Shown here: positions 1 to 64,000 of the stretch, in pieces
Position numbering within the stretch: position 1 is the first letter of the stretch
Layout: every line of letters begins with the position of its first letter
From: Mitsuokella sp. oral taxon 131 str. W9106
Lineage (GTDB): Bacteria; Bacillota; Negativicutes; Selenomonadales; Selenomonadaceae
NCBI RefSeq assembly: GCF_000469545.1
Contig: NZ_KI273058.1
Span: 62,001-126,000 of the forward strand
DNA length: 64,000 nt
Direction of reading: 5' to 3'
Translations under genes and position numbers: made by a program
Notes under the pieces: generated by a model
Database searches by the model: none
Told to the model about the DNA's origin: nothing
The model's input: the letters and a program-made list of their open reading frames with translations, nothing else

Positions 1-384
1 GATGGCAAGGAGCGCGGAGCGGAAGACTTCTGCGAGGAGCGCCGTCGTATTGAGCGAAAAGACGACGACGGCGTACCAGAAGGGCGAGACGCTTTCGAAG
101 ATGTTGAAGTCGAGCCCTGCCGCCTTGACGAGCACATTCAGGATGCTCGGCAGGAGGCTGTAGAGCAGGAGAATTTGCAGGATGATCGGCGTGCCGCGCA
201 CGAAGGAAACGTAGAGCCGTGCGATGCTGCGCGAGGCGGTGCTGCCGCGCAGGCGCAGGACCGCGAGGTAGAAAGCGGGGGCCGTCGCGATGAGCAGGGA
301 AAGCGCCGTAAGCGAAAGTGTGACGCCTGCGCCCTGCCAGACTTCGAAGAAGGTCTTTTGCATGAATTCGTAGTCAAGCTCCAT
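1..384 (-). CDS. amino-acid ABC transporter permease, 3' end outside window
   Basis: Only the first 128 codons are visible; the gene runs off the left edge. The protein starts MELDYEFMQ and has hydrophobic segments at about residues 20-42 and 55-75. It resembles the inner-membrane permeases of polar amino-acid (His/Glu/Gln type) ABC importers, which work as a pair with the permease just upstream. Its ATG lies inside the last codons of that gene, an 11 bp overlap that implies translational coupling. The substrate cannot be read from the sequence. An ATPase gene would be expected beyond the left edge. Confidence 0.8.
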   Translation of the reverse strand, partial: MELDYEFMQKTFFEVWQGAGVTLSLTALSLLIATAPAFYLAVLRLRGSTASRSIARLYVSFVRGTPIILQILLLYSLLPSILNVLVKAAGLDFNIFESVSPFWYAVVVFSLNTTALLAEVFRSALLAI

Positions 385-1147
385 GCGCTTCGCCTCCTTT
401 CATCCAATTCGGCAGGAACCCCGGTTTCTTTGCCGCATCGCGGACGGCAAACGACTGTCCCTTGTCCAAACGGCGCTCGAGCCGCGCGAATGCCTGCTCG
501 ATGAGCAGCGTCAGGATCCAATAGATCAGCATGCAGGCCGTGTAGGTTTCGATGCCGTACGCGCCGAAATTCTGCGCGATGATGAGGCTGCCCTGCCCGA
601 TGAGGTCGATGAGGCCGATCGTGTAGGCGAGCGCGCCCTCTTTCATGAGGTTGATCGTCGCGTTCCCGAAGTTCGGCAGCGCGATGACGGCGGCCTGTGG
701 CAGGACGACGCGAAAGACTGCCTGCCAGGGCGAGAGCCCGATGCTGACGGCCGCCTCGTACTGCCCCTTCGGCACGGCGAGGTACGCCGCGCGGAAGACT
801 TCGGAGATGTAGGCGGAAAAGAGAAGCGTGAACGTGAGGATCGCGAAGACGGCGCGGTGCACGGTGTTCGCGTTGAAACCGAAGAAAGAGAAGAGCAGCT
901 CCGGCAGGCCGTAGAACACGATGAAGAGCAGGACGATGGACGGCGTGCAGCGCATGATGTAGATGTAGGCCTCGGCGATCGCGAAGAGCACGCGTTTTTT
1001 CGAAAGCTTCATCCATGCGAGTGCGATGCCGCCGAGCGAGCCGAGCACGATGCTCGTGATGGCGACGAGAAGCGTCACGTCCAAAAAGCGCAGCAAATCG
1101 GGAATGACCGCAACGATCATTGCGGGGTCAAACGCTCTGGTATCCAT
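374..1147 (-). CDS. amino-acid ABC transporter permease
   Basis: A 257-residue membrane protein of the HisMQ/GlnP permease family. It has about five hydrophobic segments. The ATPase-docking EAA loop is seen at residues 131-150 (EAAVSIGLSPWQAVF), the usual place before the last two membrane spans. A GGAGG-rich ribosome site precedes the ATG. It lies 56 bp after a binding-lipoprotein gene and overlaps a second permease gene, so the three should form one importer. It would move a small amino-acid-like solute across the inner membrane. The exact substrate is unknown. Confidence 0.88.
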   Translation of the reverse strand: MDTRAFDPAMIVAVIPDLLRFLDVTLLVAITSIVLGSLGGIALAWMKLSKKRVLFAIAEAYIYIMRCTPSIVLLFIVFYGLPELLFSFFGFNANTVHRAVFAILTFTLLFSAYISEVFRAAYLAVPKGQYEAAVSIGLSPWQAVFRVVLPQAAVIALPNFGNATINLMKEGALAYTIGLIDLIGQGSLIIAQNFGAYGIETYTACMLIYWILTLLIEQAFARLERRLDKGQSFAVRDAAKKPGFLPNWMKGGEAHGA

Positions 1148-1203
1148 GCTTCCTTCCTCCTTTGCTGGCGGATAAAATCGGTGGTCGTGTCACTGGATAT
1201 AGG

Positions 1204-2061
1204 TCACTGGATATAGTTCGAAAGGCTCTCGCCGAAATACTTCTGCTCGAGCTCCGCAATCTTGCCTTCGGCACGGAGCTCCTCGATTGCCTTGTCGTAC
1301 GCATCCGCGAACTTCTGCTCTTTCTTGTTGAAGATCGGGTACGTCGGGATGCCCTTGTAGCGGATGTAGGTGAGCCTGTCGTTGAACTGATGATAGGGGG
1401 CGCTGTCCTTTTGGATGTTGTTCTTGTAGCTGAGTTCGACTTCGAGGTATCCGTCGTAGCGGCCTTCCATGACCCAGCTGTAGGCGTCGGAGACCTGGAA
1501 TGATTCGGATGACGTCAGCTTGATCGGCGTATCTGCGTGTTCCTTGTTGAAGTCGTCGATGACCATGTAGCGCGCGTCCTGCGGCGCGATCGGTACGAGC
1601 TTGCCGCTGAACTGTGCGAAAGAGGGGAGGTCATGGATCTCGTTTTCCGTGTCCTTGCGTATGACGAGACCGATGACGCTTGCGCCGATGTTGTTTTTGG
1701 GGAAGACGTACTTCTTCTTGCGCGCATCCGTGATCCAGATGCCCTTCGTGCCGACGTCGTACTTGCCGGACTCGACGCCGATCAAAAGGTCGTCGTCGGA
1801 GGTCGGCGTGAATTCGAACTCGTACTGCGGAAGCTTTTTGGCGACTTCCTTCATGACGGCAACTTCGAATCCGTCGGACTCGCCGTTCTCATTGACGAAG
1901 TCGTAGGGGACGTAGTAGTTCGTGTGTGCGACGTGGATGACGCGCTTGCCGCCGTCTCCGCTGCCGCTGTCCTTTGCGCTGGAGCCGCAGCCCGCTGCGA
2001 TGGCGAGCGCGCCCGTGAGCACTGCGAGAGCGAGTGCCTTGCCGAGGTTTTTGCGTTTCAT
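1204..2061 (-). CDS. ABC transporter substrate-binding lipoprotein (amino-acid type)
   Basis: A 285-residue family 3 solute-binding protein. The N-terminus has a lysine-rich start, a hydrophobic stretch and a lipobox ending in Cys25 (IAAGC), so it is probably lipid-anchored outside the inner membrane. A Gly/Ser/Asp linker follows, then the two-lobe binding fold. The start at 2061 is chosen because GGGAGGAAG precedes this ATG; a longer reading frame upstream lacks such a site. It sits between a UroD-like gene and two permease genes on the same strand, so it should deliver substrate to them. Confidence 0.88.
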   Translation of the reverse strand: MKRKNLGKALALAVLTGALAIAAGCGSSAKDSGSGDGGKRVIHVAHTNYYVPYDFVNENGESDGFEVAVMKEVAKKLPQYEFEFTPTSDDDLLIGVESGKYDVGTKGIWITDARKKKYVFPKNNIGASVIGLVIRKDTENEIHDLPSFAQFSGKLVPIAPQDARYMVIDDFNKEHADTPIKLTSSESFQVSDAYSWVMEGRYDGYLEVELSYKNNIQKDSAPYHQFNDRLTYIRYKGIPTYPIFNKKEQKFADAYDKAIEELRAEGKIAELEQKYFGESLSNYIQ

Positions 2062-2087
2062 GATGCTTCCTCCCATGATTTTTTAAC

Positions 2088-3089
2088 TTATGTGCGGGCT
2101 GCTTCGCGCACCCATTCCAAATGCTTCCAGTCCATGTCGCGCGGCACGGTGCAGTCCGCGCCGAGAATCACGCCGCGTCGTCCTGCCGCCGCGAGCAGGC
2201 GATGCGTTTCCGCTGTGATCGCTTCCTTCGTGCCCTTGTAGAGCACTTCGCTTGCGAGGTTGCCGAAACCGCCGAGCACGGCGCGCCCCGCGAAGCGTTT
2301 CTGCCCCTCTTCGAGCGGGATGCCCTCGACGACGGCAGCCCAGTTGATCGTCTTGGCATCGTAGTCTTCGTACCACGAGAGATCGTTGCGATGGCCGGCA
2401 TAGCCGCAGATGTGCAGGATGTTGTAGTCGCTCGCCGCGTTTGCCGCCGCGAGGATTTTCTTTTCGCCCGGCGCGAGCACCTCGTCGTAGACCGCACGCG
2501 TGATGCCGTCGCCGAGAAGGTTTTGCAGGCTGAAGTAGATGCCCGTCACGCCGGCTTCTTTGATGAGGCGGGTCGATAGGCGCGCGAGATCCGTGGAGAG
2601 GACGTCGAATGCTTCTTTGACGGTCTCCTTGTCTTCCTGGATGAAGGAGACGAGGAGCGCTTCGCCCTGTTCCCAGACGGGCTGCATGAAACGGAAGGTT
2701 GTATTTGCGGCGAAAATATTATAGAACATGGCGACGTCGTCGCCGTACGATCGGGTCAGCTCTTTTGCGTATGCGAGCTGTGCCGTAAACCACGGATCGT
2801 CGTCTGCGAGAGGCTTCAGTCCTCTGAGCTGGCGCACCTCGCGTGCCTGTTCGACCTGCTCGCTGCGATAGTGGAAGAATCCGTCCGTCATGATCTTGAC
2901 GAAATCCGGGCGGAATCCTTCGATGTACGTTTTCTCGCCTGCGAGGAGATGTTTCGTGAGGGAGGGGTCACGAAACGCGTCCGCCCCGACCTCGTCGTCG
3001 AGAAAGTGAAACCAAAAGCCCGAGGGGACGCGGGCGACGTCTTTTCCGTCCATAGCCGCGAGGACGAGCTGTTTTTTGTTCTCTGCCAT
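2088..3089 (-). CDS. UroD-superfamily protein, probable zinc-dependent methyltransferase
   Basis: A 333-residue protein of the uroporphyrinogen decarboxylase superfamily. That superfamily also holds the corrinoid and thiol methyltransferases MtaA, MtbA and CmuA. An H226-x-C228 pair followed by C313 is seen; such an HxC...C set binds zinc in the methyltransferase branch and is not needed in true heme-pathway decarboxylases. The ATG at 3089 has GGAGG 7 bp upstream; an earlier TTG is poorer. It is first in an operon with an amino-acid-type importer, so it may act on the imported compound. The reaction is inferred, not shown. No heme genes are nearby. Confidence 0.75.
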   Translation of the reverse strand: MAENKKQLVLAAMDGKDVARVPSGFWFHFLDDEVGADAFRDPSLTKHLLAGEKTYIEGFRPDFVKIMTDGFFHYRSEQVEQAREVRQLRGLKPLADDDPWFTAQLAYAKELTRSYGDDVAMFYNIFAANTTFRFMQPVWEQGEALLVSFIQEDKETVKEAFDVLSTDLARLSTRLIKEAGVTGIYFSLQNLLGDGITRAVYDEVLAPGEKKILAAANAASDYNILHICGYAGHRNDLSWYEDYDAKTINWAAVVEGIPLEEGQKRFAGRAVLGGFGNLASEVLYKGTKEAITAETHRLLAAAGRRGVILGADCTVPRDMDWKHLEWVREAART

Positions 3090-3142
3090 AATCAAGCCTC
3101 CGTAAGTTATAACATATAGAATAAATATGTTTCATTGGAATT

Positions 3143-3171
3143 ATTCTACACGGGAAATACATTCTTGTCAA
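3143..3171 (-). promoter_or_regulatory. sigma-A type promoter for the UroD-like/ABC operon
   Basis: On the minus strand TTGACA (3171-3166) and TAGAAT (3148-3143) are separated by 17 bp. Transcription would start about 47 bp before the UroD-like ATG. This is a near-consensus housekeeping promoter. Confidence 0.8.
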
Positions 3172-3277
3172 CTAGGAAAAGGTCGGATTTATTTTTGAAG
3201 AAGAAAAGGCAGTAATTCATATATGATATCAGTAAAATCTATACAAAATGACTTCTTGAATAAATAAGGTTTGCATT

Positions 3278-3320
3278 TGTGATTAAAATCATATAAAATG
3301 CAAGAGAGAAAGGTGATACT
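3278..3320 (+). promoter_or_regulatory. candidate Crp/Fnr site and promoter for fdhD
   Basis: The AT-rich gap between the divergent operons holds TGTGA-N6-TCATA at 3278-3293, an imperfect Crp/Fnr-type palindrome centred at 3285.5. A weak -10, GATACT at 3315-3320, would put transcription near 3327, so the site would be centred close to -41.5, where class II activators bind. An overlapping TATAAA (3320-3325) is an alternative -10. No good -35 is seen, as expected for an activated promoter. The likely regulator is encoded at 40251-40940. This is inference from pattern and spacing. Confidence 0.5.
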
Positions 3321-3383
3321 ATAAAAGTGTATATACGCTTTGTCTGAGCATCGTATACTGATGGGAGCATGGATACATTCAGC

Positions 3384-3407
3384 GCCTCCATCTTGAGGCA
3401 GCTTTTT
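3384..3407 (+). terminator. possible attenuator hairpin in the fdhD leader
   Basis: GCCTC (3384-3388) can pair with GAGGC (3395-3399) around a 6 nt loop, followed within a few bases by five T residues (3403-3407). The stem is short. It lies in the roughly 220 nt untranslated leader before fdhD, which holds other GC-rich inverted segments near 3410-3445. It could be a weak attenuator or chance. Confidence 0.3.
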
Positions 3408-3551
3408 GCCCGCACTTCGGTGAAAACCTCTGCGGCGCACCGCCATAGGGACGAAAAATCCACGCCAATCGGAAGGACTTCATTCTATCCGCGATTTCTT
3501 CTATTCTTCTATATTTGAAAGCACCGTGAGTCGTTGCGTGGAGGTATCCGC

Positions 3552-4349
3552 ATGCAGGCAAGAGAACACGAACTCGTCGATTATCCCGTCCTTCGCTACG
3601 TCCGTGAGAAGGATTCGTTTGAGAAACATCACAAGTACACGTCAATCGAGTGCGCGCTTGACATCCGTCTGAACGGCAAGCCGTTCACGACGTCGTTCTG
3701 TTCACCTGGAGACCATGCGGATCTCGTTACGGGCATTCTCGCGCAGATGGGGCAGATCCGCACCTATGCGGATATCGTTTCCATGCAGATCGATGAAGCG
3801 GCGCTGCGGGCGGACGTCGTGACGACGGGAGAGGCGCAGGAATGGGCAAGGGGCAGTGCGGAGAATCCGCGCTATTTCCGCGCGCGTCAGATTTTAACCT
3901 GTGATCCCAAAACGATTTTCGAGCGTCCGAAGGACGTTCGCTTTCGCGCGCGCGACATTCTCGCCTGCGCCGACAAGCTGCTTTCGGAGCTCGCGGCGAC
4001 GCACGAGAAGACGAATGGCGTCCACAGCGGCGTGATATGGGATCAGAAGGCAGAGCGGATCCTCGTCTTCCGCGAGGACATCGGTCGGCACAACGTCTTC
4101 GACAAGCTCTACGGCTGGTCGCTTAAAGCGGGCGTCGACATTCAGGATAAGATCATCATCTTCAGTGGGCGCTGCTCGTCCGAGATGATGATGAAGCTTG
4201 GGCGGATGGGGATTTCGACGGTCGCGGCAAAGTCCGTGCCGACGACACTTTCGCTCGCCCTTGCCAAGAAGCTCGGCATTACGCTCGTCGCGCGCATGGC
4301 GCCGGGGAGCTTCTGCATTTACACGAACCCGGAGCGCATCGTCCGCTGA
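3552..4349 (+). CDS. fdhD: formate dehydrogenase sulfurtransferase/accessory protein FdhD
   Basis: A 265-residue FdhD family protein. FdhD passes sulfur from a cysteine desulfurase to the molybdenum cofactor of formate dehydrogenase in the cytoplasm. Family segments seen are GVHSG (156-160), EDIGRHNVFDK (175-185) and SGRCSSEMM (205-213). The start at 3552 has GGAGG 7 bp upstream. Oddly, the CxxC motif common in this family is not present: the matching region holds only Cys117. It is followed by the formate dehydrogenase genes on the same strand, which fits its role. Confidence 0.93.
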   Translation: MQAREHELVDYPVLRYVREKDSFEKHHKYTSIECALDIRLNGKPFTTSFCSPGDHADLVTGILAQMGQIRTYADIVSMQIDEAALRADVVTTGEAQEWARGSAENPRYFRARQILTCDPKTIFERPKDVRFRARDILACADKLLSELAATHEKTNGVHSGVIWDQKAERILVFREDIGRHNVFDKLYGWSLKAGVDIQDKIIIFSGRCSSEMMMKLGRMGISTVAAKSVPTTLSLALAKKLGITLVARMAPGSFCIYTNPERIVR

Positions 4350-4419
4350 TGCCTTCGGGCTTTTGGCGTGCCTTGGACGAAGAGAAAGACAGAAGGGGAC
4401 GCCAAACCATGCCATTGGG

Positions 4420-4425
4420 TATAAT
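4420..4425 (+). promoter_or_regulatory. possible -10 element upstream of fdnG
   Basis: A TATAAT hexamer lies 52 bp before the fdnG start, in the 127 bp gap after fdhD. No matching -35 is seen at 16-18 bp. An internal promoter is possible but weakly supported. Confidence 0.3.
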
Positions 4426-4476
4426 CATATTTTATGGTTATAGATAAATCCTGTGTATTTTGGAAAAGGAGGAATC

Positions 4477-7400
4477 ATGATGGATCTGAGCAGACGTGAC
4501 TTTCTGAAAGCCACTGGACTCAGCGGTCTCGCCGTGGCGCTCTCTGGACTCGGCCTCAACATGGCAAAGGTCCAGGCAGCAGCCAAGGAGTTCAAGCTCA
4601 AAGGGGCGCGCGAGTTTACCTCGATCTGCCACTTCTGTGCCTGTGGCTGCGGCGTCATTGGCTATGTCAAGGACGAAAAGCTCATCAACCTCGAAGGCGC
4701 GGTAGATAGTCCGATCAACCGCGGCGCACTCTGCAGCAAGGGTCTCGGCTACGGGCAGATCCCGAACTCGGACCAGCGCGCGACAAAGCCGCTCTACCGC
4801 GCACCGGGCAGCGACCACTGGGAGGAGATCTCGTGGGAAGAGGCCATCGATCGGAGCGCACGTGCGCTCAAGAAGGCGCGTGACGAGGGCTGGAAGCAGA
4901 CGGAAGTCATCGACGGAAAGACCGTTGACGTGCACCGCACGGATGCAATCGGATTCGTCGGCGGCTCGCAGATCAACAATGAGGAGTGCTATCAGAACAT
5001 CAAGATGGCGCGCGCACTCGGTGTCATCTACATCGACAATCAGACGCGCGTCTGTCACGCGACGACGCCGCCTGCGATGAATGCAGCGTTCGGCCGCGGC
5101 GCGATGACGAATCCGTGGGGCGACCTCAAGAACTCCAAGCTCATTTGGATCGAGGGTTCGAACCTCGCCGAATGTCATCCGATGGGGCTCAAGAACGTCA
5201 TGAAGGCGAAGGAGAACGGCGCGACGATCGTTCACGTCGACATTCGCTACACGCGCACGTCGAAGATCGCTGATCACTTCTTCCAGCTTCGTCCGGGCAC
5301 GGATATTGCCTTCCTCGGCGCACTCATCAACTATATCATCACGAACAAGAAGTACAACGAGGACTACATCCGCCGCAATACGAATGCCTGCTGCATCCTG
5401 CGCGACGACTACAAGCTGGAGGACGGCATTTTCTCCGGCTATGATCCGGAAAACCGCACCTACAACATGGAGACGTGGGGCTATGCGCTCGGACCTGACG
5501 GCAAGCCGCAGAAGGCGCAGGATCTCTTCGCGCCGAACACGGTCATGAGCCGCCTCAAGGAGCACTATTCGCGCTACACGCCGGAGCAGGCGTCTGCCAT
5601 CACGGGCATGCCCGCCGAGGACATTCAAAAGGCGGCGGAGATCTTCTCCTCGCACAGCCCGACGGTCATGATGTACGCACTCGGCATGACGCAGCATACG
5701 ATTGGCGTGCAGAACATCCGCTGCTTCACGATCCTGCAGCTCCTCATGGGCAATATCGGCGTGCCGGGCGGAGGCGTTGACGCGATGCGCGGGCAGCCGA
5801 ACGTGCAGGCCTCGACGGACTTCGGCATCATGTACCAGTACTTCCCGGGCTACATCGCGTATCCGACGGAGAAGACGAACACGATGGAGTCGTGGACGAA
5901 GGTCTCGGGCACGCAGAATCGCCGGTGGCTCATCAACATGCTCAAGGCGTGGTTTGGCGACTACGCGACGGCGGAGAACGACTATGGATTTGGGCTCATC
6001 GGCGTCCGCAACAGCCACCACAACGATTCGATCTACGGCATGTTCGAGGACGCGTACCGCGGCACGGTCAAGTGCCTCTATCTCTGCGGACAGAACCCGC
6101 ACGTCACGAACGCGAACGCGGGCATGGTGCACGACGGCATGTGCAAGATGGATACGGTCATCGCACAGGATATCTTCATCAATGAGACCGCCGAGTTCTG
6201 GAACCGTCCCGGCGACAATCCGAAGGACATCCAGACGGAGGTCATCTTTCTGCCGGCCTGCTCCTACCTCGAGCGCCGCGGCACGATCACGAACTCGATG
6301 CGCCTCATCCAGTGGCGCATGGAAGGGCCAAAGCCGCTCGGCGACTCGAAGCCGGACTACGAGATCAACAACCTGCTATGGCGCCGCATCGCCGAGCTAT
6401 ACAAGGATTCGACCGATCCGAAGGACGCGATCATCAAGCGCATCGACGCGACGTGGAACTACTCCGACGATCAGACGGTCGAGGATATCCTAAAGGAAAT
6501 CAATGGCCGGGATCTTGCGACGGGACGCCTGCTCGCAGGCATTGGCGAGCTCAAGGACGACGGTTCGACGAGCGCCGGCATGTGGATCTACACGGGCGTC
6601 TACGGAAACGGCGAGCACCTCGCGCAGCGCCGCGGGCAGGAAGACGAAGGCGACATGGGGATCTACCCGAAGTTCGCCTTCGCTTGGCCGGACAACATCC
6701 GTATGATCTACAACCGCGCGTCGTGCGACGAGAACGGTCAGCCGGTCGATCCCGCGCATAAGATCGTTTGGTGGGATGCGGCGGAGAACCGTTGGAAGGG
6801 CTATGACCGCCCCGACGTCGGGAGCCTCACGGCTGCGCCTGGCACGCCGGGCGGCAACAGCCCATTCCGCATGACGGGCGAGGGCTACGCGCGTCTTTTT
6901 GCAGCGGACTACGCCGACCATAACCCGGACGGCACGACGCGCCTGCACTCCTACACGCCGGTCGATGGGCCTGTCCCCGAGTTCTACGAGCCGGTCGAGA
7001 GCCCGACGAAGAACGCGCTGCACCAAAACGAGCGCGCGCAGTTCAACCCGTGCGTCATCTATCCGCGCATGCCGGAGCGTCAGCGCATCGGCACGCCGGA
7101 CGAATTCCCGTACGTGCTTTGCTCCTCAGGCATTGCCGAGCATTGGTGCGGCGGCACGGTCACGCGCAACATCCCGTGGCTCAACGAGCTCGTCAAGGAG
7201 CCGTTTGTCGAGATGAGCACCCAGCTTGCCGGCAAGCTCGGCGTCAAGGCGGGGGACAAGGTCAAGGTCAGCTCCGCGCGCAGCGAGGTCGTCGTCAAGG
7301 CGATGGTTACGGACCGCGCGAAGCCGCTTACGGTCAACGGTGCGGAGACGCACACGGTCTGGATGCCGTATAGTTGGGGATTCAAGGGACTCTCGAAGGG

Positions 7401-7494
7401 ACCGAGCACGAATTACCTGACGATCGACGCGCTCGACCCGAATGTCAACGAGCAGGAGTTCAAGGCCTGCCTCGTCAACATCCAAAAGGCATGA
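4477..7494 (+). CDS. fdnG: formate dehydrogenase-N major (molybdopterin) subunit, cysteine form
   Basis: A 1005-residue catalytic subunit that oxidises formate to CO2. A twin-arginine signal (SRRDFLK, residues 5-11) and hydrophobic stretch direct the folded enzyme out of the cytoplasm. Cys51, 54, 58 and 86 fit a [4Fe-4S] site, followed by molybdopterin oxidoreductase domains and a C-terminal dinucleotide-binding domain. Cys193 (RVCH) stands where Escherichia coli FdnG has selenocysteine, and no in-frame TGA is used. GGAGG lies 4 bp before the ATG at 4477 and 7 bp before the ATG at 4480, so either may be used. It heads the enzyme operon with fdhE, fdnH and fdnI. Confidence 0.95.
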   Translation: MMDLSRRDFLKATGLSGLAVALSGLGLNMAKVQAAAKEFKLKGAREFTSICHFCACGCGVIGYVKDEKLINLEGAVDSPINRGALCSKGLGYGQIPNSDQRATKPLYRAPGSDHWEEISWEEAIDRSARALKKARDEGWKQTEVIDGKTVDVHRTDAIGFVGGSQINNEECYQNIKMARALGVIYIDNQTRVCHATTPPAMNAAFGRGAMTNPWGDLKNSKLIWIEGSNLAECHPMGLKNVMKAKENGATIVHVDIRYTRTSKIADHFFQLRPGTDIAFLGALINYIITNKKYNEDYIRRNTNACCILRDDYKLEDGIFSGYDPENRTYNMETWGYALGPDGKPQKAQDLFAPNTVMSRLKEHYSRYTPEQASAITGMPAEDIQKAAEIFSSHSPTVMMYALGMTQHTIGVQNIRCFTILQLLMGNIGVPGGGVDAMRGQPNVQASTDFGIMYQYFPGYIAYPTEKTNTMESWTKVSGTQNRRWLINMLKAWFGDYATAENDYGFGLIGVRNSHHNDSIYGMFEDAYRGTVKCLYLCGQNPHVTNANAGMVHDGMCKMDTVIAQDIFINETAEFWNRPGDNPKDIQTEVIFLPACSYLERRGTITNSMRLIQWRMEGPKPLGDSKPDYEINNLLWRRIAELYKDSTDPKDAIIKRIDATWNYSDDQTVEDILKEINGRDLATGRLLAGIGELKDDGSTSAGMWIYTGVYGNGEHLAQRRGQEDEGDMGIYPKFAFAWPDNIRMIYNRASCDENGQPVDPAHKIVWWDAAENRWKGYDRPDVGSLTAAPGTPGGNSPFRMTGEGYARLFAADYADHNPDGTTRLHSYTPVDGPVPEFYEPVESPTKNALHQNERAQFNPCVIYPRMPERQRIGTPDEFPYVLCSSGIAEHWCGGTVTRNIPWLNELVKEPFVEMSTQLAGKLGVKAGDKVKVSSARSEVVVKAMVTDRAKPLTVNGAETHTVWMPYSWGFKGLSKGPSTNYLTIDALDPNVNEQEFKACLVNIQKA

Positions 7495-7528
7495 CAGCGT
7501 ATCACTAGGTGATTTTTAGGAGACTTTT

Positions 7529-8389
7529 ATGAAACAAGCCAGGAAATCCCCGATGGAGTCGTATTTGAAGGCGCATCCGTACTTGAAGGAAACGGCAGAG
7601 CTCTACCTCGCGATGGGGAAGGCAATCAAGGCGGCAGCAAAGCCGCTCGCGTTTCCCGCGCGCAAGGCGCTCGCCGAATTGGCAAAGGGAGCTTTCCCTG
7701 TCCTGCAGCAGTTTGGACTGCAGGCAGAGACCGTCAGGACGGCAGCTTCTACGCTTCCTGCAGCACTTGCGGCGCTTGCGAGGATTCCCGCGCCCTCTAA
7801 GATGCAGGACGCGCTCGCTGCGTGGGCGATTTGGGCAAAGCGTGCGAAGGCGGAAGAAAGGCAAGCGTTCTTCGACAATCTCCTGCGCCAAGAGGATCAG
7901 GAGATTCGGGATTTCGCTTCACGTGAGAAGCTCAGCGAGCCCATCCTTCGGACGGTCGGCTGGGCGATTCTCGCGGCGCTCGTGCCGGACGACGTGAAGT
8001 CGGCAGAGCTTTGGGAAGAAGTCGGTTGGCAGCATAACTACTGCCCCGTCTGTGGGCGAAAGCCCGTCATGGCACAGCTTCGCAAGGAAAAAGAGGGACG
8101 CGCACGCTTCCTCGCCTGCGACGGCTGCCATACGGTATGGCCGTATGCCCGCATCGGCTGCGCCTACTGCGGCAACAAGGATCTGAGGAAGATGCACATT
8201 CTTGAGCCGGAGGGCGAGGAATCGATGCGCCTCGACGTCTGCGACGTATGTCGTACGTACCTCAAAACCTATCAGAAAGAGGGCGAGGAGGACGTCTACC
8301 TGCACGACTGGGCCACGCTCCACCTCGATATGATTGGCGAAGAAAAAGGTCTCCGCAAAGAAGGAAGCGTCTTGCTCCCCAGTGAGTGA
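7529..8389 (+). CDS. fdhE: formate dehydrogenase accessory protein FdhE
   Basis: A 286-residue FdhE family protein, a cytoplasmic factor needed for formate dehydrogenase maturation. The N-terminal half is alpha-helical and Ala-rich. The C-terminal half carries four CxxC pairs (172/175, 197/200, 211/214, 238/241), matching the rubredoxin-like metal sites of the family. It lies between the catalytic and iron-sulfur subunit genes; in enterobacteria fdhE follows the structural genes. Confidence 0.93.
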   Translation: MKQARKSPMESYLKAHPYLKETAELYLAMGKAIKAAAKPLAFPARKALAELAKGAFPVLQQFGLQAETVRTAASTLPAALAALARIPAPSKMQDALAAWAIWAKRAKAEERQAFFDNLLRQEDQEIRDFASREKLSEPILRTVGWAILAALVPDDVKSAELWEEVGWQHNYCPVCGRKPVMAQLRKEKEGRARFLACDGCHTVWPYARIGCAYCGNKDLRKMHILEPEGEESMRLDVCDVCRTYLKTYQKEGEEDVYLHDWATLHLDMIGEEKGLRKEGSVLLPSE

Positions 8390-8429
8390 GCACGCGCCAG
8401 TTTCGTAACACCACGAAAGGAGAACAACC

Positions 8430-9218
8430 ATGGCACAAGAAATTGCTATGTTGCACGATGTTGCACGGTGCAGCGCTTGCCGCGCGTGCATGGTCGCCTG
8501 CAAACAGTGGCATGACCTGCCTGCGGATATGTCGACCCCCTTCGAGGGGCAGTACCAGTCCCATAAAACGCTCACGCCGACGACATGGAACCTCATTCAG
8601 ATGAATGAGCGTGTCGACAAGGAGGGAAAGCTCCACTGGGACTTCTCGAAGATCCAGTGCATGCACTGCGGCGATCCTGCCTGTGCGGACGGCTGCCCCG
8701 AGGATGCGATCGAGCGTCAGGACAACGGCTGCGTCGTCATCCATCAGGACAAGTGCGTCGGCTGCGGCTACTGCGCGATCAACTGCCCGTTCGGCGTCCC
8801 GAAGATCAACAAGGAAACGAACAAGTCGACGAAGTGCGACCTCTGCTACGACCGCATTGCAGAGGGCATGGAACCTGCCTGCTCAAAGACCTGCACGGCA
8901 GACGCCATCAACTTCGGCACGAAGGAAGAGATGCTCGCGCTCGCCCAGAAGCGACTGGATGGCCTGAAGCCCAATCATCCCGATGCGAACATCTACAACC
9001 CGGAAGGCGTCGGCGGCGTCCACATGCTCTACGTGCTTCCCGAAAAGCCAGAAGTCTACGGCTTCTTCAAGCCCGATGCGAAGACGCCGGCATCGATCGA
9101 CGTCTGGAAGGATGTCGTGAAGCCGGTCGGACAGGTTGCGGCAGCCGCCGCCGTCGTCGGCGTGCTCGGCCTCGCTGCCATAAAAGGCATGTCGGGCGGC
9201 AAGAAAGGGGGAGAATGA
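8430..9218 (+). CDS. fdnH: formate dehydrogenase-N iron-sulfur subunit
   Basis: A 262-residue electron-transfer subunit with four cysteine quartets: 14/17/20/24, 77/80/85/89, 109/112/115/119 and 136/139/151/155. These should bind four [4Fe-4S] clusters that carry electrons from the molybdenum site to the cytochrome. A single hydrophobic segment near residues 225-245 followed by GGKKGGE fits the C-terminal membrane anchor of FdnH. Its stop is 1 bp before the start of the cytochrome gene, so the two are coupled. Confidence 0.94.
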   Translation: MAQEIAMLHDVARCSACRACMVACKQWHDLPADMSTPFEGQYQSHKTLTPTTWNLIQMNERVDKEGKLHWDFSKIQCMHCGDPACADGCPEDAIERQDNGCVVIHQDKCVGCGYCAINCPFGVPKINKETNKSTKCDLCYDRIAEGMEPACSKTCTADAINFGTKEEMLALAQKRLDGLKPNHPDANIYNPEGVGGVHMLYVLPEKPEVYGFFKPDAKTPASIDVWKDVVKPVGQVAAAAAVVGVLGLAAIKGMSGGKKGGE

Positions 9219-9219
9219 G

Positions 9220-9918
9220 ATGAGTGAAATTGTAAACAAGAAATACATCAAGCGCCACAAAAAGGGCTTTATCTATTTCCACTGGATCAACGCGATTTGC
9301 TTTGGCGTTCTCTTCCTCACGGGCCTTCCGCTTTGGGTGCACGCCCTAAAGCCTGTCTACGAGGCACTCGGTCCCGCGCACTTGCAGATCATCCACCGCA
9401 TCTTTGCGGTCATCTTCATCGCAAACCCGATCATCGCATTGCTCTTCACGGCGCGTGAGGGCGTCGGCACGCTGATCCGCGAGATATTCCGCTTCGACGG
9501 CGACGATGTGAAATTCCTCGTGAAGTTCCCCGGCGAGCTCCTTGGCAAAGAGCCGGAGGGCATGCCGAAGCAAGGGTTCTACAACGGCGGCGAGCGCATG
9601 AACATCGCGCTTCAGATGCTCATTTGGCTCTGCCTCGTCGCTTCGGGACTCGTCATGTGGCTCGGCGGCGGCTTGATCGACAACAGCATCCGCGCTTGGA
9701 TGATCCCGCTTCACAGCATTGCGGCGGGCATCGGCTTTGCTGCAGCGATCGGCCATATCTACCTCGCCATCGGCGTCAACCCGGATTCCTTCCAAGGCAT
9801 GAAAGACGGCACGGTCAAGGCGAGCTACGCTGAGCACCATCATACGAAGTGGTGCGATGCGCTCGTCCGGAGCGGCAAGGTCTCGCAGGCCGAGCTCGAT
9901 GAGGCGGTCAGGCACTGA
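9220..9918 (+). CDS. fdnI: formate dehydrogenase-N cytochrome b556 subunit
   Basis: A 232-residue membrane cytochrome with four hydrophobic segments (about 22-42, 58-78, 130-150, 162-184). His21, His59, His165 and His179 match in order and spacing the haem-ligand histidines of FdnI (18, 57, 155, 169 in E. coli). It would pass electrons from formate to menaquinone. The last gene of the operon, it is followed by a strong terminator. Confidence 0.93.
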   Translation: MSEIVNKKYIKRHKKGFIYFHWINAICFGVLFLTGLPLWVHALKPVYEALGPAHLQIIHRIFAVIFIANPIIALLFTAREGVGTLIREIFRFDGDDVKFLVKFPGELLGKEPEGMPKQGFYNGGERMNIALQMLIWLCLVASGLVMWLGGGLIDNSIRAWMIPLHSIAAGIGFAAAIGHIYLAIGVNPDSFQGMKDGTVKASYAEHHHTKWCDALVRSGKVSQAELDEAVRH

Positions 9919-9952
9919 GCCGACGGAGACAGCCACAGCGTATTTTCTGAGG

Positions 9953-9982
9953 AAATCCCTGCTTCGGCAGGGATTTTTTTTT
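9953..9982 (+). terminator. intrinsic terminator of the fdn operon
   Basis: A perfect 10 bp stem (9953-9962 with 9967-9976) with a TTCG tetraloop runs into nine T residues (9974-9982). Confidence 0.92.
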
Positions 9983-10065
9983 ATGCGCCGAATATTCTAC
10001 ATGGAATATAGTCCTTGATTTCGATGGTTCTTATCGTTTCGGTGCGAGGAAAGGAGGGAAGGCGT

Positions 10066-10704
10066 ATGATTTGCAGGAAATGCGGCTGCCTCATTGAAAG
10101 GGGCGCGAAGACGTGCATGTTCTGCGGCGAGCCGGCAGAGGCCGGAAAAGAGGATCTCATCACGCGCGCAATGGGCGATGTGGAAGGCGCTTCGCGCGAG
10201 CTGCCGCCGCTCGTGCCGCTCGCGCCGCTTGCGCCCGTCCCCGCGACGCGCGAGGAAACGATCACAGAACTCCGGCGGCTGAAAAAATACTTCGCGCAGA
10301 TCGACGGAACGTACGACGTGCTCGAAGATCTTTGGGCGAAAGAAACGGCTTGGAAAGAGCCGTCGCTGCTCCACTGGCTGATCGGCGGCGGGCTCGGCGC
10401 GGCACTTCTTTATGTTCTCATCGGAATCCATCTGCCGTACGCGTTCCTCTCGCTCTTCTTCATCGTTTGGGGCGCGATCACCGTCATGGGGTACGTCCGT
10501 GGTGGGCGCAGCTACGAAAAAGGGCGCTTGCAGTACGAACGCGATGTGCGCGTGCTTGAAAACGAGATTCGCGCCTACTACAACCGTGCCGACCGATGCT
10601 TCCTGCCGCTCGACTATACGGGGCAGGCCGTCCTGCGGGAGCTCATCGAAGGGCTCGACTCGGGGATGATCGCCTCGTTTGAGGACTATCGAATCAATCA
10701 TTGA
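10066..10704 (+). CDS. zinc-ribbon membrane protein of unknown function
   Basis: A 212-residue protein I do not recognise beyond its architecture. Cys3/Cys6 and Cys17/Cys20 form an N-terminal zinc ribbon. A Pro/Ala/Leu-rich linker (45-62) and a helical segment follow, then two adjacent membrane segments (about 103-121 and 123-143) and a cytoplasmic tail. The start at 10066 has GGAGGG upstream. It sits 94 bp before metG; a shared transcript is possible but no functional link is evident. Confidence 0.75.
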   Translation: MICRKCGCLIERGAKTCMFCGEPAEAGKEDLITRAMGDVEGASRELPPLVPLAPLAPVPATREETITELRRLKKYFAQIDGTYDVLEDLWAKETAWKEPSLLHWLIGGGLGAALLYVLIGIHLPYAFLSLFFIVWGAITVMGYVRGGRSYEKGRLQYERDVRVLENEIRAYYNRADRCFLPLDYTGQAVLRELIEGLDSGMIASFEDYRINH

Positions 10705-10797
10705 AGCGGAAGCGCGCGAAGTCACGCACAGCTGCGCGATCAGATCCGTTGGCATGGCTTGCCGGCGTTCCATTCGCGCCGGCAAAGGAGGATTTTC

Positions 10798-12729
10798 ATG
10801 AGCAAGAAACCATTTTACATCACGACGCCGATCTACTATCCGAGTGCGAAGCTCCATATCGGGCACGCCTACTGCACGACGATTGCCGACAGCATCGCGC
10901 GCTACCATCGCCTCGCCGGCGACGACGTCTTCTTCCTGACGGGATCGGACGAGCACGGCCTCAAGATCCAGCAGTCTGCAGAGGCGGCGGGCATTACGCC
11001 GATCGCGTACACGGACAGGATCGTGGCGGGCTTTCAGAACCTTTGGAAACGCCTTCATATCAGCAATGACGACTTCATCCGTACGACGGAGGCGCGCCAT
11101 GCGCGCGTCGTGCAGGAAATCTTCCGCCGCATCTACGAGAAGGGCGACATCTACAAGGGATCGTACAAGGGACTTTACTGCACGCCGTGCGAGAGTTACT
11201 GGACGGAGCATCAGCTCGACGAGAACGGCTGCTGCCCCGACTGCCATCGCCCTGTGCAGGAGGTATCGGAAGAGGCGTACTTCTTCAAGATGAGCAAGTA
11301 CGCGGACCGCGTGCTCGCCCACATCGAGACGCATCCGGATTTCATCCAGCCCGTCTCACGCCGCAACGAGATGATCAATTTCATCAAGCAGGGACTCGAA
11401 GATCTCTGCATCTCGCGCACCTCGTTTGACTGGGGCATCCCCGTTCCAGGCGACGAGAAGCACGTCATCTATGTCTGGTTCGATGCGCTCACGAACTATT
11501 TGACGCCGATCGGGTTCCTCGATGACGCGGAGAAGTTCGCGAAGTTTTGGCCTGCCGACCTCCATCTCGTCGGCAAGGAAATCGTGCGTTTCCATACGAT
11601 CATTTGGCCGTGCATCCTGATGGCACTGGATCTGCCGCTGCCGAAGAAAGTCTACGGCCACGGCTGGCTCATCGTCGACGGCGACAAGATGAGCAAGTCG
11701 AAGGGGAATGTCGTCGATCCGATTGGGCTCATTGACGAATTCGGCGCGGATGCGATCCGCTACTTCCTGCTGCGCGAAATCAACCTCGGACAGGACGGAA
11801 ACTTCTCGCGTGATGCGCTCATCGCGCGCATCAATTCCGACCTCGCAAACGATCTCGGCAATCTTCTGCATCGCACGCTGAGCATGGCGCTGAAGTTCCA
11901 GGGTGGCATGCTCGCGGCGCCGGAGGGGGAGAGTGCGGCCGACCGAAGCCTCAAGGCCGATGCAGCGGATACGGTCGCGTTCTTCCGTGCGAATATGGAA
12001 GAGATGCAGCTTTCGGCAACCATCAAGAAGGTTTGGGCATTCATCAGCCGCGCGAACAAGTACATCGATGAGACGGCGCCGTGGGCGCTCGCGAAGGATC
12101 CCGCCAAAAAGCAGGAACTCGCGAACGTGCTCTACAACCTCGCCGAGGCGCTTCGCGTGATCGGCGTCCTCATCTCCCCGTTCATGCCCGAAACGGCAGC
12201 GCGCATTTGGAAGCAGCTTGCGCTGAAGGGCTTCGGCTCCGTGCAGCTTGCGGACATCGAGCCGTGGGGCGGCATCCCGGAAGGACATAAGATCGGCGTG
12301 CCCGAGCAGCTCTTCCCGCGCATCGAAACGGAAAAGGAGGAGGCTCCTGTGTGGGCAGGAAAAACGGTCGGGAAAGGGAAACAGCCCGAAAAGGGAGAAA
12401 GGGAAAGCGCGAGCGAAATCACGTTTGAGGAATTCCACAAGATCCAGCTCCGCGTCGTGCGCGTCCTTGACGCAGAGATCGTGCCAAAGACGGACAAGCT
12501 GCTGAAGCTCACCGTCGACCTTGGCGACGAACGCCGCCAGGTCGTTTCCGGCATCGCGCAGCACTACAAGCCGGAAGAACTCATCGGCAAGAACGTCGTC
12601 ATGGTCGTCAACCTGAAGCCCGCAAAGCTGCGCGGCGTCGTCTCGCAGGGCATGATCCTCGCGGCGGCGCAGGGGGAGGATCTCAAGGTGCTCTCGGTCG
12701 ATATGCCCATTGGCACGGAGGTGCGATGA
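10798..12729 (+). CDS. metG: methionyl-tRNA synthetase with C-terminal tRNA-binding domain
   Basis: A 643-residue enzyme that charges tRNA-Met in the cytoplasm. The HIGH signature is at residues 20-23, KMSKS at 297-301, and two zinc-knuckle CxxC pairs begin at Cys128. The last 110 or so residues form the dimer-making tRNA-binding domain, after a charged, Gly/Glu/Lys-rich linker. GGAGG precedes the ATG. The stop overlaps the start of tatD by 4 bp, the common metG-tatD pairing of Firmicutes. Confidence 0.97.
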   Translation: MSKKPFYITTPIYYPSAKLHIGHAYCTTIADSIARYHRLAGDDVFFLTGSDEHGLKIQQSAEAAGITPIAYTDRIVAGFQNLWKRLHISNDDFIRTTEARHARVVQEIFRRIYEKGDIYKGSYKGLYCTPCESYWTEHQLDENGCCPDCHRPVQEVSEEAYFFKMSKYADRVLAHIETHPDFIQPVSRRNEMINFIKQGLEDLCISRTSFDWGIPVPGDEKHVIYVWFDALTNYLTPIGFLDDAEKFAKFWPADLHLVGKEIVRFHTIIWPCILMALDLPLPKKVYGHGWLIVDGDKMSKSKGNVVDPIGLIDEFGADAIRYFLLREINLGQDGNFSRDALIARINSDLANDLGNLLHRTLSMALKFQGGMLAAPEGESAADRSLKADAADTVAFFRANMEEMQLSATIKKVWAFISRANKYIDETAPWALAKDPAKKQELANVLYNLAEALRVIGVLISPFMPETAARIWKQLALKGFGSVQLADIEPWGGIPEGHKIGVPEQLFPRIETEKEEAPVWAGKTVGKGKQPEKGERESASEITFEEFHKIQLRVVRVLDAEIVPKTDKLLKLTVDLGDERRQVVSGIAQHYKPEELIGKNVVMVVNLKPAKLRGVVSQGMILAAAQGEDLKVLSVDMPIGTEVR

Positions 12730-13511
12730 TGGCAGAGCTCGTCGACAGCCATACGCATCTCAACAGCACGAAGTTCCAAGACGATGTGGGCGAGACGATC
12801 GAGCGCGCGCATGCGGCGGGCGTCACGCGTCTCATCAATATGGGCGATACGCTTGCGTCTTCGGCGCGTGCCGTCGAGCTTGCAGCGCAGTACGGCACAC
12901 GCGGCGTCTACGCCGCCGTCGGCATCCATCCGGAGGAAGCGTTTGAGCTCACTGGGAAGGAAGACGCGCAGCTCGCCGATTGGACGCGCGCGGAACATGT
13001 CGTCGCGATCGGCGAGATCGGGCTCGATTACTACTGGGAAAAGGACGAGGAACGGCGCGCGCTCCAGCGCCGCATCTTCGTGCGCCAGCTCGACCTCGCG
13101 CGCCAGCTCCACCTGCCTGTCTGCATTCATGACCGTGAGGCGCACGGCGATACGCTCGCGATTCTCAAAAAGGAAGGACGCGGCATCGAAGGCGTGCTTC
13201 ACTGCTTTTCGGGCAGCCTCGAAATGGCTAAGGAGACGGTGAAGCTCGGCTACCATCTCGGCGTCGACGGACCGCTCACCTACAAAAATGCGGCGAAGCT
13301 TCCCGAAATCGTGCAGAAGATACCGCTCGAATGGCTGCTCGTCGAGACGGATGCGCCGTACATGACGCCCGTGCCATTTCGCGGCAAGCGGAATGAGCCC
13401 GCCTACGTGCGATACGTCGCAGAGAAGATGGCAGCGTTTCGCGGCATTCCGTTTGAGGCGGTTGCGGAGGCGACGACGGCGAATGCCGTGCGGCTCTATC
13501 ATCTTGCGTGA
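12726..13511 (+). CDS. tatD: TatD family metal-dependent deoxyribonuclease
   Basis: A 261-residue TIM-barrel hydrolase of the TatD family. The metal motif DSHTH is at residues 7-11, with GEIGLDYYW and the late ETDAPYM segment also seen. Family members are 3'-5' DNases with a role in nucleic acid repair or quality control. It is translationally coupled to metG through ATGA; GGAGG is spaced better for the second ATG (12729). Confidence 0.93.
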   Translation: MMAELVDSHTHLNSTKFQDDVGETIERAHAAGVTRLINMGDTLASSARAVELAAQYGTRGVYAAVGIHPEEAFELTGKEDAQLADWTRAEHVVAIGEIGLDYYWEKDEERRALQRRIFVRQLDLARQLHLPVCIHDREAHGDTLAILKKEGRGIEGVLHCFSGSLEMAKETVKLGYHLGVDGPLTYKNAAKLPEIVQKIPLEWLLVETDAPYMTPVPFRGKRNEPAYVRYVAEKMAAFRGIPFEAVAEATTANAVRLYHLA

Positions 13512-13527
13512 AGTTCCGAAAAAGCCA

Positions 13528-13570
13528 AAAGTGGCGAGAGACTAGCTGAAAATGCCTCTCGCCACTTTTC
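13528..13570 (+). terminator. intrinsic terminator after tatD
   Basis: A perfect 14 bp stem (13528-13541 with 13557-13570) with a 15 nt loop; the descending arm ends in TTTT and a T-rich stretch follows. Confidence 0.8.
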
Positions 13571-13713
13571 GTTTCCCATTTTTCCATATAAAATTCAGCT
13601 AAAAGTGGGAGAATACCACCAGCAGTTCAAATGGACTGCTATTTGCCGCGTGAGGTTTCGCATGGGGAAAGGCGCGAGACTCTCACAAAATATCTGCCTT
13701 TAGGGGGGATTCA

Positions 13714-14541
13714 ATGCGTTTGCAAACGCTTCTGCACGTCAAAAAAGCAAGGCAGGTGACGCTGTGTGCGACACTTTCCGCCATGATGCTTATGACGACG
13801 GGCTTTACGAGAGCCGGCGTTCCGACGGGGATGCAGCGCGTCGACGTTCGGGTCGACGGACGCACGATCACGACGACAACCGTATATGGAAATCCAAACG
13901 ATATACTTGATCGCGTCGGCGTCAGGCTCGGCGCGGACGACACGTACGATCTGAAGAAAGTTGACGACAGGCGATCGGAGATTCTCGTGCATCGAGCCGT
14001 TCCCGTCACGATCGACTACGAAGGTACGAAGCGGAACGTCATGACGACGCGCAAGTCCGTCGCACAGGTGCTCCTCGATGCCGGCTATGCGCCGGAGGAC
14101 ATCGAAGTTACGAGCGGCATGGACGCGGACGTCGCAGAAAACATGACGATTGTGGTACGTGACAGCGAGGCGAAGCGGAAGGCTGTCGAGCTCGCGCGCC
14201 AGCAGGAACTCGAGCGCCAGCGCGCTGCGATGGTCGAGACTTCGCGCGGCATGCAGCGCTACAGCGCCGCATACATGATGGAAGCGACCGCGTACCTTCC
14301 GAATGACGGCGGCGGCAGCGGCGTCACGGCCTCGGGCATGATGGCGCAGCGCGGCGTCGTCGCCGTCGACACGGACGTGATCCCGCTCGGAACGCGCCTC
14401 TACATTCCCGGCTACGGCGAGGCGATTGCCGGTGACACGGGCGGCGCGATCAGCGGCAACCGCATCGACCTCTGCATGGAGGACTACGGCGAAGCGATTC
14501 AGTTCGGACGCCGCGATGTGACGGTTTACGTTTTGGAATGA
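13714..14541 (+). CDS. exported 3D-domain cell-wall protein with DUF348 domains
   Basis: A 275-residue protein. A basic start and hydrophobic segment (about 15-30) act as signal or anchor. Two DUF348-like ubiquitin-fold regions (about 40-80 and 95-140) and a charged helical linker precede a C-terminal 3D domain. The three conserved aspartates of that domain are seen in AVDTD, AGDTG and RIDLC. These domains occur in Rpf/Sps-type proteins that cut peptidoglycan glycan strands, so a role in wall turnover or resuscitation is inferred. There is no G5 domain. The ATG has a GGGGGG ribosome site. It is monocistronic. Confidence 0.85.
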   Translation: MRLQTLLHVKKARQVTLCATLSAMMLMTTGFTRAGVPTGMQRVDVRVDGRTITTTTVYGNPNDILDRVGVRLGADDTYDLKKVDDRRSEILVHRAVPVTIDYEGTKRNVMTTRKSVAQVLLDAGYAPEDIEVTSGMDADVAENMTIVVRDSEAKRKAVELARQQELERQRAAMVETSRGMQRYSAAYMMEATAYLPNDGGGSGVTASGMMAQRGVVAVDTDVIPLGTRLYIPGYGEAIAGDTGGAISGNRIDLCMEDYGEAIQFGRRDVTVYVLE

Positions 14542-14553
14542 ATTGACATAGAT

Positions 14554-14585
14554 AAAGGAGGCACCCAGTCGGGGCGCCTCCTTTT
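14554..14585. terminator. bidirectional terminator between convergent genes
   Basis: A 9 bp stem (14554-14562 with 14576-14584) with T residues on the plus side and A residues preceding it, between the 3D-domain gene and the convergent minus-strand gene ending at 14590. Confidence 0.8.
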
Positions 14586-14589
14586 GCGT

Positions 14590-15024
14590 TTAGTTCTTTT
14601 TGATGACAGCAGGGGTGCCGTCCGCTTCGGCGCGCTCGATGAGGCGCTTCAGCCGTTCGATGTTTTTCTTATGGCGATCGATGGCAAATCCGATGCGCGT
14701 GTGCTCCTCTTCGGTGAAAACCGGATTTTCGTACGATGCCTCGATGCGCGAAAGGCGCGCTTCGACGGTTTTCAGCTCGTCCTCAAGCGGGCGCTTGTGC
14801 GCGAGCGCGAAGCCGTAGACACCACGAATCTGATCCTCGACGTAGGTGGCATATCCGGGTTCGCCCGACGCTGCTTCGAGCCACTTCGCGACGTGGTAGA
14901 TGATATCGTAAGGGCTTTCGGCGCGATGGATCATGTCGAGCATTTCCATTTTGATCTGCTGCTCGCGGCCATGCGGCTCATGGCGCACATCGGGCTGATT
15001 CGGTTTCGTTGTTTCTTCGCTCAT
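14590..15024 (-). CDS. hypothetical protein, helical
   Basis: A 144-residue soluble protein that I do not recognise. It is rich in charged residues, has no signal or membrane segment, and residues 80-130 look like a long amphipathic helix or coiled coil. GAGGAGG lies 7 bp before the ATG at 15024 but only 1 bp before an earlier ATG, so the later start is chosen. A minus-strand TATAAT at 15051-15046 could serve as its -10. Confidence 0.7.
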   Translation of the reverse strand: MSEETTKPNQPDVRHEPHGREQQIKMEMLDMIHRAESPYDIIYHVAKWLEAASGEPGYATYVEDQIRGVYGFALAHKRPLEDELKTVEARLSRIEASYENPVFTEEEHTRIGFAIDRHKKNIERLKRLIERAEADGTPAVIKKN

Positions 15025-15159
15025 GCTCATACCTCCTCGTGACCATTATAGCAGAATTTCCCAAGGGGTCTACGCCGAATCGCATGGGCATGCGTGCCAT
15101 GCGCAAATGCTTGCGGCGCAGCCTTTCGGGCAGAACCGTTTCCAGGCATCGCCTGCCGG

Positions 15160-15188
15160 TTGAAGGTTTGCGCTTTCCATGCTATAAT
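15160..15188 (+). promoter_or_regulatory. sigma-A promoter for the MFS gene
   Basis: TTGAAG (15160-15165) and TATAAT (15183-15188) are 17 bp apart, about 70 bp before the MFS start. Confidence 0.75.
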
Positions 15189-15259
15189 AGCGTATGGTTT
15201 TATCTCGCCCGGCATAGGCTGGGCGTCATTTTTTACCGCGGAAAAGAGGAAGAAAGCAC

Positions 15260-16450
15260 GTGGCAGAGAGCAGGGCCGAGCGCCTTTGGACGCCGGAATT
15301 TTTGAGCATGGGCGGGACGAATTTTCTCGTCTTCCTATCACAGTACGTCATGGTCGCGGCACTGCCGGTCTTTATCATGGATTCGCTCGGCGGCGGCGAG
15401 ATGGAGGCAGGGCTCGCGATGACTTTCTTCCAGGCGGGCACCGTTTTCTGCCGCCCGTTCGCAGGACGTCTCATCGATGGCGTCAACAAGCGGCACCTGA
15501 TGCGTGCGGCAACGGCGCTCTTCCTGTTCATCATGATCGGTTTTGACCTCTTTCATACGGAAGAGGGACTCTACGGACTGCGCTTTGCGCACGGCGTAGC
15601 CTTTGCCATTGTGACGACGGCGGCAGCGGCGATGGCGGCGATGGTCCTGCCGCTCACGAAGAAGGGAACGGGCATCGGATACTTTGCGCTCTCGACGAAT
15701 CTTGCAATGGTCGTCGGCCCGTTTATCGGGCTCGTGCTCATCGGAAACCTCGGCGCGGAGGCCTTTTTCGCCTTTATGATCGGCATCGGCGTCCTCACGC
15801 TCCTCCTTGCCAATGCACGCCGCCTGCCCGATGAGGTCGTCCTGCCCGCCAGAAAACGGGAGGGCGTGCATCTTTCGGATTTCGTCGCAAAGGAGGCGAT
15901 CCCGCCATCCTTGATCGGCGGTCTTGTGTTCTTCGCCTACGGCGGTATCATCACATTCATTCCACTCTATGCAAAAAGTCTCGGCCTTTCGAGCGAGACG
16001 AGTATTTTCTTCGCTGTTTTTGCCGCCGTCATCGTGCTCACGCGCCCCGTTGTCGGACGCATCTTCGACGCGCACGGCGCGGACTTTACGGTATATCCCG
16101 GCTATATCTTCTTTGCGGTCGGCATGATTGTTTTCAGCCAGGCTGCGGGCGTCATTGGGCTCCTCGTCGCTGCCGCCATGCTCGGCGTCGGCTTTGGCGC
16201 GCTGAGTCCTGCATTTCAGACCATGGCGGTGCGCAGCGTGCCGCTTGCGCGGAGCGGCGTCGCGACGGCGACGTACTTCTGGTCGCTCGACATCAGCGTC
16301 GGGCTCGCTGCCGTCCTGCTCGGCTTCGTCGTTTCGGCGCTCGGCTACGCGATGCTCTACGGCATCGTGGGCGTTGCCGTCATCGTCTTCTCTGCGCTCT
16401 GCTACTTCCTGTGGCGCCGATTGCGTGCGGGCGGGACGAAAGCCGCATGA
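15260..16450 (+). CDS. major facilitator superfamily transporter
   Basis: A 396-residue inner-membrane protein with twelve predicted hydrophobic segments in two halves, and the MFS loop motif after segment 2 (AGRLIDGVNKR, about 73-83). It looks like a drug or metabolite exporter of the YfcJ/ArsJ-like single-polypeptide type, but no substrate can be assigned. It overlaps the vsr gene by 4 bp (ATGA). Confidence 0.82.
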   Translation: MAESRAERLWTPEFLSMGGTNFLVFLSQYVMVAALPVFIMDSLGGGEMEAGLAMTFFQAGTVFCRPFAGRLIDGVNKRHLMRAATALFLFIMIGFDLFHTEEGLYGLRFAHGVAFAIVTTAAAAMAAMVLPLTKKGTGIGYFALSTNLAMVVGPFIGLVLIGNLGAEAFFAFMIGIGVLTLLLANARRLPDEVVLPARKREGVHLSDFVAKEAIPPSLIGGLVFFAYGGIITFIPLYAKSLGLSSETSIFFAVFAAVIVLTRPVVGRIFDAHGADFTVYPGYIFFAVGMIVFSQAAGVIGLLVAAAMLGVGFGALSPAFQTMAVRSVPLARSGVATATYFWSLDISVGLAAVLLGFVVSALGYAMLYGIVGVAVIVFSALCYFLWRRLRAGGTKAA

Positions 16451-16878
16451 AACAAAGGAAAAATGTGGTGCGGCGAAGCAAGGAAGAGCAGCGGAGCTAT
16501 ACGATGTCGCGCATACGCGGCGCGGACACCCGCCCGGAGAAGCTGCTCCGCAAAGCCCTTTGGCACGCAGGGCTGCGCTATCGGAAAAATTGGCGTGCGC
16601 TTCCCGGAACGCCGGACATTGCACTGACGAGACAAAAAATCGCCATCTTCGTCGATGGCGATTTTTGGCACGCGCACGGGCATGAAAAAAATCCCGGCGA
16701 GCAGGTGAAAGGGAACGCTCCTTACTGGAAAAAGAAGCTCACACGCAACGTCGAGCGCGACCGCGAGACGAAGGACGCGCTCACCGAGCTGGGCTGGCTC
16801 GTCCTGCGCTTTTGGGAGAGCGAGGTGAAGAAGGACCTTGACGCCTGCGTCGCGCGCGTGCTCGCCTATGCGAGGTGA
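16447..16878 (+). CDS. vsr: very short patch repair endonuclease Vsr
   Basis: A 143-residue Vsr/MutH-fold endonuclease. Vsr nicks DNA beside T:G mismatches left by deamination of 5-methylcytosine. Seen are the N-terminal MSRIRGADT segment, LPGTPDIAL (catalytic Asp in PD), the VDGDFWHAH segment with its histidines, and NVERDRETKDAL. All match the family order. The start overlaps the MFS stop. No cytosine methyltransferase gene, its usual partner, is in the window. Confidence 0.93.
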   Translation: MKQRKNVVRRSKEEQRSYTMSRIRGADTRPEKLLRKALWHAGLRYRKNWRALPGTPDIALTRQKIAIFVDGDFWHAHGHEKNPGEQVKGNAPYWKKKLTRNVERDRETKDALTELGWLVLRFWESEVKKDLDACVARVLAYAR

Positions 16879-17019
16879 AGGGCGGAGCATCCTGCGAGCC
16901 TTTGCCCGTCTTGGGCGATTGGGTGGACTGCTTTGGCAAATGAGGAGAGCAAGATGAGCATGATAAATGGAACTTGCGAATCGGATGCGCAGGATATTGC
17001 GATTGGCAAAGTAACCGTC

Positions 17020-17778
17020 TCACCGCATGGCGAGCATGATGATGCCGCCGATGGTGGGCAGGGCGACGATGGCGGCTTTCAGCACGGGGCGCGGCGCGAG
17101 GTGCGTGGCCTTCGCGCCGAACCATGCGCCGATCATGAGGCCGAGGAGTGTCTGGAAGAAGATCGCCATGTCGAGGCGGCCGTTTGCGAGGTAGCCGAGG
17201 CCGCCTGCGGCGGAGATCGGCAGGATGACCATCATGCAGGTGCCGATGGTCTCAAGGAGCGGCACGCCGAAGACGACCATGAGCGCAAGCTGGATGTAGG
17301 CGGCGGCGCCGATGCCGAATGCGCCGGCTAGAAAGCCGTTTGCGATACCGATGAGGATGCCGTAGACCCAAAGCTTTTGCCCCGTGAGCAGGGTATGGCG
17401 CACGGGAAAGTGCGCGCTGAGCCATGCGCTGTGGTAGATTTTGACGTAGAGGATGACGGCGCTTGATAGGATCATAATCGCCGTCATGAGACTCAGGATC
17501 CGTGCGGGCATGATGTTCGAGACGTTCGCGCCGAGGATCGAGCCGATTGCGCCGCCCGCGCCGAGGATCGCGCCTGTTTTTACGATGACTTCGTGCTGAC
17601 GGAAGTGGCTGATGGCACCTGAGAGCGTCGTGAAGACCATCGAGGCGAGCGCGACGGCGAGCGCCGTATGGATCGGAACGCCGAAGCCGACGGTCAGAAG
17701 CGTGATGACGACGCCCGCGCCGCCTGCGCCGACAAAGCCGATGAACGCGCCGAGTGCGAGCATGGATAAAAACAGCAT
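17020..17778 (-). CDS. TSUP (TauE/SafE) family membrane permease
   Basis: A 252-residue protein with about eight hydrophobic segments and the family's glycine-rich start (GAFIGFVGAGGAG). TSUP members move sulfite, sulfoacetate or other organosulfur anions; the substrate here is unknown. The reading frame continues upstream through the tRNA gene, but GGAAAGGAG 6 bp before the ATG at 17778 sets the true start. A hairpin terminator separates it from the tRNA, so it probably has its own or read-through transcription. Confidence 0.82.
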   Translation of the reverse strand: MLFLSMLALGAFIGFVGAGGAGVVITLLTVGFGVPIHTALAVALASMVFTTLSGAISHFRQHEVIVKTGAILGAGGAIGSILGANVSNIMPARILSLMTAIMILSSAVILYVKIYHSAWLSAHFPVRHTLLTGQKLWVYGILIGIANGFLAGAFGIGAAAYIQLALMVVFGVPLLETIGTCMMVILPISAAGGLGYLANGRLDMAIFFQTLLGLMIGAWFGAKATHLAPRPVLKAAIVALPTIGGIIMLAMR

Positions 17779-17805
17779 GACAGGCTCCTTTCCGAGCATC
17801 AAACA

Positions 17806-17831
17806 GAAAAAGCCAAGACAAAGTCTTGGCT
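17806..17831 (-). terminator. terminator downstream of tRNA-Glu
   Basis: On the minus strand a 9 bp stem (17831-17823 with 17819-17811) and 3 nt loop are followed by TTTTT, directly after the tRNA 3' end. Confidence 0.8.
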
Positions 17832-17840
17832 CAAATTGCA

Positions 17841-17915
17841 TGGTGACACCTATGGGATTCGAACCCATGAACCCGGCGTGAGAGGCCGGTGTCTTAACCG
17901 CTTGACGAAGGCGCC
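17841..17915 (-). tRNA. tRNA-Glu (anticodon CUC)
   Basis: A complete 75 nt cloverleaf on the minus strand. The acceptor GGCGCCT pairs with AGGTGTC (two G-U pairs), the anticodon stem CCGGC/GCCGG holds loop CTCTCAC with anticodon CTC, the T-loop is TTCGAAT, and CCA is encoded. It begins 27 bp after the end of gltX on the same strand, so it is probably cotranscribed with the synthetase that charges it. Confidence 0.95.
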
Positions 17916-17942
17916 AAAGTCTTAGCAACGACATCTATTATA

Positions 17943-19400
17943 TTATATCTCGTTGAGGTTGGCAAGACTTTTTTTGAGGCGTTCAAGGGAGACGTTCCTG
18001 CCGAGCAGCGTGAGGATTTCCGTTGCGCCGCCGGGGGTCACGGCCTTTCCTGCTGCTGCAATGCGCAGCACCCACATCGCAAGCCCTTTCTTGATGCCCG
18101 TCTTCTCGATGTAGGCGTTGAGCTTTTCGTAGAGTGCGGCATTGTTCCAGTCGTCGTCGCTGACCGTCTCGAGCAGGCCGATCATGGCGGGGAGAAGCTC
18201 CTTCGCCTTTTCCGGCGTGGCTTTGTTGCGCTTGTTCGTGTAAAGCGCGGCGTCGAATGCGGGCTGGCTGGTGAGAAACGCGATTTCCTGCGGCAGCTCA
18301 GAAAGGTGCGTGATGCGCGTCTTCAGGAGCGTGCAGAGCGTCGCGTAAGCCGATTCGAGATATTCGGGCAGGTCGCCGAAGTAGGGGCGCGCGAGCTTTT
18401 GGAATGCCTCGTCCTCCATCGCCTTCAGGTACTCGCCGTTGATCCAGCCGAGCTTTGCGTAGTCGAATACCGCTGGCGACTTCGAGAGCCCATCGAGGCG
18501 GAATGCTTCGATGAGTTCGTTCATCGAGAAGATCTCCTGGTTCGTCGTTTTTGGATTCCAACCGAGGAGTGCGACGTAGTTCGTGATGGCCTCGGGGAGG
18601 TAGCCTGCCTTTACGAGGTCTTCAAAGCTCGTCGCGCCGTGGCGCTTCGATAGCTTCGAGATGCTGCCGTCCTCGTTCTTGCCCATGACGGGCGCGAGGT
18701 GGATGAAGGTCGGCACATCCCAGCCAAAGCTTTCGTAGAGCAGGATGTACTTCGGGGTCGAGGTGATGAACTCCGCGCCGCGCATGATGTGCGTGATGCC
18801 CATGAGGTGATCGTCGATGACGTTGGCGAAATTGTACGTCGGCATGCCGTCGCGCTTTAAGAGGACTTGATCCTCAAGCTCCGCGTTTTGGATCGTGATG
18901 CTGCCGTGGAGCACGTCGAAGAACGTCGTCGCGCCTGTCAGCGGCATTTTTTGGCGGATGACGTAAGGGTCGCCTGCCGCGAGGTGCGCGTCGATGACGT
19001 CCTGCGGGAGATCGCGGCACGTGCGGTCATAGCCGCTGAATTCGCCTGCTGTGTGATCCTCCTCTGCGCAGAAGCAGTAGTAAGCGTGCCCGCTTTTTAC
19101 GAGCTCCTCTGCGTATTTCTTGTAGAGATCCGTGCGCTCGCTCTGCACGTACGGCCCGCAGTCGCCGCCGAAGCCCGGCCCTTCGTCGGGATGGATGTGC
19201 GCGAGATCGAGCGTGCGGCGGATGAAGTCGACGGCATCCGCGACGTAGCGGCTGCGGTCGGTGTCCTCGATGCGCAGGATGAAGTCACCATGCTGCGCCT
19301 TCGCGTAGAGGTAGCCGTAAAGCGCCGTGCGCAGGTTTCCGATGTGCATGTAGCCCGTCGGGCTCGGAGCGAAACGGGTGCGAACTTTCTGCTCTGCCAA
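17943..19400 (-). CDS. gltX: glutamyl-tRNA synthetase
   Basis: A 485-residue class I synthetase that charges tRNA-Glu. The HIGH-type motif is HIGN (19-22) in SPTGYMHIGN, and the KMSKS-type motif is KLSKR (249-253). A cysteine-containing segment near residues 108-130 fits the zinc region. The start is TTG, set by AGGAGG 9 bp upstream; no ATG is better placed. A minus-strand TATAAT (19444-19439) is the likely -10. It is followed by tRNA-Glu. Confidence 0.95.
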   Translation of the reverse strand: MAEQKVRTRFAPSPTGYMHIGNLRTALYGYLYAKAQHGDFILRIEDTDRSRYVADAVDFIRRTLDLAHIHPDEGPGFGGDCGPYVQSERTDLYKKYAEELVKSGHAYYCFCAEEDHTAGEFSGYDRTCRDLPQDVIDAHLAAGDPYVIRQKMPLTGATTFFDVLHGSITIQNAELEDQVLLKRDGMPTYNFANVIDDHLMGITHIMRGAEFITSTPKYILLYESFGWDVPTFIHLAPVMGKNEDGSISKLSKRHGATSFEDLVKAGYLPEAITNYVALLGWNPKTTNQEIFSMNELIEAFRLDGLSKSPAVFDYAKLGWINGEYLKAMEDEAFQKLARPYFGDLPEYLESAYATLCTLLKTRITHLSELPQEIAFLTSQPAFDAALYTNKRNKATPEKAKELLPAMIGLLETVSDDDWNNAALYEKLNAYIEKTGIKKGLAMWVLRIAAAGKAVTPGGATEILTLLGRNVSLERLKKSLANLNEI

Positions 19401-19490
19401 GATAAGATTCCTCCTAATAGACCAATACGATTTTCTTCATTATAGCGCGGTTGTTCGAAATTAGCTACAGGCAAGCAGGAAAAGAAAAGG

Positions 19491-19570
19491 TTGCCTAGAC
19501 CTTTGAAATATGTATAATAAGGGATAGGACATATAGGAAATATGTGAATCTGATATAGGAAAGTCATATC
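19491..19570 (+). promoter_or_regulatory. promoter and candidate autoregulatory sites of the LysR gene
   Basis: TTGCCT (19491-19496), 16 bp, TATAAT (19513-19518). Downstream lie two inverted repeats: CATAT-N5-ATATG (19530-19544) and GATAT-N9-ATATC (19552-19570). The second has the AT-rich palindrome form of LysR sites. Their position over the transcript start suggests autorepression. Confidence 0.5.
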
Positions 19571-19589
19571 CGAAGAGAGAGGATCGTTC

Positions 19590-20477
19590 ATGGAAATCAA
19601 AGACATGCGCGCGTTTTATGCGATTGTCGAAGAAGGAAATATCAGCCATGCGGCGCAGCGGCTCGATATCGCGCAGCCGGCGCTCTCGCGGCAGATGAAG
19701 CGGCTTGAGATGTCGCTCGGCGTGCAGCTCTTCGAGCGCGGCAGCAGGCGCATCCGCCTGACGGACGCAGGAAGCGCGCTCTACGCGCGCGTCGAGCACA
19801 TTCTCGGCATGGTCGACGGCACGGTGCGCGAGATCACGGAAATCGGCTCCGGTGTCGCAGGCTCGGTGCGCATCGGCACGATCACGACGTCGGGGGCAAT
19901 GCTCCTGCCGGAACTCATCACGGAGTTTCACAACCGCTACCCGCGCGTGACGTACCAGATTTGGGAAGCGGAAGGCGCGCGCATCATGGAACTCCTCGAC
20001 AACCATGTCATCGAGATCGGCATTACGCGCACGCAGGTCGATGCAAAGGGCTACGACTCTATCGTGCTGCCGAATGAGCCGCTCGTCGTCATCATGGACC
20101 GCACACACGAGATTGGGCGTGCAGCGGATACGGTGCGGCTCACGGAACTCATGGATGCATCGCTCATTATCCCGCTTCGCTGGAAGAGCGTTTTCGTCAC
20201 AAATTGCCGCAAGGCGGGCTTCGATCCGAACGTGGTCTGCGTCAGTGACAGCATCGTGCAGGATCTCCTGCTCGTGAAGATGGGCGTCGGGGCGGCGCTC
20301 CTGCCTGTTTCCTCGAAGACGCTCTTGACGGACGGCAACCTCATCTGCAAGCGCCTCGTCGAGCCGGAGATGCGCACGCATACGGTCGTCGCGTGGCTCA
20401 AGAACCACACGCTCTCCTCGTCGTGCGAGCGCCTCATACGCCTCTTTCGCGAGCTTTATATACAAAGAAAACCATGA
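19590..20477 (+). CDS. LysR family transcriptional regulator
   Basis: A 295-residue regulator. The N-terminal winged helix-turn-helix is seen at about residues 1-60 (GNISHAAQRLDIAQPALSRQ), and a periplasmic-binding-like effector domain runs from about 90 to 290. The start is set by GAGAGGA upstream. The neighbours do not name a target: gltX is divergent and a two-component system follows. Confidence 0.9.
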   Translation: MEIKDMRAFYAIVEEGNISHAAQRLDIAQPALSRQMKRLEMSLGVQLFERGSRRIRLTDAGSALYARVEHILGMVDGTVREITEIGSGVAGSVRIGTITTSGAMLLPELITEFHNRYPRVTYQIWEAEGARIMELLDNHVIEIGITRTQVDAKGYDSIVLPNEPLVVIMDRTHEIGRAADTVRLTELMDASLIIPLRWKSVFVTNCRKAGFDPNVVCVSDSIVQDLLLVKMGVGAALLPVSSKTLLTDGNLICKRLVEPEMRTHTVVAWLKNHTLSSSCERLIRLFRELYIQRKP

Positions 20478-20572
20478 AAGAACCAATAAAAAAACGCAAA
20501 AAAATACGTAAAAATCAGAGGCTTTTAATATTTTCATGATAATATGGATGCGATACAACGGATTTTGTTTTT

Positions 20573-20595
20573 TATCGTATATCCTTATCGTATAT
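20573..20595 (+). repeat. 13 bp-spaced direct repeat before the response regulator gene
   Basis: TATCGTATAT occurs at 20573-20582 and 20586-20595, within 50 bp of the response regulator start. OmpR-type regulators often bind direct repeats about 10-11 bp apart, so an autoregulatory site is possible; the 13 bp spacing is not typical. Confidence 0.4.
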
Positions 20596-20621
20596 ATTGT
20601 ATGTTTAGGAGGAATTATTCG

Positions 20622-21311
20622 ATGTCAGAACCCATTCGGATTTTTATTGTGGAGGATGAACGCCGCATCGCCCGTTTTTTGCAGATCGAGCTGGAGCATG
20701 AGGGCTTTTCGACGGAGATCGAGGAGGACGGGGCACGCGCATTTGAACGTCTCATGCAGGAGAGCTACGATCTCATCCTGCTCGATGTCATGCTGCCCGG
20801 CATGGATGGCATCACGATCTGCAAGCGCGTGCGCGAGGTATCGGATGTGCCGATCATCATGCTGACGGCAAAGGATGAGGTCGAAGACAAGGTCAACGGA
20901 CTCGACTGCGGCGCGGATGACTACATGACGAAGCCGTTTGCGATGCAGGAGCTTCTCGCGCGCATCCGCAATGCGATGCGCCGCCATACGACGACGGATC
21001 ATCTGCCGATCGATGAGAAGCTGCAGATCAGCGATCTCATCATGTACCCGGCACGCTACGAAGTGCAGGTCGGCACGGAACCCGTGCAGCTCACGCGCAA
21101 GGAGTTCTCCCTCCTCGAATTCATGCTGCGCAACAAGCGGCGCGTGCTTTCGCGCGATCAGATCCTTCAGCAGGTTTGGGGCTACGACTACAGCGGGGAC
21201 ACGAATGTCGTCGACGTTTATATTCGCTATCTGCGCGCTAAGATCGACGAACGTTTCCAAAAGAAATACATCTACACGATCCGCGGCGTAGGCTATGCGG
21301 TCAAGGATTGA
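20622..21311 (+). CDS. OmpR/PhoB family response regulator
   Basis: A 229-residue two-domain regulator. The receiver has the acidic pair Glu11/Asp12 and the phosphoacceptor Asp55 (LLDVMLPG). The C-terminal winged-helix DNA-binding domain includes LTRKEFSLLEFML and the end segment YIYTIRGVGYAV. GGAGG precedes the ATG at 20622; the longer upstream frame has none. The gene overlaps the sensor kinase by 17 bp. Confidence 0.94.
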   Translation: MSEPIRIFIVEDERRIARFLQIELEHEGFSTEIEEDGARAFERLMQESYDLILLDVMLPGMDGITICKRVREVSDVPIIMLTAKDEVEDKVNGLDCGADDYMTKPFAMQELLARIRNAMRRHTTTDHLPIDEKLQISDLIMYPARYEVQVGTEPVQLTRKEFSLLEFMLRNKRRVLSRDQILQQVWGYDYSGDTNVVDVYIRYLRAKIDERFQKKYIYTIRGVGYAVKD

Positions 21312-22794
21312 GACGATCGGGCGCAGGGCTTGGATCTTTTTCGATCACGTGACGCAGATGCGCATCTCGGTCAAGATCACGCTTCTCTACGCCGCGATTC
21401 TCTTTATCGTGCTCCTGATCACGAGCGGCATTATGGGACTCGGGATCTACTTCTCGTTTTACCATCAGGCCGAGGTCGATATCACGTTCTGCATGGAGCG
21501 TATGAACGAGCGCCTTAAGACACAGCCGAACCTTCGCGATGTGCTGTCGCAGGACGATGCGCTCCTGCCGGGCGTCGTGCTGCGCGTGACGGATATGACG
21601 GGAAAGGTCGTCATGGAAAATGACATCATCTACCCGACGCTTCAGTCCATCGCGGAGCACAAGGTCATCAATCCGCCGATTTGGGCGAATCCCAATATGG
21701 AGGTCTCGGAATTTCCGCACCTTACGATCTACCATGCACAGGCCGATGTGTGGAGCGAAGGAAGGATGTACCGCGTCCACTTCCTGAAGACGATCACGGC
21801 GGATAAAAACTTTCTCGATAACTTGCAAAAGATCCTCTTTATCATCTTGCTGATGGGACTCGTGCTCGCCCTTTTGACAGGCTACGCGATGAGCAAGCGC
21901 ATCCTGCATCCGATCCGCGCGATGATCCTCGCGACACGCAAGATCGAAGTCGAACGCCTCAATCATCGCATTGCCGTGCCGCCCGTGCACGATGACCTGC
22001 GAGAGCTCGCGGAGACGTTCAACCATATGCTCGATCGCCTTGAGACCGGCTTCAAGCAGCAGCAGCGTTTCGTCTCCGATGCCTCGCATGAGCTTCGGAC
22101 ACCGGTCACGGTCATCCTCGGCTACTCCGATATGCTCTCGCGCTGGGGACGCTCGGATGAAAACGTGCTGGAGGAGGGAATCGAATCGATTCGCTCCGAG
22201 GCGGAAGACATGCAGCAGCTCATTGAAAAACTGCTTTTCCTCGCGCGTGCCGACCAAAATCGGCAGGTGCTTCATAAGGAGCGCGTCAATCTCGCGAAAC
22301 TCTTGCGCGATACGGCTCGCAAGCTCCAGCTCGTCACGAAGACGCACGGGATCACGCTCCTCAAAAATGACGAAGGGACAATCTTTGCCGATCGCGTGAT
22401 GATTCTTCATATGATCCGCATTTTCCTCGAGAACAGCATCAAGTACACGCCGGAAGGCGGCCATATCACGATCGCTTCCGTGCGCTCGGCAGATGGGAAA
22501 TCGATCGAGGTGACACTTGCCGACGACGGGATCGGCATCGCAAAGGAAGACCAGGAGAAGATCTTCATGCGGTTCTACCGCGTCGATGCGTCGCGGACGA
22601 AGAAGGCGGGGAGTCCCGGCGGCACGGGGCTCGGTCTTTCAATCGCCCGCTGGATCGCCGATCAGCACGGCATCGCGATACGCCTCGAAAGCGAGCTCGG
22701 CGCGGGCACGAAGATTCATCTCACGGTTCCGCTTGTGGGCGAAGCGGATCGTGCTGCCGCAGATGCGGAAGAAAAAACGGAAAGCAGCGCATAG
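21295..22794 (+). CDS. membrane sensor histidine kinase
   Basis: A 499-residue kinase partner of the preceding regulator. Membrane segments lie near residues 28-50 and 178-198, enclosing an extracytoplasmic sensor of about 125 residues. A HAMP linker, the HisKA box with His265 (SHELRTP), and an ATPase domain with LENSIKYTPEGG, DDGIGI and GTGLGLSIA follow. No sensor family is recognised, so the signal is unknown. A later start at 21358 is possible but would leave no N-terminal overlap. Confidence 0.92.
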   Translation: MRSRIETIGRRAWIFFDHVTQMRISVKITLLYAAILFIVLLITSGIMGLGIYFSFYHQAEVDITFCMERMNERLKTQPNLRDVLSQDDALLPGVVLRVTDMTGKVVMENDIIYPTLQSIAEHKVINPPIWANPNMEVSEFPHLTIYHAQADVWSEGRMYRVHFLKTITADKNFLDNLQKILFIILLMGLVLALLTGYAMSKRILHPIRAMILATRKIEVERLNHRIAVPPVHDDLRELAETFNHMLDRLETGFKQQQRFVSDASHELRTPVTVILGYSDMLSRWGRSDENVLEEGIESIRSEAEDMQQLIEKLLFLARADQNRQVLHKERVNLAKLLRDTARKLQLVTKTHGITLLKNDEGTIFADRVMILHMIRIFLENSIKYTPEGGHITIASVRSADGKSIEVTLADDGIGIAKEDQEKIFMRFYRVDASRTKKAGSPGGTGLGLSIARWIADQHGIAIRLESELGAGTKIHLTVPLVGEADRAAADAEEKTESSA

Positions 22795-22819
22795 GGCGTT
22801 CCTCTATGCGCTGTTTTTT
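22785..22819 (+). terminator. terminator of the two-component operon
   Basis: A perfect 10 bp stem (22785-22794 with 22804-22813) and 9 nt loop followed by six T residues. The ascending arm includes the kinase stop codon. Confidence 0.9.
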
Positions 22820-22824
22820 GTGCC

Positions 22825-22854
22825 TTGTGGCGAATGGGCGGGATTTGCTATAAT
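22825..22854 (+). promoter_or_regulatory. promoter for the HAD-PHP operon
   Basis: TTGTGG (22825-22830), 18 bp, TATAAT (22849-22854), 33 bp before the HAD start. Confidence 0.6.
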
Positions 22855-22886
22855 GATCTTGTCTTTGGGACTTGTGAGGTGAGGGC

Positions 22887-23693
22887 ATGATCAAAATTAT
22901 TTTTTCAGACATGGATGGGACGCTGCTCGACGCAAATGGGAACGTGCCGGATGGATTTGCCGAAGTGGCAGCCGATCTGGCGCGGCGCGGCGTGCTTTTC
23001 GCCCCGTCTTCCGGTCGGCAGTACGATTCCCTGCGCGACAGTTTCGCGCCGTTTCCGCAGGATTTTCTCTACCTCGCGGAAAATGGGACGGTCGTCAAGC
23101 ACAAGGATAAGCTCGTATTTCGCAGCCTGATGGATAAGGGCATTGCGGAAGAGATTCTCGCACGCGTCGAGCAGATGCCGGAAATCTACGGCGTCTTTTG
23201 CGGCACGAAGAGCGGCTATGTGCGCGAAGATGAATACGTTCCTGGCTTTCGGGACGAACTTCACCAATATTACACGAACACGACGGAGCTCCCCACGCTT
23301 CGCGACGTGCCGGACGAACCCGTCAAGGTATCGGTCTACGATCCGACGGGGCATGCCGATACGAGGATCTATCCCTACTTGAAGGAATTTGAGGATCGGG
23401 TGCAGGTCGTGCTCGCGAGCAAGAACTGGCTTGATGTCATGCGATTTGGCGCCAATAAGGGGGCAGCGGTGCGCGCCGTGCAGGAACGCTTCGGCATCGC
23501 GCCGGACGAATGTGCGGCGTTTGGCGATTACCTCAATGACACGGAAATGATGGGCGCGGTCACGTATAGCTTCGCGATGGCGAACGCACATCCGAAAATC
23601 AAGGAAATCGCACGCTACGAAACGGCGAGCAACGTGGACGGCGGCGTGCTGAAAGGCATTCGCCGCCTCATGGAAGAAGGGCTGATCCGATGA
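22887..23693 (+). CDS. Cof-type HAD hydrolase
   Basis: A 268-residue HAD phosphatase of the Cof/YbiV group. Motif I DMDGTLLD is at about residues 8-15, a serine follows in PSSGR (motif II), a lysine lies in FGANKGAAV (motif III), and GDYLNDTEMM carries the motif IV aspartates. A type IIB cap separates motifs II and III. Such enzymes hydrolyse sugar phosphates or flavin/PLP phosphates. It overlaps the next gene by 4 bp. Confidence 0.9.
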   Translation: MIKIIFSDMDGTLLDANGNVPDGFAEVAADLARRGVLFAPSSGRQYDSLRDSFAPFPQDFLYLAENGTVVKHKDKLVFRSLMDKGIAEEILARVEQMPEIYGVFCGTKSGYVREDEYVPGFRDELHQYYTNTTELPTLRDVPDEPVKVSVYDPTGHADTRIYPYLKEFEDRVQVVLASKNWLDVMRFGANKGAAVRAVQERFGIAPDECAAFGDYLNDTEMMGAVTYSFAMANAHPKIKEIARYETASNVDGGVLKGIRRLMEEGLIR

Positions 23694-24541
23694 GATGTGA
23701 TTACCACATGCACTTTGAAAAGGGGGCGTATGACGAGAATTGGGCCGAGGGGTTCTTCGATGCGGCGAAGAAGCGCGGGCTCGGCGAGATCGGCATCTCG
23801 GAGCACAGCCATACATTCCCCGAGTTCGAGCCGCTCTACTATGAGAATCTGATCCTGGATGACAGCTTTGTCGGCTCCTTTCAGAAGAAGTGGCTCAAGA
23901 CGAACAAGTTCAAGTATACGATCGACGAATACTTCGCGTTCATGCGTCGCCTGCAAAAGAAGCACGCCGTCAAGATCGGCATCGAGGTCTGCAATTTCCA
24001 GGATCAGAAGGCCGTCGCGCAGATCCTTCGCCGCTATCCGTTTGACTACATCATCGGATCGGTTCACTTCCTGCACGGCTGGGCGTACGACTCCGCCGAG
24101 ATCAAGTCGGAGTGGGCGAATCATCCGCTCGAAGAACTGTACGGCTGGTACGCCGAGGAAGTCGAAAAGCTTGCGGCGTCAGGGCTCTACGACGTGCTCG
24201 GACATCCGTTCAACATACGCCTCTTCAAGAATATTCCCGACTTCGATGTGCGTCCGTACCTTGAGCGCGTCGCGAAGGCGATGCGCGCGGCAGACATGGT
24301 GGTCGACGTCAATACGGGCACGCGCTACCGCTACCCGATCAAGGAGATTTCGCCCTATGCGGACTTTATGCGGGTCGCGGCGAAGTACGATCTGCCGATC
24401 ATCACCACGTCCGATGCGCATCAGCCCGAAGACTGCGGTCGATACAACGCGGAAGCGGTCGATTATGCGAAGTCGTTCGGCTACGAGGGAACGATCCGAT
24501 TCGATGGAAGAAAACGCGCATTTGAGCCGTTCGATCCGTGA
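23690..24541 (+). CDS. PHP-domain phosphatase, histidinol-phosphatase-like
   Basis: A 283-residue PHP superfamily metal-dependent hydrolase. Metal motifs seen are DYHMHF (4-9), SEHSH, GSVHFLHG, LGHPFN and TSDAHQPEDCG. The layout resembles HisK-type histidinol phosphatases, but no histidine gene is nearby, so that reaction is only a possibility. It is coupled to the HAD gene by ATGA. Two phosphatases in one operon suggest a small-molecule phosphate salvage step, which is inference. Confidence 0.82.
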   Translation: MRCDYHMHFEKGAYDENWAEGFFDAAKKRGLGEIGISEHSHTFPEFEPLYYENLILDDSFVGSFQKKWLKTNKFKYTIDEYFAFMRRLQKKHAVKIGIEVCNFQDQKAVAQILRRYPFDYIIGSVHFLHGWAYDSAEIKSEWANHPLEELYGWYAEEVEKLAASGLYDVLGHPFNIRLFKNIPDFDVRPYLERVAKAMRAADMVVDVNTGTRYRYPIKEISPYADFMRVAAKYDLPIITTSDAHQPEDCGRYNAEAVDYAKSFGYEGTIRFDGRKRAFEPFDP

Positions 24542-24606
24542 GGGAGTTGCGCTCTGCCGGTTTGCTGCATCATGTCGTGCGATAGGATAAAAAATATACG
24601 AAACGC

Positions 24607-24635
24607 TTGACAATAGTAGGACGATTGTCTATACT
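24607..24635 (+). promoter_or_regulatory. strong promoter driving a non-coding transcript
   Basis: Consensus TTGACA (24607-24612), exactly 17 bp, TATACT (24630-24635). Transcription would begin near 24642, with no gene start in the next 500 bp on this strand. Confidence 0.85.
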
Positions 24636-24641
24636 ATAACT

Positions 24642-25144
24642 AAGGAATGGGAGCAGGATTCAAGAGTTCCTTTCTGAAGGAAGTGTTGGTTCTGTATGAG
24701 GCAATAGTGACGTTACGGACGTGGCGTCGCATGATTGTCTAGCTAGACCCCGCAACCGCGCAGGACAAACACAAAACCTGCAGCAGCTCATGCGATGAGA
24801 CCGCTGGAGAAAACTTGGTTTTCTCGTATATCTTCTTGGTATATCGCTCGAAGCTGTGATCGTGCGAGGAGAGATGATCATGATGGTGCTGCTTCTGCGC
24901 GAATGTGTACAGCCGCGTGCTCGCGTATGAAAGACAGCTTGCAAGGGGTAGCGGACTTGATGGTCGTAGATGGCCGCCGCTGCTTGCCATGAGATGGTCG
25001 ACCTTTCTCAAGCTGACCGCAAGTCGAATGGGTGTAAGGTAGTAGCGATTTAGCTCGATAGCCGTATGAATGTGCGGAGCTGCCGAAATCGCCCGTAACG
25101 CATTTATTGCAAAGTAAAGGGCATCGCTTATGCGATGCCCTTTT
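24642..25144 (+). ncRNA. large structured non-coding RNA candidate, about 500 nt
   Basis: Between the promoter and terminator no convincing coding frame is seen, but paired segments are dense. GCAATA (24701-24706) pairs with TATTGC (25105-25110), and CGTTACGG (24711-24718) pairs with CCGTAACG (25093-25100), with a 4x4 internal loop between them. Together they close about 410 nt. Inside are GCAGG/CCTGC (24760-24781), an 8 bp hairpin (24807-24825), GCAAG/CTTGC plus AGCGG/CCGCT (24941-24987), CCAT/ATGG (24987-24997), and GCGATTT/AAATCGC with AGCTC/GAGCT (25045-25092). I could not match it by eye to RNase P RNA, tmRNA, 6S RNA or SRP RNA, nor to a group II intron domain V. The function is unknown. 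Confidence 0.75.
25116..25144. terminator. terminator of the structured RNA
   Basis: A perfect 12 bp stem (25116-25127 with 25132-25143) and TTAT loop ending in TTTT. It also lies just past the stop of the convergent minus-strand gene and may serve both. Confidence 0.9.
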
Positions 25145-25156
25145 GCTTGGCCTTTT

Positions 25157-25729
25157 TTAGTGTTTCATCTGAGACGGCGCTTTCGGGATGTCGAGCTCGA
25201 CAGCCATGACCGCCTCTGCGCGCTTCCGCATGTCGGCAGACGATATGCGCGACCAAACCTTCTGAACGGTTTTTTTGAATGCGTCGCCGGCCGGTTCGTC
25301 GACCGACTCATTCTCGACGTAGTCGCGCAGGACGTACTGGAATCCCTCGTTCATCGGAACGTCGCGCTGGGCAAGCAGGATCCGAAGGTTCGAGTCGACG
25401 AGGTAGAGATGCAGGATGCCTTCATCGAGACTCTTGCCCGTCGGCTGATGCTCCGCAGGGATTGCGTGCAGGGAGAGCGGGGCGTCGCCCCAGCCCTCCT
25501 TGAATATGCCGTCGATCTGGTAGAGCAGGAAGAGGATGCCGTTCTCCTTGTAGAGCGCAAACTCCATCGCACCCGTACGAAATGCCTCATGTGCGATCAC
25601 GTCGGTATGGGCGAGCTGCAGGATGAACATCGTGCCGTTCGCGTCGACTTGAAAAAGTCCGCCGTCTCCTTGCTCGTGGATGGCCAAGGGGAATGTTTGT
25701 CCGATTTCAAAACGCGTGTAGTTGCTCAT
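25157..25729 (-). CDS. hypothetical protein
   Basis: A 190-residue soluble protein that I do not recognise. The first 125 residues look like a beta-rich domain with alternating hydrophobic residues. The last 50 are charged and helical (DAFKKTVQKVWSRISSADM). No signal or membrane segment is seen. AAGGAGAG precedes the ATG. It begins 8 bp after the stop of the cysteine-rich peptide gene, so the two form an operon whose 3' end meets the structured RNA. Confidence 0.75.
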   Translation of the reverse strand: MSNYTRFEIGQTFPLAIHEQGDGGLFQVDANGTMFILQLAHTDVIAHEAFRTGAMEFALYKENGILFLLYQIDGIFKEGWGDAPLSLHAIPAEHQPTGKSLDEGILHLYLVDSNLRILLAQRDVPMNEGFQYVLRDYVENESVDEPAGDAFKKTVQKVWSRISSADMRKRAEAVMAVELDIPKAPSQMKH

Positions 25730-25737
25730 GCCTCTCC

Positions 25738-25932
25738 TTAGCGAGCACAGTAGCTTCCACAGCCGCGGCGTGGGCCGCAGTAACCGTAATCGCTGCCAGA
25801 GCTTGTGTAGCAGCTTGCGGACGAATCGCAGTAGCCGCTGTCATTCGGCTGGCAGTACGCATCCGACTGTGCCGCATAAGTCGGCACGGCGATTGCGATG
25901 AGAACACCAAGAATAAGCAATACTTTTTTCAT
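25738..25932 (-). CDS. small exported cysteine-rich peptide
   Basis: A 64-residue product. MKK plus a hydrophobic core (about 4-17) and a TYAA site form a signal peptide, leaving a mature peptide of about 45 residues. The mature part has six cysteines and is rich in Ser, Gly, Tyr and Asp, with repeated GYC and SYC units. GGAGAG lies 6 bp before the ATG at 25932; the longer frame has no ribosome site. A minus-strand TATAAT at 25966-25961 is the likely -10. Even cysteine number and export suggest disulfides. I recognise no family; an antimicrobial, metal-binding or surface role is only a guess. Confidence 0.7.
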   Translation of the reverse strand: MKKVLLILGVLIAIAVPTYAAQSDAYCQPNDSGYCDSSASCYTSSGSDYGYCGPRRGCGSYCAR

Positions 25933-26097
25933 TGTAATCTCTCCATTCGATTTTTTTCCTATTATACCATAGTTCGGAATAAAAGAAAATGTACGCATAA
26001 CTTTTTTTTCTTGGCAGGAAGATTTGCGCAAGAACCGAATAGGATAGGGGAGCAGAGAAGACACAAGGCAATCGATTCAAATGGAGAGGAATGCGAT

Positions 26098-26967
26098 ATG
26101 AAGATTTTGGTCACGGGCGCTACGGGACAGCTTGGACATGACTGCGTGCTCGCGCTGCGGGAGCGCGGCCATGAAGTGCGCGGCGTATCGAGCCGCGAAT
26201 GCCCCTTGACAGACGAGCGAGCGGTGCACTCCTGCATCGAGGCATTCCGTCCGAACGCCGTGATCCACGCTGCCGCATATACGGCGGTCGACAAAGCGGA
26301 GGATGAGCCTGCGCTTTGCATGGCGGTCAACGCAACGGGCACGGAGCACGTTGCCGCCGCCTGCCGTGCGGCAGGCGCGACGCTTCTCTACATCAGCACG
26401 GACTACGTGTTCCCCGGGACGGGCACGGCGGCGTACGAGGTCGGTGCGGAGAAAGGACCGCTGAATGTCTACGGCAAGTCGAAGCTCGCGGGCGAGGAAG
26501 CCGTCATGCGCCTTTGCCCGCAGTCGTTCATCGTGCGCATTTCATGGGTTTTTGGCATAGGCGGCAAGAATTTCATTCGCACGATGCTGAAGCTCGCCGA
26601 GACGCATGAGGAGGTTTCCGTCGTCGACGACCAGGTCGGATCGCCCACCTACACGCGCGACCTTTCCAATTTGCTCGCCGATATGATCGAGACGCGCCGC
26701 TTTGGCATCTACCATGCGACGAATGAAGGCTTTTGTTCGTGGGCGGAGGTCGCGGCAGAGGCCTTCCGGCAGGCGGGCAGGAAGACGCGCGTCATTCCCG
26801 TCCCTTCGACGGCGTATCCGACGAAGGCGAAGCGTCCGCGCAATTCGCGCCTCAAGAAGGATTCCCTCGACCGCGCGAATTTTTCGCGGCTGCCGCGATG
26901 GAAGGACGCAATCGGGCGCTACCTCATCGAGCTAAGCGAAGCGCGCGGATTGGATGGAGCGGACTGA
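26098..26967 (+). CDS. rmlD: dTDP-4-dehydrorhamnose reductase
   Basis: A 289-residue extended short-chain dehydrogenase. It has the nucleotide motif GATGQLG (7-13), STDYVF (100-105) and the catalytic Tyr125-xxx-Lys129 (YGKSK). RmlD reduces dTDP-4-keto-L-rhamnose to dTDP-L-rhamnose for surface polysaccharide. The start is set by GGAGAGG upstream. The other rml genes are not in the window. The reading frame extends far upstream, but that part is antisense to the cysteine-rich peptide gene and lacks protein-like composition. Confidence 0.92.
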   Translation: MKILVTGATGQLGHDCVLALRERGHEVRGVSSRECPLTDERAVHSCIEAFRPNAVIHAAAYTAVDKAEDEPALCMAVNATGTEHVAAACRAAGATLLYISTDYVFPGTGTAAYEVGAEKGPLNVYGKSKLAGEEAVMRLCPQSFIVRISWVFGIGGKNFIRTMLKLAETHEEVSVVDDQVGSPTYTRDLSNLLADMIETRRFGIYHATNEGFCSWAEVAAEAFRQAGRKTRVIPVPSTAYPTKAKRPRNSRLKKDSLDRANFSRLPRWKDAIGRYLIELSEARGLDGAD

Positions 26968-27061
26968 GCGCATCGCGCGGATCAGGCGTCCGCGCATGGC
27001 ACGCGTGCCCGCATTTGGCGCATGCCCAGGATCGGGCAGGCCGAAAAATCCAGTGCCACGC

Positions 27062-27090
27062 TTGCACGGGCAGATTGTTTGGTGTATACT
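27062..27090 (+). promoter_or_regulatory. sigma-A promoter for sstT
   Basis: TTGCAC (27062-27067), 17 bp, TATACT (27085-27090), 52 bp before the start codon. Confidence 0.75.
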
Positions 27091-27141
27091 AACAAGCGTA
27101 CTTTATCCGTATGCAATAGACAGTCTGTAAGGAGGATTCTT

Positions 27142-28389
27142 ATGTTTAGGACCATCGGGCGAAAGTACCGGGAAACCGCTCTCATCAAGCTCATTGCTGT
27201 CGGACTCATCGTCGGCATCATCATCGCGCTCGTTTTCCCCGGTGCAGTGCCCGTCATTTCGATTTTCGGCGATCTCTTCGTCCGTGCGCTCAAAGGCGTC
27301 GCACCGATTCTCGTCTTCGTGCTCGTCATGAATGCCATGGCGCAGAAGAACGCCGATGCGAGCGCATCGATGAAGCCAATCGTGCGCCTCTATATCGTCG
27401 CGACGTTCATCGCGTCGCTCGTCGCCGTCGGTTTCTCGTTCGCGTTTCCGACCATGCTTCACCTGCAGGTTGCGGACGCGCATCTCGCACCGCCGTCCGG
27501 CATCGCAGAGGTGCTTCACAACCTCATCATTTCCATCGTCGACAACCCGATCCATGCGATTGCAACGGCGAACTATATCGGCATCCTCGCATGGGCGCTG
27601 CTCTCCGGCATCGCGCTCCACGCGGCGAAGGATTCGACGAAGGAAATGATCCTGGATCTTGCGAAGATGGTCACGAAGCTCGTCCACTGGGTCATTCGCT
27701 TCGCTCCGTTCGGCATCATGGGACTTGTCGCGAGTTCCATCGAGCAGAACGGCATCGATGCGCTCATCGGCTACGCGCGCATTCTCGGCGTGCTGCTTGG
27801 CGCGTTCTTCTCGGTCGCGCTCATCATGAACCCGATCATCGTCTACCTGCACATCCATCGCAACCCGTATCCGCTCGTTTGGGTGACGCTTCGTGAAAGC
27901 GGGCTCTACGCGTTCTTTACGCGCAGTTCGGCGGCGAATATCCCCGTCAACCTATCGCTTTGCAAGCGTCTCGGGCTCAATCCGGATACGTACTCGATCT
28001 CGATCCCGCTCGGCGCGACGATCAACATGAGCGGTGCCGCGATCACGATCGCGGTGCTCTCGCTCGCTGCTGCGCATACGCTCGGCATTTCCGTCGACTT
28101 GCCGACCGCGCTCCTGCTCTGCATCATCGCGACCGTCGGTGCCTGCGGCGCATCGGGCGTTGCGGGCGGCTCGCTGCTGCTCATCCCCGTCGCCTGCGCG
28201 TCGTTCGGCATTTCGAACGACATCGCGATGCAGGTCGTCGGCGTCGGCTTCATCATCGGCGTGTTGCAGGATTCGTGCGAGACGGCGCTCAATAGCTCGA
28301 GCGACGTTCTCTTCACGGCGACAGCGGAATACGCCGAGCGCGCGAAGGAGGGCACGCTCCGAGCCGAGGACATGGTGCCGCATAATTAA
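27142..28389 (+). CDS. sstT: sodium:serine/threonine symporter
   Basis: A 415-residue dicarboxylate/amino acid:cation symporter family protein, closest in length and motifs to SstT. It has eight hydrophobic segments and two re-entrant serine/glycine-rich loops ([13 protein letters not shown] and [14 protein letters not shown]), plus the [10 protein letters not shown] substrate/sodium motif. It would import serine and threonine with Na+. The start at 27142 has GGAGG; the longer frame runs through the promoter. Confidence 0.93.
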
Positions 28390-28429
28390 AATCGCCAATC
28401 GCTGCATTGGACTATTGAAATGGGAAATG

Positions 28430-28462
28430 CCCTCCCGTTCCGCTGGAACAGGAGGGTGTTTT
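28430..28462 (+). terminator. terminator after sstT
   Basis: A 12 bp stem with one mismatch (28430-28441 with 28445-28456) followed by TGTTTT. Confidence 0.75.
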
Positions 28463-28637
28463 GCATGGTGCGTTCGTCCACGCAATAAACGTGGCTCACC
28501 TTGTGCGGAACGTGTCCCATGCGTCCTAACCGGCATGCGTTTCTTTCCATTCCTTATAATCAGTCTATATGGCAGCATGATAAAGCTGGATTTTTCCATA
28601 TTCGGCTGACGCAGGGGCGCGAATGGATGCCATTTTA

Positions 28638-28646
28638 TGGTATAAT
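28638..28646 (+). promoter_or_regulatory. extended -10 promoter for the glycosylation genes
   Basis: TGGTATAAT at 28638-28646 is an extended -10 element. No good -35 is seen. It lies 32 bp before the GTG start of the next gene. Confidence 0.55.
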
Positions 28647-28678
28647 GAAAAGGATAGCATGATTTAGGAGGCGATTTT

Positions 28679-29656
28679 GTGGCTGAGGCGATACGGCCGG
28701 AGCTGCTGCAGTTCCTTCAGGGCGAAGTCCCGCCTGCACGCGTGCTCGTCATCGAGAGTCTTTCTTACTTGCCCCGGCTCAGGCAGATGTATCCCGAAGC
28801 GGCGCTCTTTGCCGTGGCGGCAGATGGCTCCGCCTTTTTGGATCCTGCCTGCGCGAATCTTTCCGTCGTCTTTACGGAACTCAACTACATCGAAGAAGCG
28901 CTTCCCTTTGCGCATGAGTCCTTCGATTACATCATCGCCGATCTTGCGCTTGAGCAGGCGGGCAACCCACAGGATATCGCGGCGGGATTTTCCCTCTTTC
29001 TCAAGCAAACGGGAAGCCTCCTGACGAGCTTTCGCAACATTCGGCACTGGTCGGTCCTCAAGGACTTGATGGAAGGGCATTACTACCATGTCGTCTCGCG
29101 TCTCTTTGCGCGGTGCGAGTTCGAGAATCTCCTATATGCCTCGTTTTACAAGAGCGTTCGCATTATTCCGCAAACGCGTTTTGCGGATGACGGGGACGAT
29201 GTTGTGGAGCGGCTCATGGCCGCAGGCTTTGAAAATGGCCGCGACGATCTCAATACGGAATTTTGGCTCGTGCGCGCGGATCGCTCCATGCCGGAGATGT
29301 CGCTCCTCAAATCGCTTTACACGAAGGGAGATCGAGCGGAGCTGTCGCGCCTCCTGCACCGCATTGAGTATGCGGTCGGCGAGGAGACGGCCGCGCGTGA
29401 CTTTTGGGCGCTTTATCGAACGCTCGGGCTTTTCCCCGACTACGTTGCACAGTTTGTGCAGGAAGCCGTGTATCATCACGTGCCGTTTTACCGTGTGCTC
29501 CTTCGCCACAGCGAAGGTTTTGCATCGGAACTTCTTGCGATTCTCACGGCAGCGCAGGAGGACGCAGGAGAAGCGAACCGAGAGGCATTGAACCTCCTGC
29601 ACCAGGAGGCCGTGCTTTTAGCGGAAAGGGAAATTGGCGATGGCGGAGCGCAATGA
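28679..29656 (+). CDS. methyltransferase-like protein in glycosylation cluster
   Basis: A 325-residue protein with a GTG start set by GGAGG 7 bp upstream. Residues 20-130 resemble a Rossmann-type class I methyltransferase: VLVIESL, then FDYIIADLALEQ and SLLTSFRNIRHW. The glycine-rich SAM loop is degenerate, so activity is uncertain. The C-terminal half is helical. Such proteins often precede protein or flagellin glycosyltransferases. Its end overlaps the next gene by 17 bp. Confidence 0.65.
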   Translation: MAEAIRPELLQFLQGEVPPARVLVIESLSYLPRLRQMYPEAALFAVAADGSAFLDPACANLSVVFTELNYIEEALPFAHESFDYIIADLALEQAGNPQDIAAGFSLFLKQTGSLLTSFRNIRHWSVLKDLMEGHYYHVVSRLFARCEFENLLYASFYKSVRIIPQTRFADDGDDVVERLMAAGFENGRDDLNTEFWLVRADRSMPEMSLLKSLYTKGDRAELSRLLHRIEYAVGEETAARDFWALYRTLGLFPDYVAQFVQEAVYHHVPFYRVLLRHSEGFASELLAILTAAQEDAGEANREALNLLHQEAVLLAEREIGDGGAQ

Positions 29657-30350
29657 CAGCGCGCGCAGGCTTGACGAAGGGAAGGTCGCCTTCGTTACCT
29701 GCGTCAATGATGAAGCATGGTACCAAGAGGCGCGCGCTTATATGGAGAGCCTCGATGTGCCTGCCGGCATGAAGACGGAATTCATCCCCGTGCGCCAGGC
29801 GGCATCGATGTGTGCGGGCTACGAGGAGGGACGGCTCGCATCGGATGCGAAGTACAAGGTCTACCTGCATCAGGATACGCTCGTCGTCAATAAGTCGCTC
29901 ATCGCGGATCTCCTCGATCTCTTTGCCGATGCGACGATCGGCGCGGTCGGCGTCATCGGCTGCCGCAGCCTGCCGAAGAGCGGGATATGGTGGGACGGCA
30001 TGCGCAACTATGGGCGTGTCCTGCACGCCTGCGAGCCGGAAAGCGTCGTCGATTCCGAGTGCATGGAGCCGGACGGCGACTATATGGAAGTCGAGGCGGT
30101 CGACGGGCTGTTTATCGCGACGCAGTGTGATATTGCGTGGCGAGCCGATCTCTTTACGGGCTGGCATCTCTACGATACATCGTACTGCAGGGAGCTTCAG
30201 CGGCGCGGCTTTCGCGTCGTCGTGCCGAACCAGAGCGCGGATTTTTGGTGCATCCACTGCCCCAAGGAAAAGCCGCTCGCCGCTTCGTATCGGACGTATC
30301 AAAAGGTTTTTCTGCGCGAGTACGGCGCAGAGCTGCACCCCGAGGTCTAG
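29640..30350 (+). CDS. glycosyltransferase family protein (StrF-like fold)
   Basis: A 236-residue protein. YKVYLHQDTLVVNK carries the HQD segment typical of StrF-like, GT-A-type glycosyltransferases, followed by IGAVGVIGCR, EAVDGLFIATQ and a late HLYDTSYC/WCIHC region with conserved acidic and histidine residues. The sugar donor and acceptor are unknown. The ATG at 29640 is preferred over a TTG 6 bp earlier. It sits between the methyltransferase-like gene and the OGT-like gene and probably acts in the same protein or surface glycan modification. Confidence 0.75.
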   Translation: MAERNDSARRLDEGKVAFVTCVNDEAWYQEARAYMESLDVPAGMKTEFIPVRQAASMCAGYEEGRLASDAKYKVYLHQDTLVVNKSLIADLLDLFADATIGAVGVIGCRSLPKSGIWWDGMRNYGRVLHACEPESVVDSECMEPDGDYMEVEAVDGLFIATQCDIAWRADLFTGWHLYDTSYCRELQRRGFRVVVPNQSADFWCIHCPKEKPLAASYRTYQKVFLREYGAELHPEV

Positions 30351-30390
30351 CGGGGGAGGATATCGCACAGGAGAAAGGGAATCGATCGAT

Positions 30391-32112
30391 ATGGCGGATG
30401 AGAAAATGAACTGGCTGACGCTCGCGGATCGTTTTGCGGCGGACGGCGACCTGAAGGGAATGCGTGCCTGTGCGCGGGAACTTTGGGCGAAGGCGGCGAC
30501 GGCGCTCGACGGCGCGGCACTCATGGCAGAGGCGGCGCTCTACGCAGGCGAATACGACGAGGCGGCGACGCTCGCGGACGAAGTCCTGAAGGCGCGTCCG
30601 CGCCATTTGCGCGCGCGCTTCGTCCTTGCGGGGCTGGCGGCGCAGGAATTCCGCCTCGACGATGCGCTGCCGCGCCTTGCAGGGCTTGCGGAAGAAGCCG
30701 GCCGAGGACGCATTGCGCTCGACCCAGACGATCCGTATGCGCAGGTGCTCACCCGTCTCCTGCGGCAGGTGTACGGCTGGCTCGCCGACTCGTACTATCT
30801 CGCGGCGGAGCCGGAGCAGGCGGCGCAGGCACTCCTTTCCTGCAGCCGGCTGCAGGATACGCCGGAGGGAGAGGCGGACATCTACAGCAAGTACCTCTTC
30901 ATGCGCAACTATCGCGACCAGTCTCCTGCGGCAGCGAGACGGGAGGCGGAAGCCTATGCGGCGATGCAGAAGGTGACGCCGTATGCGCATCAGAACGTCC
31001 GAAAACTGCCCGGAAAGAAGCTCAAGATCGGCTACATCTCGCCTGACTTTCGCCAGCACGCTGTCGCGAGCTTCGTCAGCCCCCTGCTGAAGTGCTTCGA
31101 CGGGGATCATTTCTCCGTCTATTGTTATGCGCTCGGCAGACAGGATGCGGTGACGAAGCGCCTTCGGACGGGACCTGTCTGCTGGCGCGACCTGCGCGGC
31201 AGGAGCCCACGCACGGCGGCGCGCCTCATCGCGGAAGACCATATCGACATTCTCGTTGACTTATCGGGACACAGTCAGGGGAACGCGCTTCCCATCTTGG
31301 CGCATCGCCCTGCGCCCGTGCAGGTTTCCGGCATCGGCTACACGAATACGACAGGGCTTTCCGTCATCGATTACTTCCTTTCCGATGAGACGTGCCTGCC
31401 GACGGGCGACAGCGCTGCGGCAGGGTTCACGGAGGAGATTCTGCGCCTGCCGCATTCCCACCTTTGCTATCAGCCCGGCGCCGTGCGCGAAATCCCTGCT
31501 GCCGGCATGGAAGCGCCTGTCCTGCGGAACCATTACGTGACGTTCGGCAGCTTCAACAACATCGCAAAGGCCACGGACGAAACGCTGCTATTGTGGCGCG
31601 GCATTCTCGATCAGGTGAAGGGATCGAGACTCATCCTAAAGGGGAAGATGTGCAGCATACCGTCGGGGCGCGATCTCCTCACGGCGCGGCTCAGGAAGCT
31701 CGCGTTCGACCTCTCGCGCGTGGAACTTCGCCCGTACAGTCCAGACTACCTCGAACAGTACCGCGATATCGATATCGCGCTCGATACGTTCCCCTATAAC
31801 GGCGGCCTCACGACGTGTGAGGCGCTCTACATGGGCGTGCCGGTCATCACGCTGCGCGGGCGCACGCACGGATCGCGGTTCGGCGCGAGCATCCTGAAGA
31901 ATGCAGGCGTGCGCGAGCTCGTCGTTGAAAATGACCTCAACTACGTGCGCCGCGCCGTCCAGATCGGCACAAGCCCGGAACTTATCGGCGCGTATCATTC
32001 GGGCCTCCGCGCCAATCTGTTGAAGTCGGATCTCATGAATGCAAAGCAGTATATGGAAGAGTTGGAAACCTCTTTTCGCTTCGCATGGTGCAAATTCTGC
32101 GAAACACGATAA
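30391..32112 (+). CDS. TPR-containing O-GlcNAc transferase-like glycosyltransferase (GT41)
   Basis: A 573-residue cytoplasmic protein. Residues 1-200 are Ala-rich TPR-like helices. From about residue 210 the GT41 catalytic region begins (KIGYISPDFRQHAVASF), with His223 at the place of the catalytic-site histidine of human OGT. TFGSFNNIAK holds the conserved lysine, and DTFPYNGGLTTCEALYMGVP and GSRFGASIL complete the UDP-sugar region. Bacterial relatives glycosylate flagellin, adhesins or EF-P. The target here is not visible. The start is set by GGAGAAAGGG; the frame extends upstream inside the previous gene and is not used. Confidence 0.88.
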   Translation: MADEKMNWLTLADRFAADGDLKGMRACARELWAKAATALDGAALMAEAALYAGEYDEAATLADEVLKARPRHLRARFVLAGLAAQEFRLDDALPRLAGLAEEAGRGRIALDPDDPYAQVLTRLLRQVYGWLADSYYLAAEPEQAAQALLSCSRLQDTPEGEADIYSKYLFMRNYRDQSPAAARREAEAYAAMQKVTPYAHQNVRKLPGKKLKIGYISPDFRQHAVASFVSPLLKCFDGDHFSVYCYALGRQDAVTKRLRTGPVCWRDLRGRSPRTAARLIAEDHIDILVDLSGHSQGNALPILAHRPAPVQVSGIGYTNTTGLSVIDYFLSDETCLPTGDSAAAGFTEEILRLPHSHLCYQPGAVREIPAAGMEAPVLRNHYVTFGSFNNIAKATDETLLLWRGILDQVKGSRLILKGKMCSIPSGRDLLTARLRKLAFDLSRVELRPYSPDYLEQYRDIDIALDTFPYNGGLTTCEALYMGVPVITLRGRTHGSRFGASILKNAGVRELVVENDLNYVRRAVQIGTSPELIGAYHSGLRANLLKSDLMNAKQYMEELETSFRFAWCKFCETR

Positions 32113-32117
32113 AATGC

Positions 32118-32146
32118 TTGCTTTTTTGATGAAAGACGGCTATACT
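32118..32146 (+). promoter_or_regulatory. promoter for the zinc-ribbon gene
   Basis: TTGCTT (32118-32123), 17 bp, TATACT (32141-32146), about 95 bp before the start codon. Confidence 0.65.
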
Positions 32147-32240
32147 GTTATGCGTAGGCGTTCCATTTTCTTGGCATTTTGATTTGCATGGAGAAGCGGA
32201 CATCTAGGATCAGGATTCATTTAAGTAAGGGGAATAAGGT

Positions 32241-32522
32241 ATGGCTTTTGAAGATCAGACACTCGTGTGCAAAGAATGTGGCAAGGAATTCATCTTCACC
32301 GCTGGTGAGCAGGAGTTCTATGCGGAGAAGGGATTTGAGAACAAGCCGGCGCGCTGCCGTGACTGTCGGGACAAGCGCCGCCGCAGCCGCGAAGGCGGCG
32401 AGGAGCGCCAGATGTACCGCGTGACGTGCGCGGACTGCGGCAAGGAGACGGAAGTCCCCTTTGAGCCGAAAAACGATCGTCCGGTCTACTGCCGCGATTG
32501 CTTCAACAAGAGAAGAGCGTAA
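32241..32522 (+). CDS. small double zinc-ribbon protein
   Basis: A 93-residue basic protein with four CxxC pairs: 10/13, 39/42, 63/66 and 84/87. Each half forms one treble-clef-like zinc ribbon, with an Arg/Lys-rich segment (43-57) between. The first half (TLVCKECGKEFIFTAGEQEF) matches the probable zinc-ribbon family often found beside cold-shock or ribosome-related genes in Firmicutes. A nucleic-acid-binding role is inferred. It is monocistronic, between a promoter and a hairpin. Confidence 0.82.
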   Translation: MAFEDQTLVCKECGKEFIFTAGEQEFYAEKGFENKPARCRDCRDKRRRSREGGEERQMYRVTCADCGKETEVPFEPKNDRPVYCRDCFNKRRA

Positions 32523-32559
32523 TCTTACGGTCTTTGCAGCATAACAGCAAGGGAAGCAG

Positions 32560-32587
32560 AGCTCGGAAGAAATTCCGAGCTTTGTTC
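32560..32587 (+). terminator. hairpin after the zinc-ribbon gene
   Basis: A perfect 9 bp stem (32560-32568 with 32573-32581) with a GAAA loop; the T tract is short (TTTGTT). Confidence 0.65.
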
Positions 32588-32637
32588 CATAGCGGGCGAG
32601 CCCTTGCGGTGCGCCGATAGAAGAAAGAGGGATATGC

Positions 32638-33426
32638 ATGAAGAGGAAAAGAATTCTTGCACTCATCGCGGCGATGGCGTTCGCCATGCTCGCACTCGCG
32701 GGCTGCGGCGGCAATCCGAATGCGAGCAGCTCGGCTTCGGGTTCGGGCGCGAAGGTGCTCAAGGTCGGTTCGTCGATCGACTTCGCGCCGTTCGAGTTCC
32801 AGGACGAGGGGCAGAAGGACTATCAGGGCTTCGATATGGATCTCATTCGTGCCATCGGCAAAGAGATGGGTTATGAGGTCGAGATTCAGAACCTCGGCTT
32901 CGACGGGCTCATTCCCGCACTTCAGGCAAAGAACGTCGATGCCGTGATTTCGGGCATGACAATCAACGATGACCGCAAGGCGAACGTGCTCTTCTCCGAG
33001 CCGTATTACCAGTCGGGGCTTACGATGGTCGTCCGTGAGGACGAAGAGGGCATCAAGACCTTCAATGACCTCAAGGGCAAGAAAGTCGCCGTCCAGATCG
33101 GCACGACGAGTGCCGAGGCAGTCAAGAAGCTCGGCGGCGTCGAGGTCAAGGAACTCAACACGCCGGCGGATTGCTTCATGGAGCTCAAGGGCAAGGGCGT
33201 CGATGCCGTCGTCAATGACCGTCCCGTCAACGACTACTTTATCCACAAAAGCGGCACGACGGGCGTCAAGCAGCTTGAGGAGCGTCTGACGAGCGAGGAC
33301 TACGGCATCGCGATCGCGAAGGACAACGCGGAGCTTCAGAAGAAGATCGACGAGGCACTCAAGAAGGTCAAGGAGAGCGGCGAGTACGACAAGATCTTCG
33401 CCAAGTGGTTCGGCGAGAAGAAGTAA
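32638..33426 (+). CDS. amino-acid ABC transporter substrate-binding lipoprotein, stand-alone
   Basis: A 262-residue family 3 binding protein. The signal ends in a lipobox at Cys23 (LALAGC), followed by an Asn/Ser-rich linker. Family segments FEFQDEG, GFDMDLIRAI, DAVISGMTI and VAVQIGTTSAE are seen. It would bind a polar amino acid outside the inner membrane. No permease or ATPase gene is adjacent, and a terminator follows at once, so it must dock with a transporter encoded elsewhere. Confidence 0.9.
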   Translation: MKRKRILALIAAMAFAMLALAGCGGNPNASSSASGSGAKVLKVGSSIDFAPFEFQDEGQKDYQGFDMDLIRAIGKEMGYEVEIQNLGFDGLIPALQAKNVDAVISGMTINDDRKANVLFSEPYYQSGLTMVVREDEEGIKTFNDLKGKKVAVQIGTTSAEAVKKLGGVEVKELNTPADCFMELKGKGVDAVVNDRPVNDYFIHKSGTTGVKQLEERLTSEDYGIAIAKDNAELQKKIDEALKKVKESGEYDKIFAKWFGEKK

Positions 33427-33446
33427 TCGAATCCGCGCAAATGGAG

Positions 33447-33489
33447 AAAAGGCGTTATGCAGAATACGTTCCTGCATAACGCCTTTTTT
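33447..33489 (+). terminator. strong terminator after the binding-protein gene
   Basis: A perfect 16 bp stem (33447-33462 with 33472-33487) ending in six T residues (33484-33489). A run of A residues opens the stem, so it may also stop the convergent moaC transcript. Confidence 0.92.
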
Positions 33490-33519
33490 GGATGGCGCGA
33501 TGCGCCGCTGAATATATCT

Positions 33520-34002
33520 TCAGCGGACGAACACGCCGCTTTTCCCGCCGCTCTTGCGCTCGAGGTGGATGAGGTCTAGCTCCATGCGCTTGTCGATCGC
33601 CTTGCACATGTCATAAATCGTAAGCAGTGCGACGCTCACCGCGTGCAGTGCCTCCATCTCGACGCCCGTCTGTCCCGTGACCTTGACCGTCGCGCGTGCC
33701 TCGACGGCGCATTCCGCATCCAGCATCTGAAAGTCCACGCTGCACTTTGCGATCGGCAGCGGGTGGCAGAGCGGGATTACGCTGCTCGTCGCCTTCGCCG
33801 CCAGGATGCCTGCAATGCGCGCCGTGCCGAGTACATCGCCCTTCTGCGCCGTGCCCTGCTCGATGGCTTCATATACCTCCGGGCTGACCTTGATGCGCCC
33901 TGATGCGGTTGCCTCGCGGTGCGTCTCCGCCTTGCCGCTGACATCGACCATGATGGCATTGCCCGCCGCATCGAAATGGGTGAGTTTGTCCTGTGTGCTC
34001 AT
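33520..34002 (-). CDS. moaC: cyclic pyranopterin monophosphate synthase
   Basis: A 160-residue MoaC. It converts the MoaA product to cyclic pyranopterin monophosphate in molybdenum-cofactor synthesis. Conserved segments seen are [21 protein letters not shown] and [24 protein letters not shown], then the catalytic lysine region near ERKSGGKSG. The start at 34002 has AAGGAG upstream. A minus-strand TATACT (34044-34039) may be its -10. No other moa gene is nearby. The cofactor is needed by the formate dehydrogenase and nitrate reductase of this window. Confidence 0.95.
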
Positions 34003-34087
34003 CCTGAAGACTCCTTTTCTATATCCTTCTGAAGTTAAAGTATAGCAGAAAGGCAAGAAGAAGGAAATAAAACTTGTTCGGTTAGAA

Positions 34088-34723
34088 TTACGGTTCAATC
34101 CGATCAAAACTCTCGGCGATCCAATCTGCATGGGAGAGATCTTGATTGCCGGAGTTCGGGTTGTGATAGGCGATGCAGGTCATGCCGGCGGCCTTTGCCG
34201 CCGCGATGCCGGCGGTCGCGTCCTCGATTACGGTACAGTGTGCAGGCACAATGCCGAGGGCATCCGCTGCTTTGCGGTAGATCGCGGGATCCGGCTTGCT
34301 CCGCGGGAGCTCTGCACCGCTGATGATGGCAGTAAAGTAGTGACGTAGACCGAAACGCCGCAGCACCATTTCGATAATGTTCCGCCCCGTGGAGGAGGCA
34401 ACGGCGAGCAGATTGCCTTTCGCGTGGAGGCGCGCAATGAGCTGTACGACGCCGGGGATTGGCACGATGTCGGCAGCATGTGTCAATCGGTCGATGTAGA
34501 GCTGATGCTTGTAGTCTGCGAGCTCCTTCCATGTCAATTCGGTTGGGCAGTCGGCAAGGGCATCAGAGAACAGCTCCTTGCTTGTGCGCCCGGCGTACTG
34601 TTCGAGGCGGCTTTTCTCAAACGGGATGCCAAAATGGTGAAAGGTCTCCATCTTCGTCGCCGTGTGAAGCGGCTCGCTGTCGATGATGACGCCGTCCATG
34701 TCAAAGATAAACGCACGCTTCAT
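34088..34723 (-). CDS. HAD phosphatase/phosphoglucomutase-like, last gene of PTS operon
   Basis: A 211-residue HAD subfamily IA protein of the beta-phosphoglucomutase/YcjU group. Motif [13 protein letters not shown] is at residues 7-18, motif II is ASSTGR, motif III lysine lies in RSKPDP, and motif IV is [12 protein letters not shown]. It could isomerise or dephosphorylate the sugar phosphate made by the PTS. Its ATG overlaps the EIIBC stop by 4 bp, so the two are coupled. Confidence 0.85.
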
Positions 34724-36099
34724 GCTTCTTCCTCCTCCTTCGGATCCTCAAAGCCGATCACAAGCGCTGCCGCAAAGGTGACAACGGATGAGATGAGCAG
34801 GGTGATGAGTGCATATACGATGTAGTTCTCATCCTCGCTGACCCACATTGCCATGCTGAGCAGGCCAGGTGTGACGTAGATGAACGCCTTGAGCTTTACG
34901 ATCCCCGCAAAGAGCGCCGCCGCACCACTGCCGAGCATACAGGCGTACATGGGACGCTTCAGCTTCAGGTTGACACCGTACATGGCAGGCTCCGTGATGC
35001 CGCCGAGATAGGCGGTCATACCGGATGAGAGGGCGAGCGAGCGGAGCTTCTGATTCTTCGTTTTCCACGCGACCGCCATCGCAGCAGCCGCCTGCGCCAT
35101 GTTCGAGCAGAGTGCCACAACGCGGATGACGGGGTCAAAGCCCTGCTGCGCGACGAGCATGATGCTGATCGGGCTCAGCGCCTTATGCATGCCGATGGAT
35201 ACGAGCCATGGATAGAGGGCTGCGAGTGCCGCGAGTGCAAAGCTGCCCAGCAGGCCGTAGACAAACATGCTGCCGTCCGCAATTGCCTGCGAGATAACGT
35301 TGCCGACCGGGCCGATGCAGATGAGTGCGAGCGGCACACTGATGAGCGCGACGAGCATCGGCTCGACAAATATCTTTACCATGGCAGGCGTAATGCGCTT
35401 CACCGCACGCTCGATGTAGGACATGATCCAGACAGAGAGCAGCACAGGCACAATCGTCGACGAGTACTTCGCCAGCATAATGGGGATGCCGAGGAACTCC
35501 ACGGGGTTCCCCTTTGATACCATCGCCACCCATGTCGGATGGATCATGGCGAGACCGATGAATGCGCCCATATACGGATTGCAGCCGAACATTTTTGCCG
35601 AGGAGAAGCCGATAAAGACGGGCATGAAGTAGAAGCCCGTATCGAAGATCATGTTGAGAAATACGTAGGAAGAGGACGATTTGTCGAGCAAGCCGGTCAT
35701 CACCAGAACGAGCAGCAGCACCTTGCCCATACCACAACCGGCAAGGAGGGGCACAACAGGAGCGATAGAGCCTGTGATCGTTCCGAGAATTCTGTTGATG
35801 AGTGTTTTCTCCTCGACGGCCTTCGTCTCCGCCTTGGGCGCTTTCTCCTGTTGCAGTGCAGGTACCGCGGCGACCAGTGCGGCATAGACACGATCCACAT
35901 CGTTGCCGATGACGAGCTGGTACTGCCCGCCCTTCTTCACGAGGCTGAGCACCTCCGGAATCGCTTGTGCCTTCGCATCATCCGCCTTCGCCTCATCCTT
36001 CAGCGAAAACCGCAGCCGCGTCGCACAGTGTACAAGCGATGCGACATTTTCCGATCCGCCGACGGCGTCTAGAATCTCCGCAGTCAAATTTTCCCGCAT
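34720..36099 (-). CDS. PTS EIIBC, glucose/beta-glucoside family
   Basis: A 459-residue membrane sugar permease. EIIB lies at about residues 1-80 with phosphocysteine Cys25 (VHCATRLRF). A charged linker leads to an EIIC domain with about eight to ten membrane segments (105-445), including GGITEPAMYGVNL, the conserved substrate-site motif of this family. It takes up and phosphorylates a sugar or beta-glucoside. The sequence does not fix the substrate. It has no fused EIIA; that part is encoded at 36966-37472. Confidence 0.92.
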   Translation of the reverse strand: MRENLTAEILDAVGGSENVASLVHCATRLRFSLKDEAKADDAKAQAIPEVLSLVKKGGQYQLVIGNDVDRVYAALVAAVPALQQEKAPKAETKAVEEKTLINRILGTITGSIAPVVPLLAGCGMGKVLLLVLVMTGLLDKSSSSYVFLNMIFDTGFYFMPVFIGFSSAKMFGCNPYMGAFIGLAMIHPTWVAMVSKGNPVEFLGIPIMLAKYSSTIVPVLLSVWIMSYIERAVKRITPAMVKIFVEPMLVALISVPLALICIGPVGNVISQAIADGSMFVYGLLGSFALAALAALYPWLVSIGMHKALSPISIMLVAQQGFDPVIRVVALCSNMAQAAAAMAVAWKTKNQKLRSLALSSGMTAYLGGITEPAMYGVNLKLKRPMYACMLGSGAAALFAGIVKLKAFIYVTPGLLSMAMWVSEDENYIVYALITLLISSVVTFAAALVIGFEDPKEEEEA

Positions 36100-36110
36100 A
36101 CGATTACCTC

Positions 36111-36941
36111 CTAGGAATGAATCAAATTGATCAGATGAAGCAGGAGATAGCCCTGCTCACCATTTGTGATGCTCTTGCCCGTCTCCTCTTCGAGATAGGC
36201 AGCAATCTGCTGCACGCATGCGTAGGCATCCTTATGCTCGCTCTTGCCCCATGTGAAAAAATAGCTTTTCTCCTGCACCATCGTCTCGGCTGTCACCAAT
36301 GTCCAAAGAAAGAGCTGCAGGTGCCGCAAAAGGCGATCGTAGGGAAGACCCTTTTTTCGGTAGGCCTCCGGAAAGGCTGCCTCAATAATCGCGAGGATGT
36401 TCCGTATCATGCGCGTCACCTTCATCGTATCCACCATGCGATGATTCATATATGCATTGACGATATGAAGCGTGATAAACCCAACCTCATCCTCTGAGAT
36501 TGTGACATCAAGGAAGCTTTGGATGATAGGCACCGCAAGCTGCGCAAGACGAAATTCCTCGGGATAGAGCAGACGAATTTCAGGCAGCAGCGGATTGACA
36601 CATCGCACGCCCGCTTTTTCGCGTGCAAGCGATACGCTGATATGATCCGTCAGGGTGAGGTAGATCGTCTCGTCGATCGGCCGCCCCGTATCGTCCTGAA
36701 TCGCCTTCAGAATGTCCCCTGCGATCTCCAAGTAGACGCTGGGCAGATCGCCGATGATCTCACCGAGCCTATTCTGTACCTGTTTGTCTTTCAGCACGAA
36801 GAGTTTCTCCACAGCCGTTTCTGAGATCGTGTCACCGACATGCGCCCCAAAGCCGAGGCCCTTGCCGATGGCCACAACCTCTGCGCCGGTCTCGTCGCTG
36901 GCCAAGACCACATTGTTGCTGTATACACGCAAAATCTTCAA
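36111..36941 (-). CDS. licT: LicT/BglG family transcriptional antiterminator
   Basis: A 276-residue RNA-binding antiterminator. The CAT domain is at 1-56 (starting KILRVYSNNVV), followed by two PTS regulation domains. His100, His159, His207 and His269 fall at the same numbers as the regulatory histidines of Bacillus LicT. When the sugar is present it should bind the RAT hairpin at 37543-37570 and stop the overlapping terminator from forming. The start is TTG at 36941, with GGAGG 6 bp upstream. An upstream ATG lacks a ribosome site. Confidence 0.93.
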   Translation of the reverse strand: MKILRVYSNNVVLASDETGAEVVAIGKGLGFGAHVGDTISETAVEKLFVLKDKQVQNRLGEIIGDLPSVYLEIAGDILKAIQDDTGRPIDETIYLTLTDHISVSLAREKAGVRCVNPLLPEIRLLYPEEFRLAQLAVPIIQSFLDVTISEDEVGFITLHIVNAYMNHRMVDTMKVTRMIRNILAIIEAAFPEAYRKKGLPYDRLLRHLQLFLWTLVTAETMVQEKSYFFTWGKSEHKDAYACVQQIAAYLEEETGKSITNGEQGYLLLHLINLIHS

Positions 36942-36965
36942 AGGCAGCCTCCCTCCTTCGCGCAT

Positions 36966-37472
36966 TTAAAAAGAAAATGCCTCCGCCATCGCCGCGACCG
37001 TTCTCGGCGGCCGCATCTGAAACGGCGGAAACTCCTTTTCGTTTCCTGCCACCATGATGACGGTCGAATCGTATCCCGCCTCGCGTATCTTCGCGCGGTC
37101 GAACGTCAGGAGCGGGTCCCCCGCCTGTACGGCCTGTCCGGCAAATACGAGCACATGGAAGCCTTTCCCGTTCATCTCGACCGTATTGAGCCCCACGTGG
37201 ATGAGCAGGTCCATCCCCGCGGCACTGACAATACCGACGGCATGTCCCGTGGGAAATACCATCTTCACCGTTCCGCTCACGGGTGCATAGACTGTGCCGT
37301 CCGTGGGACGAACGGCACAGCCGCCCCCGAGGCTGCCCGAAGCAAATGCCTTATCCTCCACTTGTCCCAAAGGGATCAGCTCTCCCTCCACAGGAACATA
37401 GACCACATTTTCCTGCACCTCTTTTGGACGCTTTGCCTGCGGTCCCCTTTTGAACATCTGAAGAAAAGACAT
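36966..37472 (-). CDS. PTS EIIA, glucose family
   Basis: A 168-residue soluble phosphocarrier. His92 (LLIHVGLNTVEMNG) is the phosphorylation site and His77 its partner; they match His90 and His75 of E. coli EIIA-Glc. It passes phosphate from HPr to the EIIB domain of the permease encoded downstream. GGAAAGG lies upstream of the ATG at 37472. The frame extends upstream through the leader RNA and is not used. First gene of the operon. Confidence 0.92.
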   Translation of the reverse strand: MSFLQMFKRGPQAKRPKEVQENVVYVPVEGELIPLGQVEDKAFASGSLGGGCAVRPTDGTVYAPVSGTVKMVFPTGHAVGIVSAAGMDLLIHVGLNTVEMNGKGFHVLVFAGQAVQAGDPLLTFDRAKIREAGYDSTVIMVAGNEKEFPPFQMRPPRTVAAMAEAFSF

Positions 37473-37497
37473 CTGAAAAACGACCTTTCCATACAAC

Positions 37498-37553
37498 AAA
37501 AAACAGACATCACCATACGCCTGCGCTCTGCGCAGAGATCGCGGTAATGCCTG
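37498..37553 (-). terminator. leader terminator controlled by the antiterminator
   Basis: On the minus strand CAGGCATTACC (37553-37543) pairs with GGTGATGTCTG (37514-37504), 11 pairs including two G-U, followed by six T residues (37503-37498). The ascending arm is the 3' half of the RAT hairpin, so the two structures exclude each other. Confidence 0.88.
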
Positions 37554-37570
37554 CCGAACAGTAACACCTT
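37543..37570 (-). promoter_or_regulatory. RAT antiterminator hairpin (LicT/BglG target)
   Basis: On the minus strand the RNA has AAGGTGTTACTG, a TTCG apical loop, then GCAGGCATTACC. The GTTACTG...GCAGGC pattern is the ribonucleic antiterminator sequence bound by CAT domains of the BglG/SacY/LicT family. It begins about 13 nt after the predicted transcript start and overlaps the terminator. Confidence 0.92.
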
Positions 37571-37584
37571 TGAACTTTATACTC

Positions 37585-37612
37585 ATTATAACGACTTTCT
37601 GTGTTTTGTCAA
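37585..37612 (-). promoter_or_regulatory. promoter of the PTS operon
   Basis: Minus-strand TTGACA (37612-37607), 16 bp, TATAAT (37590-37585): full consensus hexamers. Control is therefore likely at antitermination and catabolite level rather than by weak initiation. Confidence 0.88.
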
Positions 37613-37631
37613 GGTATTTCGACAGAACCTG

Positions 37632-37645
37632 TTCACCTAGGTGAA
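37632..37645. promoter_or_regulatory. 14 bp perfect palindrome upstream of the PTS promoter
   Basis: TTCACCTAGGTGAA is a perfect palindrome ending 20 bp upstream of the -35 of the PTS promoter. A dimeric regulator site is likely, but I cannot name the protein. It does not match the usual cre consensus. Confidence 0.5.
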
Positions 37646-37699
37646 TGGCAAAGGCAAATGGCAAAAAGGAATAAAAAAGGAATAAAAGGAAAGAAAACG

Positions 37700-37732
37700 G
37701 AAGGGCGTCCGATTGCCGGTCGGACGCCCTTC
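37700..37732. terminator. terminator after the cyclase gene
   Basis: A perfect 13 bp stem (37700-37712 with 37720-37732) and 7 nt loop, 17 bp past the stop of the minus-strand cyclase gene. The minus side continues CGTTTTCTTT, the plus side TTTTTC. Confidence 0.85.
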
Positions 37733-37749
37733 TTTTTCTTTTGGTGGGA

Positions 37750-38529
37750 TTACTTCGATTGCTTCTGCTTCGGCGTGATGGCAAAGACGCGGACGGGAAG
37801 CCCCGTTGCGCCTTCGATGTTCGGCCATGCGGCGAAGAGGAGCGCGCCGACGGGCGCGACGCGGTCGAGGTTTGCAAGGACTTCGATCTGGAGCTTGCCG
37901 CTCTTTAGGACGTAGCGCTCGCAGGCGAGGTCGCCTGCCTTTTCCGCAAGTTTGCTCGCGTCGGTGTCGAGCGTCTCATGCCCGTTTGCCGCCGCGTTTC
38001 GCGTCTCGTAGATGTACTTGAGCGCCTCCATCGACCAGCCGGGCGCGTGCTCGGAGCCGTCTGCGCCCGCGCCGGAGAGTTTCTCCATGTTCGGCCAGTT
38101 CTTGTACCAGTCCGTGCGCAGGGCGACGAATGCGCCGTCCGGGATCGCGCCATGCGCGGCTTCAAATGCCTTGATGTCGTCTGCGGTGATGGCGTAGTGG
38201 ACATTTTTTTTGACCTTCTCGCTGATGTCTAAGACGACGAGCGGATAGATCATCTGCTTTGTGCCGTACGCCTCGGAGAGCGATGCGTTTCGGATGAAGT
38301 GACCGGGAAAGTCGATATGCGTGCCGAACTGCCCCGGAAACTTGAACGTCTGGATGAGGCAGTCGAGCATCGGATTGCCCCAGTCGAAGACGGTCTTTGA
38401 AAGCTCGACCGAGCCTGCGGGGATGCCCGGCCAGTACGGGCTGTCATTGTTGAGCGGGTGGCTGAGATCCACCCATTCGTACGCGTCTGAGTGAAGTTCC
38501 TGCAGTACGTTCCAAAGATTGTGTTCCAT
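37750..38529 (-). CDS. cyclase/kynurenine formamidase-like metal-dependent hydrolase
   Basis: A 259-residue protein of the cyclase family (PF04199). The signature HxxHxxxPxHF is seen in altered form as FGTHIDFPGHF, preceded by DLSHPLNNDSPYWPG, which supplies other metal ligands. Members hydrolyse formamides or other amide/lactone bonds. No tryptophan-degradation gene is near, so the substrate is unknown. It has its own promoter and terminator. Confidence 0.85.
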   Translation of the reverse strand: MEHNLWNVLQELHSDAYEWVDLSHPLNNDSPYWPGIPAGSVELSKTVFDWGNPMLDCLIQTFKFPGQFGTHIDFPGHFIRNASLSEAYGTKQMIYPLVVLDISEKVKKNVHYAITADDIKAFEAAHGAIPDGAFVALRTDWYKNWPNMEKLSGAGADGSEHAPGWSMEALKYIYETRNAAANGHETLDTDASKLAEKAGDLACERYVLKSGKLQIEVLANLDRVAPVGALLFAAWPNIEGATGLPVRVFAITPKQKQSK

Positions 38530-38579
38530 CGTGAACCGTCCTTTTCTATGAAAATACAGAAAAACGATACGCTCTATTT

Positions 38580-38608
38580 ATGATAGGGAAGTTTTCCTGC
38601 TTTGTCAA
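38580..38608 (-). promoter_or_regulatory. promoter of the cyclase gene
   Basis: Minus-strand TTGACA (38608-38603), 17 bp, TATCAT (38585-38580), about 50 bp before the start codon. Confidence 0.8.
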
Positions 38609-38635
38609 TCCAGTCTGTGCGAATGCGTATATAAG

Positions 38636-38664
38636 AAAGCCCTGACCACGTCGGCCAGGGCTTT
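38636..38664 (-). terminator. terminator after narK
   Basis: A 9 bp stem (38636-38644 with 38656-38664) 18 bp past the narK stop; the minus side runs into TTTCTTAT. Confidence 0.75.
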
Positions 38665-38681
38665 GAATCTGCACAGAGGAG

Positions 38682-40019
38682 TCAGCACTTGATGCCGGAT
38701 CCCTTGCGCGCGTAGAAGAACCAAGTGATGAGGATCGTGCTCACGGCGAAGCCGATGATGCAGTAGAACGCCGGAATGACGCTCGAAAAGGTCGCGTACG
38801 ACCAGCCGAAAATCTTCGGGATGAAGAACGCTCCGTATGCCGCAATCGCCGCCGTGAAGCCTGTGACGAGCGAGGCGTGGAACGGGTTCGTGAAGATGTA
38901 CGGAATCATGCGGAAGGAAGCGCCGTTGATGAAGCCCGTCGTGAGGAAGAGCAGCAGGAAGGCGCCGAAGAAGAGCGGGAAGCGGTGCGCCTGAAGCCCC
39001 AAGAGGACGAGGATCGTCGCGCCGAGCATGATGAAGAGGGAAACGAGCGTGACCTTCGAGCCGCTGTCCAGCTTGTCGGCGAGGAGACCGCCGACGGGAC
39101 GGATGCCTGCGCCGATGAACGGGCCGAGGAAGGCGGCGTAGGAGAAGGAAACTTCAGGGAACTCTTTCGATACGAGGAGCCCGAGCGCCGCCGAGAATCC
39201 GATGAACGAGCCGAAGCCGCAGGTATAGATCCAGCACATGAGCCAGGTGTGCTTGTTGCTGAAGATCGAAAGGATGCTCTTCGGACTCTGTTTCGGCAGA
39301 GGCAAATTGTCCATGAATTTCAGGATGAGACCGAGTGTGATGATGGTCGGGATGATCCAAAAGAAGCAGACGTTCTGCACGTACATCATGCCCTCAGGAC
39401 CCGAGACGCCGGGACCAAAGAACGAGGAGAGGTTCCAGCCAAGCAGGATCGGTGCCGTGAGGTAGATGAGCGAGACGCCGAGGTTGCCGACGCCCGCGTT
39501 GACGCCGAGCGCGAATCCCTTGTTCGCCTTCGGGAAGAAGAAGCCGATGTTCGCCATGGACGCGGAGAAGTTTGCGCCCGCGATGCCGATGAAGGAGACG
39601 AGCAGGACGAATGTGTCATAGGATGTCGTCGGATCCTGCAGGGCACGGCCAAGGCCGAAGAGCGGGAGGAGGAGGAGCGCCGTCGTGACGAAGCAGCTAT
39701 TTTTTCCGCCCATGAGGCCGGGCAGGTAGGTGTAGAAGAGACGTCCCGTCGCACCGACGAGACCAGGAAGCGCGGCAAGCGTGAAAATCTGCTCATCGCT
39801 GAACGCGAAACCGATGAATTTCAGCTTTGCCGCGACGGTTGCCCAAAGCGTCCACGCTACGAAGGACAGAACCAGCGCCCATGTCGAGGTGTAGAGGTTC
39901 TGTGTCGCGATTTTCTTGCCGTAACGCTCCCAAAAATCCTTGTTTTCCGGATCCCAATGCGCGAGGATTTCCTTGCGCGAGGGGTTGGGTCCGAGTGCGG
40001 CGAGATGCTGTTCTGCCAT
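38682..40019 (-). CDS. narK: nitrate/nitrite transporter NarK
   Basis: A 445-residue major facilitator of the nitrate/nitrite porter family with twelve predicted membrane segments and a soluble N-terminal extension of about 45 residues. Glycine-rich nitrate signature regions are seen as GIAGANFSASMANIGFFFP and GVNAGVGNLGVS. It brings nitrate in, and/or exchanges nitrite, for the cytoplasm-facing NarG site. The ATG at 40019 has GGAGAG 6 bp upstream. It is divergent from the Crp/Fnr gene and shares its upstream site. Confidence 0.95.
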   Translation of the reverse strand: MAEQHLAALGPNPSRKEILAHWDPENKDFWERYGKKIATQNLYTSTWALVLSFVAWTLWATVAAKLKFIGFAFSDEQIFTLAALPGLVGATGRLFYTYLPGLMGGKNSCFVTTALLLLPLFGLGRALQDPTTSYDTFVLLVSFIGIAGANFSASMANIGFFFPKANKGFALGVNAGVGNLGVSLIYLTAPILLGWNLSSFFGPGVSGPEGMMYVQNVCFFWIIPTIITLGLILKFMDNLPLPKQSPKSILSIFSNKHTWLMCWIYTCGFGSFIGFSAALGLLVSKEFPEVSFSYAAFLGPFIGAGIRPVGGLLADKLDSGSKVTLVSLFIMLGATILVLLGLQAHRFPLFFGAFLLLFLTTGFINGASFRMIPYIFTNPFHASLVTGFTAAIAAYGAFFIPKIFGWSYATFSSVIPAFYCIIGFAVSTILITWFFYARKGSGIKC

Positions 40020-40065
40020 ATCCAACTCTCCTTAGAAATAGATAAGAACCATACAATCGCGCAAT

Positions 40066-40126
40066 ATTATAATAGAAGACGATCCATTTGTATGTAAAAA
40101 AAATCACTTTTGTAACATATATTACG
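40066..40126. promoter_or_regulatory. narK promoter and Crp/Fnr-type operator
   Basis: TGTAA-N6-TTACG at 40111-40126 (centre 40118.5) is a Crp/Fnr-type palindrome. A minus-strand TATAAT at 40071-40066 is the probable narK -10. With a start near 40059 the site is centred about -59.5, near the classic class I position of -61.5. A plus-strand TATAAA (40173-40178) could serve the regulator's own gene. Binding by the adjacent regulator is inferred. Confidence 0.65.
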
Positions 40127-40250
40127 GCATAGGAAAAATTTGTACGCTATCCTATTAGAAAGTGTCTCTTTGTATAAAAATACGGATGGAATGACGCGTT
40201 CAGAAAAACCAACATTTTGGCGTGAGTAAACGAGGCGGAGGAAATTCGAT

Positions 40251-40940
40251 ATGAAGCAGATGGATATGGAGGCGCTCGTGCGCCGTTTCTATGAGCTGCC
40301 GGGCAAGATTGTCAAGCTGCACGATGGCGAGTACCTGTTCCGCGAGGGCGATGCGGCGCGCTATTTCTACATCGTGCGGTCGGGGCAGGTGTTCATCACG
40401 AAGTATGCGTCGTCGGGACGCGTGCTCTCCCTGCGGCTCGCCTCGCGCGACAGCATCGTCGGGGAACTCGCGCTCTACGAACAGAAGCCGGCTTATATCT
40501 TCAATGCCATCGCGCAGAGTGCGGCAGAGGTTTACGCCATCGAGTACCCCGTCCTGCAGGACTACCTCGAAAGGACGCCGAAGCTCGCGACGAATTTGCT
40601 CAAAATTGTCGGTGCGCACATGCGCAAGCAGCATTCGAAGTTTCGCGATCTTTTGCTTTACGGCAAGAAGGGCGCGCTTTACTCGACGCTCATTCGTCTT
40701 GCGAACAGCTACGGCAGACAGGAGGAAGACGGCATCCTGATTTCGGTTCCGCTGACGAATCAGGAGCTTGCCAACTATTCGGCGACGGCACGCGAGAGCC
40801 TCAATCGCATGCTCAGCGAGCTTCGCCGCGCAGGCGTCATCGAGTATCGCGAGCACCTGATCTTCATTCGCGATCTCGACTATCTCAAGGAAGCAATTCA
40901 ATGCGAGAATTGCGGATGCGAAATTTGCAATATCAAATAA
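40251..40940 (+). CDS. Crp/Fnr family regulator with C-terminal cysteine cluster
   Basis: A 229-residue regulator. The N-terminal cyclic-nucleotide-fold sensor domain spans about 1-120, with a dimer helix near 110-140. In the winged helix domain, LTNQELANYSATARESLNRM carries the recognition helix with Arg181, Glu182 and Arg186, the residue pattern that reads TGTGA-type half sites in CRP. The end of the protein carries Cys218, 221, 223 and 226 (CxxCxCxxC). Bacillus Fnr holds its [4Fe-4S] cluster with C-terminal cysteines, so an oxygen- or NO-sensing cluster is inferred here. It lies between narK and narGHJI. Confidence 0.9.
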   Translation: MKQMDMEALVRRFYELPGKIVKLHDGEYLFREGDAARYFYIVRSGQVFITKYASSGRVLSLRLASRDSIVGELALYEQKPAYIFNAIAQSAAEVYAIEYPVLQDYLERTPKLATNLLKIVGAHMRKQHSKFRDLLLYGKKGALYSTLIRLANSYGRQEEDGILISVPLTNQELANYSATARESLNRMLSELRRAGVIEYREHLIFIRDLDYLKEAIQCENCGCEICNIK

Positions 40941-40955
40941 TAAATAGGATTAGGG

Positions 40956-40990
40956 AAATACCGCCAAAGGATCGTTTTGGCGGTATTTTT
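40956..40990 (+). terminator. terminator after the Crp/Fnr gene
   Basis: A perfect 13 bp stem (40956-40968 with 40976-40988) with a 7 nt loop, ending in five T residues. Confidence 0.92.
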
Positions 40991-41030
40991 ATGAAGAATC
41001 AGCAAATAAATTTGTGATATGCATCCTATA

Positions 41031-41073
41031 TGTGATGTTTATTACATTTCATCGAATTAAAAACCGATAAAAT
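41031..41073 (+). promoter_or_regulatory. narG promoter with class II Crp/Fnr-type site
   Basis: TGTGA-N6-TTACA at 41031-41046 (centre 41038.5) and a -10 TAAAAT at 41068-41073. A transcript start near 41080 places the site at -41.5, the class II activator position, and the -35 region is replaced by the site. The sequence is close to the narK site. Confidence 0.72.
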
Positions 41074-41097
41074 GATAGGCGATTAGGAGGGGATAAC

Positions 41098-44000
41098 GTG
41101 AGCAGCGTTTTTACGAAATTCAAGCATCTGATCCCGGTCCAGAAATCCTCGACCGGGCATCAGCAGCTGCATGAAGGCGGCCGCGAGTGGGAGGACACTT
41201 ACCGCGACCGCTGGTCGTTCGACAAATGCGTCCATTCGACGCATGGCGTCAACTGCACGGGCTCGTGCTGTTGGAATATCTATGTCAAGAACGGTCTCGT
41301 CGCATGGGAGAATCAGGAGCACAACTACCCAGAGACGAGCCCGGACATGCCGGACTTCGAGCCGCGCGGCTGTCCGCGCGGTGCGACGTTTTCGTGGTAT
41401 CTCTACAGCCCGCACCGTGTGAAGTACCCGTACCTGCGCGGCGAGCTTGCAGAGCTTTGGCGCGAGGCGCGCAGGAGCCATAAGACGGCGTATGCCGCAT
41501 GGCAGAGCATCGCAAACGACCCGGCCAAGACGAAGCGCTATAAGGAGGCGCGCGGCAAGGGCGGCTTCGTGCGCTCCAATTGGGAGGAGGTGTCGGAGCT
41601 CATTGCGTCATCGCTTCTCCACACGGCGTACAAGTACGGGCCGGACCGCAACTTCGGCTTCTGCGTCATCCCCGCAAAGGGCATGCTCTCGTATGCCGCA
41701 GGCGCGCGCTTCATGCAGCTCATGGGCGGCGCAGGCCTTTCCTTCTACGACTGGTACGCGGATCTTCCGCCTGCGAGCCCGCAGGTCTGGGGGGATCAGA
41801 CGGACGTGCCGGAGTCGTCGGACTGGTTCAACGCCGGCTATATCATGACGTGGGGCTCGAATGTACCGCTCACGCGCACGCCGGATGCGCATTTCCTCCT
41901 CGAGGCGCGCTACCGCGGCACGAAGGTCGTCTCCGTCGCGCCGGACTACGCGGAGTCGACGACGGCCGCCGATGCGTGGATTTCGCTGAAGGTCGGCAGC
42001 GACGCGGCTTTCGCGATGGCGATGGGACACGTCATTCTGAAGGAATACTATTGGGGGGAGCCGGCGGAGTTCTTCACGGACTACGCGCGCCGCTACACGG
42101 ACTTCCCGTTTCTCGTCCGCCTCGACAAAAAGGACGACGGGACGTATCAGCCCGGCCGCTTTCTCAATGCAGAGGATATGGGGCGCAAGGAGAAGCACGC
42201 CGGCTTCAAGTATTACGTCATCGACGAGATCACGGGCAAGATGGCCATCCCGAACGGCACGATGGGCGACCGCTGGGACAACAAGAAGAAATGGAACCTC
42301 CGCGAGGAGAACCGCGATACGGGCGAGAAAATCGTGCCGCAGCTTTCCGTGCTCGGCGGCTTTGACGAGGTCGTCACGGTGGATTTCCCGTATTTCGGCA
42401 ACGAGCGCGAGGATCGTGTCCTGAAGCGCTCCGTCCCGGCAAAGTACGTCAGGACGGCAGGCGGCGAGGTACTCGTCACGACGGTCTACGACCTCACGCT
42501 TGCGAACTACGCAATCGACCGCGGCATCGGCGGAGACTGCGCGAAGTCGTATGAGGACGACGAGCCGTACACGCCGCACTGGCAGGAGAAGTACACGGGC
42601 GTCCCCGCTGCGACGTGCATCCACACGGCGCGCGAGTTTGCCGACAATTCCCTCAAGACGAAGGGGCGCACGATGGTCATCATGGGCGGCGGCATCAATC
42701 ACTGGTTCCATGCCGATATCGTCTACCGCACGATCTTGAACCTCCTGCTGTTCACGGCTGCTGAAGGACGCAATGGCGGCGGCTGGGCGCACTACGTCGG
42801 GCAGGAGAAGCTGCGCCCGGCAGAGGGCTGGGCGCGCATCATGTCGGCATCGGACTGGCAGGCACCGCCGCGCCTCCAGAACGCGACGTCGTTCTACTAC
42901 TTCGCGACGGATCAGTGGCGCAGCGACGAGGTTGACGTGCGGGACCTCAAGTCGCCGCTTGTGGATGCGCGCTACCGCCATCCTGCTGACTACAACGTGC
43001 TCGCGGCGCGCCTCGGCTGGCTGCCGTCGTACCCGACGTTCAAGAAGGGCGGGCAGCAGCTTCACGACGAAGCGGCGGCAAAGGGCATCGACGTCAAGAA
43101 GTACATCGTCGAGTCACTGAAGGACAAGAGCCTTGAATTTTGCGTGCAGGATCCAGATGCGCCTGAGAACTTCCCACGCAATCTCTTTGTTTGGGCGGCG
43201 AACCTTTTGGGCTCATCTGCAAAGGGCAACGATTTCTTCAATAAGTACTTGCTCGGTACGGAGCACACCGTTTTCGCAGAGGAAGAGGGGCCGACGCGTC
43301 CACGGGAAATCCATTGGCGCGAAACGGAAGAAAACGAAAAGCCGGGCGGCGCGGCGGAAGGGAAGCTCGATCTTCTCATCGACATCGATTTCCGCATGGC
43401 GGGCACGGCGCTTTACTCCGACGTTGTCCTGCCTGCTGCGACTTGGTACGAGAAGGACGACCTTTCCTCGACCGACATGCATCCCTTCGTCCACCCGTTC
43501 CAGGCGGCAGTCGATCCGCTGTGGGAATCGCGTACGGACTGGGACACGTACCGCACGCTCGCAAAGGCGGTCTCGAAGGTCGCGAAGGAAGCCGGGCTCA
43601 AGCCGTATCAGGATGTCGTCGCACCGCCGATTGCGCACGACAGCGAGGGCGAGCTCGCGCAGCCCTGCGGCCGTGTCCGCGACTGGTCAAAGGGCGAGTG
43701 TGAGCCGATTCCCGGCAAGACGATGCCGGGGCTCGTGACGATCGAGCGCGACTATACGAAAACGTACGAAAAGTGGATCGGGCTCGGCCCAGGCGCCGGC
43801 ACGCGTCAAGGTGCGCATGGCGTTTCGTGGGATTCTGCCGAGCAGTACGAAGAGGTGCGCCGCCGCAACGGCATGATTGAGAACAAGGACTATGTCTCCT
43901 ACGGATGCCCGTCCATCTATACGGCGCGGCAGGCATGTGATGCGGTGCTCGGGCTCTCGTCGACGACGACGGGCAAGGCAGCCGTGAAGGCATGGCATAC

Positions 44001-44778
44001 GGTCGAGGAGAACACGGGGCTAAAGGATCTCGCACGCATTTCGGAAAGCCGCGAAAACGAGCGTTTTACGTTTGAGGAAATCGCCGTCCGGCCGAAGGAG
44101 TCCATCACGAGCCCGATCTTTACGGGCAGCAACAACGGGCGCCGCTACACGCCTTTTACGACGAACGTCGAGGAGCTCGTGCCGTTCCGTACGATAACGG
44201 GACGCCAGTCGTTCTACCTCGACCACGAGACGATGCAGGAGTTCGGCGAGGCGCTCGCGACGTACAAGCCGATCCTCGACTATCGCCCGATCAAGAAGCT
44301 GCTCGGCGAGACAAAGGAAATCACGCTGAAGTATCTGACGCCGCACAACAAGTGGAGCATACACTCGATGTACTTCGACAGCCAGCAGATGCTCACGCTC
44401 TTTCGAGGTGGGCAGACGGTCTGGATGAACGAGAAAGATGCCGCTGAGATCGGCGTCAAGGACAACGACTGGATCGAGCTTTACAACCATAACGGCGTCG
44501 TCACGAGCCGCGTTGCGGTTTCCCCGCGCCTGCCGCAGGGCGTTCTCTTCATGCACCATGCGCAGGACCGCCACATCAACGTCCCCGGCTCGAAGATCAC
44601 GGGCACGCGCAGCGGCACGCATAACACGCCGACGCGCATCCACATGAAGCCGACGCACATGATCGGCGGCTACGGCCAGCAGAGCTACGGCTTCAATTAT
44701 TACGGCCCGACGGGCAACCAGCGCGATATTTACGTCGTGGCGCGCAAGATGCAGGAGGTTGATTGGCTTGAAGATTAA
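41098..44778 (+). CDS. narG: respiratory nitrate reductase alpha subunit
   Basis: A 1226-residue catalytic subunit that reduces nitrate to nitrite at a molybdenum bis-MGD site facing the cytoplasm. His49, Cys53, Cys57 and Cys92 match the FS0 cluster ligands of E. coli NarG (50, 54, 58, 93). Asp222 in YADLPPASPQ matches the molybdenum ligand. There is no signal peptide. The start is GTG, with GGAGGGG just upstream. It is first in narGHJI; its end overlaps narH by 11 bp. Confidence 0.97.
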   Translation: MSSVFTKFKHLIPVQKSSTGHQQLHEGGREWEDTYRDRWSFDKCVHSTHGVNCTGSCCWNIYVKNGLVAWENQEHNYPETSPDMPDFEPRGCPRGATFSWYLYSPHRVKYPYLRGELAELWREARRSHKTAYAAWQSIANDPAKTKRYKEARGKGGFVRSNWEEVSELIASSLLHTAYKYGPDRNFGFCVIPAKGMLSYAAGARFMQLMGGAGLSFYDWYADLPPASPQVWGDQTDVPESSDWFNAGYIMTWGSNVPLTRTPDAHFLLEARYRGTKVVSVAPDYAESTTAADAWISLKVGSDAAFAMAMGHVILKEYYWGEPAEFFTDYARRYTDFPFLVRLDKKDDGTYQPGRFLNAEDMGRKEKHAGFKYYVIDEITGKMAIPNGTMGDRWDNKKKWNLREENRDTGEKIVPQLSVLGGFDEVVTVDFPYFGNEREDRVLKRSVPAKYVRTAGGEVLVTTVYDLTLANYAIDRGIGGDCAKSYEDDEPYTPHWQEKYTGVPAATCIHTAREFADNSLKTKGRTMVIMGGGINHWFHADIVYRTILNLLLFTAAEGRNGGGWAHYVGQEKLRPAEGWARIMSASDWQAPPRLQNATSFYYFATDQWRSDEVDVRDLKSPLVDARYRHPADYNVLAARLGWLPSYPTFKKGGQQLHDEAAAKGIDVKKYIVESLKDKSLEFCVQDPDAPENFPRNLFVWAANLLGSSAKGNDFFNKYLLGTEHTVFAEEEGPTRPREIHWRETEENEKPGGAAEGKLDLLIDIDFRMAGTALYSDVVLPAATWYEKDDLSSTDMHPFVHPFQAAVDPLWESRTDWDTYRTLAKAVSKVAKEAGLKPYQDVVAPPIAHDSEGELAQPCGRVRDWSKGECEPIPGKTMPGLVTIERDYTKTYEKWIGLGPGAGTRQGAHGVSWDSAEQYEEVRRRNGMIENKDYVSYGCPSIYTARQACDAVLGLSSTTTGKAAVKAWHTVEENTGLKDLARISESRENERFTFEEIAVRPKESITSPIFTGSNNGRRYTPFTTNVEELVPFRTITGRQSFYLDHETMQEFGEALATYKPILDYRPIKKLLGETKEITLKYLTPHNKWSIHSMYFDSQQMLTLFRGGQTVWMNEKDAAEIGVKDNDWIELYNHNGVVTSRVAVSPRLPQGVLFMHHAQDRHINVPGSKITGTRSGTHNTPTRIHMKPTHMIGGYGQQSYGFNYYGPTGNQRDIYVVARKMQEVDWLED

Positions 44779-46192
44779 AGCGCAAGTATCCATGGTCATG
44801 AATCTTGACAAGTGCATTGGCTGCCACACGTGCTCCATCACCTGCAAGAACGTATGGACCAACCGCGAAGGTGCGGAATACATGTATTTCAATAACGTCG
44901 AGACGAAGCCGGGCGTCGGCTATCCGAAGCGTTGGGAAGATCAGAAGAAGTGGAAGGGCGGCTGGAAGCTCGACAAAAGCGGCAACCTCGGACTTGCGAC
45001 GGGCTCGAAGGCGACGCGCCTCGCCAAGCTCTTCTTCCATCCCGAGCAGCCCGAACTCGACGACTACTATGAGCCGTGGACGTATGACTACGAGACGCTC
45101 ATTCACGCAAAGCGCAGGAACCATCAGCCCATCGCTCGCCCGCGCTCGCTCATCACGGGCGAGCGCATGGAGATCCAATGGGGACCGAACTGGGAAGACG
45201 ACCTCGCAAGCGGGGAGTCTGCCCGCCGCGACGTCAACCTCGAAGCGATCGGACAGAAGATTTCGCTCGAGTTCCATGACCTTTTCATGAAGTATCTGCC
45301 GCGCATCTGCAACCACTGCCTCAATCCGGCGTGCGTTGCGGCGTGCCCATCGGGCGCCATCTACAAGCGCGATGAGGACGGCGTCGTCCTCGTCTCGCAG
45401 GACGGCTGCCGCGGCTGGCGCCACTGCGTCCCCGCCTGCCCGTACAAGAAGGTCTACTTCAACTGGAAGACGAACAAGGCGGAAAAGTGCGTCTTCTGCT
45501 TCCCGCGCCTTGAGGGCGGGCTTCCGACCGTCTGCGCCGATACGTGTGTCGGCCGCATGCGCTACATGGGCGTCCTGCTCTACGATATGGACAAGGTGCT
45601 CGATGCGGCGCAGACGAAAAAAGCGGGCGAAATCTACCACCGCGTCCTCGACCTCCTCGCCGATCCGAGCGATCCCGCTGTCGTCGGGGCGGCGAAGAAA
45701 GAGGGCATCACGGACGCATGGATCCGCGCGGCACAGGATTCGCCCGTCTATCGCCTCATCAAGGAGTGGAAGCTCGCGCTGCCGCTTCACCCCGAGTACC
45801 GCACGCTGCCGATGGTCTGGTACGTGCCGCCCCTCTCGCCGATCGCACGGCGCGTCGAAGCGGACGTCTACCTGCCGGACGCAGAGGAAATGCGCATCCC
45901 CGTCGCTTACCTCGCCCAGCTCTTCACGGCAGGCAATACGGCAGAGATGGCACTCGTCCTGCAGCGCCTCCTCGAAATGCGCTGCGTCATGCGTGCGGAG
46001 ATGACGGGCGAGGAATTGCCCGCGCATCTCGCCCTGCCGGCTGAGGCATACAAGAAGATGTACCGCCTGCTCGGCATCGCGAAGTACAAGGAGCGCTTCA
46101 ACATCCCCGCAGGATTGCAGGGCGTTTCGCAGGAAAAGCTCCGCGAGATGCAGGGCGGCGGAAACTACACGTGCCCGATGGGGGGGTGCTGA
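44768..46192 (+). CDS. narH: respiratory nitrate reductase beta subunit
   Basis: A 474-residue iron-sulfur subunit. The first cluster motif has Cys16, 19, 22 and 26, the same numbers as in E. coli NarH. Later CNHCLNPAC, CRGWRHC and CVFCFPR motifs supply the rest. The Trp in CRGW replaces a cysteine, the mark of the [3Fe-4S] centre. The start is TTG at 44768, with AGGAGG 9 bp upstream inside the end of narG, and it gives the family N-terminus KIKAQVSMVMNLDKC. It transfers electrons from NarI to NarG. Confidence 0.96.
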   Translation: MKIKAQVSMVMNLDKCIGCHTCSITCKNVWTNREGAEYMYFNNVETKPGVGYPKRWEDQKKWKGGWKLDKSGNLGLATGSKATRLAKLFFHPEQPELDDYYEPWTYDYETLIHAKRRNHQPIARPRSLITGERMEIQWGPNWEDDLASGESARRDVNLEAIGQKISLEFHDLFMKYLPRICNHCLNPACVAACPSGAIYKRDEDGVVLVSQDGCRGWRHCVPACPYKKVYFNWKTNKAEKCVFCFPRLEGGLPTVCADTCVGRMRYMGVLLYDMDKVLDAAQTKKAGEIYHRVLDLLADPSDPAVVGAAKKEGITDAWIRAAQDSPVYRLIKEWKLALPLHPEYRTLPMVWYVPPLSPIARRVEADVYLPDAEEMRIPVAYLAQLFTAGNTAEMALVLQRLLEMRCVMRAEMTGEELPAHLALPAEAYKKMYRLLGIAKYKERFNIPAGLQGVSQEKLREMQGGGNYTCPMGGC

Positions 46193-46194
46193 CC

Positions 46195-46722
46195 ATGGCA
46201 GTCGCAGGCTATACGAAAACGCTGGCCATCGTTTCGCACCTGCTCGAATACCCGGATCCCGCATGGTGGGATGAGCTGCCGGCGTACAAGGCGGCAGTAG
46301 AGGAAATCGAGTCACAGCAGGCGCGCGGGCTCCTCTCTGAGTTCATCGATTACGTCGAGGGTGAAGGGAAAAAGGCGTATGAGGAACAGTATGTCCGATC
46401 CTTCGACTTCTCCATGAATACGAACCTATATCTCACGACGCAGGAACGCACGGACTACGGCAAGCAGTCGGAGGAAATGCACCGCTACAAGGTGCTCTTT
46501 CTCGAAAACGGCTATGACGTCAACCGCCAGCTCCCGGACTATTTGCCCGCGCTCCTCGAACTCGCGGCATCCCTTCAGGCAGATCACGCGAAGGACGTGC
46601 TTACGAGCATCAAGCCGCGCGTGGAGCTTCTTCGCTCGCGCTTCATTGAGGCGAAGCTCGCGCAGTCCTTCCTCATGGATTTGGTGCTGATGGAAACGGC
46701 AGGATTGGAGGTAGCATCATGA
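46195..46722 (+). CDS. narJ: nitrate reductase assembly chaperone
   Basis: A 175-residue helical protein of the NarJ/TorD chaperone family. It helps insert cofactor into NarG and dock NarGH to the membrane and is not part of the final enzyme. LLEYPD and the YVRSFDFSMNTNLYLT region are family features. The start at 46195 is 2 bp after narH, and the end overlaps narI by 4 bp. Confidence 0.93.
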   Translation: MAVAGYTKTLAIVSHLLEYPDPAWWDELPAYKAAVEEIESQQARGLLSEFIDYVEGEGKKAYEEQYVRSFDFSMNTNLYLTTQERTDYGKQSEEMHRYKVLFLENGYDVNRQLPDYLPALLELAASLQADHAKDVLTSIKPRVELLRSRFIEAKLAQSFLMDLVLMETAGLEVAS

Positions 46723-47381
46723 ACACATTTTTCTATGGCGTCCTGCCGTATATCGCGCTCGTCATCCTCGTCGGCGGCACCATCGTCCGCTACACGATGC
46801 GCGAGCGCAACTGGACGACGAAGTCGAGCCAGTTCCTTGGCCGCGATGGCATGAAGTGGGCAGGCCCCCTCTTTCACCTCGGCCTCGTCATGGCATTCGG
46901 CGGGCATGTCATCGGCGTCTTGATTCCGAAGTTCGTCACGGAGACGGCGGGCATCAACGAGCATTCCTACCATATGATTGCGCTTCTCGGCGGTATCCCC
47001 GCTGCCGTGCTCTTTCTCGGCGGCTTCATCGTCCTCTCGCTGCGCCGCTTCGGCAAGGCACGCATGAAGGTCAATACGAGCAACACGGACCGCCTTCTGT
47101 ACCTCGTGCTCTTTTTGACGATCCTATCGGGCACGCTCGGCACGGTCATGAATATCAGCGGGGCGTTTGATTACCGCGAATCCATTTCGCCGTGGTTCCG
47201 CTCCGTCCTCATGCTGCATCCGGACGTCCCGCTCATGGACAAAATCCCCGCGATCTTCCAGATCCACATGCTCATGTGGATGCTCACGGCGATCCTATTC
47301 CCGTTCTCGCGCCTCGTGCACTGCCTGAGCGTTCCGTTTGAGTACATCGGCCGCGCGCATATCCTCTATCGCAGAAAGTAA
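46719..47381 (+). CDS. narI: respiratory nitrate reductase gamma subunit (cytochrome b)
   Basis: A 220-residue five-helix membrane cytochrome. His53, His63, His183 and His201 match the order and spacing of the haem ligands of E. coli NarI (56, 66, 187, 205). It oxidises menaquinol and anchors NarGH. It is coupled to narJ by ATGA and ends the operon. Confidence 0.95.
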   Translation: MNTFFYGVLPYIALVILVGGTIVRYTMRERNWTTKSSQFLGRDGMKWAGPLFHLGLVMAFGGHVIGVLIPKFVTETAGINEHSYHMIALLGGIPAAVLFLGGFIVLSLRRFGKARMKVNTSNTDRLLYLVLFLTILSGTLGTVMNISGAFDYRESISPWFRSVLMLHPDVPLMDKIPAIFQIHMLMWMLTAILFPFSRLVHCLSVPFEYIGRAHILYRRK

Positions 47382-47510
47382 GCAAGTGCGGGCGGCATGA
47401 ATCCTTCCGGCCCTGCGCCGATGCGTGGACATGGACGACGGAGCGGATCCGTCGCTTGATGCGTTGGCACGAAACGAAATTCCAAAAGAAAAGACGTGTT
47501 TTTCTGACCT

Positions 47511-47553
47511 GGCTCCCAAATGTTAGACGCAGCGGATCTAACGTTTGGGAGCC
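47511..47553. repeat. 17 bp inverted repeat downstream of narI
   Basis: Arms 47511-47527 and 47537-47553 pair over 17 bp (one G-U) around a 9 nt loop. It lies between the convergent narI and AraC genes. There is no T tract on either side, so it may be a protective 3' hairpin or a factor-assisted terminator. The rest of the 220 bp gap shows nothing else. Confidence 0.7.
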
Positions 47554-47601
47554 ATTATCATGTTTGCGGGAAAAAGATGCGTCAGGATGGAGGCACGGAA
47601 T

Positions 47602-48483
47602 CTATCCGTGCGTTCTAAGATCTGCCTTGCGGAATTTCCCCGGGGATATCTTCTTATAGCGGCGGAAGGTTTTGATGAAGTAGCTGACGTCATGGAAGCC
47701 GCAGTCGTAGGCGATCGCCGTAATGGGGGCATCTTCGTTTTTTAGCTTGGTGCACGCCATTTCAATGCGATAGCGCGTGAGGTATTCAATGGGACTGCGA
47801 TGCGTCATGCGCTTAAAGAATTTGCAGAAGTAGTTCGGGGATAGGCCGGCAGCATCTGCCATATCATCGAGCGAGATGGATTCTGCGTAGCGCTCGTCGA
47901 TGAGATGCAAAGCGCGTTTGATCTGGATGATATGCTGGCGGTCAACTTGCTGCTCCTGCTCGCTGAATTGCGGCTGATGGAAAAGCCCTTCCTTGAAGAT
48001 CACGCCGAAAAAGGCATAAAGCATTCCGAGTACGAGAAATTCATAACCGTTTTTTTGCTCGCGAATGGCATGAAAAAGCAACTCTACGATGGATTGGATT
48101 CCTGAACGACCATGCGGCAAGTAGTTATTCACGCGAAGTTCGTGCGAGAGGACGGCATCGATTCGGTCTTTCCCGCTGATGTCATTCTTGAGGAATTTTT
48201 GCAAGTCGAAAACGACACATTCGTAGAGGCAGTCGGATGAATCAGGATGGCCGCCATGGATGATGCCGTCCCGAATGAACACGACATCGCCGGCTTCCGC
48301 GTGGACCGTTTGCTCGTTGAGGGAAAGGACAAAACGGCCTTGTATGATATGGAGTATTTCGAATTCCATGTGCCAATGGTAAGGCATGTAAAAGCGTGGA
48401 TGCGTGCGGTCCACGTAGTAGAAGGCAATGGGGAAATCGAATCGGCCGCGTTGCTGGATCTCGTTATAGCTATCGTGCTTCAT
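47602..48483 (-). CDS. AraC family regulator of the fucose operon
   Basis: A 293-residue regulator. The N-terminal cupin sugar-sensing domain (about 20-160) has HWHMEFEIL and GDVVFIRDG. The C-terminal pair of helix-turn-helix motifs (about 190-290) has ISLDDMADAAGLSPNYFCKFFK and ITAIAYDCGFHDVSYFIKTFRR. GTGAGG lies upstream of the ATG at 48483; a GTG 12 bp earlier is possible. It is divergent from fucIKUAP and is the likely fucose-responsive activator, an inference from position. Confidence 0.92.
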   Translation of the reverse strand: MKHDSYNEIQQRGRFDFPIAFYYVDRTHPRFYMPYHWHMEFEILHIIQGRFVLSLNEQTVHAEAGDVVFIRDGIIHGGHPDSSDCLYECVVFDLQKFLKNDISGKDRIDAVLSHELRVNNYLPHGRSGIQSIVELLFHAIREQKNGYEFLVLGMLYAFFGVIFKEGLFHQPQFSEQEQQVDRQHIIQIKRALHLIDERYAESISLDDMADAAGLSPNYFCKFFKRMTHRSPIEYLTRYRIEMACTKLKNEDAPITAIAYDCGFHDVSYFIKTFRRYKKISPGKFRKADLRTHG

Positions 48484-48523
48484 TGGATGCCTCACTTTCT
48501 ATATAGGATAATATTGTTATACT

Positions 48524-48677
48524 TTAGAGTAATATTTTTTTATTTCCATTAGATTATGTTATGAGTTGATAAGCATTCCTGCTTAAGATTCTTATTATTG
48601 AGAAAATTCATTAGAGTAAAATTCTCCTATTTATTGTGAGTATAACACAAGAACGGAACCTTCTGCAATGCTATACT
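48524..48677. promoter_or_regulatory. fuc intergenic control region with repeated sites
   Basis: The 272 bp divergent gap is AT-rich. TTAGAGTAATAT (48524-48535) and TTAGAGTAAAAT (48611-48622) are near-identical direct repeats, the form of AraC half sites. TTGTG-N7-CACAA (48634-48650) is a perfect inverted repeat centred at 48642. The fuc -10 is probably TATACT (48672-48677) with no -35 match, so the inverted repeat would sit near -42. A further GGAGAA...TTCTCC inverted repeat spans 48692-48713 in the leader. Confidence 0.55.
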
Positions 48678-48755
48678 ATACGCAAGAACAAAGGAGAATA
48701 AGAAAAAATTCTCCAAATCCCACCAACGGAAGAGAATGGAGAGGAGCGATCTCAA

Positions 48756-50549
48756 ATGGCAAAGAGCAGACTGGTTGGTGCGTATCCGGTTATCGGCATC
48801 CGTCCGACGATTGATGGAAGGCGCGGCGTCCTCGATGTACGCGGCTCGCTTGAAGAACAGACGATGGGCATGGCAAAAGCCGCAGCAGAACTTTTTGAGA
48901 AGAATCTAAAGTATACGAACGGTGAGCCTGTCCGCGTCGTCCTCGCGGATACGACGATTGGACGCGTTGCCGAAGCGGCGGCGTGCGCGGCAAAGTTCAA
49001 GCGGGAATGCGTGGACATCACGCTGACGGTCACGCCGTGCTGGTGCTACGGATCCGAGACGATGGATATGGATCCCATGACGATCAAGGGCGTTTGGGGA
49101 TTCAATGGGACGGAACGGCCGGGCGCTGTCTACCTCGCGTCGGTTCTCGCGAGCCATGCACAAAAAGGTCTTCCTGCATTTGGCATCTACGGGCATGACG
49201 TGCAAGCTGCAGATGCGAAGGGAATCCCCGAGGATGTGCAGGAAAAGCTGCTGCGCTTCGGACGCGCAGCAGTTGCGGCAGCGACAATGCGAGGCAAATC
49301 GTACCTGCAGATCGGATCGATCACGATGGGGATAGCAGGCTCCATCATCAACCCGGAATTTTTTGAGGAATACCTCGGAATGCGCGTCGAATCCGTCGAT
49401 GAAGTCGAGATCATTCGGCGCATGACGGAAGGCATCTACGATGCAAAGGAATACGAGAAGGCTCTCGCATGGACGAAGGAGCATTGCAAGGAAGGCTTTG
49501 ACAAGAACCCCGATTTCGCGCGCAAGACCGATGCAGAGAAAAAGAAAGCATGGGAGTTCGTCGTCAAGATGATGTGCATCATCAAAGACCTTTACAACGG
49601 CAATCCGAATCTCCCGAAGGGCTGCGAAGAGGAGATGGTCGGACACAATGCCATTGCGGGCGGATTCCAAGGACAGCGGCAATGGACGGACTTTTATCCG
49701 AATTGCGATTTCCCGGAAGCCTTGCTCAATTCGTCTTTTGACTGGACGGGCGCGCGTGAGAGCTATGTCCTCGCGACGGAAAACGATACGCTGAATGGCG
49801 TTTCGATGCTGTTCAATAAGCTGCTCACGAATCGTGCACAGATCTTTGCCGATGTGCGTACGTATTGGAGCCCGAAGGCCGTCAAGGAAGCCACGGGGTA
49901 TGATCTCGAAGGCGTTGCAAAGGAAGGCAAGGGCTTCATCCATCTGATCAATTCCGGTGCAGCGTGCCTTGATGCCTGCGGCGAAGCAAAGGATAAAGAC
50001 GGAAATGGCGCCATCAAGCCCTTCTGGGAGATGACGCAAGCCGATCAGGACGCATGTCTCGAAGCGACGGAATGGTGCCCGGCGGATAATGGATACTTCC
50101 GTGGGGGCGGATTCTCTTCCCGTTTCCTGACGCGCGCGGAAATGCCTGCCACGATGGTTCGCTTGAATCTCGTCAAAGGGCTTGGCCCCGTCCTTCAGCT
50201 CGTTGAAGGCTACACGGTCAATCTGCCGGAAGAGGTGTCGGACAAGCTATGGAAGCGCACCGACTACACTTGGCCCTGCACTTGGTTCACGCCGCGATTG
50301 ACGGGAAAGGGCGCATTCCGTTCGGCATACGACGTCATGAACAACTGGGGCGCGAATCACGGCGCGATCAGCTACGGGCATATTGGCGCGGATCTCATCA
50401 CGCTCTGCTCGATCCTTCGCATTCCGGTTTGCATGCACAATGTGCCGGAAGAGAAGATTTTCCGCCCGGCAGCATGGAATGCGTTCGGCGAGGATAAGGA
50501 AGGGCAGGATTATCGCGCTTGTGCAGCCTACGGGCCTATGTATAAGTAA
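48756..50549 (+). CDS. fucI: L-fucose isomerase
   Basis: A 597-residue isomerase that converts L-fucose to L-fuculose in the cytoplasm, a manganese enzyme and usually a hexamer. The N-terminus [20 protein letters not shown] and internal segments [20 protein letters not shown] and [21 protein letters not shown] match FucI closely, and the length is that of the family. GAGAGGAG precedes the ATG. First gene of the operon. Confidence 0.96.
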
Positions 50550-50572
50550 GAAAAAGGCAGGGAGGGCTTTTT

Positions 50573-52051
50573 ATGGCAAAGACGAAACGGGTCTTGGCTG
50601 TGGATTTCGGCGCTTCCAGCGGGCGGGTCATGTGTGCGGAGTTTGACGGAGCGCGCATCGCGCTCCGCGAGCTTCACCGCTTTTCAAACGATCCCGTTAT
50701 CGTGCGGGGCACGATGTATTGGGATGTCCTGCGGCTCTTTCACGAGATCAAGCAGGGGCTTTTAAAGGCGAAATCCGTCGGGCCTATCGACAGCATGGCC
50801 GTCGACACGTGGGGCGTTGACTTCGCCCTTTTGGATGAGATGGGGAACCTGCTCGAAAATCCGGTCCATTATCGTGACAAGCGAACGAGCGGGATGCTGG
50901 AGGAAGTGTTCCGTCATATTTCCGCGGCGGAGCTCTACGCGGCAACGGGCAATCAGCTCATGGAGATCAATACGGCATTTCAATTGCGCGCCGTGCAAAG
51001 GCGCAGGCCGGACTTGCTTGCGCGCGCCGAAACCCTGCTCATGATGCCGGATCTGTTCCATTATATGCTGACCGGGGAGGCGTGCGCAGAGGTTTCCATC
51101 GCTTCCACGACGCAGCTCATGGACGCGCAGACGCAGGATTGGTCGCAGGAGGTCTTGAAAGCACTGGGACTGCCGCCGTCGCTTTTCCCGCATATCGTTC
51201 CGTCAGGGACTCGGATCGGGCGCCTCGATGCTCAAATTGCGGAAGAGCTCGGCATTGAGCGAATCCCGGTCATTGCTGTAGCGGGACATGACACACAGAG
51301 TGCGATGGTTTCCGTGCCGACAAAGAAAGAAAATTTTGTCTTTTTGTCCTGCGGGACGTGGTCGCTGCTGGGAACCGAGCTTCGCGATCCGATCCTCACC
51401 GAAAAAGCGCGGCTCGCAGACTATACAAATGAGCGCGGCTATGGCGGCAGGGTATCGTTCCTCAAGAACATCATCGGGCTTTGGCTGGTGCAGGAAAGCC
51501 GCCGCCAATGGATGCGTGAGGGACGCAGCTATGCGTTTGGCGAGCTCGAACAGATGGCAGGGAAAACGAAGCCGTTTCAGTCGCTTGTCGATCCCGATGC
51601 GCCGGAATTTGTGCCATCGGGCGATCTGCCGAAGCGCATCCGCGCCTATTGCGAGCGGACGCATCAGCATATACCGCAGAGCGAGGGCGAAATCATTCGC
51701 TGCATAGATGAGAGCCTCGCACTCAAATATCGGGCAGCGCTTGCGCAGTTGGAAGACTGCGTGCCGGAAACGCGGGGAGCAGAAATCCATATCCTCGGCG
51801 GAGGCGTGCAGAGCGGTTTGCTTTGCCAAATGACAGCGGATGCTTGTGGGCGAAATATCTTGGCGGGCCCGATCGAGGCGACGGTCATGGGCAATGTGCT
51901 CGTACAGCTTTTGGCGTCGGGAGCGCTTGGAAGTCTCGAAGAGGCGCGGCAGGCCGTGCGAGACTCGGAACCGTGCCGCACGTATGTGCCGGCGGATCCG
52001 GCTGCGTGGGATGCCGCCTATGAGAAATGGAAGGAGATCGTAGCATGCTGA
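50573..52051 (+). CDS. fucK: L-fuculokinase (rhamnulokinase-like FGGY kinase)
   Basis: A 492-residue FGGY sugar kinase. The N-terminal ATP motif is VDFGASSGRVM, with DTWGVDFALLD, GHDTQSAM and the C-terminal ILGGGVQSGLL also seen. By motifs it is nearer the rhamnulokinase branch, but its place between fucI and fucU makes L-fuculose the likely substrate. The stop overlaps fucU by 7 bp. Confidence 0.88.
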   Translation: MAKTKRVLAVDFGASSGRVMCAEFDGARIALRELHRFSNDPVIVRGTMYWDVLRLFHEIKQGLLKAKSVGPIDSMAVDTWGVDFALLDEMGNLLENPVHYRDKRTSGMLEEVFRHISAAELYAATGNQLMEINTAFQLRAVQRRRPDLLARAETLLMMPDLFHYMLTGEACAEVSIASTTQLMDAQTQDWSQEVLKALGLPPSLFPHIVPSGTRIGRLDAQIAEELGIERIPVIAVAGHDTQSAMVSVPTKKENFVFLSCGTWSLLGTELRDPILTEKARLADYTNERGYGGRVSFLKNIIGLWLVQESRRQWMREGRSYAFGELEQMAGKTKPFQSLVDPDAPEFVPSGDLPKRIRAYCERTHQHIPQSEGEIIRCIDESLALKYRAALAQLEDCVPETRGAEIHILGGGVQSGLLCQMTADACGRNILAGPIEATVMGNVLVQLLASGALGSLEEARQAVRDSEPCRTYVPADPAAWDAAYEKWKEIVAC

Positions 52052-52485
52052 AAGGAATTCCCAAAATTTTGTCGCCGGAGCTGTTGCGCGTCCTCGCCGA
52101 AATGGGGCACAGCGATCGCATCGTGATCGCGGATGGCAATTTTCCGGCGGAGTCCATCGGAAAAAACGCGGTCGTGGTGCGCGCTGACGGCCATGGCGTG
52201 CCGGAGCTTTTGGATGCGATCTTGCAGCTTTTTCCGCTCGATTCGTACACCGAGCATCCCGTGAACCTCATGGAGGTCATGCCCGGCGATCCCGCGAAAA
52301 CGCCGATTTGGGATACGTACCGTGAAATTGTCACACGCCATGACACGCGCGGCGCGAAGGCAATCGGCACGATCGAACGCTTCCAATTTTACGAAGAAGC
52401 ACGAAAGGCTTATGCGATCGTGACGACGAGCGAGATGGCAATTTACGCGAATATCATGCTGCAAAAAGGCGTCGTTACGGAGTGA
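52045..52485 (+). CDS. fucU: L-fucose mutarotase
   Basis: A 146-residue FucU/RbsD family protein that interconverts the alpha and beta forms of L-fucose to feed FucI. The early GHSDRIVIADGNFP segment holds the catalytic histidine and acidic residue of the family, and the C-terminal Tyr region is present. It starts inside the end of fucK. Confidence 0.93.
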   Translation: MLKGIPKILSPELLRVLAEMGHSDRIVIADGNFPAESIGKNAVVVRADGHGVPELLDAILQLFPLDSYTEHPVNLMEVMPGDPAKTPIWDTYREIVTRHDTRGAKAIGTIERFQFYEEARKAYAIVTTSEMAIYANIMLQKGVVTE

Positions 52486-52506
52486 CGGGAGACGGGAGAC
52501 AGGAAA

Positions 52507-53193
52507 ATGGCATACGAGAAGATAAAGGATGAAATTTGCGACGTCTGCCACAAGATGTGGCAGCTTGGCTGGGTCGCAGCGAATGACGGCAATGTGTCCG
52601 TGAAGCTGCCGGACGGAACGCTGATGGTGACGCCGACCGGTATCAGCAAAAGCTTTATCACGCCGGAGAAGCTCGTCCATATCGATAGGGACGGCAAGAT
52701 CTTAGAGGCAGAGGAGGGGTATCGTCCGTCATCGGAGATCAAAATGCACCTTCGCTGCTACAAGGAACGTGAGGATGTCGGGGCGGCGCTTCATGCACAC
52801 CCGCCGACGGCGACAGGATTTGCCGTCGCGCATGTTCCTTTGGATCGCTACGACATGATCGAGACCGTCGCGACGCTTGGCTCGATCCCGATCACGCCGT
52901 ATGGGACGCCGTCGACGCAGGAAGTGCCGGATGCGATTGCACCGTACCTCGCGGAACACGATGCCGTTCTGCTTGAGAATCATGGCGCGCTCACCGTCGG
53001 TGCGACCCTCATCGATGCTTACTATCGGATGGAAACGGTGGAACTTTTTGCCAAAATCAACCTGACCGCCTATATGCTTGGCGGCCCGAAGGAGATTTCG
53101 AGGGAGAATATCGACAAGCTCATCGAGCTGCGGAAATACTACGGCATCACAGGCAGGCATCCCGGATACAAGCATTACGCATCGGACAAATAA
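52507..53193 (+). CDS. fucA: L-fuculose-1-phosphate aldolase
   Basis: A 228-residue class II zinc aldolase. Glu77 (SSE), His96 and His98 (HAHPP) and His159 (ENHGAL) form the catalytic and zinc site. It splits L-fuculose 1-phosphate to dihydroxyacetone phosphate and L-lactaldehyde. No lactaldehyde reductase (fucO) is in the operon, so L-lactaldehyde disposal must be encoded elsewhere. Confidence 0.95.
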   Translation: MAYEKIKDEICDVCHKMWQLGWVAANDGNVSVKLPDGTLMVTPTGISKSFITPEKLVHIDRDGKILEAEEGYRPSSEIKMHLRCYKEREDVGAALHAHPPTATGFAVAHVPLDRYDMIETVATLGSIPITPYGTPSTQEVPDAIAPYLAEHDAVLLENHGALTVGATLIDAYYRMETVELFAKINLTAYMLGGPKEISRENIDKLIELRKYYGITGRHPGYKHYASDK

Positions 53194-53218
53194 AGCAGTC
53201 AGAGGAGAGTGTACATTT

Positions 53219-54562
53219 ATGAAGTCGGAATTAAACGGGACGGTTTCCCCGCCCATGGAGGCGCAGGATATGCCTGTCGTTTCGAAGGAAAACCGCGTGT
53301 ATTTCATGCTTTTGGTATCGTGCTTTGCGTTATGGGGACTCCTGAACAACATGACGGATAATCTCGTCCCGTCTTTTGCGAAGATCTTTATGATCAAAGC
53401 AGTCGATTCCTCGCTCGTACAGGTTGCATTCTACGGCGCCTATGCCGTGCTTGCGCTTCCTGCCGCCTTTATTATCAAGCGCTACTCGTATCGTGTAGGC
53501 GTCCTTGTCGGACTCGGGTTTTACATGGTCGGTGCATTTGGATATATTCCGGCTGCGCTTTTGCAAAGCTATAATCTTTTCCTTGTATCGATCTTCATAC
53601 TCGCAGGCGGGCTTTCCGTCCTTGAAACGACGTGCAACCCGTTCGTCCTGTCGCTCGGTGCGCAGGAGACGAGCGTGCGGCGGCTCAATTTTGCACAGGC
53701 ATTCAATCCGCTCGGCTCGATGGCAGGCCTTTTCCTCGCCAAGTACGTCATTCTCGCTCATCTCAATCCCGCCACACTCGATGATCGGCTCGCGATGGGC
53801 GCGTCGGAGCTTGCCGCACTTCGCGACAGCGAGTTGTTTTGGGTCTGCGTTCCGTATGTCGGCCTGATCCTCATTGCCTTTGTCATCTGGTGCGTGTTCT
53901 TCCGCAGCAAGCTCAGCGACAAGGATGCGGCAGACGAGATGACGGTTGCCGAGGCGCTCAAGAGGCTGCTCTCGATTCCCCGTTACTACTGCGGCGTGAT
54001 GGCCCAGTTCTTCTATGTCGGCGTGCAGATTGCCGTTTGGACCTGGACGATCAAGTATGCCATGACGAACTTGCATGTCATTGAAGCAGAGGCGGCAAAT
54101 TTCTACATCTACTCCATCTTCCTTTTCATCGGCTGCCGCTGGCTCTGCACGTATCTCATGAAGTATATCACGCCGGCCAAAATGATGGCGGCGTTCGCCG
54201 CAGGCGGCATTGTCTGCAGCATCGGTACCGTCTACCTGCCGATTGACGTTTCCATCTACACGCTGATTGCGATTTCCGGGTGCATGAGCTTGATGTTCCC
54301 CACGATTTACGGCATTGCACTGCGCGGGCTTGGCCCAGAGGTCAAGTTCGGCGCGGCAGGGCTTATCATGGCGATCCTTGGCGGCGCGATCATCACGCCG
54401 ATGATGGGCGGGCTCGTCGACAACAGCACGCTTGCCTTCCTGGTCAGCGGCTTTACGCCGGAGGAAACGGCAATCCGCTCCGCATTCTTCCTCCCTGCGT
54501 TCTGCTTTGCCGTCGTTTTCGCCTATGCACTGCGCTTCCGCCATGCACAGGAAGAGTCGTGA
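53219..54562 (+). CDS. fucP: L-fucose:H+ symporter
   Basis: A 447-residue major facilitator of the FucP family with twelve predicted membrane segments. Seen are FALWGLLNNMTDNLVPSF in the first segment and GLSVLETTCNPFVLSLG, the conserved FucP motif. It imports L-fucose for the operon's enzymes. GAGGAGAG precedes the ATG at 53219. A strong terminator follows. Confidence 0.94.
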   Translation: MKSELNGTVSPPMEAQDMPVVSKENRVYFMLLVSCFALWGLLNNMTDNLVPSFAKIFMIKAVDSSLVQVAFYGAYAVLALPAAFIIKRYSYRVGVLVGLGFYMVGAFGYIPAALLQSYNLFLVSIFILAGGLSVLETTCNPFVLSLGAQETSVRRLNFAQAFNPLGSMAGLFLAKYVILAHLNPATLDDRLAMGASELAALRDSELFWVCVPYVGLILIAFVIWCVFFRSKLSDKDAADEMTVAEALKRLLSIPRYYCGVMAQFFYVGVQIAVWTWTIKYAMTNLHVIEAEAANFYIYSIFLFIGCRWLCTYLMKYITPAKMMAAFAAGGIVCSIGTVYLPIDVSIYTLIAISGCMSLMFPTIYGIALRGLGPEVKFGAAGLIMAILGGAIITPMMGGLVDNSTLAFLVSGFTPEETAIRSAFFLPAFCFAVVFAYALRFRHAQEES

Positions 54563-54635
54563 AGACAGGCGTAACATATCGAGATGGATGCGATTCGCAG
54601 CCGATCGCATTCACGGGGAAAACAACGCACATAAA

Positions 54636-54669
54636 GACGCATGCTCCATAAGAGCGTGCGCCTTTTTTT
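54636..54669 (+). terminator. terminator of the fuc operon
   Basis: An 11 bp stem with one mismatch and one G-U pair (54636-54646 with 54652-54662), a 5 nt loop and seven T residues (54663-54669). Confidence 0.88.
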
Positions 54670-54741
54670 GCGTGCCAGTCTTTGTGCGGCACGCATGCCT
54701 GGGACGTTCGACCTAGGGAAAGGAGCACACACGCGTAATTC

Positions 54742-54770
54742 TTGCGGGAAGCGAGGGGATTTGCTATACT
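54742..54770 (+). promoter_or_regulatory. promoter of the LCP gene
   Basis: TTGCGG (54742-54747), 17 bp, TATACT (54765-54770), 54 bp before the start codon. Confidence 0.7.
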
Positions 54771-54824
54771 ATGAAAGTTAGATGGAAGAACTTCGGTTAT
54801 ATTGAATGAAGGATCAGAGAACAA

Positions 54825-56150
54825 ATGCGAAGAACGCGAAAGAGAAAACGTAGTTTTCGACGTGTCAGGCGAGCGGCCATCCTGCTGCTTGTCCTCGCCC
54901 TCGTGGCGGCTTGCTGCTATGCAGCATGGCAGAAGGGCGCGTTTCGCTTAGGGGATCCGGCAGGCAAGCAGGACGGCATCACGCATATCATGATCATGGG
55001 GGTCGACCGGCGCAGCGACGACGTCGGGCGCAGCGATACCTTGATGGTCGCATCGGTCGATACGGCAAAGGAAAAGGCGGCGCTTCTCTCCATCCCGCGT
55101 GACACGCGCGTTGCGATCGAGGGAAATGGGAACGACAAGATCAATCACGCTTACGCGTTCGGCGGGCATAAGCTCACGCAGAAGAGTGTCGAGGGGCTTC
55201 TCGGTGTCAAGATCGACCACTACATCCTCATCGACACGAGAGCATTTGAACGCATCATCGATGCGATTGGCGGCATAGATATCAACGTCCGGAAGCGCAT
55301 GCACTATGAAGATCCGTGGGATGACGACGGGGGGCTTGTCATCGACTTTTACCCCGGCGAACAGCACATGGATGGCAAGAAGGCGATGGAGTACGTGCGC
55401 TACCGCGATGGCGAGGGCGATATCGGGCGCATTGGACGCCAGCAGACTTTTATGAAGGCGGTGCTCGCAAAGCTCATTTCGCCCGATATGCTCCCGCGCC
55501 TGCCGCAGGTCATCGAGGAGGTCCGCACTTCGATGGAGACGGATATGTCGGCGATGGAGCTTCTCGGCTTTGCCAGGGTCCTGAAGGGCGTACAGGCGCA
55601 GGGACTCGAGGCGAAGATGGTGCCCGGAAGCCCCGGCTTCCACGAGGATATCAGCTATTGGCTGCCGGATATCCCCGAACTGCGCGGCCTGCTCGCTTCC
55701 GAGATGGGGCGGACGCTCTCGGAGAAGGAGAAGGAACAGGCGCAGAAGGACGAAGACGCGTACTTCGCGGCGCTGCCGAAAGACCTCAAGGTCATCGCAC
55801 AGAAATCGCAGGGAAGCGCGTCACTCGGCGAAAGCGCGGGGGATGAGCCGGCAGAAAAGCCGATGAGACCGAAGGAGATCTCCGTCATGGTCATCAATTC
55901 GAGTGGGATCAACGGTGCGGGAGCAGAGGTCGCAGCAGTGCTGCAGCGCAAGGGATTCATCATTTCGGGGGTCGAGACGGGACGGACGAGTTCGCGCGAG
56001 CAGACGACGATCACGACCGCGACGCGCAATACGGATGTATTTTACGGCATGCCGTTCCCGTGCATCATCATGGACGGAGGCAGCTCGAACCAGGCTGTCG
56101 TCAACATCGGCCTTGACTACAGGAAAACCGGCAGGAAAGACAGCAAATAG
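54825..56150 (+). CDS. LytR-CpsA-Psr family glycopolymer ligase
   Basis: A 441-residue membrane-anchored protein. A very basic N-terminus precedes one membrane segment (about 16-34). The extracytoplasmic LCP catalytic domain (about 50-260) has IMIMGVDRR, RSDTLMV, SIPRDTRV and YVRYRDGEGDIGRIGRQQ, whose Arg and Asp residues bind polyprenyl-pyrophosphate. A C-terminal LytR_C domain lies at about 345-430. LCP enzymes attach secondary polymers to peptidoglycan or lipid acceptors. Confidence 0.92.
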   Translation: MRRTRKRKRSFRRVRRAAILLLVLALVAACCYAAWQKGAFRLGDPAGKQDGITHIMIMGVDRRSDDVGRSDTLMVASVDTAKEKAALLSIPRDTRVAIEGNGNDKINHAYAFGGHKLTQKSVEGLLGVKIDHYILIDTRAFERIIDAIGGIDINVRKRMHYEDPWDDDGGLVIDFYPGEQHMDGKKAMEYVRYRDGEGDIGRIGRQQTFMKAVLAKLISPDMLPRLPQVIEEVRTSMETDMSAMELLGFARVLKGVQAQGLEAKMVPGSPGFHEDISYWLPDIPELRGLLASEMGRTLSEKEKEQAQKDEDAYFAALPKDLKVIAQKSQGSASLGESAGDEPAEKPMRPKEISVMVINSSGINGAGAEVAAVLQRKGFIISGVETGRTSSREQTTITTATRNTDVFYGMPFPCIIMDGGSSNQAVVNIGLDYRKTGRKDSK

Positions 56151-56173
56151 ATCGGCAGGAAGGGGAGCGGCGG

Positions 56174-58165
56174 TTGAGTTCGCTGAAGGCAATCGGCCTC
56201 AAGAAGGCATTCGGTATCGAGACGCTTTTTCACGATGTGACGTTTGAAGTCGCGCATGGGGACAAGGTCGGATTTGTCGGCGCAAACGGCGCGGGCAAGA
56301 CGACGCTCATGCGCTGTCTTTTAGGGCAGGAAGAGCTCGACAGCGGCACGGTGCAATTCGAAGGTGCCGCTTCGATCGGCTACGTCGAGCAGCAGGCGGA
56401 GTTCGGAGACGGGACGCTCTACGAGGAGTTTCTCCGCGCCTTCCGCGACGTCATCGCGCTCGGCGCGAAGAAGCGCGAGCTTGAGGTGCGCATCGCAAGC
56501 GACCACAGCGAGGAAACGATGGCGGCGTACAGCCGCGTCGCATTTCGGTTCGAGCAGCTCGGCGGCTACGATTACGAGGCGCGCATCCGCCGCGTCGCCT
56601 TTGGGCTTGGATTTACAGAAGAGGACTTGGAAAAGGAAGCCAGCTGCTTTTCGGGGGGGCAGAAGACGCGCATCTGTCTCACAAAGGCGCTTTTGCGCGA
56701 ACCGGATTTCCTTTTCCTCGATGAGCCGACGAATCATCTTGACGTCCGCATGATCGAGTGGCTGGAAGGGTTCCTTCGCGCCTATTCGGGTGGCGTGCTC
56801 ATCATCTCGCATGACCGCTACTTCCTGGATCGCACCGCGACGCGCATCCTGGAGCTTGCGGGGCGTACGGTCACGAGCTACGAGGGCAACTACACGTACT
56901 TCATGAAAGTCAAGACCGAGCGCCGCGCCGCGCTCCAATCCGCCTACGAGAAGCAGCAGGAGCACATCCGAAAGACGGAGGAGTACATCCGCCGCTACAA
57001 GGCGGGCATCAAGAGCAAGCAGGCGCGCGGCAGGCAGAGCCAGCTGAACCGCCTTGCGCGCATCGTGCTGCCGCCTGAGGAGGCGGCCTTCAATTCCTTT
57101 GCGTTCAGTGCCCCTCCGGCGTGCGCGCAGCGCGTCGCAGAGCTTGAAGACGTCCGTGTCGCGTTTGGCGGGCATACGGTATTCGAGCATCTTTCGCTGT
57201 GTATTCGGAACGGGGATGGCGTCGCACTCGTCGGACCGAACGGTGCGGGCAAGACGACGCTCCTTCGCCTGCTCGTCGGCGAGATCGAGCCGCAGGGCGC
57301 AGGCCGCGTGAAGATCGGCAGCCGGGTCAAGATCGGCTATTTCTCGCAGCAGCACGAAGGGCTCAACCCAGACCATACCATTCTCGAAGAGCTTCAGTCG
57401 GATTTCGGGCTCGGCGAGGAACAGGCGCGCCGTTACCTCGGGGCGTTCCTATTCCACGGCGACGAAGTGCTTCGCCGCATCGGCTCGCTTTCGGGCGGCG
57501 AGCAGTCGCGCGTCGCATTTTTGAAACTCATGCTCACGGGCGCGAATTTTCTCGTGCTCGATGAGCCGACAAACCATCTCGACATTCCCGCGCGCGAGGC
57601 AGTCGAAGAAGCGCTCATGGCGTACCCCGGCACATTTCTTGCCGTCTCGCATGACCGCTACTTCCTCGACAAAGTCGCGAATTGCACGTTTGAGCTGGAG
57701 GGAGGCAGGCTGAAGGAGTATTTCGGCGGCTACAGCTACTATCAAATGAAAAAGGAAGCGGAGCGCGAAGAGGCCGCAGAGGAAGCGGCAGAGCGGAAAG
57801 AGGCGGAGCGCGAAAAAGCGGCCAAGGAAAAGGCACGTGAAAAAGAGTGCGCACGGCGGCAGCGGGCAGAGCGCGGCGGAAGCGAGCCGCGCGGGAAAGC
57901 GCAGGCGGAAGCAGCGGCGCGCGAGGCGGCGGAAACGAGCCGCATCCAAGGCATGAGCGAAGCGCGGCGCGAGGAAATGATCCAGCGCGCCGAGGCGGAG
58001 ATCGCCATGGCGGAAGCGGAACTCAAGGGGCTTGAGGTTTCGATAAACGATCCCGCCGTGCAGAAAGACCCTGAAAAGAGCCGTGAGATCGCGGCGGAAT
58101 ACGCGGCAAAGGAGCGGGAAATCGAGCAGCGCTACGCGAGGTGGGAAACGCTGACGGAGGCGTAA
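56174..58165 (+). CDS. ABC-F family ATPase
   Basis: A 663-residue soluble protein with two ABC ATPase cassettes and no membrane part. Walker A motifs GANGAGKTT (about 36-44) and GPNGAGKTT, signature sequences FSGGQKTR and LSGGEQSR, and two DEPTNHLD Walker B segments are seen. A linker with Arg/Lys-rich helices joins the cassettes. The last 130 or so residues are an unusually long Glu/Ala/Arg/Lys coiled coil. ABC-F proteins act on ribosomes in translation control or antibiotic protection. The start is TTG, with GGAAGGGGAG upstream. Confidence 0.92.
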   Translation: MSSLKAIGLKKAFGIETLFHDVTFEVAHGDKVGFVGANGAGKTTLMRCLLGQEELDSGTVQFEGAASIGYVEQQAEFGDGTLYEEFLRAFRDVIALGAKKRELEVRIASDHSEETMAAYSRVAFRFEQLGGYDYEARIRRVAFGLGFTEEDLEKEASCFSGGQKTRICLTKALLREPDFLFLDEPTNHLDVRMIEWLEGFLRAYSGGVLIISHDRYFLDRTATRILELAGRTVTSYEGNYTYFMKVKTERRAALQSAYEKQQEHIRKTEEYIRRYKAGIKSKQARGRQSQLNRLARIVLPPEEAAFNSFAFSAPPACAQRVAELEDVRVAFGGHTVFEHLSLCIRNGDGVALVGPNGAGKTTLLRLLVGEIEPQGAGRVKIGSRVKIGYFSQQHEGLNPDHTILEELQSDFGLGEEQARRYLGAFLFHGDEVLRRIGSLSGGEQSRVAFLKLMLTGANFLVLDEPTNHLDIPAREAVEEALMAYPGTFLAVSHDRYFLDKVANCTFELEGGRLKEYFGGYSYYQMKKEAEREEAAEEAAERKEAEREKAAKEKAREKECARRQRAERGGSEPRGKAQAEAAAREAAETSRIQGMSEARREEMIQRAEAEIAMAEAELKGLEVSINDPAVQKDPEKSREIAAEYAAKEREIEQRYARWETLTEA

Positions 58166-58215
58166 CGAGTGTTGGCGCAGACCGGGCGGCGTGACGGACG
58201 ATGAGGAGGGAGCAA

Positions 58216-60432
58216 ATGCCGGACAAGCGAAATGAGCAGACGATCCTCGGATTTGGCGATGAACCCGCGCCCGAGGAGCTTGAAGGCAGCGTTGACAGCG
58301 TTGTCTTCACGAATGACGAAGGCAGCTTCTCCGTCTTTCGCCTGCGTCCGGCAGGCGGGAACAGCCGTGTCTCGGTCACGGCGCCGTGCGCTGCGCCGCT
58401 CGTGGGGCAACAGGTGCGCCTTGCGGGCACGTGGGTCAATCATCCGCGCTTCGGGCAGCAGTTCAAGGCGCGGTCGCTGCGCGTTGAGGCACCGTCGAGC
58501 GCAAAGGGCATCGAGCGCTTCCTCGCCTCGGGGGCAGTGGAGGGAATCGGCCCTGCGATGGCAGCGCGCATCGTAAAGAAGTTCGGCACGGATGCGCTGC
58601 GGATCATCGAGGAACAGCCGCATCAGCTCCAAGAGGTTGCGGGCATCGGCAGGAAGACGGCGGAGAAGATCGCCGCATCCTATCGCGCGCAGACGGAGCT
58701 GCGTGAGATCATGGTATGGCTTGAGGGACATGGCATATCGGGCACGTTTGCCGCGCGCATCTTCAAGGCCTATTCGTCCTTTTCGCTCGATGTGCTCCAG
58801 CATCATCCGTACCAGCTCGCACGCGAAATCGAAGGCATCGGCTTTCAGACGGCGGACGCGATCGCCGCGAGCCTCGGTGTCGCAGGCGATGACACGGAGC
58901 GCGTAGCGGCGGGCATTGACTACGCGCTGCAGCAGATCGCGACAAATGGGCATTGCTGCATCCCCGAAGGCCCGCTCGCCGAGAAGGCGGCAAAGCTCCT
59001 CGGCGTTCCTGCGGCGCGCGTGCGCGACGTGATACAGGCGCAGCTCGCCGCAAAGCGGCTCGCCGTCGAGTACGAGGGCGCGGACATGCTCATCTACCCA
59101 TCGCAGCTCTACCGCGCGGAATGTGCCGTCGCCGAAAAGCTCCTCGATTTGCAGAAAAACGCGCATGCCGTCGCGGGCGCGGATCGTGGCGCGGCCCTTG
59201 TCGCAAAGTGGGAGCGGAAGACAGGCCTGTCGCTTGCACCAGCACAGCGCGATGCCGTCGCAAGCGTGCTCGAACACGGCGTATTTGTCCTCACGGGCGG
59301 ACCTGGCACGGGCAAGACGACGGTCGTCCGCGCGATGCTCGACCTCTTGGAGGAAAAGGGGCTTTCGATCCTGCTCGGTGCGCCGACTGGGCGCGCGGCA
59401 AAGCGTCTTGCGGAAGCGACGGGGCGAAAGGCGGTGACCGTTCACCGCATGCTCGAAGCGCAGGGCATCCGCGGCACGGTACAGTTCCTGCGCAGCGAGG
59501 ACGAGCCGCTCGAAACGGACGCTGTTATCCTGGACGAGGTTTCGATGATGGATATTATGCTCATGGCGCACTTTCTCGCCGCCGTTCCGATGGGCTGCCG
59601 TGTCGTCTTCGTCGGCGATGTCGATCAGCTTCCTGCCGTCGGCCCCGGCGCTGTCCTGAAGGACATCCTGCGCTCGAAAGCCGTGCCGAGCGTGCGCCTG
59701 ACGGAAGTCTTTCGCCAGCAGGGCGAGAGCAGCATCGTCATGAATGCGCATGCGATCAATGCAGGACGCGAGCCCGTGGCCGTGCGCGACGTGGGCGCGG
59801 AGTTTCAGTTTTGGGAGCTTCCCGATGCCGCGACGACGGCGGAGAAGATCGTCTCGCTCTGTGCGAACTTCCTGCCGCAGAAGGGGTTCTCGCCGCTTTC
59901 GGACGTGCAGGTGCTCGCGCCGATGCATCGGCAGGAGTGCGGCGTCGACAATCTCAACCGCCTGCTGCAGGAAGCGCTCAATCCGAAGTCGCAGGCAAAG
60001 CCGGAGTACGTCGGTGCCTCGCATACGTTCCGGCTCGGTGATAAGGTCATGCAGACGAAGAACAACTACACGAAGCAGGTATTCAACGGCGATATCGGCT
60101 TTATCACGGCACTCGACGCGAGCGGGCTTTCCGTGCGCTTCGGCGAGGGGCTTGTCGTCGGCTACGAGCGCGGCGAGCTAGGCGAGCTGCAGCTCGCCTA
60201 CGCGATGAGCGTTCATAAGAGCCAAGGCAGTGAGTATCCAGTTATCGTCCTGCCGCTCGTCGCGGGCCATCGCATCATGCTGCAGCGCAATCTCCTCTAC
60301 ACGGCCGTGACGCGCGCCAGGGAGAAGGTCATTCTGCTCGGCTCGCGCGCAGCGCTTCGGACTGCCGTCGAGAACGATCGGACGAAGCGTCGCTATACGC
60401 TGCTCGCCGAGCGTCTCGCGCGGAGAAAATGA
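58216..60432 (+). CDS. recD2: RecD2-type DNA helicase
   Basis: A 738-residue SF1B 5'-3' helicase. An OB-like N-domain (about 15-95) and helix-hairpin-helix segments (95-190) precede Walker A GGPGTGKTT, Walker B LDEVSMMD, GDVDQLPAVGPG and the late YAMSVHKSQGSEYP motif VI region. RecD2 occurs in bacteria lacking RecBCD and aids replication-fork and mismatch-linked repair. GGAGGGAG before the ATG at 58216 sets the start; an ATG 15 bp earlier lies ahead of that site. Confidence 0.94.
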   Translation: MPDKRNEQTILGFGDEPAPEELEGSVDSVVFTNDEGSFSVFRLRPAGGNSRVSVTAPCAAPLVGQQVRLAGTWVNHPRFGQQFKARSLRVEAPSSAKGIERFLASGAVEGIGPAMAARIVKKFGTDALRIIEEQPHQLQEVAGIGRKTAEKIAASYRAQTELREIMVWLEGHGISGTFAARIFKAYSSFSLDVLQHHPYQLAREIEGIGFQTADAIAASLGVAGDDTERVAAGIDYALQQIATNGHCCIPEGPLAEKAAKLLGVPAARVRDVIQAQLAAKRLAVEYEGADMLIYPSQLYRAECAVAEKLLDLQKNAHAVAGADRGAALVAKWERKTGLSLAPAQRDAVASVLEHGVFVLTGGPGTGKTTVVRAMLDLLEEKGLSILLGAPTGRAAKRLAEATGRKAVTVHRMLEAQGIRGTVQFLRSEDEPLETDAVILDEVSMMDIMLMAHFLAAVPMGCRVVFVGDVDQLPAVGPGAVLKDILRSKAVPSVRLTEVFRQQGESSIVMNAHAINAGREPVAVRDVGAEFQFWELPDAATTAEKIVSLCANFLPQKGFSPLSDVQVLAPMHRQECGVDNLNRLLQEALNPKSQAKPEYVGASHTFRLGDKVMQTKNNYTKQVFNGDIGFITALDASGLSVRFGEGLVVGYERGELGELQLAYAMSVHKSQGSEYPVIVLPLVAGHRIMLQRNLLYTAVTRAREKVILLGSRAALRTAVENDRTKRRYTLLAERLARRK

Positions 60433-60461
60433 GGAGGGCGGGCACGTATCGGCGCGCCGGC

Positions 60462-60489
60462 TTGATTTCTTGCGGTTTCATAGTAAAAT
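60462..60489 (+). promoter_or_regulatory. possible promoter for the exported protein-metA operon
   Basis: TTGATT (60462-60467), 16 bp, TAAAAT (60484-60489). Moderate match, in the 109 bp gap after recD2. Confidence 0.45.
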
Positions 60490-60541
60490 AGTAAATTAAT
60501 AGTGGTAATCATACGAATGAATGGAAAGGGAGGAGAATCCT

Positions 60542-61423
60542 ATGAGATATGCACTTCGCCTGTTTTTCGCCGTCTGCGCCTTGGCTGTGATGCTTGCGGT
60601 GCAAATGGGCGCGGCATACGCCGCAGATGGCTGGTATTGGCTCTCGTCCGATGACAAGTACAGCAAGTTCTACGATCCGTCGTCCGTCGTCGTCACACAT
60701 ACGGCTTCTACTTCACGCGGCAAGATCGCGACGGAGATCGCTGCATGGACGAAAACCTCCTACAGCTACGAGGGCGCCAAGGAAACGATCGATGCGTACG
60801 GGCTGAAGGCGGTCATTCTCGATCCGTCGCAGTTCGCCTACAGCCTTGCGGAGATCGTCATCAACCCGCAGAACCGCACGCTGCAGTACGCGAAGGAAGA
60901 GTTCTGCGATGCTTCCGGCAAGGTGCTTTGGTCGCATGCCGATGGACGCGCCAAGGAGATCACGAGCCAGGAGTTTGACGAGGGATTCTACGATGCCGTT
61001 GTGGACCAAGTCTTTGCCATCGGCGAAGCAAAGCGTGCCAAGGCGGATGACCGCTGGATCACGCTTTGGGACAGTGTGGCGCCGGACGGCACGCGCATGC
61101 ACGTGACCGGCGATACGACGACGATGCGCATGAAAGGCGAAAACCTCATCTTTTGGAAATGGGCGGAGACGAAGGACAGCGCAGGGCACGTCATGGAGAT
61201 CCAGTTCCAAAAGGCGGCAGTCAACCTCCCGCAGGGAACGGAGCGCATCATAAAGGGGACGCGCTGGACGCCCGCTTCGGGCTGGAAGGACTTGGATGAC
61301 GACATGGACGGCGCCTATCGCATGATCCCGCCTACGAGCGTCGCGTACAAGGGAATCGAGAAGCTGCGCGCCTATGCAGCAGGCTATTCGATGTGGCTCA
61401 ACCGCTATAGCATTGAAGATTAA
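60542..61423 (+). CDS. exported protein of unknown function
   Basis: A 293-residue protein with a clear signal peptide (hydrophobic core about 8-20, cleavage near AYAAD at 25). The mature part opens with [16 protein letters not shown], a pattern I associate with surface proteins of Negativicutes, and continues as beta-rich sequence with many Trp and Asp residues and no catalytic motif. GGGAGGAG precedes the ATG at 60542. It lies 11 bp before metA, so the two are probably cotranscribed, though no functional link is evident. Confidence 0.75.
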
Positions 61424-61434
61424 GGAAGTGCCGT

Positions 61435-62367
61435 ATGCCAATTAAGATACCGAACAACCTGCCGGCGGCTCACGTCCTTGAGGGAGAGAATATCTTCGTC
61501 ATGGATGCGGATCGCGCCTACAGTCAGGACATCCGTCCGCTTCGGCTGATCATCTTGAACCTCATGCCCATCAAGTCGGTTACGGAGACGCAGCTCCTGC
61601 GCCTTTTGGGCAATACCTCCCTGCAGGTGGAAGTGGACTTCATCTACACGGAGTCGTATGTGCCGAGCCACACGTCGCATGCGTACCTCACGGAGTTTTA
61701 CGGCACGTTTGCCGAGGTGCGCCACAAAAAGTACGACGGCATGATCATCACAGGCGCGCCCGTCGAAAACATGGCATTCGAGGAAGTCGCCTACTGGGAC
61801 GAAGTCGCGGAGATCATGGAGTGGAGCAAGAAACACGTCTATTCCGTCTTCCACATTTGCTGGGGCGCACAGGCGGGGCTCTACTACCACTACGGCATCA
61901 AGAAGCACGATGTGCCCCAAAAGATTTTCGGCGTTTACCCGCACCACCTCTGCGTCGAGCACGAGAAGCTCCTGCGCGGATTTGACGATATCTTCTACGT
62001 GCCGCACTCGCGCTATACGGAAAACCGGCGTGAGGATATCGAGCGCGTGCCGGAGCTTGCCATACTCGCGGAAGCGGAAGGCGAGGCGGGACCCTATATC
62101 ATCGCGAACCTCGAGGCGCGCCAATTCTTCATCACGGGGCATGCGGAGTACGACCCGCTGACGCTCAAGCAGGAATACGACCGCGACGAAGCGGCGGGGC
62201 TCCATCCGAACATCCCGCAGAACTACTATCCGGATGATGACCCGCGGCAGACCCCCGTCGTCCGCTGGCGTTCCGTTGCGCATCTTCTCTTCGCGAACTG
62301 GCTCAATTACTACGTCTATCAGGAAACGCCGTATGAACTCGACAGCCTCTACAAGGAACGCGACTGA
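61435..62367 (+). CDS. metA: homoserine O-acyltransferase MetA (probably acetyl-CoA specific)
   Basis: A 310-residue MetA family enzyme for the first step of methionine synthesis. Lys47 (MPIKS), the nucleophile Cys142 (ICWGAQAG), and the histidine and glutamate of TGHAEYDP are seen. Residue 111 is glutamate (GAPVE). In Bacillus cereus MetA Glu111 gives acetyl-CoA use, whereas Gly111 in E. coli gives succinyl-CoA use, so the product is probably O-acetylhomoserine. No methionine riboswitch is seen upstream. Confidence 0.94.
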
Positions 62368-62469
62368 TCGATTCAGCGGGATTTCATTTGCGTGCGTTAC
62401 GATAACGTCGTCATTTGATAAGATCCGTTTCCTTGAATACGGTGATGGGACAGGCAGGAGTGATTGGGC

Positions 62470-63141
62470 ATGAAGCGATGGTTCTTTGGTGTGCTGGGAG
62501 CAGCCGCAATCCTAGCGGCGATCCTTCCCAAAGGGACGGAGGCTGCGGTGCTTGTGCCCGAGTACATCTACGAGTGGGTGCAGTCGACCGCGCGCCAGAG
62601 CTACTACTTCAACAAGGCGCAAATGCACTACGGCGTCAAGGACGGCATCGTCGATCTCAATATACTTGTCGTGCCGACGCTGCGCACTTACGACGCCATC
62701 CAAATACAGGATGTCGTCTCAAAAAGGCGGTGGAAGCAGCTCTCCCTCGACGGCTACGACGGCCTCGTCGGAGCAGCAGAGTATCTGACGCTGAACCTCA
62801 AGGAGGGAACCGTGCGCATCACGCAGCACGACGACCTCGATCAGGACTGGGGCACGATCTTTTCCGACAAGCGCAGCGACGAAGAGCCCATAAGGCTCGC
62901 GAATCTTTCCGATAAGGACGTCGACGGCAAGTTCTATCAAGCGATCATCGCGTATGCGAATGCCCATCAGATCGAGATCGCTTCCCGCACGAATGGAACG
63001 CTTACGGAAGCGGACAAGAAGATACTCGAAGCGAAGCGCAAGGAATGGAGCAAGGCGCAGTATGAGAAGGATCATCCTGAGGAAGGGAACCAGCACGGCG
63101 CGAAGGATAAGAAGGATAACAAGAAGAAAAACCGAACCTAG
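62470..63141 (+). CDS. exported protein of unknown function with lysine-rich tail
   Basis: A 223-residue protein with a signal peptide (MKRWFF start, hydrophobic core to about 20, likely cleavage near TEAA). The mature part has no motif I recognise. The last 20 residues are Lys/Asp/Asn-rich and look disordered. GGAG lies 9 bp before the ATG at 62470. A 15 bp tandem duplication covers its last codons and stop. It follows metA by about 100 bp. Confidence 0.72.
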   Translation: MKRWFFGVLGAAAILAAILPKGTEAAVLVPEYIYEWVQSTARQSYYFNKAQMHYGVKDGIVDLNILVVPTLRTYDAIQIQDVVSKRRWKQLSLDGYDGLVGAAEYLTLNLKEGTVRITQHDDLDQDWGTIFSDKRSDEEPIRLANLSDKDVDGKFYQAIIAYANAHQIEIASRTNGTLTEADKKILEAKRKEWSKAQYEKDHPEEGNQHGAKDKKDNKKKNRT

Positions 63142-63155
63142 AAAAACCGAACCTA
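63126..63155 (+). repeat. 15 bp tandem duplication across a stop codon
   Basis: GAAAAACCGAACCTA occurs twice in a row (63126-63140, 63141-63155). The TAG stop of the exported protein spans the junction. Confidence 0.9.
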
Positions 63156-63156
63156 A

Positions 63157-63189
63157 AAGAAGGACTGCCGCATGGGAGCAGTCCTTCTT
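63157..63189. terminator. bidirectional terminator before nrdG
   Basis: A perfect 12 bp stem (63157-63168 with 63178-63189) with a 9 nt loop between convergent genes. Both sides have short T-rich runs. Confidence 0.8.
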
Positions 63190-63200
63190 CTATTGGAAAA

Positions 63201-63707
63201 TCAATGGTCGTAAAGCAGCACCACATGACCGCAATTTCGCGTCTCCTTCATCGCGATGACGCGCTGGTTGCGCGAGCCGCGGAAGTGGAGCGTGAGGTCG
63301 CGCTCGGCTTCGCGGTAGTCGCCGTCGACGAGGACGTCCACGGAAGCGAGCAGTGCGTCCGTCGCCGCATCGCCTTTTGCGCGCAGTTCCTCGAAGGTGA
63401 ATCCCGTGTAGCACCATACGTCAAGGCCTGCCGCATGGAGCTTTTTGGCGAGGACGGCGAGCGGTGCAGCTTGCAGGAACGGCTCGCCACCGCTGAACGT
63501 CACGCCGGTGAGCAGCGGATTCTTCCGAATTTGGGCGAAGAGCGAATCGACCGTTTCCGCCCTGCCGCCCGTGAGCGGCTGCGTCTCTTCGTTCTGGCAG
63601 CCGGGACAGTGGCGCGGGCAGCCCTGCACGAAGATCGTAAAGCGCACGCCGTCGCCGTCAACGACGGACTCGTCGACGACGCCCGCAACCTGTAGGGTTT
63701 CATTCAT
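63201..63707 (-). CDS. nrdG: anaerobic ribonucleotide reductase activating protein
   Basis: A 168-residue radical-SAM enzyme. The cluster motif CPRHCPGC supplies the CxxxCxxC cysteines, and FSGGEPF is the SAM-binding segment. NrdG makes the glycyl radical on NrdD. The start at 63707 is the ATG after the hairpin-containing gap; an earlier frame has no ribosome site. It lies downstream of nrdD on the same strand, the usual order. Confidence 0.94.
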   Translation of the reverse strand: MNETLQVAGVVDESVVDGDGVRFTIFVQGCPRHCPGCQNEETQPLTGGRAETVDSLFAQIRKNPLLTGVTFSGGEPFLQAAPLAVLAKKLHAAGLDVWCYTGFTFEELRAKGDAATDALLASVDVLVDGDYREAERDLTLHFRGSRNQRVIAMKETRNCGHVVLLYDH

Positions 63708-63733
63708 GGGGAGTACCTCGATAGACAGAAAGA

Positions 63734-63766
63734 GAGCCGTTGCCGTGGAGGGACAGGCAGCGGCTC
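63734..63766 (-). repeat. hairpin between nrdD and nrdG
   Basis: An 11 bp stem with one G-U pair (63734-63744 with 63756-63766). On the minus strand only a weak TCTTTCT follows, so it may lower rather than stop read-through into nrdG. Confidence 0.55.
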
Positions 63767-63791
63767 GCAAGGGGTTGGCGATCGGTGCGGG

Positions 63792-64000
63792 TCAGTGGAG
63801 CCCGTGCTTGACGCGCTCGTGTTCTTCAGCCTGCTTCGCATCGTTCCAACGGTCGACGGTTCCGACGAGATAGCCTGTGATGCGGCGGATGCGCTCGAAT
63901 TTCTGCGGCTGGAGCACGTACTCGATCGCGATCTTCCCATTCTCGGCCGGGGAGAGATCGAGACTGCTGACACGCTCGTTCGTCTTCTGCTCGACGCAGT
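63792..64000 (-). CDS. nrdD: anaerobic ribonucleoside-triphosphate reductase, C-terminal part
   Basis: The last 68 complete codons of a gene that enters from the right edge. The glycyl-radical loop is seen as RITGYLVG, with the radical glycine codon at 63873-63875. The charged tail RWNDAKQAEEHERVKHGLH is typical of NrdD ends. It reduces ribonucleotides to deoxyribonucleotides without oxygen. nrdG follows 84 bp downstream. Confidence 0.9.
   Translation of the reverse strand, partial: CVEQKTNERVSSLDLSPAENGKIAIEYVLQPQKFERIRRITGYLVGTVDRWNDAKQAEEHERVKHGLH

Follow-up and report, generated by a model that had tools for sequence, protein, structure and literature searches.

Organization of the locus

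The window (the whole 64,000-nt stretch of the Mitsuokella sp. oral taxon 131 str. W9106 genome that was analysed) contains, between a phosphatase gene and a convergent gene, about 500 nt with the following features:

23690-24541, + strand: PHP-domain phosphatase gene (Pfam PF02811), a conserved 5' neighbour that anchors the orthologous position
24607-24635, + strand: sigmaA-type promoter TTGACA-17-TATACT, 11/12 consensus matches
24642-24879, + strand: leader of the window copy, unrecognisable in sequence relative to relatives, without sigma28 box and without GGA-loop hairpins
24701-24718, + strand: 5' strand of the closing helix (GCAATA at 24701-24706, 4-nt loop, CGTTACGG at 24711-24718)
24748-24754, + strand: anti-Shine-Dalgarno strand CCCCGCA, one mismatch, covarying in the family
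24862-24871, + strand: anti-Shine-Dalgarno partner GTGCGAGGAG, containing the Shine-Dalgarno sequence AGGAG at 24867-24871
24880-24930, + strand: relic start, with an ATG at 24880 that opens 16 codons only (MMVLLLRECVQPRARV, then a stop)
24889-24987, + strand: ORF 5' half, with no recognisable similarity to the best-conserved protein half of relatives
24994-25065, + strand: conserved RNA domain over former codons ~44-68, 17/18 pairs kept
24994-25003 with 25038-25040, 25056-25057 and 25061-25065, + strand: domain helix P1
25013-25017/25023-25027, + strand: domain helix P2
25044-25046/25053-25055, + strand: domain helix P3
25051-25053, + strand: TAG at the site of a Trp codon that is invariant elsewhere in the alignment of the small ORF
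25093-25110, + strand: 3' strand of the closing helix (CCGTAACG at 25093-25100, 4-nt loop, TATTGC at 25105-25110)
25116-25143, + strand: intrinsic terminator, a perfect 12-bp stem with a 4-nt loop, followed by TTTT
25157-25729, - strand: convergent gene on the downstream side, encoding 190 aa without a family above cut-off, conserved in many relatives' loci

A sequence-only reading had proposed that this stretch encodes a structured RNA of unrecognised type, with a promoter, closing helix and terminator of its own. The promoter was found as described, the terminator arms (25116-25127/25132-25143) form a perfect inverted repeat, and both segments of the closing helix (24701-24706/25105-25110 and 24711-24718/25093-25100) are exact complements. 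Relatives carry TTGACA-N16..18-TATAAT-like promoters at the corresponding site. The terminator may also serve the convergent gene; a near-copy of its region (L002) lies elsewhere in the genome, at G000:C12:5170-5205, with 92% identity over 36 nt. Two further peculiarities were observed upstream. An imperfect 16-nt direct repeat (81%) at 24616-24631 and 24726-24741 links the promoter spacer to the leader. In the window's leader only, 24807-24846 holds a pair of neighbouring, near-perfect hairpins that both have a CTTGG loop; this pair could reflect a template-switch mutation of the leader.

The locus matches no known Rfam RNA. A scan of the window at Rfam gathering scores returned no match besides tRNA, and a scan of 24550-25200 up to E = 10 returned nothing credible. 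No covariance model matched, including those of RNase P RNA, tmRNA, 6S, SRP RNA, introns, OLE, ROOL, GOLLD, raiA and others. The data support a structured RNA, so far undescribed, that has a promoter and a terminator of its own.

Orthologous loci encode a small protein

An order-wide DNA search yielded matches to 24988-25072 in several genomes, nearly all directly 3' of a PHP-phosphatase gene; no plasmid or phage homologues were found. In these relatives, the matched stretch covers the second half of a small ORF, which follows an AAGGAG-type Shine-Dalgarno sequence. By protein search, this family was found in 49/189 Selenomonadaceae genomes, usually after the PHP-phosphatase gene; the count takes in the broken trace of the window itself. 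It occurs, for instance, in Selenomonas ruminantium, S. montiformis, S. bovis, Mitsuokella multacida and M. jalaludinii. The two remaining genomes of the window's genus (G001 and G002) have an intact ORF, and the window's own genome presented only a 34-residue protein trace containing a TAG. A typical relative's locus consists of a promoter, a leader of ~200 nt, an ORF of 64-77 aa and a terminator.

The small ORF of the relatives is under protein-level purifying selection (dN/dS = 0.10-0.37), and its core SQW...R...Q...AA is invariant in the alignment. The protein is polar and is predicted, with modest confidence, to adopt a hairpin-plus-helices fold (model pLDDT 72). No significant match was found in Pfam, NCBIfam, PHROGs, PDB sequences or Foldseek, and no homologue outside Selenomonadaceae in 398 genomes of the phylum. 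Divergent second members with short leaders were identified at other loci (L087, L088 and L089 in genus g29, L090 and L091 in g3, L092 in g28); those of g29 present a GCUGUGGAUGGC-type GGA hairpin upstream of the Shine-Dalgarno sequence.

These results bear directly on the proposal that the locus is a free-standing large ornate non-coding RNA, either a new class or a divergent member of OLE, ROOL or GOLLD, that never encoded a protein. Its promoter, closure and terminator are real and there is no Rfam match. Yet in nearly all relatives, the two genomes of the same genus included, the transcript is the mRNA of a conserved protein with a Shine-Dalgarno sequence and purifying selection, and the window retains the 3' half and the start site of that ORF. 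We consider a non-coding origin very unlikely. The first observation of a structured RNA was confirmed and its interpretation was half right.

The window copy has lost its ORF

In the window, the ATG at 24880 is followed by 16 open codons, and stops occur in all three frames. The ORF 5' half, which is the best conserved half elsewhere, reached a z-score of only about 2 against relatives, compared with 9-13 in control comparisons between intact relatives. The 3' half is clearly homologous: 24988-25112 matches relatives with z-scores of 5-26 and lies in the same gene neighbourhood. The window stretch is therefore the orthologue of a structured small-protein mRNA and an ORF-less derivative of it. 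The earlier statement that it holds no credible gene is right in that no gene is intact; the stretch is a broken gene that becomes visible only through its relatives.

It is extremely improbable that the ORF is really intact and appears broken only through a sequencing or assembly error, or that it is read by recoding. The net frame does return to frame 0 in the 3' half. Against this, the whole 5' half is a different sequence with several in-frame stops, the contig is 420 kb long and belongs to a 100%-complete genome, and the protein is restored neither by one frameshift nor by one read-through. We also considered how the ORF was lost. A loss of motility was rejected as the cause, as the window's genome possesses flagellins, FliA and CsrA, and a local inversion was rejected as the origin of the scrambled 5' half, as a reverse-complement comparison showed nothing.

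The frame is destroyed, but the promoter, fold and terminator remain, which suggests that the RNA has a job of its own. Alternatively, the locus might be a decaying pseudogene, in which the gene was lost, the promoter, Shine-Dalgarno sequence, part of the fold and the terminator are functionless residue, and the terminator was kept for the convergent gene that shares it. The unrecognisable leader and ORF 5' half and the absence of the sigma28-type box and GGA hairpins fit such a decay, as do the differences in the surviving 3' half, which show no third-position bias. Considering also the evidence presented below, we regard decay as the main alternative, possible but less likely.

Closing and Shine-Dalgarno helices are maintained by compensatory change

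The 510-nt transcript including the terminator folds more stably than expected (z = -3.96). This value dropped to a modest z = -2.3 without the terminator, indicating that part of the folding signal is the terminator itself. Relatives' transcripts presented folding z-scores of -1.4 to -5.7. A stacked 8-bp plus 6-bp closure spanning at least 350 nt was observed in only 2/2000 dinucleotide shuffles, and the window's own closing helix was equalled in 0/300 shuffles and its Shine-Dalgarno helix in 1/300 and 0/300.

Aligning complete leaders by sequence alone produced hardly any consensus fold, and the leader helices were therefore tested by pairing permutation. The leaders of 28 representatives were matched both with their own 3' end and with those of all the others. 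Leaders paired with their own 3' end at a mean of -32.3 kcal/mol versus -24.9 kcal/mol with foreign ones (sd 0.87), and 0/20000 permutations were as good, which bears out the closing helix among homologues; a stricter compact-helix score agrees. The same test applied to the anti-Shine-Dalgarno strand and the Shine-Dalgarno sequence gave -14.7 versus -9.9 (sd 0.48; 0/20000). Alignment column counts confirmed the anti-Shine-Dalgarno helix and a GGA-loop hairpin (covariation of 0.333 versus 0.215 in shuffles; 0/500). The permutation includes congeners and is conservative in that regard, the shuffles ignore phylogeny and are liberal in that regard, and relatedness is incompletely corrected in these figures. 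In coding relatives, the closing helix joins the leader to the stop-codon region; in four loci (L076, L080, L081 and L083) it was no better than foreign pairings.

Four further stems listed by the sequence-only reading are all exact complements. Those within 25045-25092 are part of the window's MFE structure and cannot form together with the helices that the relatives conserve, and those within 24941-24987 lie where the ORF has become unrecognisable in the window copy.

An RNA domain inside the ORF

The third folded element lies within the second half of the ORF. Using an alignment of 18 sequences (A4), both ORF-less copies among them, we defined three helices: P1 (AUGGUCGACC with GGU, CG and GCCGU), P2 (CAGAC-CGCAA-GUCUG) and P3 (AGC-N6-GCU). 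In total, 89.8% of cells were paired, compared with at most 49.7% in controls and at best 37.5% when the partners were slid. Since the pairs were counted in the very alignment that gave the structure, the slid and recoded controls outweigh the raw percentage. When the 16 coding members were synonymously recoded, 190 +/- 6.4 pairs were obtained (maximum 208) versus 256 observed. Covariation reached 0.327 in the domain versus 0.192 (sd 0.017) in shuffles (0/500). One A-U/G-C coupling (GACC..GGU versus GGCC..GGC) alters amino acids in coding relatives. Synonymous change over codons 44-68 amounted to 0.75 of expectation versus 1.04, a difference matched in 28/20000 permutations. The domain is thus selected as RNA, beyond its coding role, and compensatory change maintains three folded elements in all, namely the closing helix, the Shine-Dalgarno-sequestering helix and this three-helix domain in codons ~44-68.

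The domain is not uniform across the family. Five loci (L051, L055, L063, L070 and L074) keep only 13-14/18 pairs, and genera g22 and g29 are mostly without the P1 sequence. The window domain taken alone lies within 1 kcal/mol of its own MFE (cost 0.9). Imposing it on the full-length window fold costs 14 kcal/mol because window-specific hairpins compete, and it does not appear in the full-length MFE structure. Outside Selenomonadaceae, the RNA-domain model yielded a single weak match (G652, E = 0.004), which was not accepted.

Decay would be expected to act evenly, yet 24994-25065 and the helices persist in the window. Moreover, unpaired columns differ more than paired ones against L034 (13/36 versus 5/36).

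Two ORF-less copies

The window copy keeps the closing helix, the Shine-Dalgarno helix and 17/18 domain pairs. A second ORF-less copy (L172) was found in genome G188 of genus g30, at about 13300-13700 of G188:C17 on the minus strand, after the PHP gene. It presents a consensus promoter, ~350 nt without any small-protein frame, and a terminator. All 18/18 domain pairs are formed; compared with coding members, 4-6 of the changes are compensatory on both sides and no pair is disrupted. No significant closing helix was detected in this copy. The ORF-less copies hold more domain pairs than coding copies of the same genus, which keep 13-14. Neither this excess nor the compensatory changes without a broken pair would be expected of a decaying pseudogene.

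A search of Selenomonadaceae with the RNA-domain model revealed no further ORF-less copies. Remnants after the PHP gene were sought in 20 further ORF-lacking genomes and, besides G188, none was found; two of the contigs end within 300 nt. Because the window's congeners have intact ORFs, the two losses look independent. The ORF-less state is known from these two copies only, one of them in an 82%-complete genome; they lend indirect support to a possible RNA activity separate from translation.

sigma28 and CsrA motifs in coding relatives

The motif TAAG-N13..17-CGATA was identified in about 33/40 orthologous leaders and upstream of 14/20 flagellin genes examined. It is close to the sigma28 (FliA/SigD) consensus TAAAGTTT-n11-GCCGATAA (PMC2859248). 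On these motifs, coding relatives would belong to the sigma28 regulon and share their promoter type with flagellar genes. The box is missing from the window, from g7 and g27, and from both intact g1 copies. Genus g7 constitutes a natural control: it has no flagellin, no CsrA, no FliA-grade sigma factor and no sigma28 box, and it keeps the ORF. The box sits just inside the closing strand, and the inferred start falls in the anti-Shine-Dalgarno strand; this anatomy suggests that a transcript started by sigma28 would be free of the long-range lock. The Shine-Dalgarno helix is also kept in genera without a sigma28 box, so that escape through sigma28 cannot be the sole relief of this helix.

CsrA binds preferentially to GGA placed in hairpin loops of six nt (PMC7652899). 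Most relatives' leaders carry GGA-loop hairpins; a hairpin of the type GCU-GUGGAU-GGC covaries, and a permissive count of GGA hairpins gave 52/52 versus 32 expected. A CsrA gene is present in most genomes of the family. These hairpins and the Shine-Dalgarno sequence are probable CsrA sites in coding relatives. Most of the family has one CsrA gene, and many genomes of genera g21 and g27 have two.

An RNA that may have outlived its ORF

The family presents both protein-level selection and RNA selection beyond coding, as expected of a dual-function (coding and structured) RNA, and the ORF is absent in the window. From the comparison of these sequences, we think that the window copy is probably a structured mRNA whose RNA has outlived its ORF. 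In coding relatives, the covariation shows that the long sigmaA transcript folds back on itself: its leader pairs with the region of the stop codon, and another helix seals the Shine-Dalgarno sequence. In this closed state it should be poorly translated. The sigma28-type promoter within the leader, judging from its inferred start site, would produce a shorter mRNA lacking the closing strand and much of the anti-Shine-Dalgarno strand, which could then be translated in step with flagellar genes. The GGA hairpins and Shine-Dalgarno sequence would probably add binding by CsrA, and the three-helix domain, selected as RNA, overlaps the later half of the coding frame. The window's species has lost the ORF, the sigma28 box and the GGA hairpins and has kept the promoter, closing helix, Shine-Dalgarno helix, domain and terminator. 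Most likely, a non-coding RNA of ~500 nt is still made, whose domain would still act in trans or in RNA stability. Several points count against an RNA that outlived its ORF: the window's leader and ORF 5' half drifted past recognition, as they would in decay; the domain is costly in the full-length window fold; the G188 copy has no significant closing helix; the ORF-less copies number just two; and the Shine-Dalgarno helix is also kept where the sigma28 box is missing.

A broader proposal is that this is a new RNA family, in which a multi-helix domain encoded in a protein frame is selected independently, and in which at least two lineages gave up the coding frame and retained a non-coding RNA. 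We find the case for this proposal evenly balanced. An RNA structure that overlaps an ORF and outlives it would offer a direct route to how non-coding RNAs arise from mRNAs. From common bacteria of the gut and rumen, the locus also adds a structured mRNA whose 5'-3' closure does not belong to a toxin system, as well as a small-protein family that the searched family libraries lack and that seems linked to flagellar regulation.

Comparison with known systems

Several known systems share individual properties with this family. In the full-length mRNAs of hok and aapA3, long-range 5'-3' closure and Shine-Dalgarno sequestration render the long isoform inert (PMC6733600). The family transcript presents the same two properties, and we do not claim these type I toxin mRNAs as relatives: escape here would occur through an internal sigma28 promoter rather than 3' truncation, and the family protein is soluble-looking, ~75 aa long and under purifying selection. 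In the hag leader of B. subtilis, CsrA occludes the Shine-Dalgarno sequence (PMC6529632). Coding relatives similarly possess a sigma28-type promoter and GGA motifs. In contrast to hag, they encode a small protein of no known family and have closing and anti-Shine-Dalgarno helices; their CsrA sites are putative, and the window copy has lost the sigma28 and GGA motifs.

Finally, in SgrS/SgrT of enterics one transcript holds a small ORF plus an RNA portion under selection of its own, and SgrS is kept without the SgrT ORF in some species, such as Yersinia and E. coli O157:H7 (PMC4021124). The two systems differ in that the RNA domain lies here within the ORF as a multi-helix fold, whereas SgrS has a base-pairing seed after the ORF, and no target or Hfq dependence is known for the Selenomonadaceae RNA. 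With an ORF that was lost and an RNA that was kept in some species, SgrS would be the nearest functional analogy, and we claim no homology with it.
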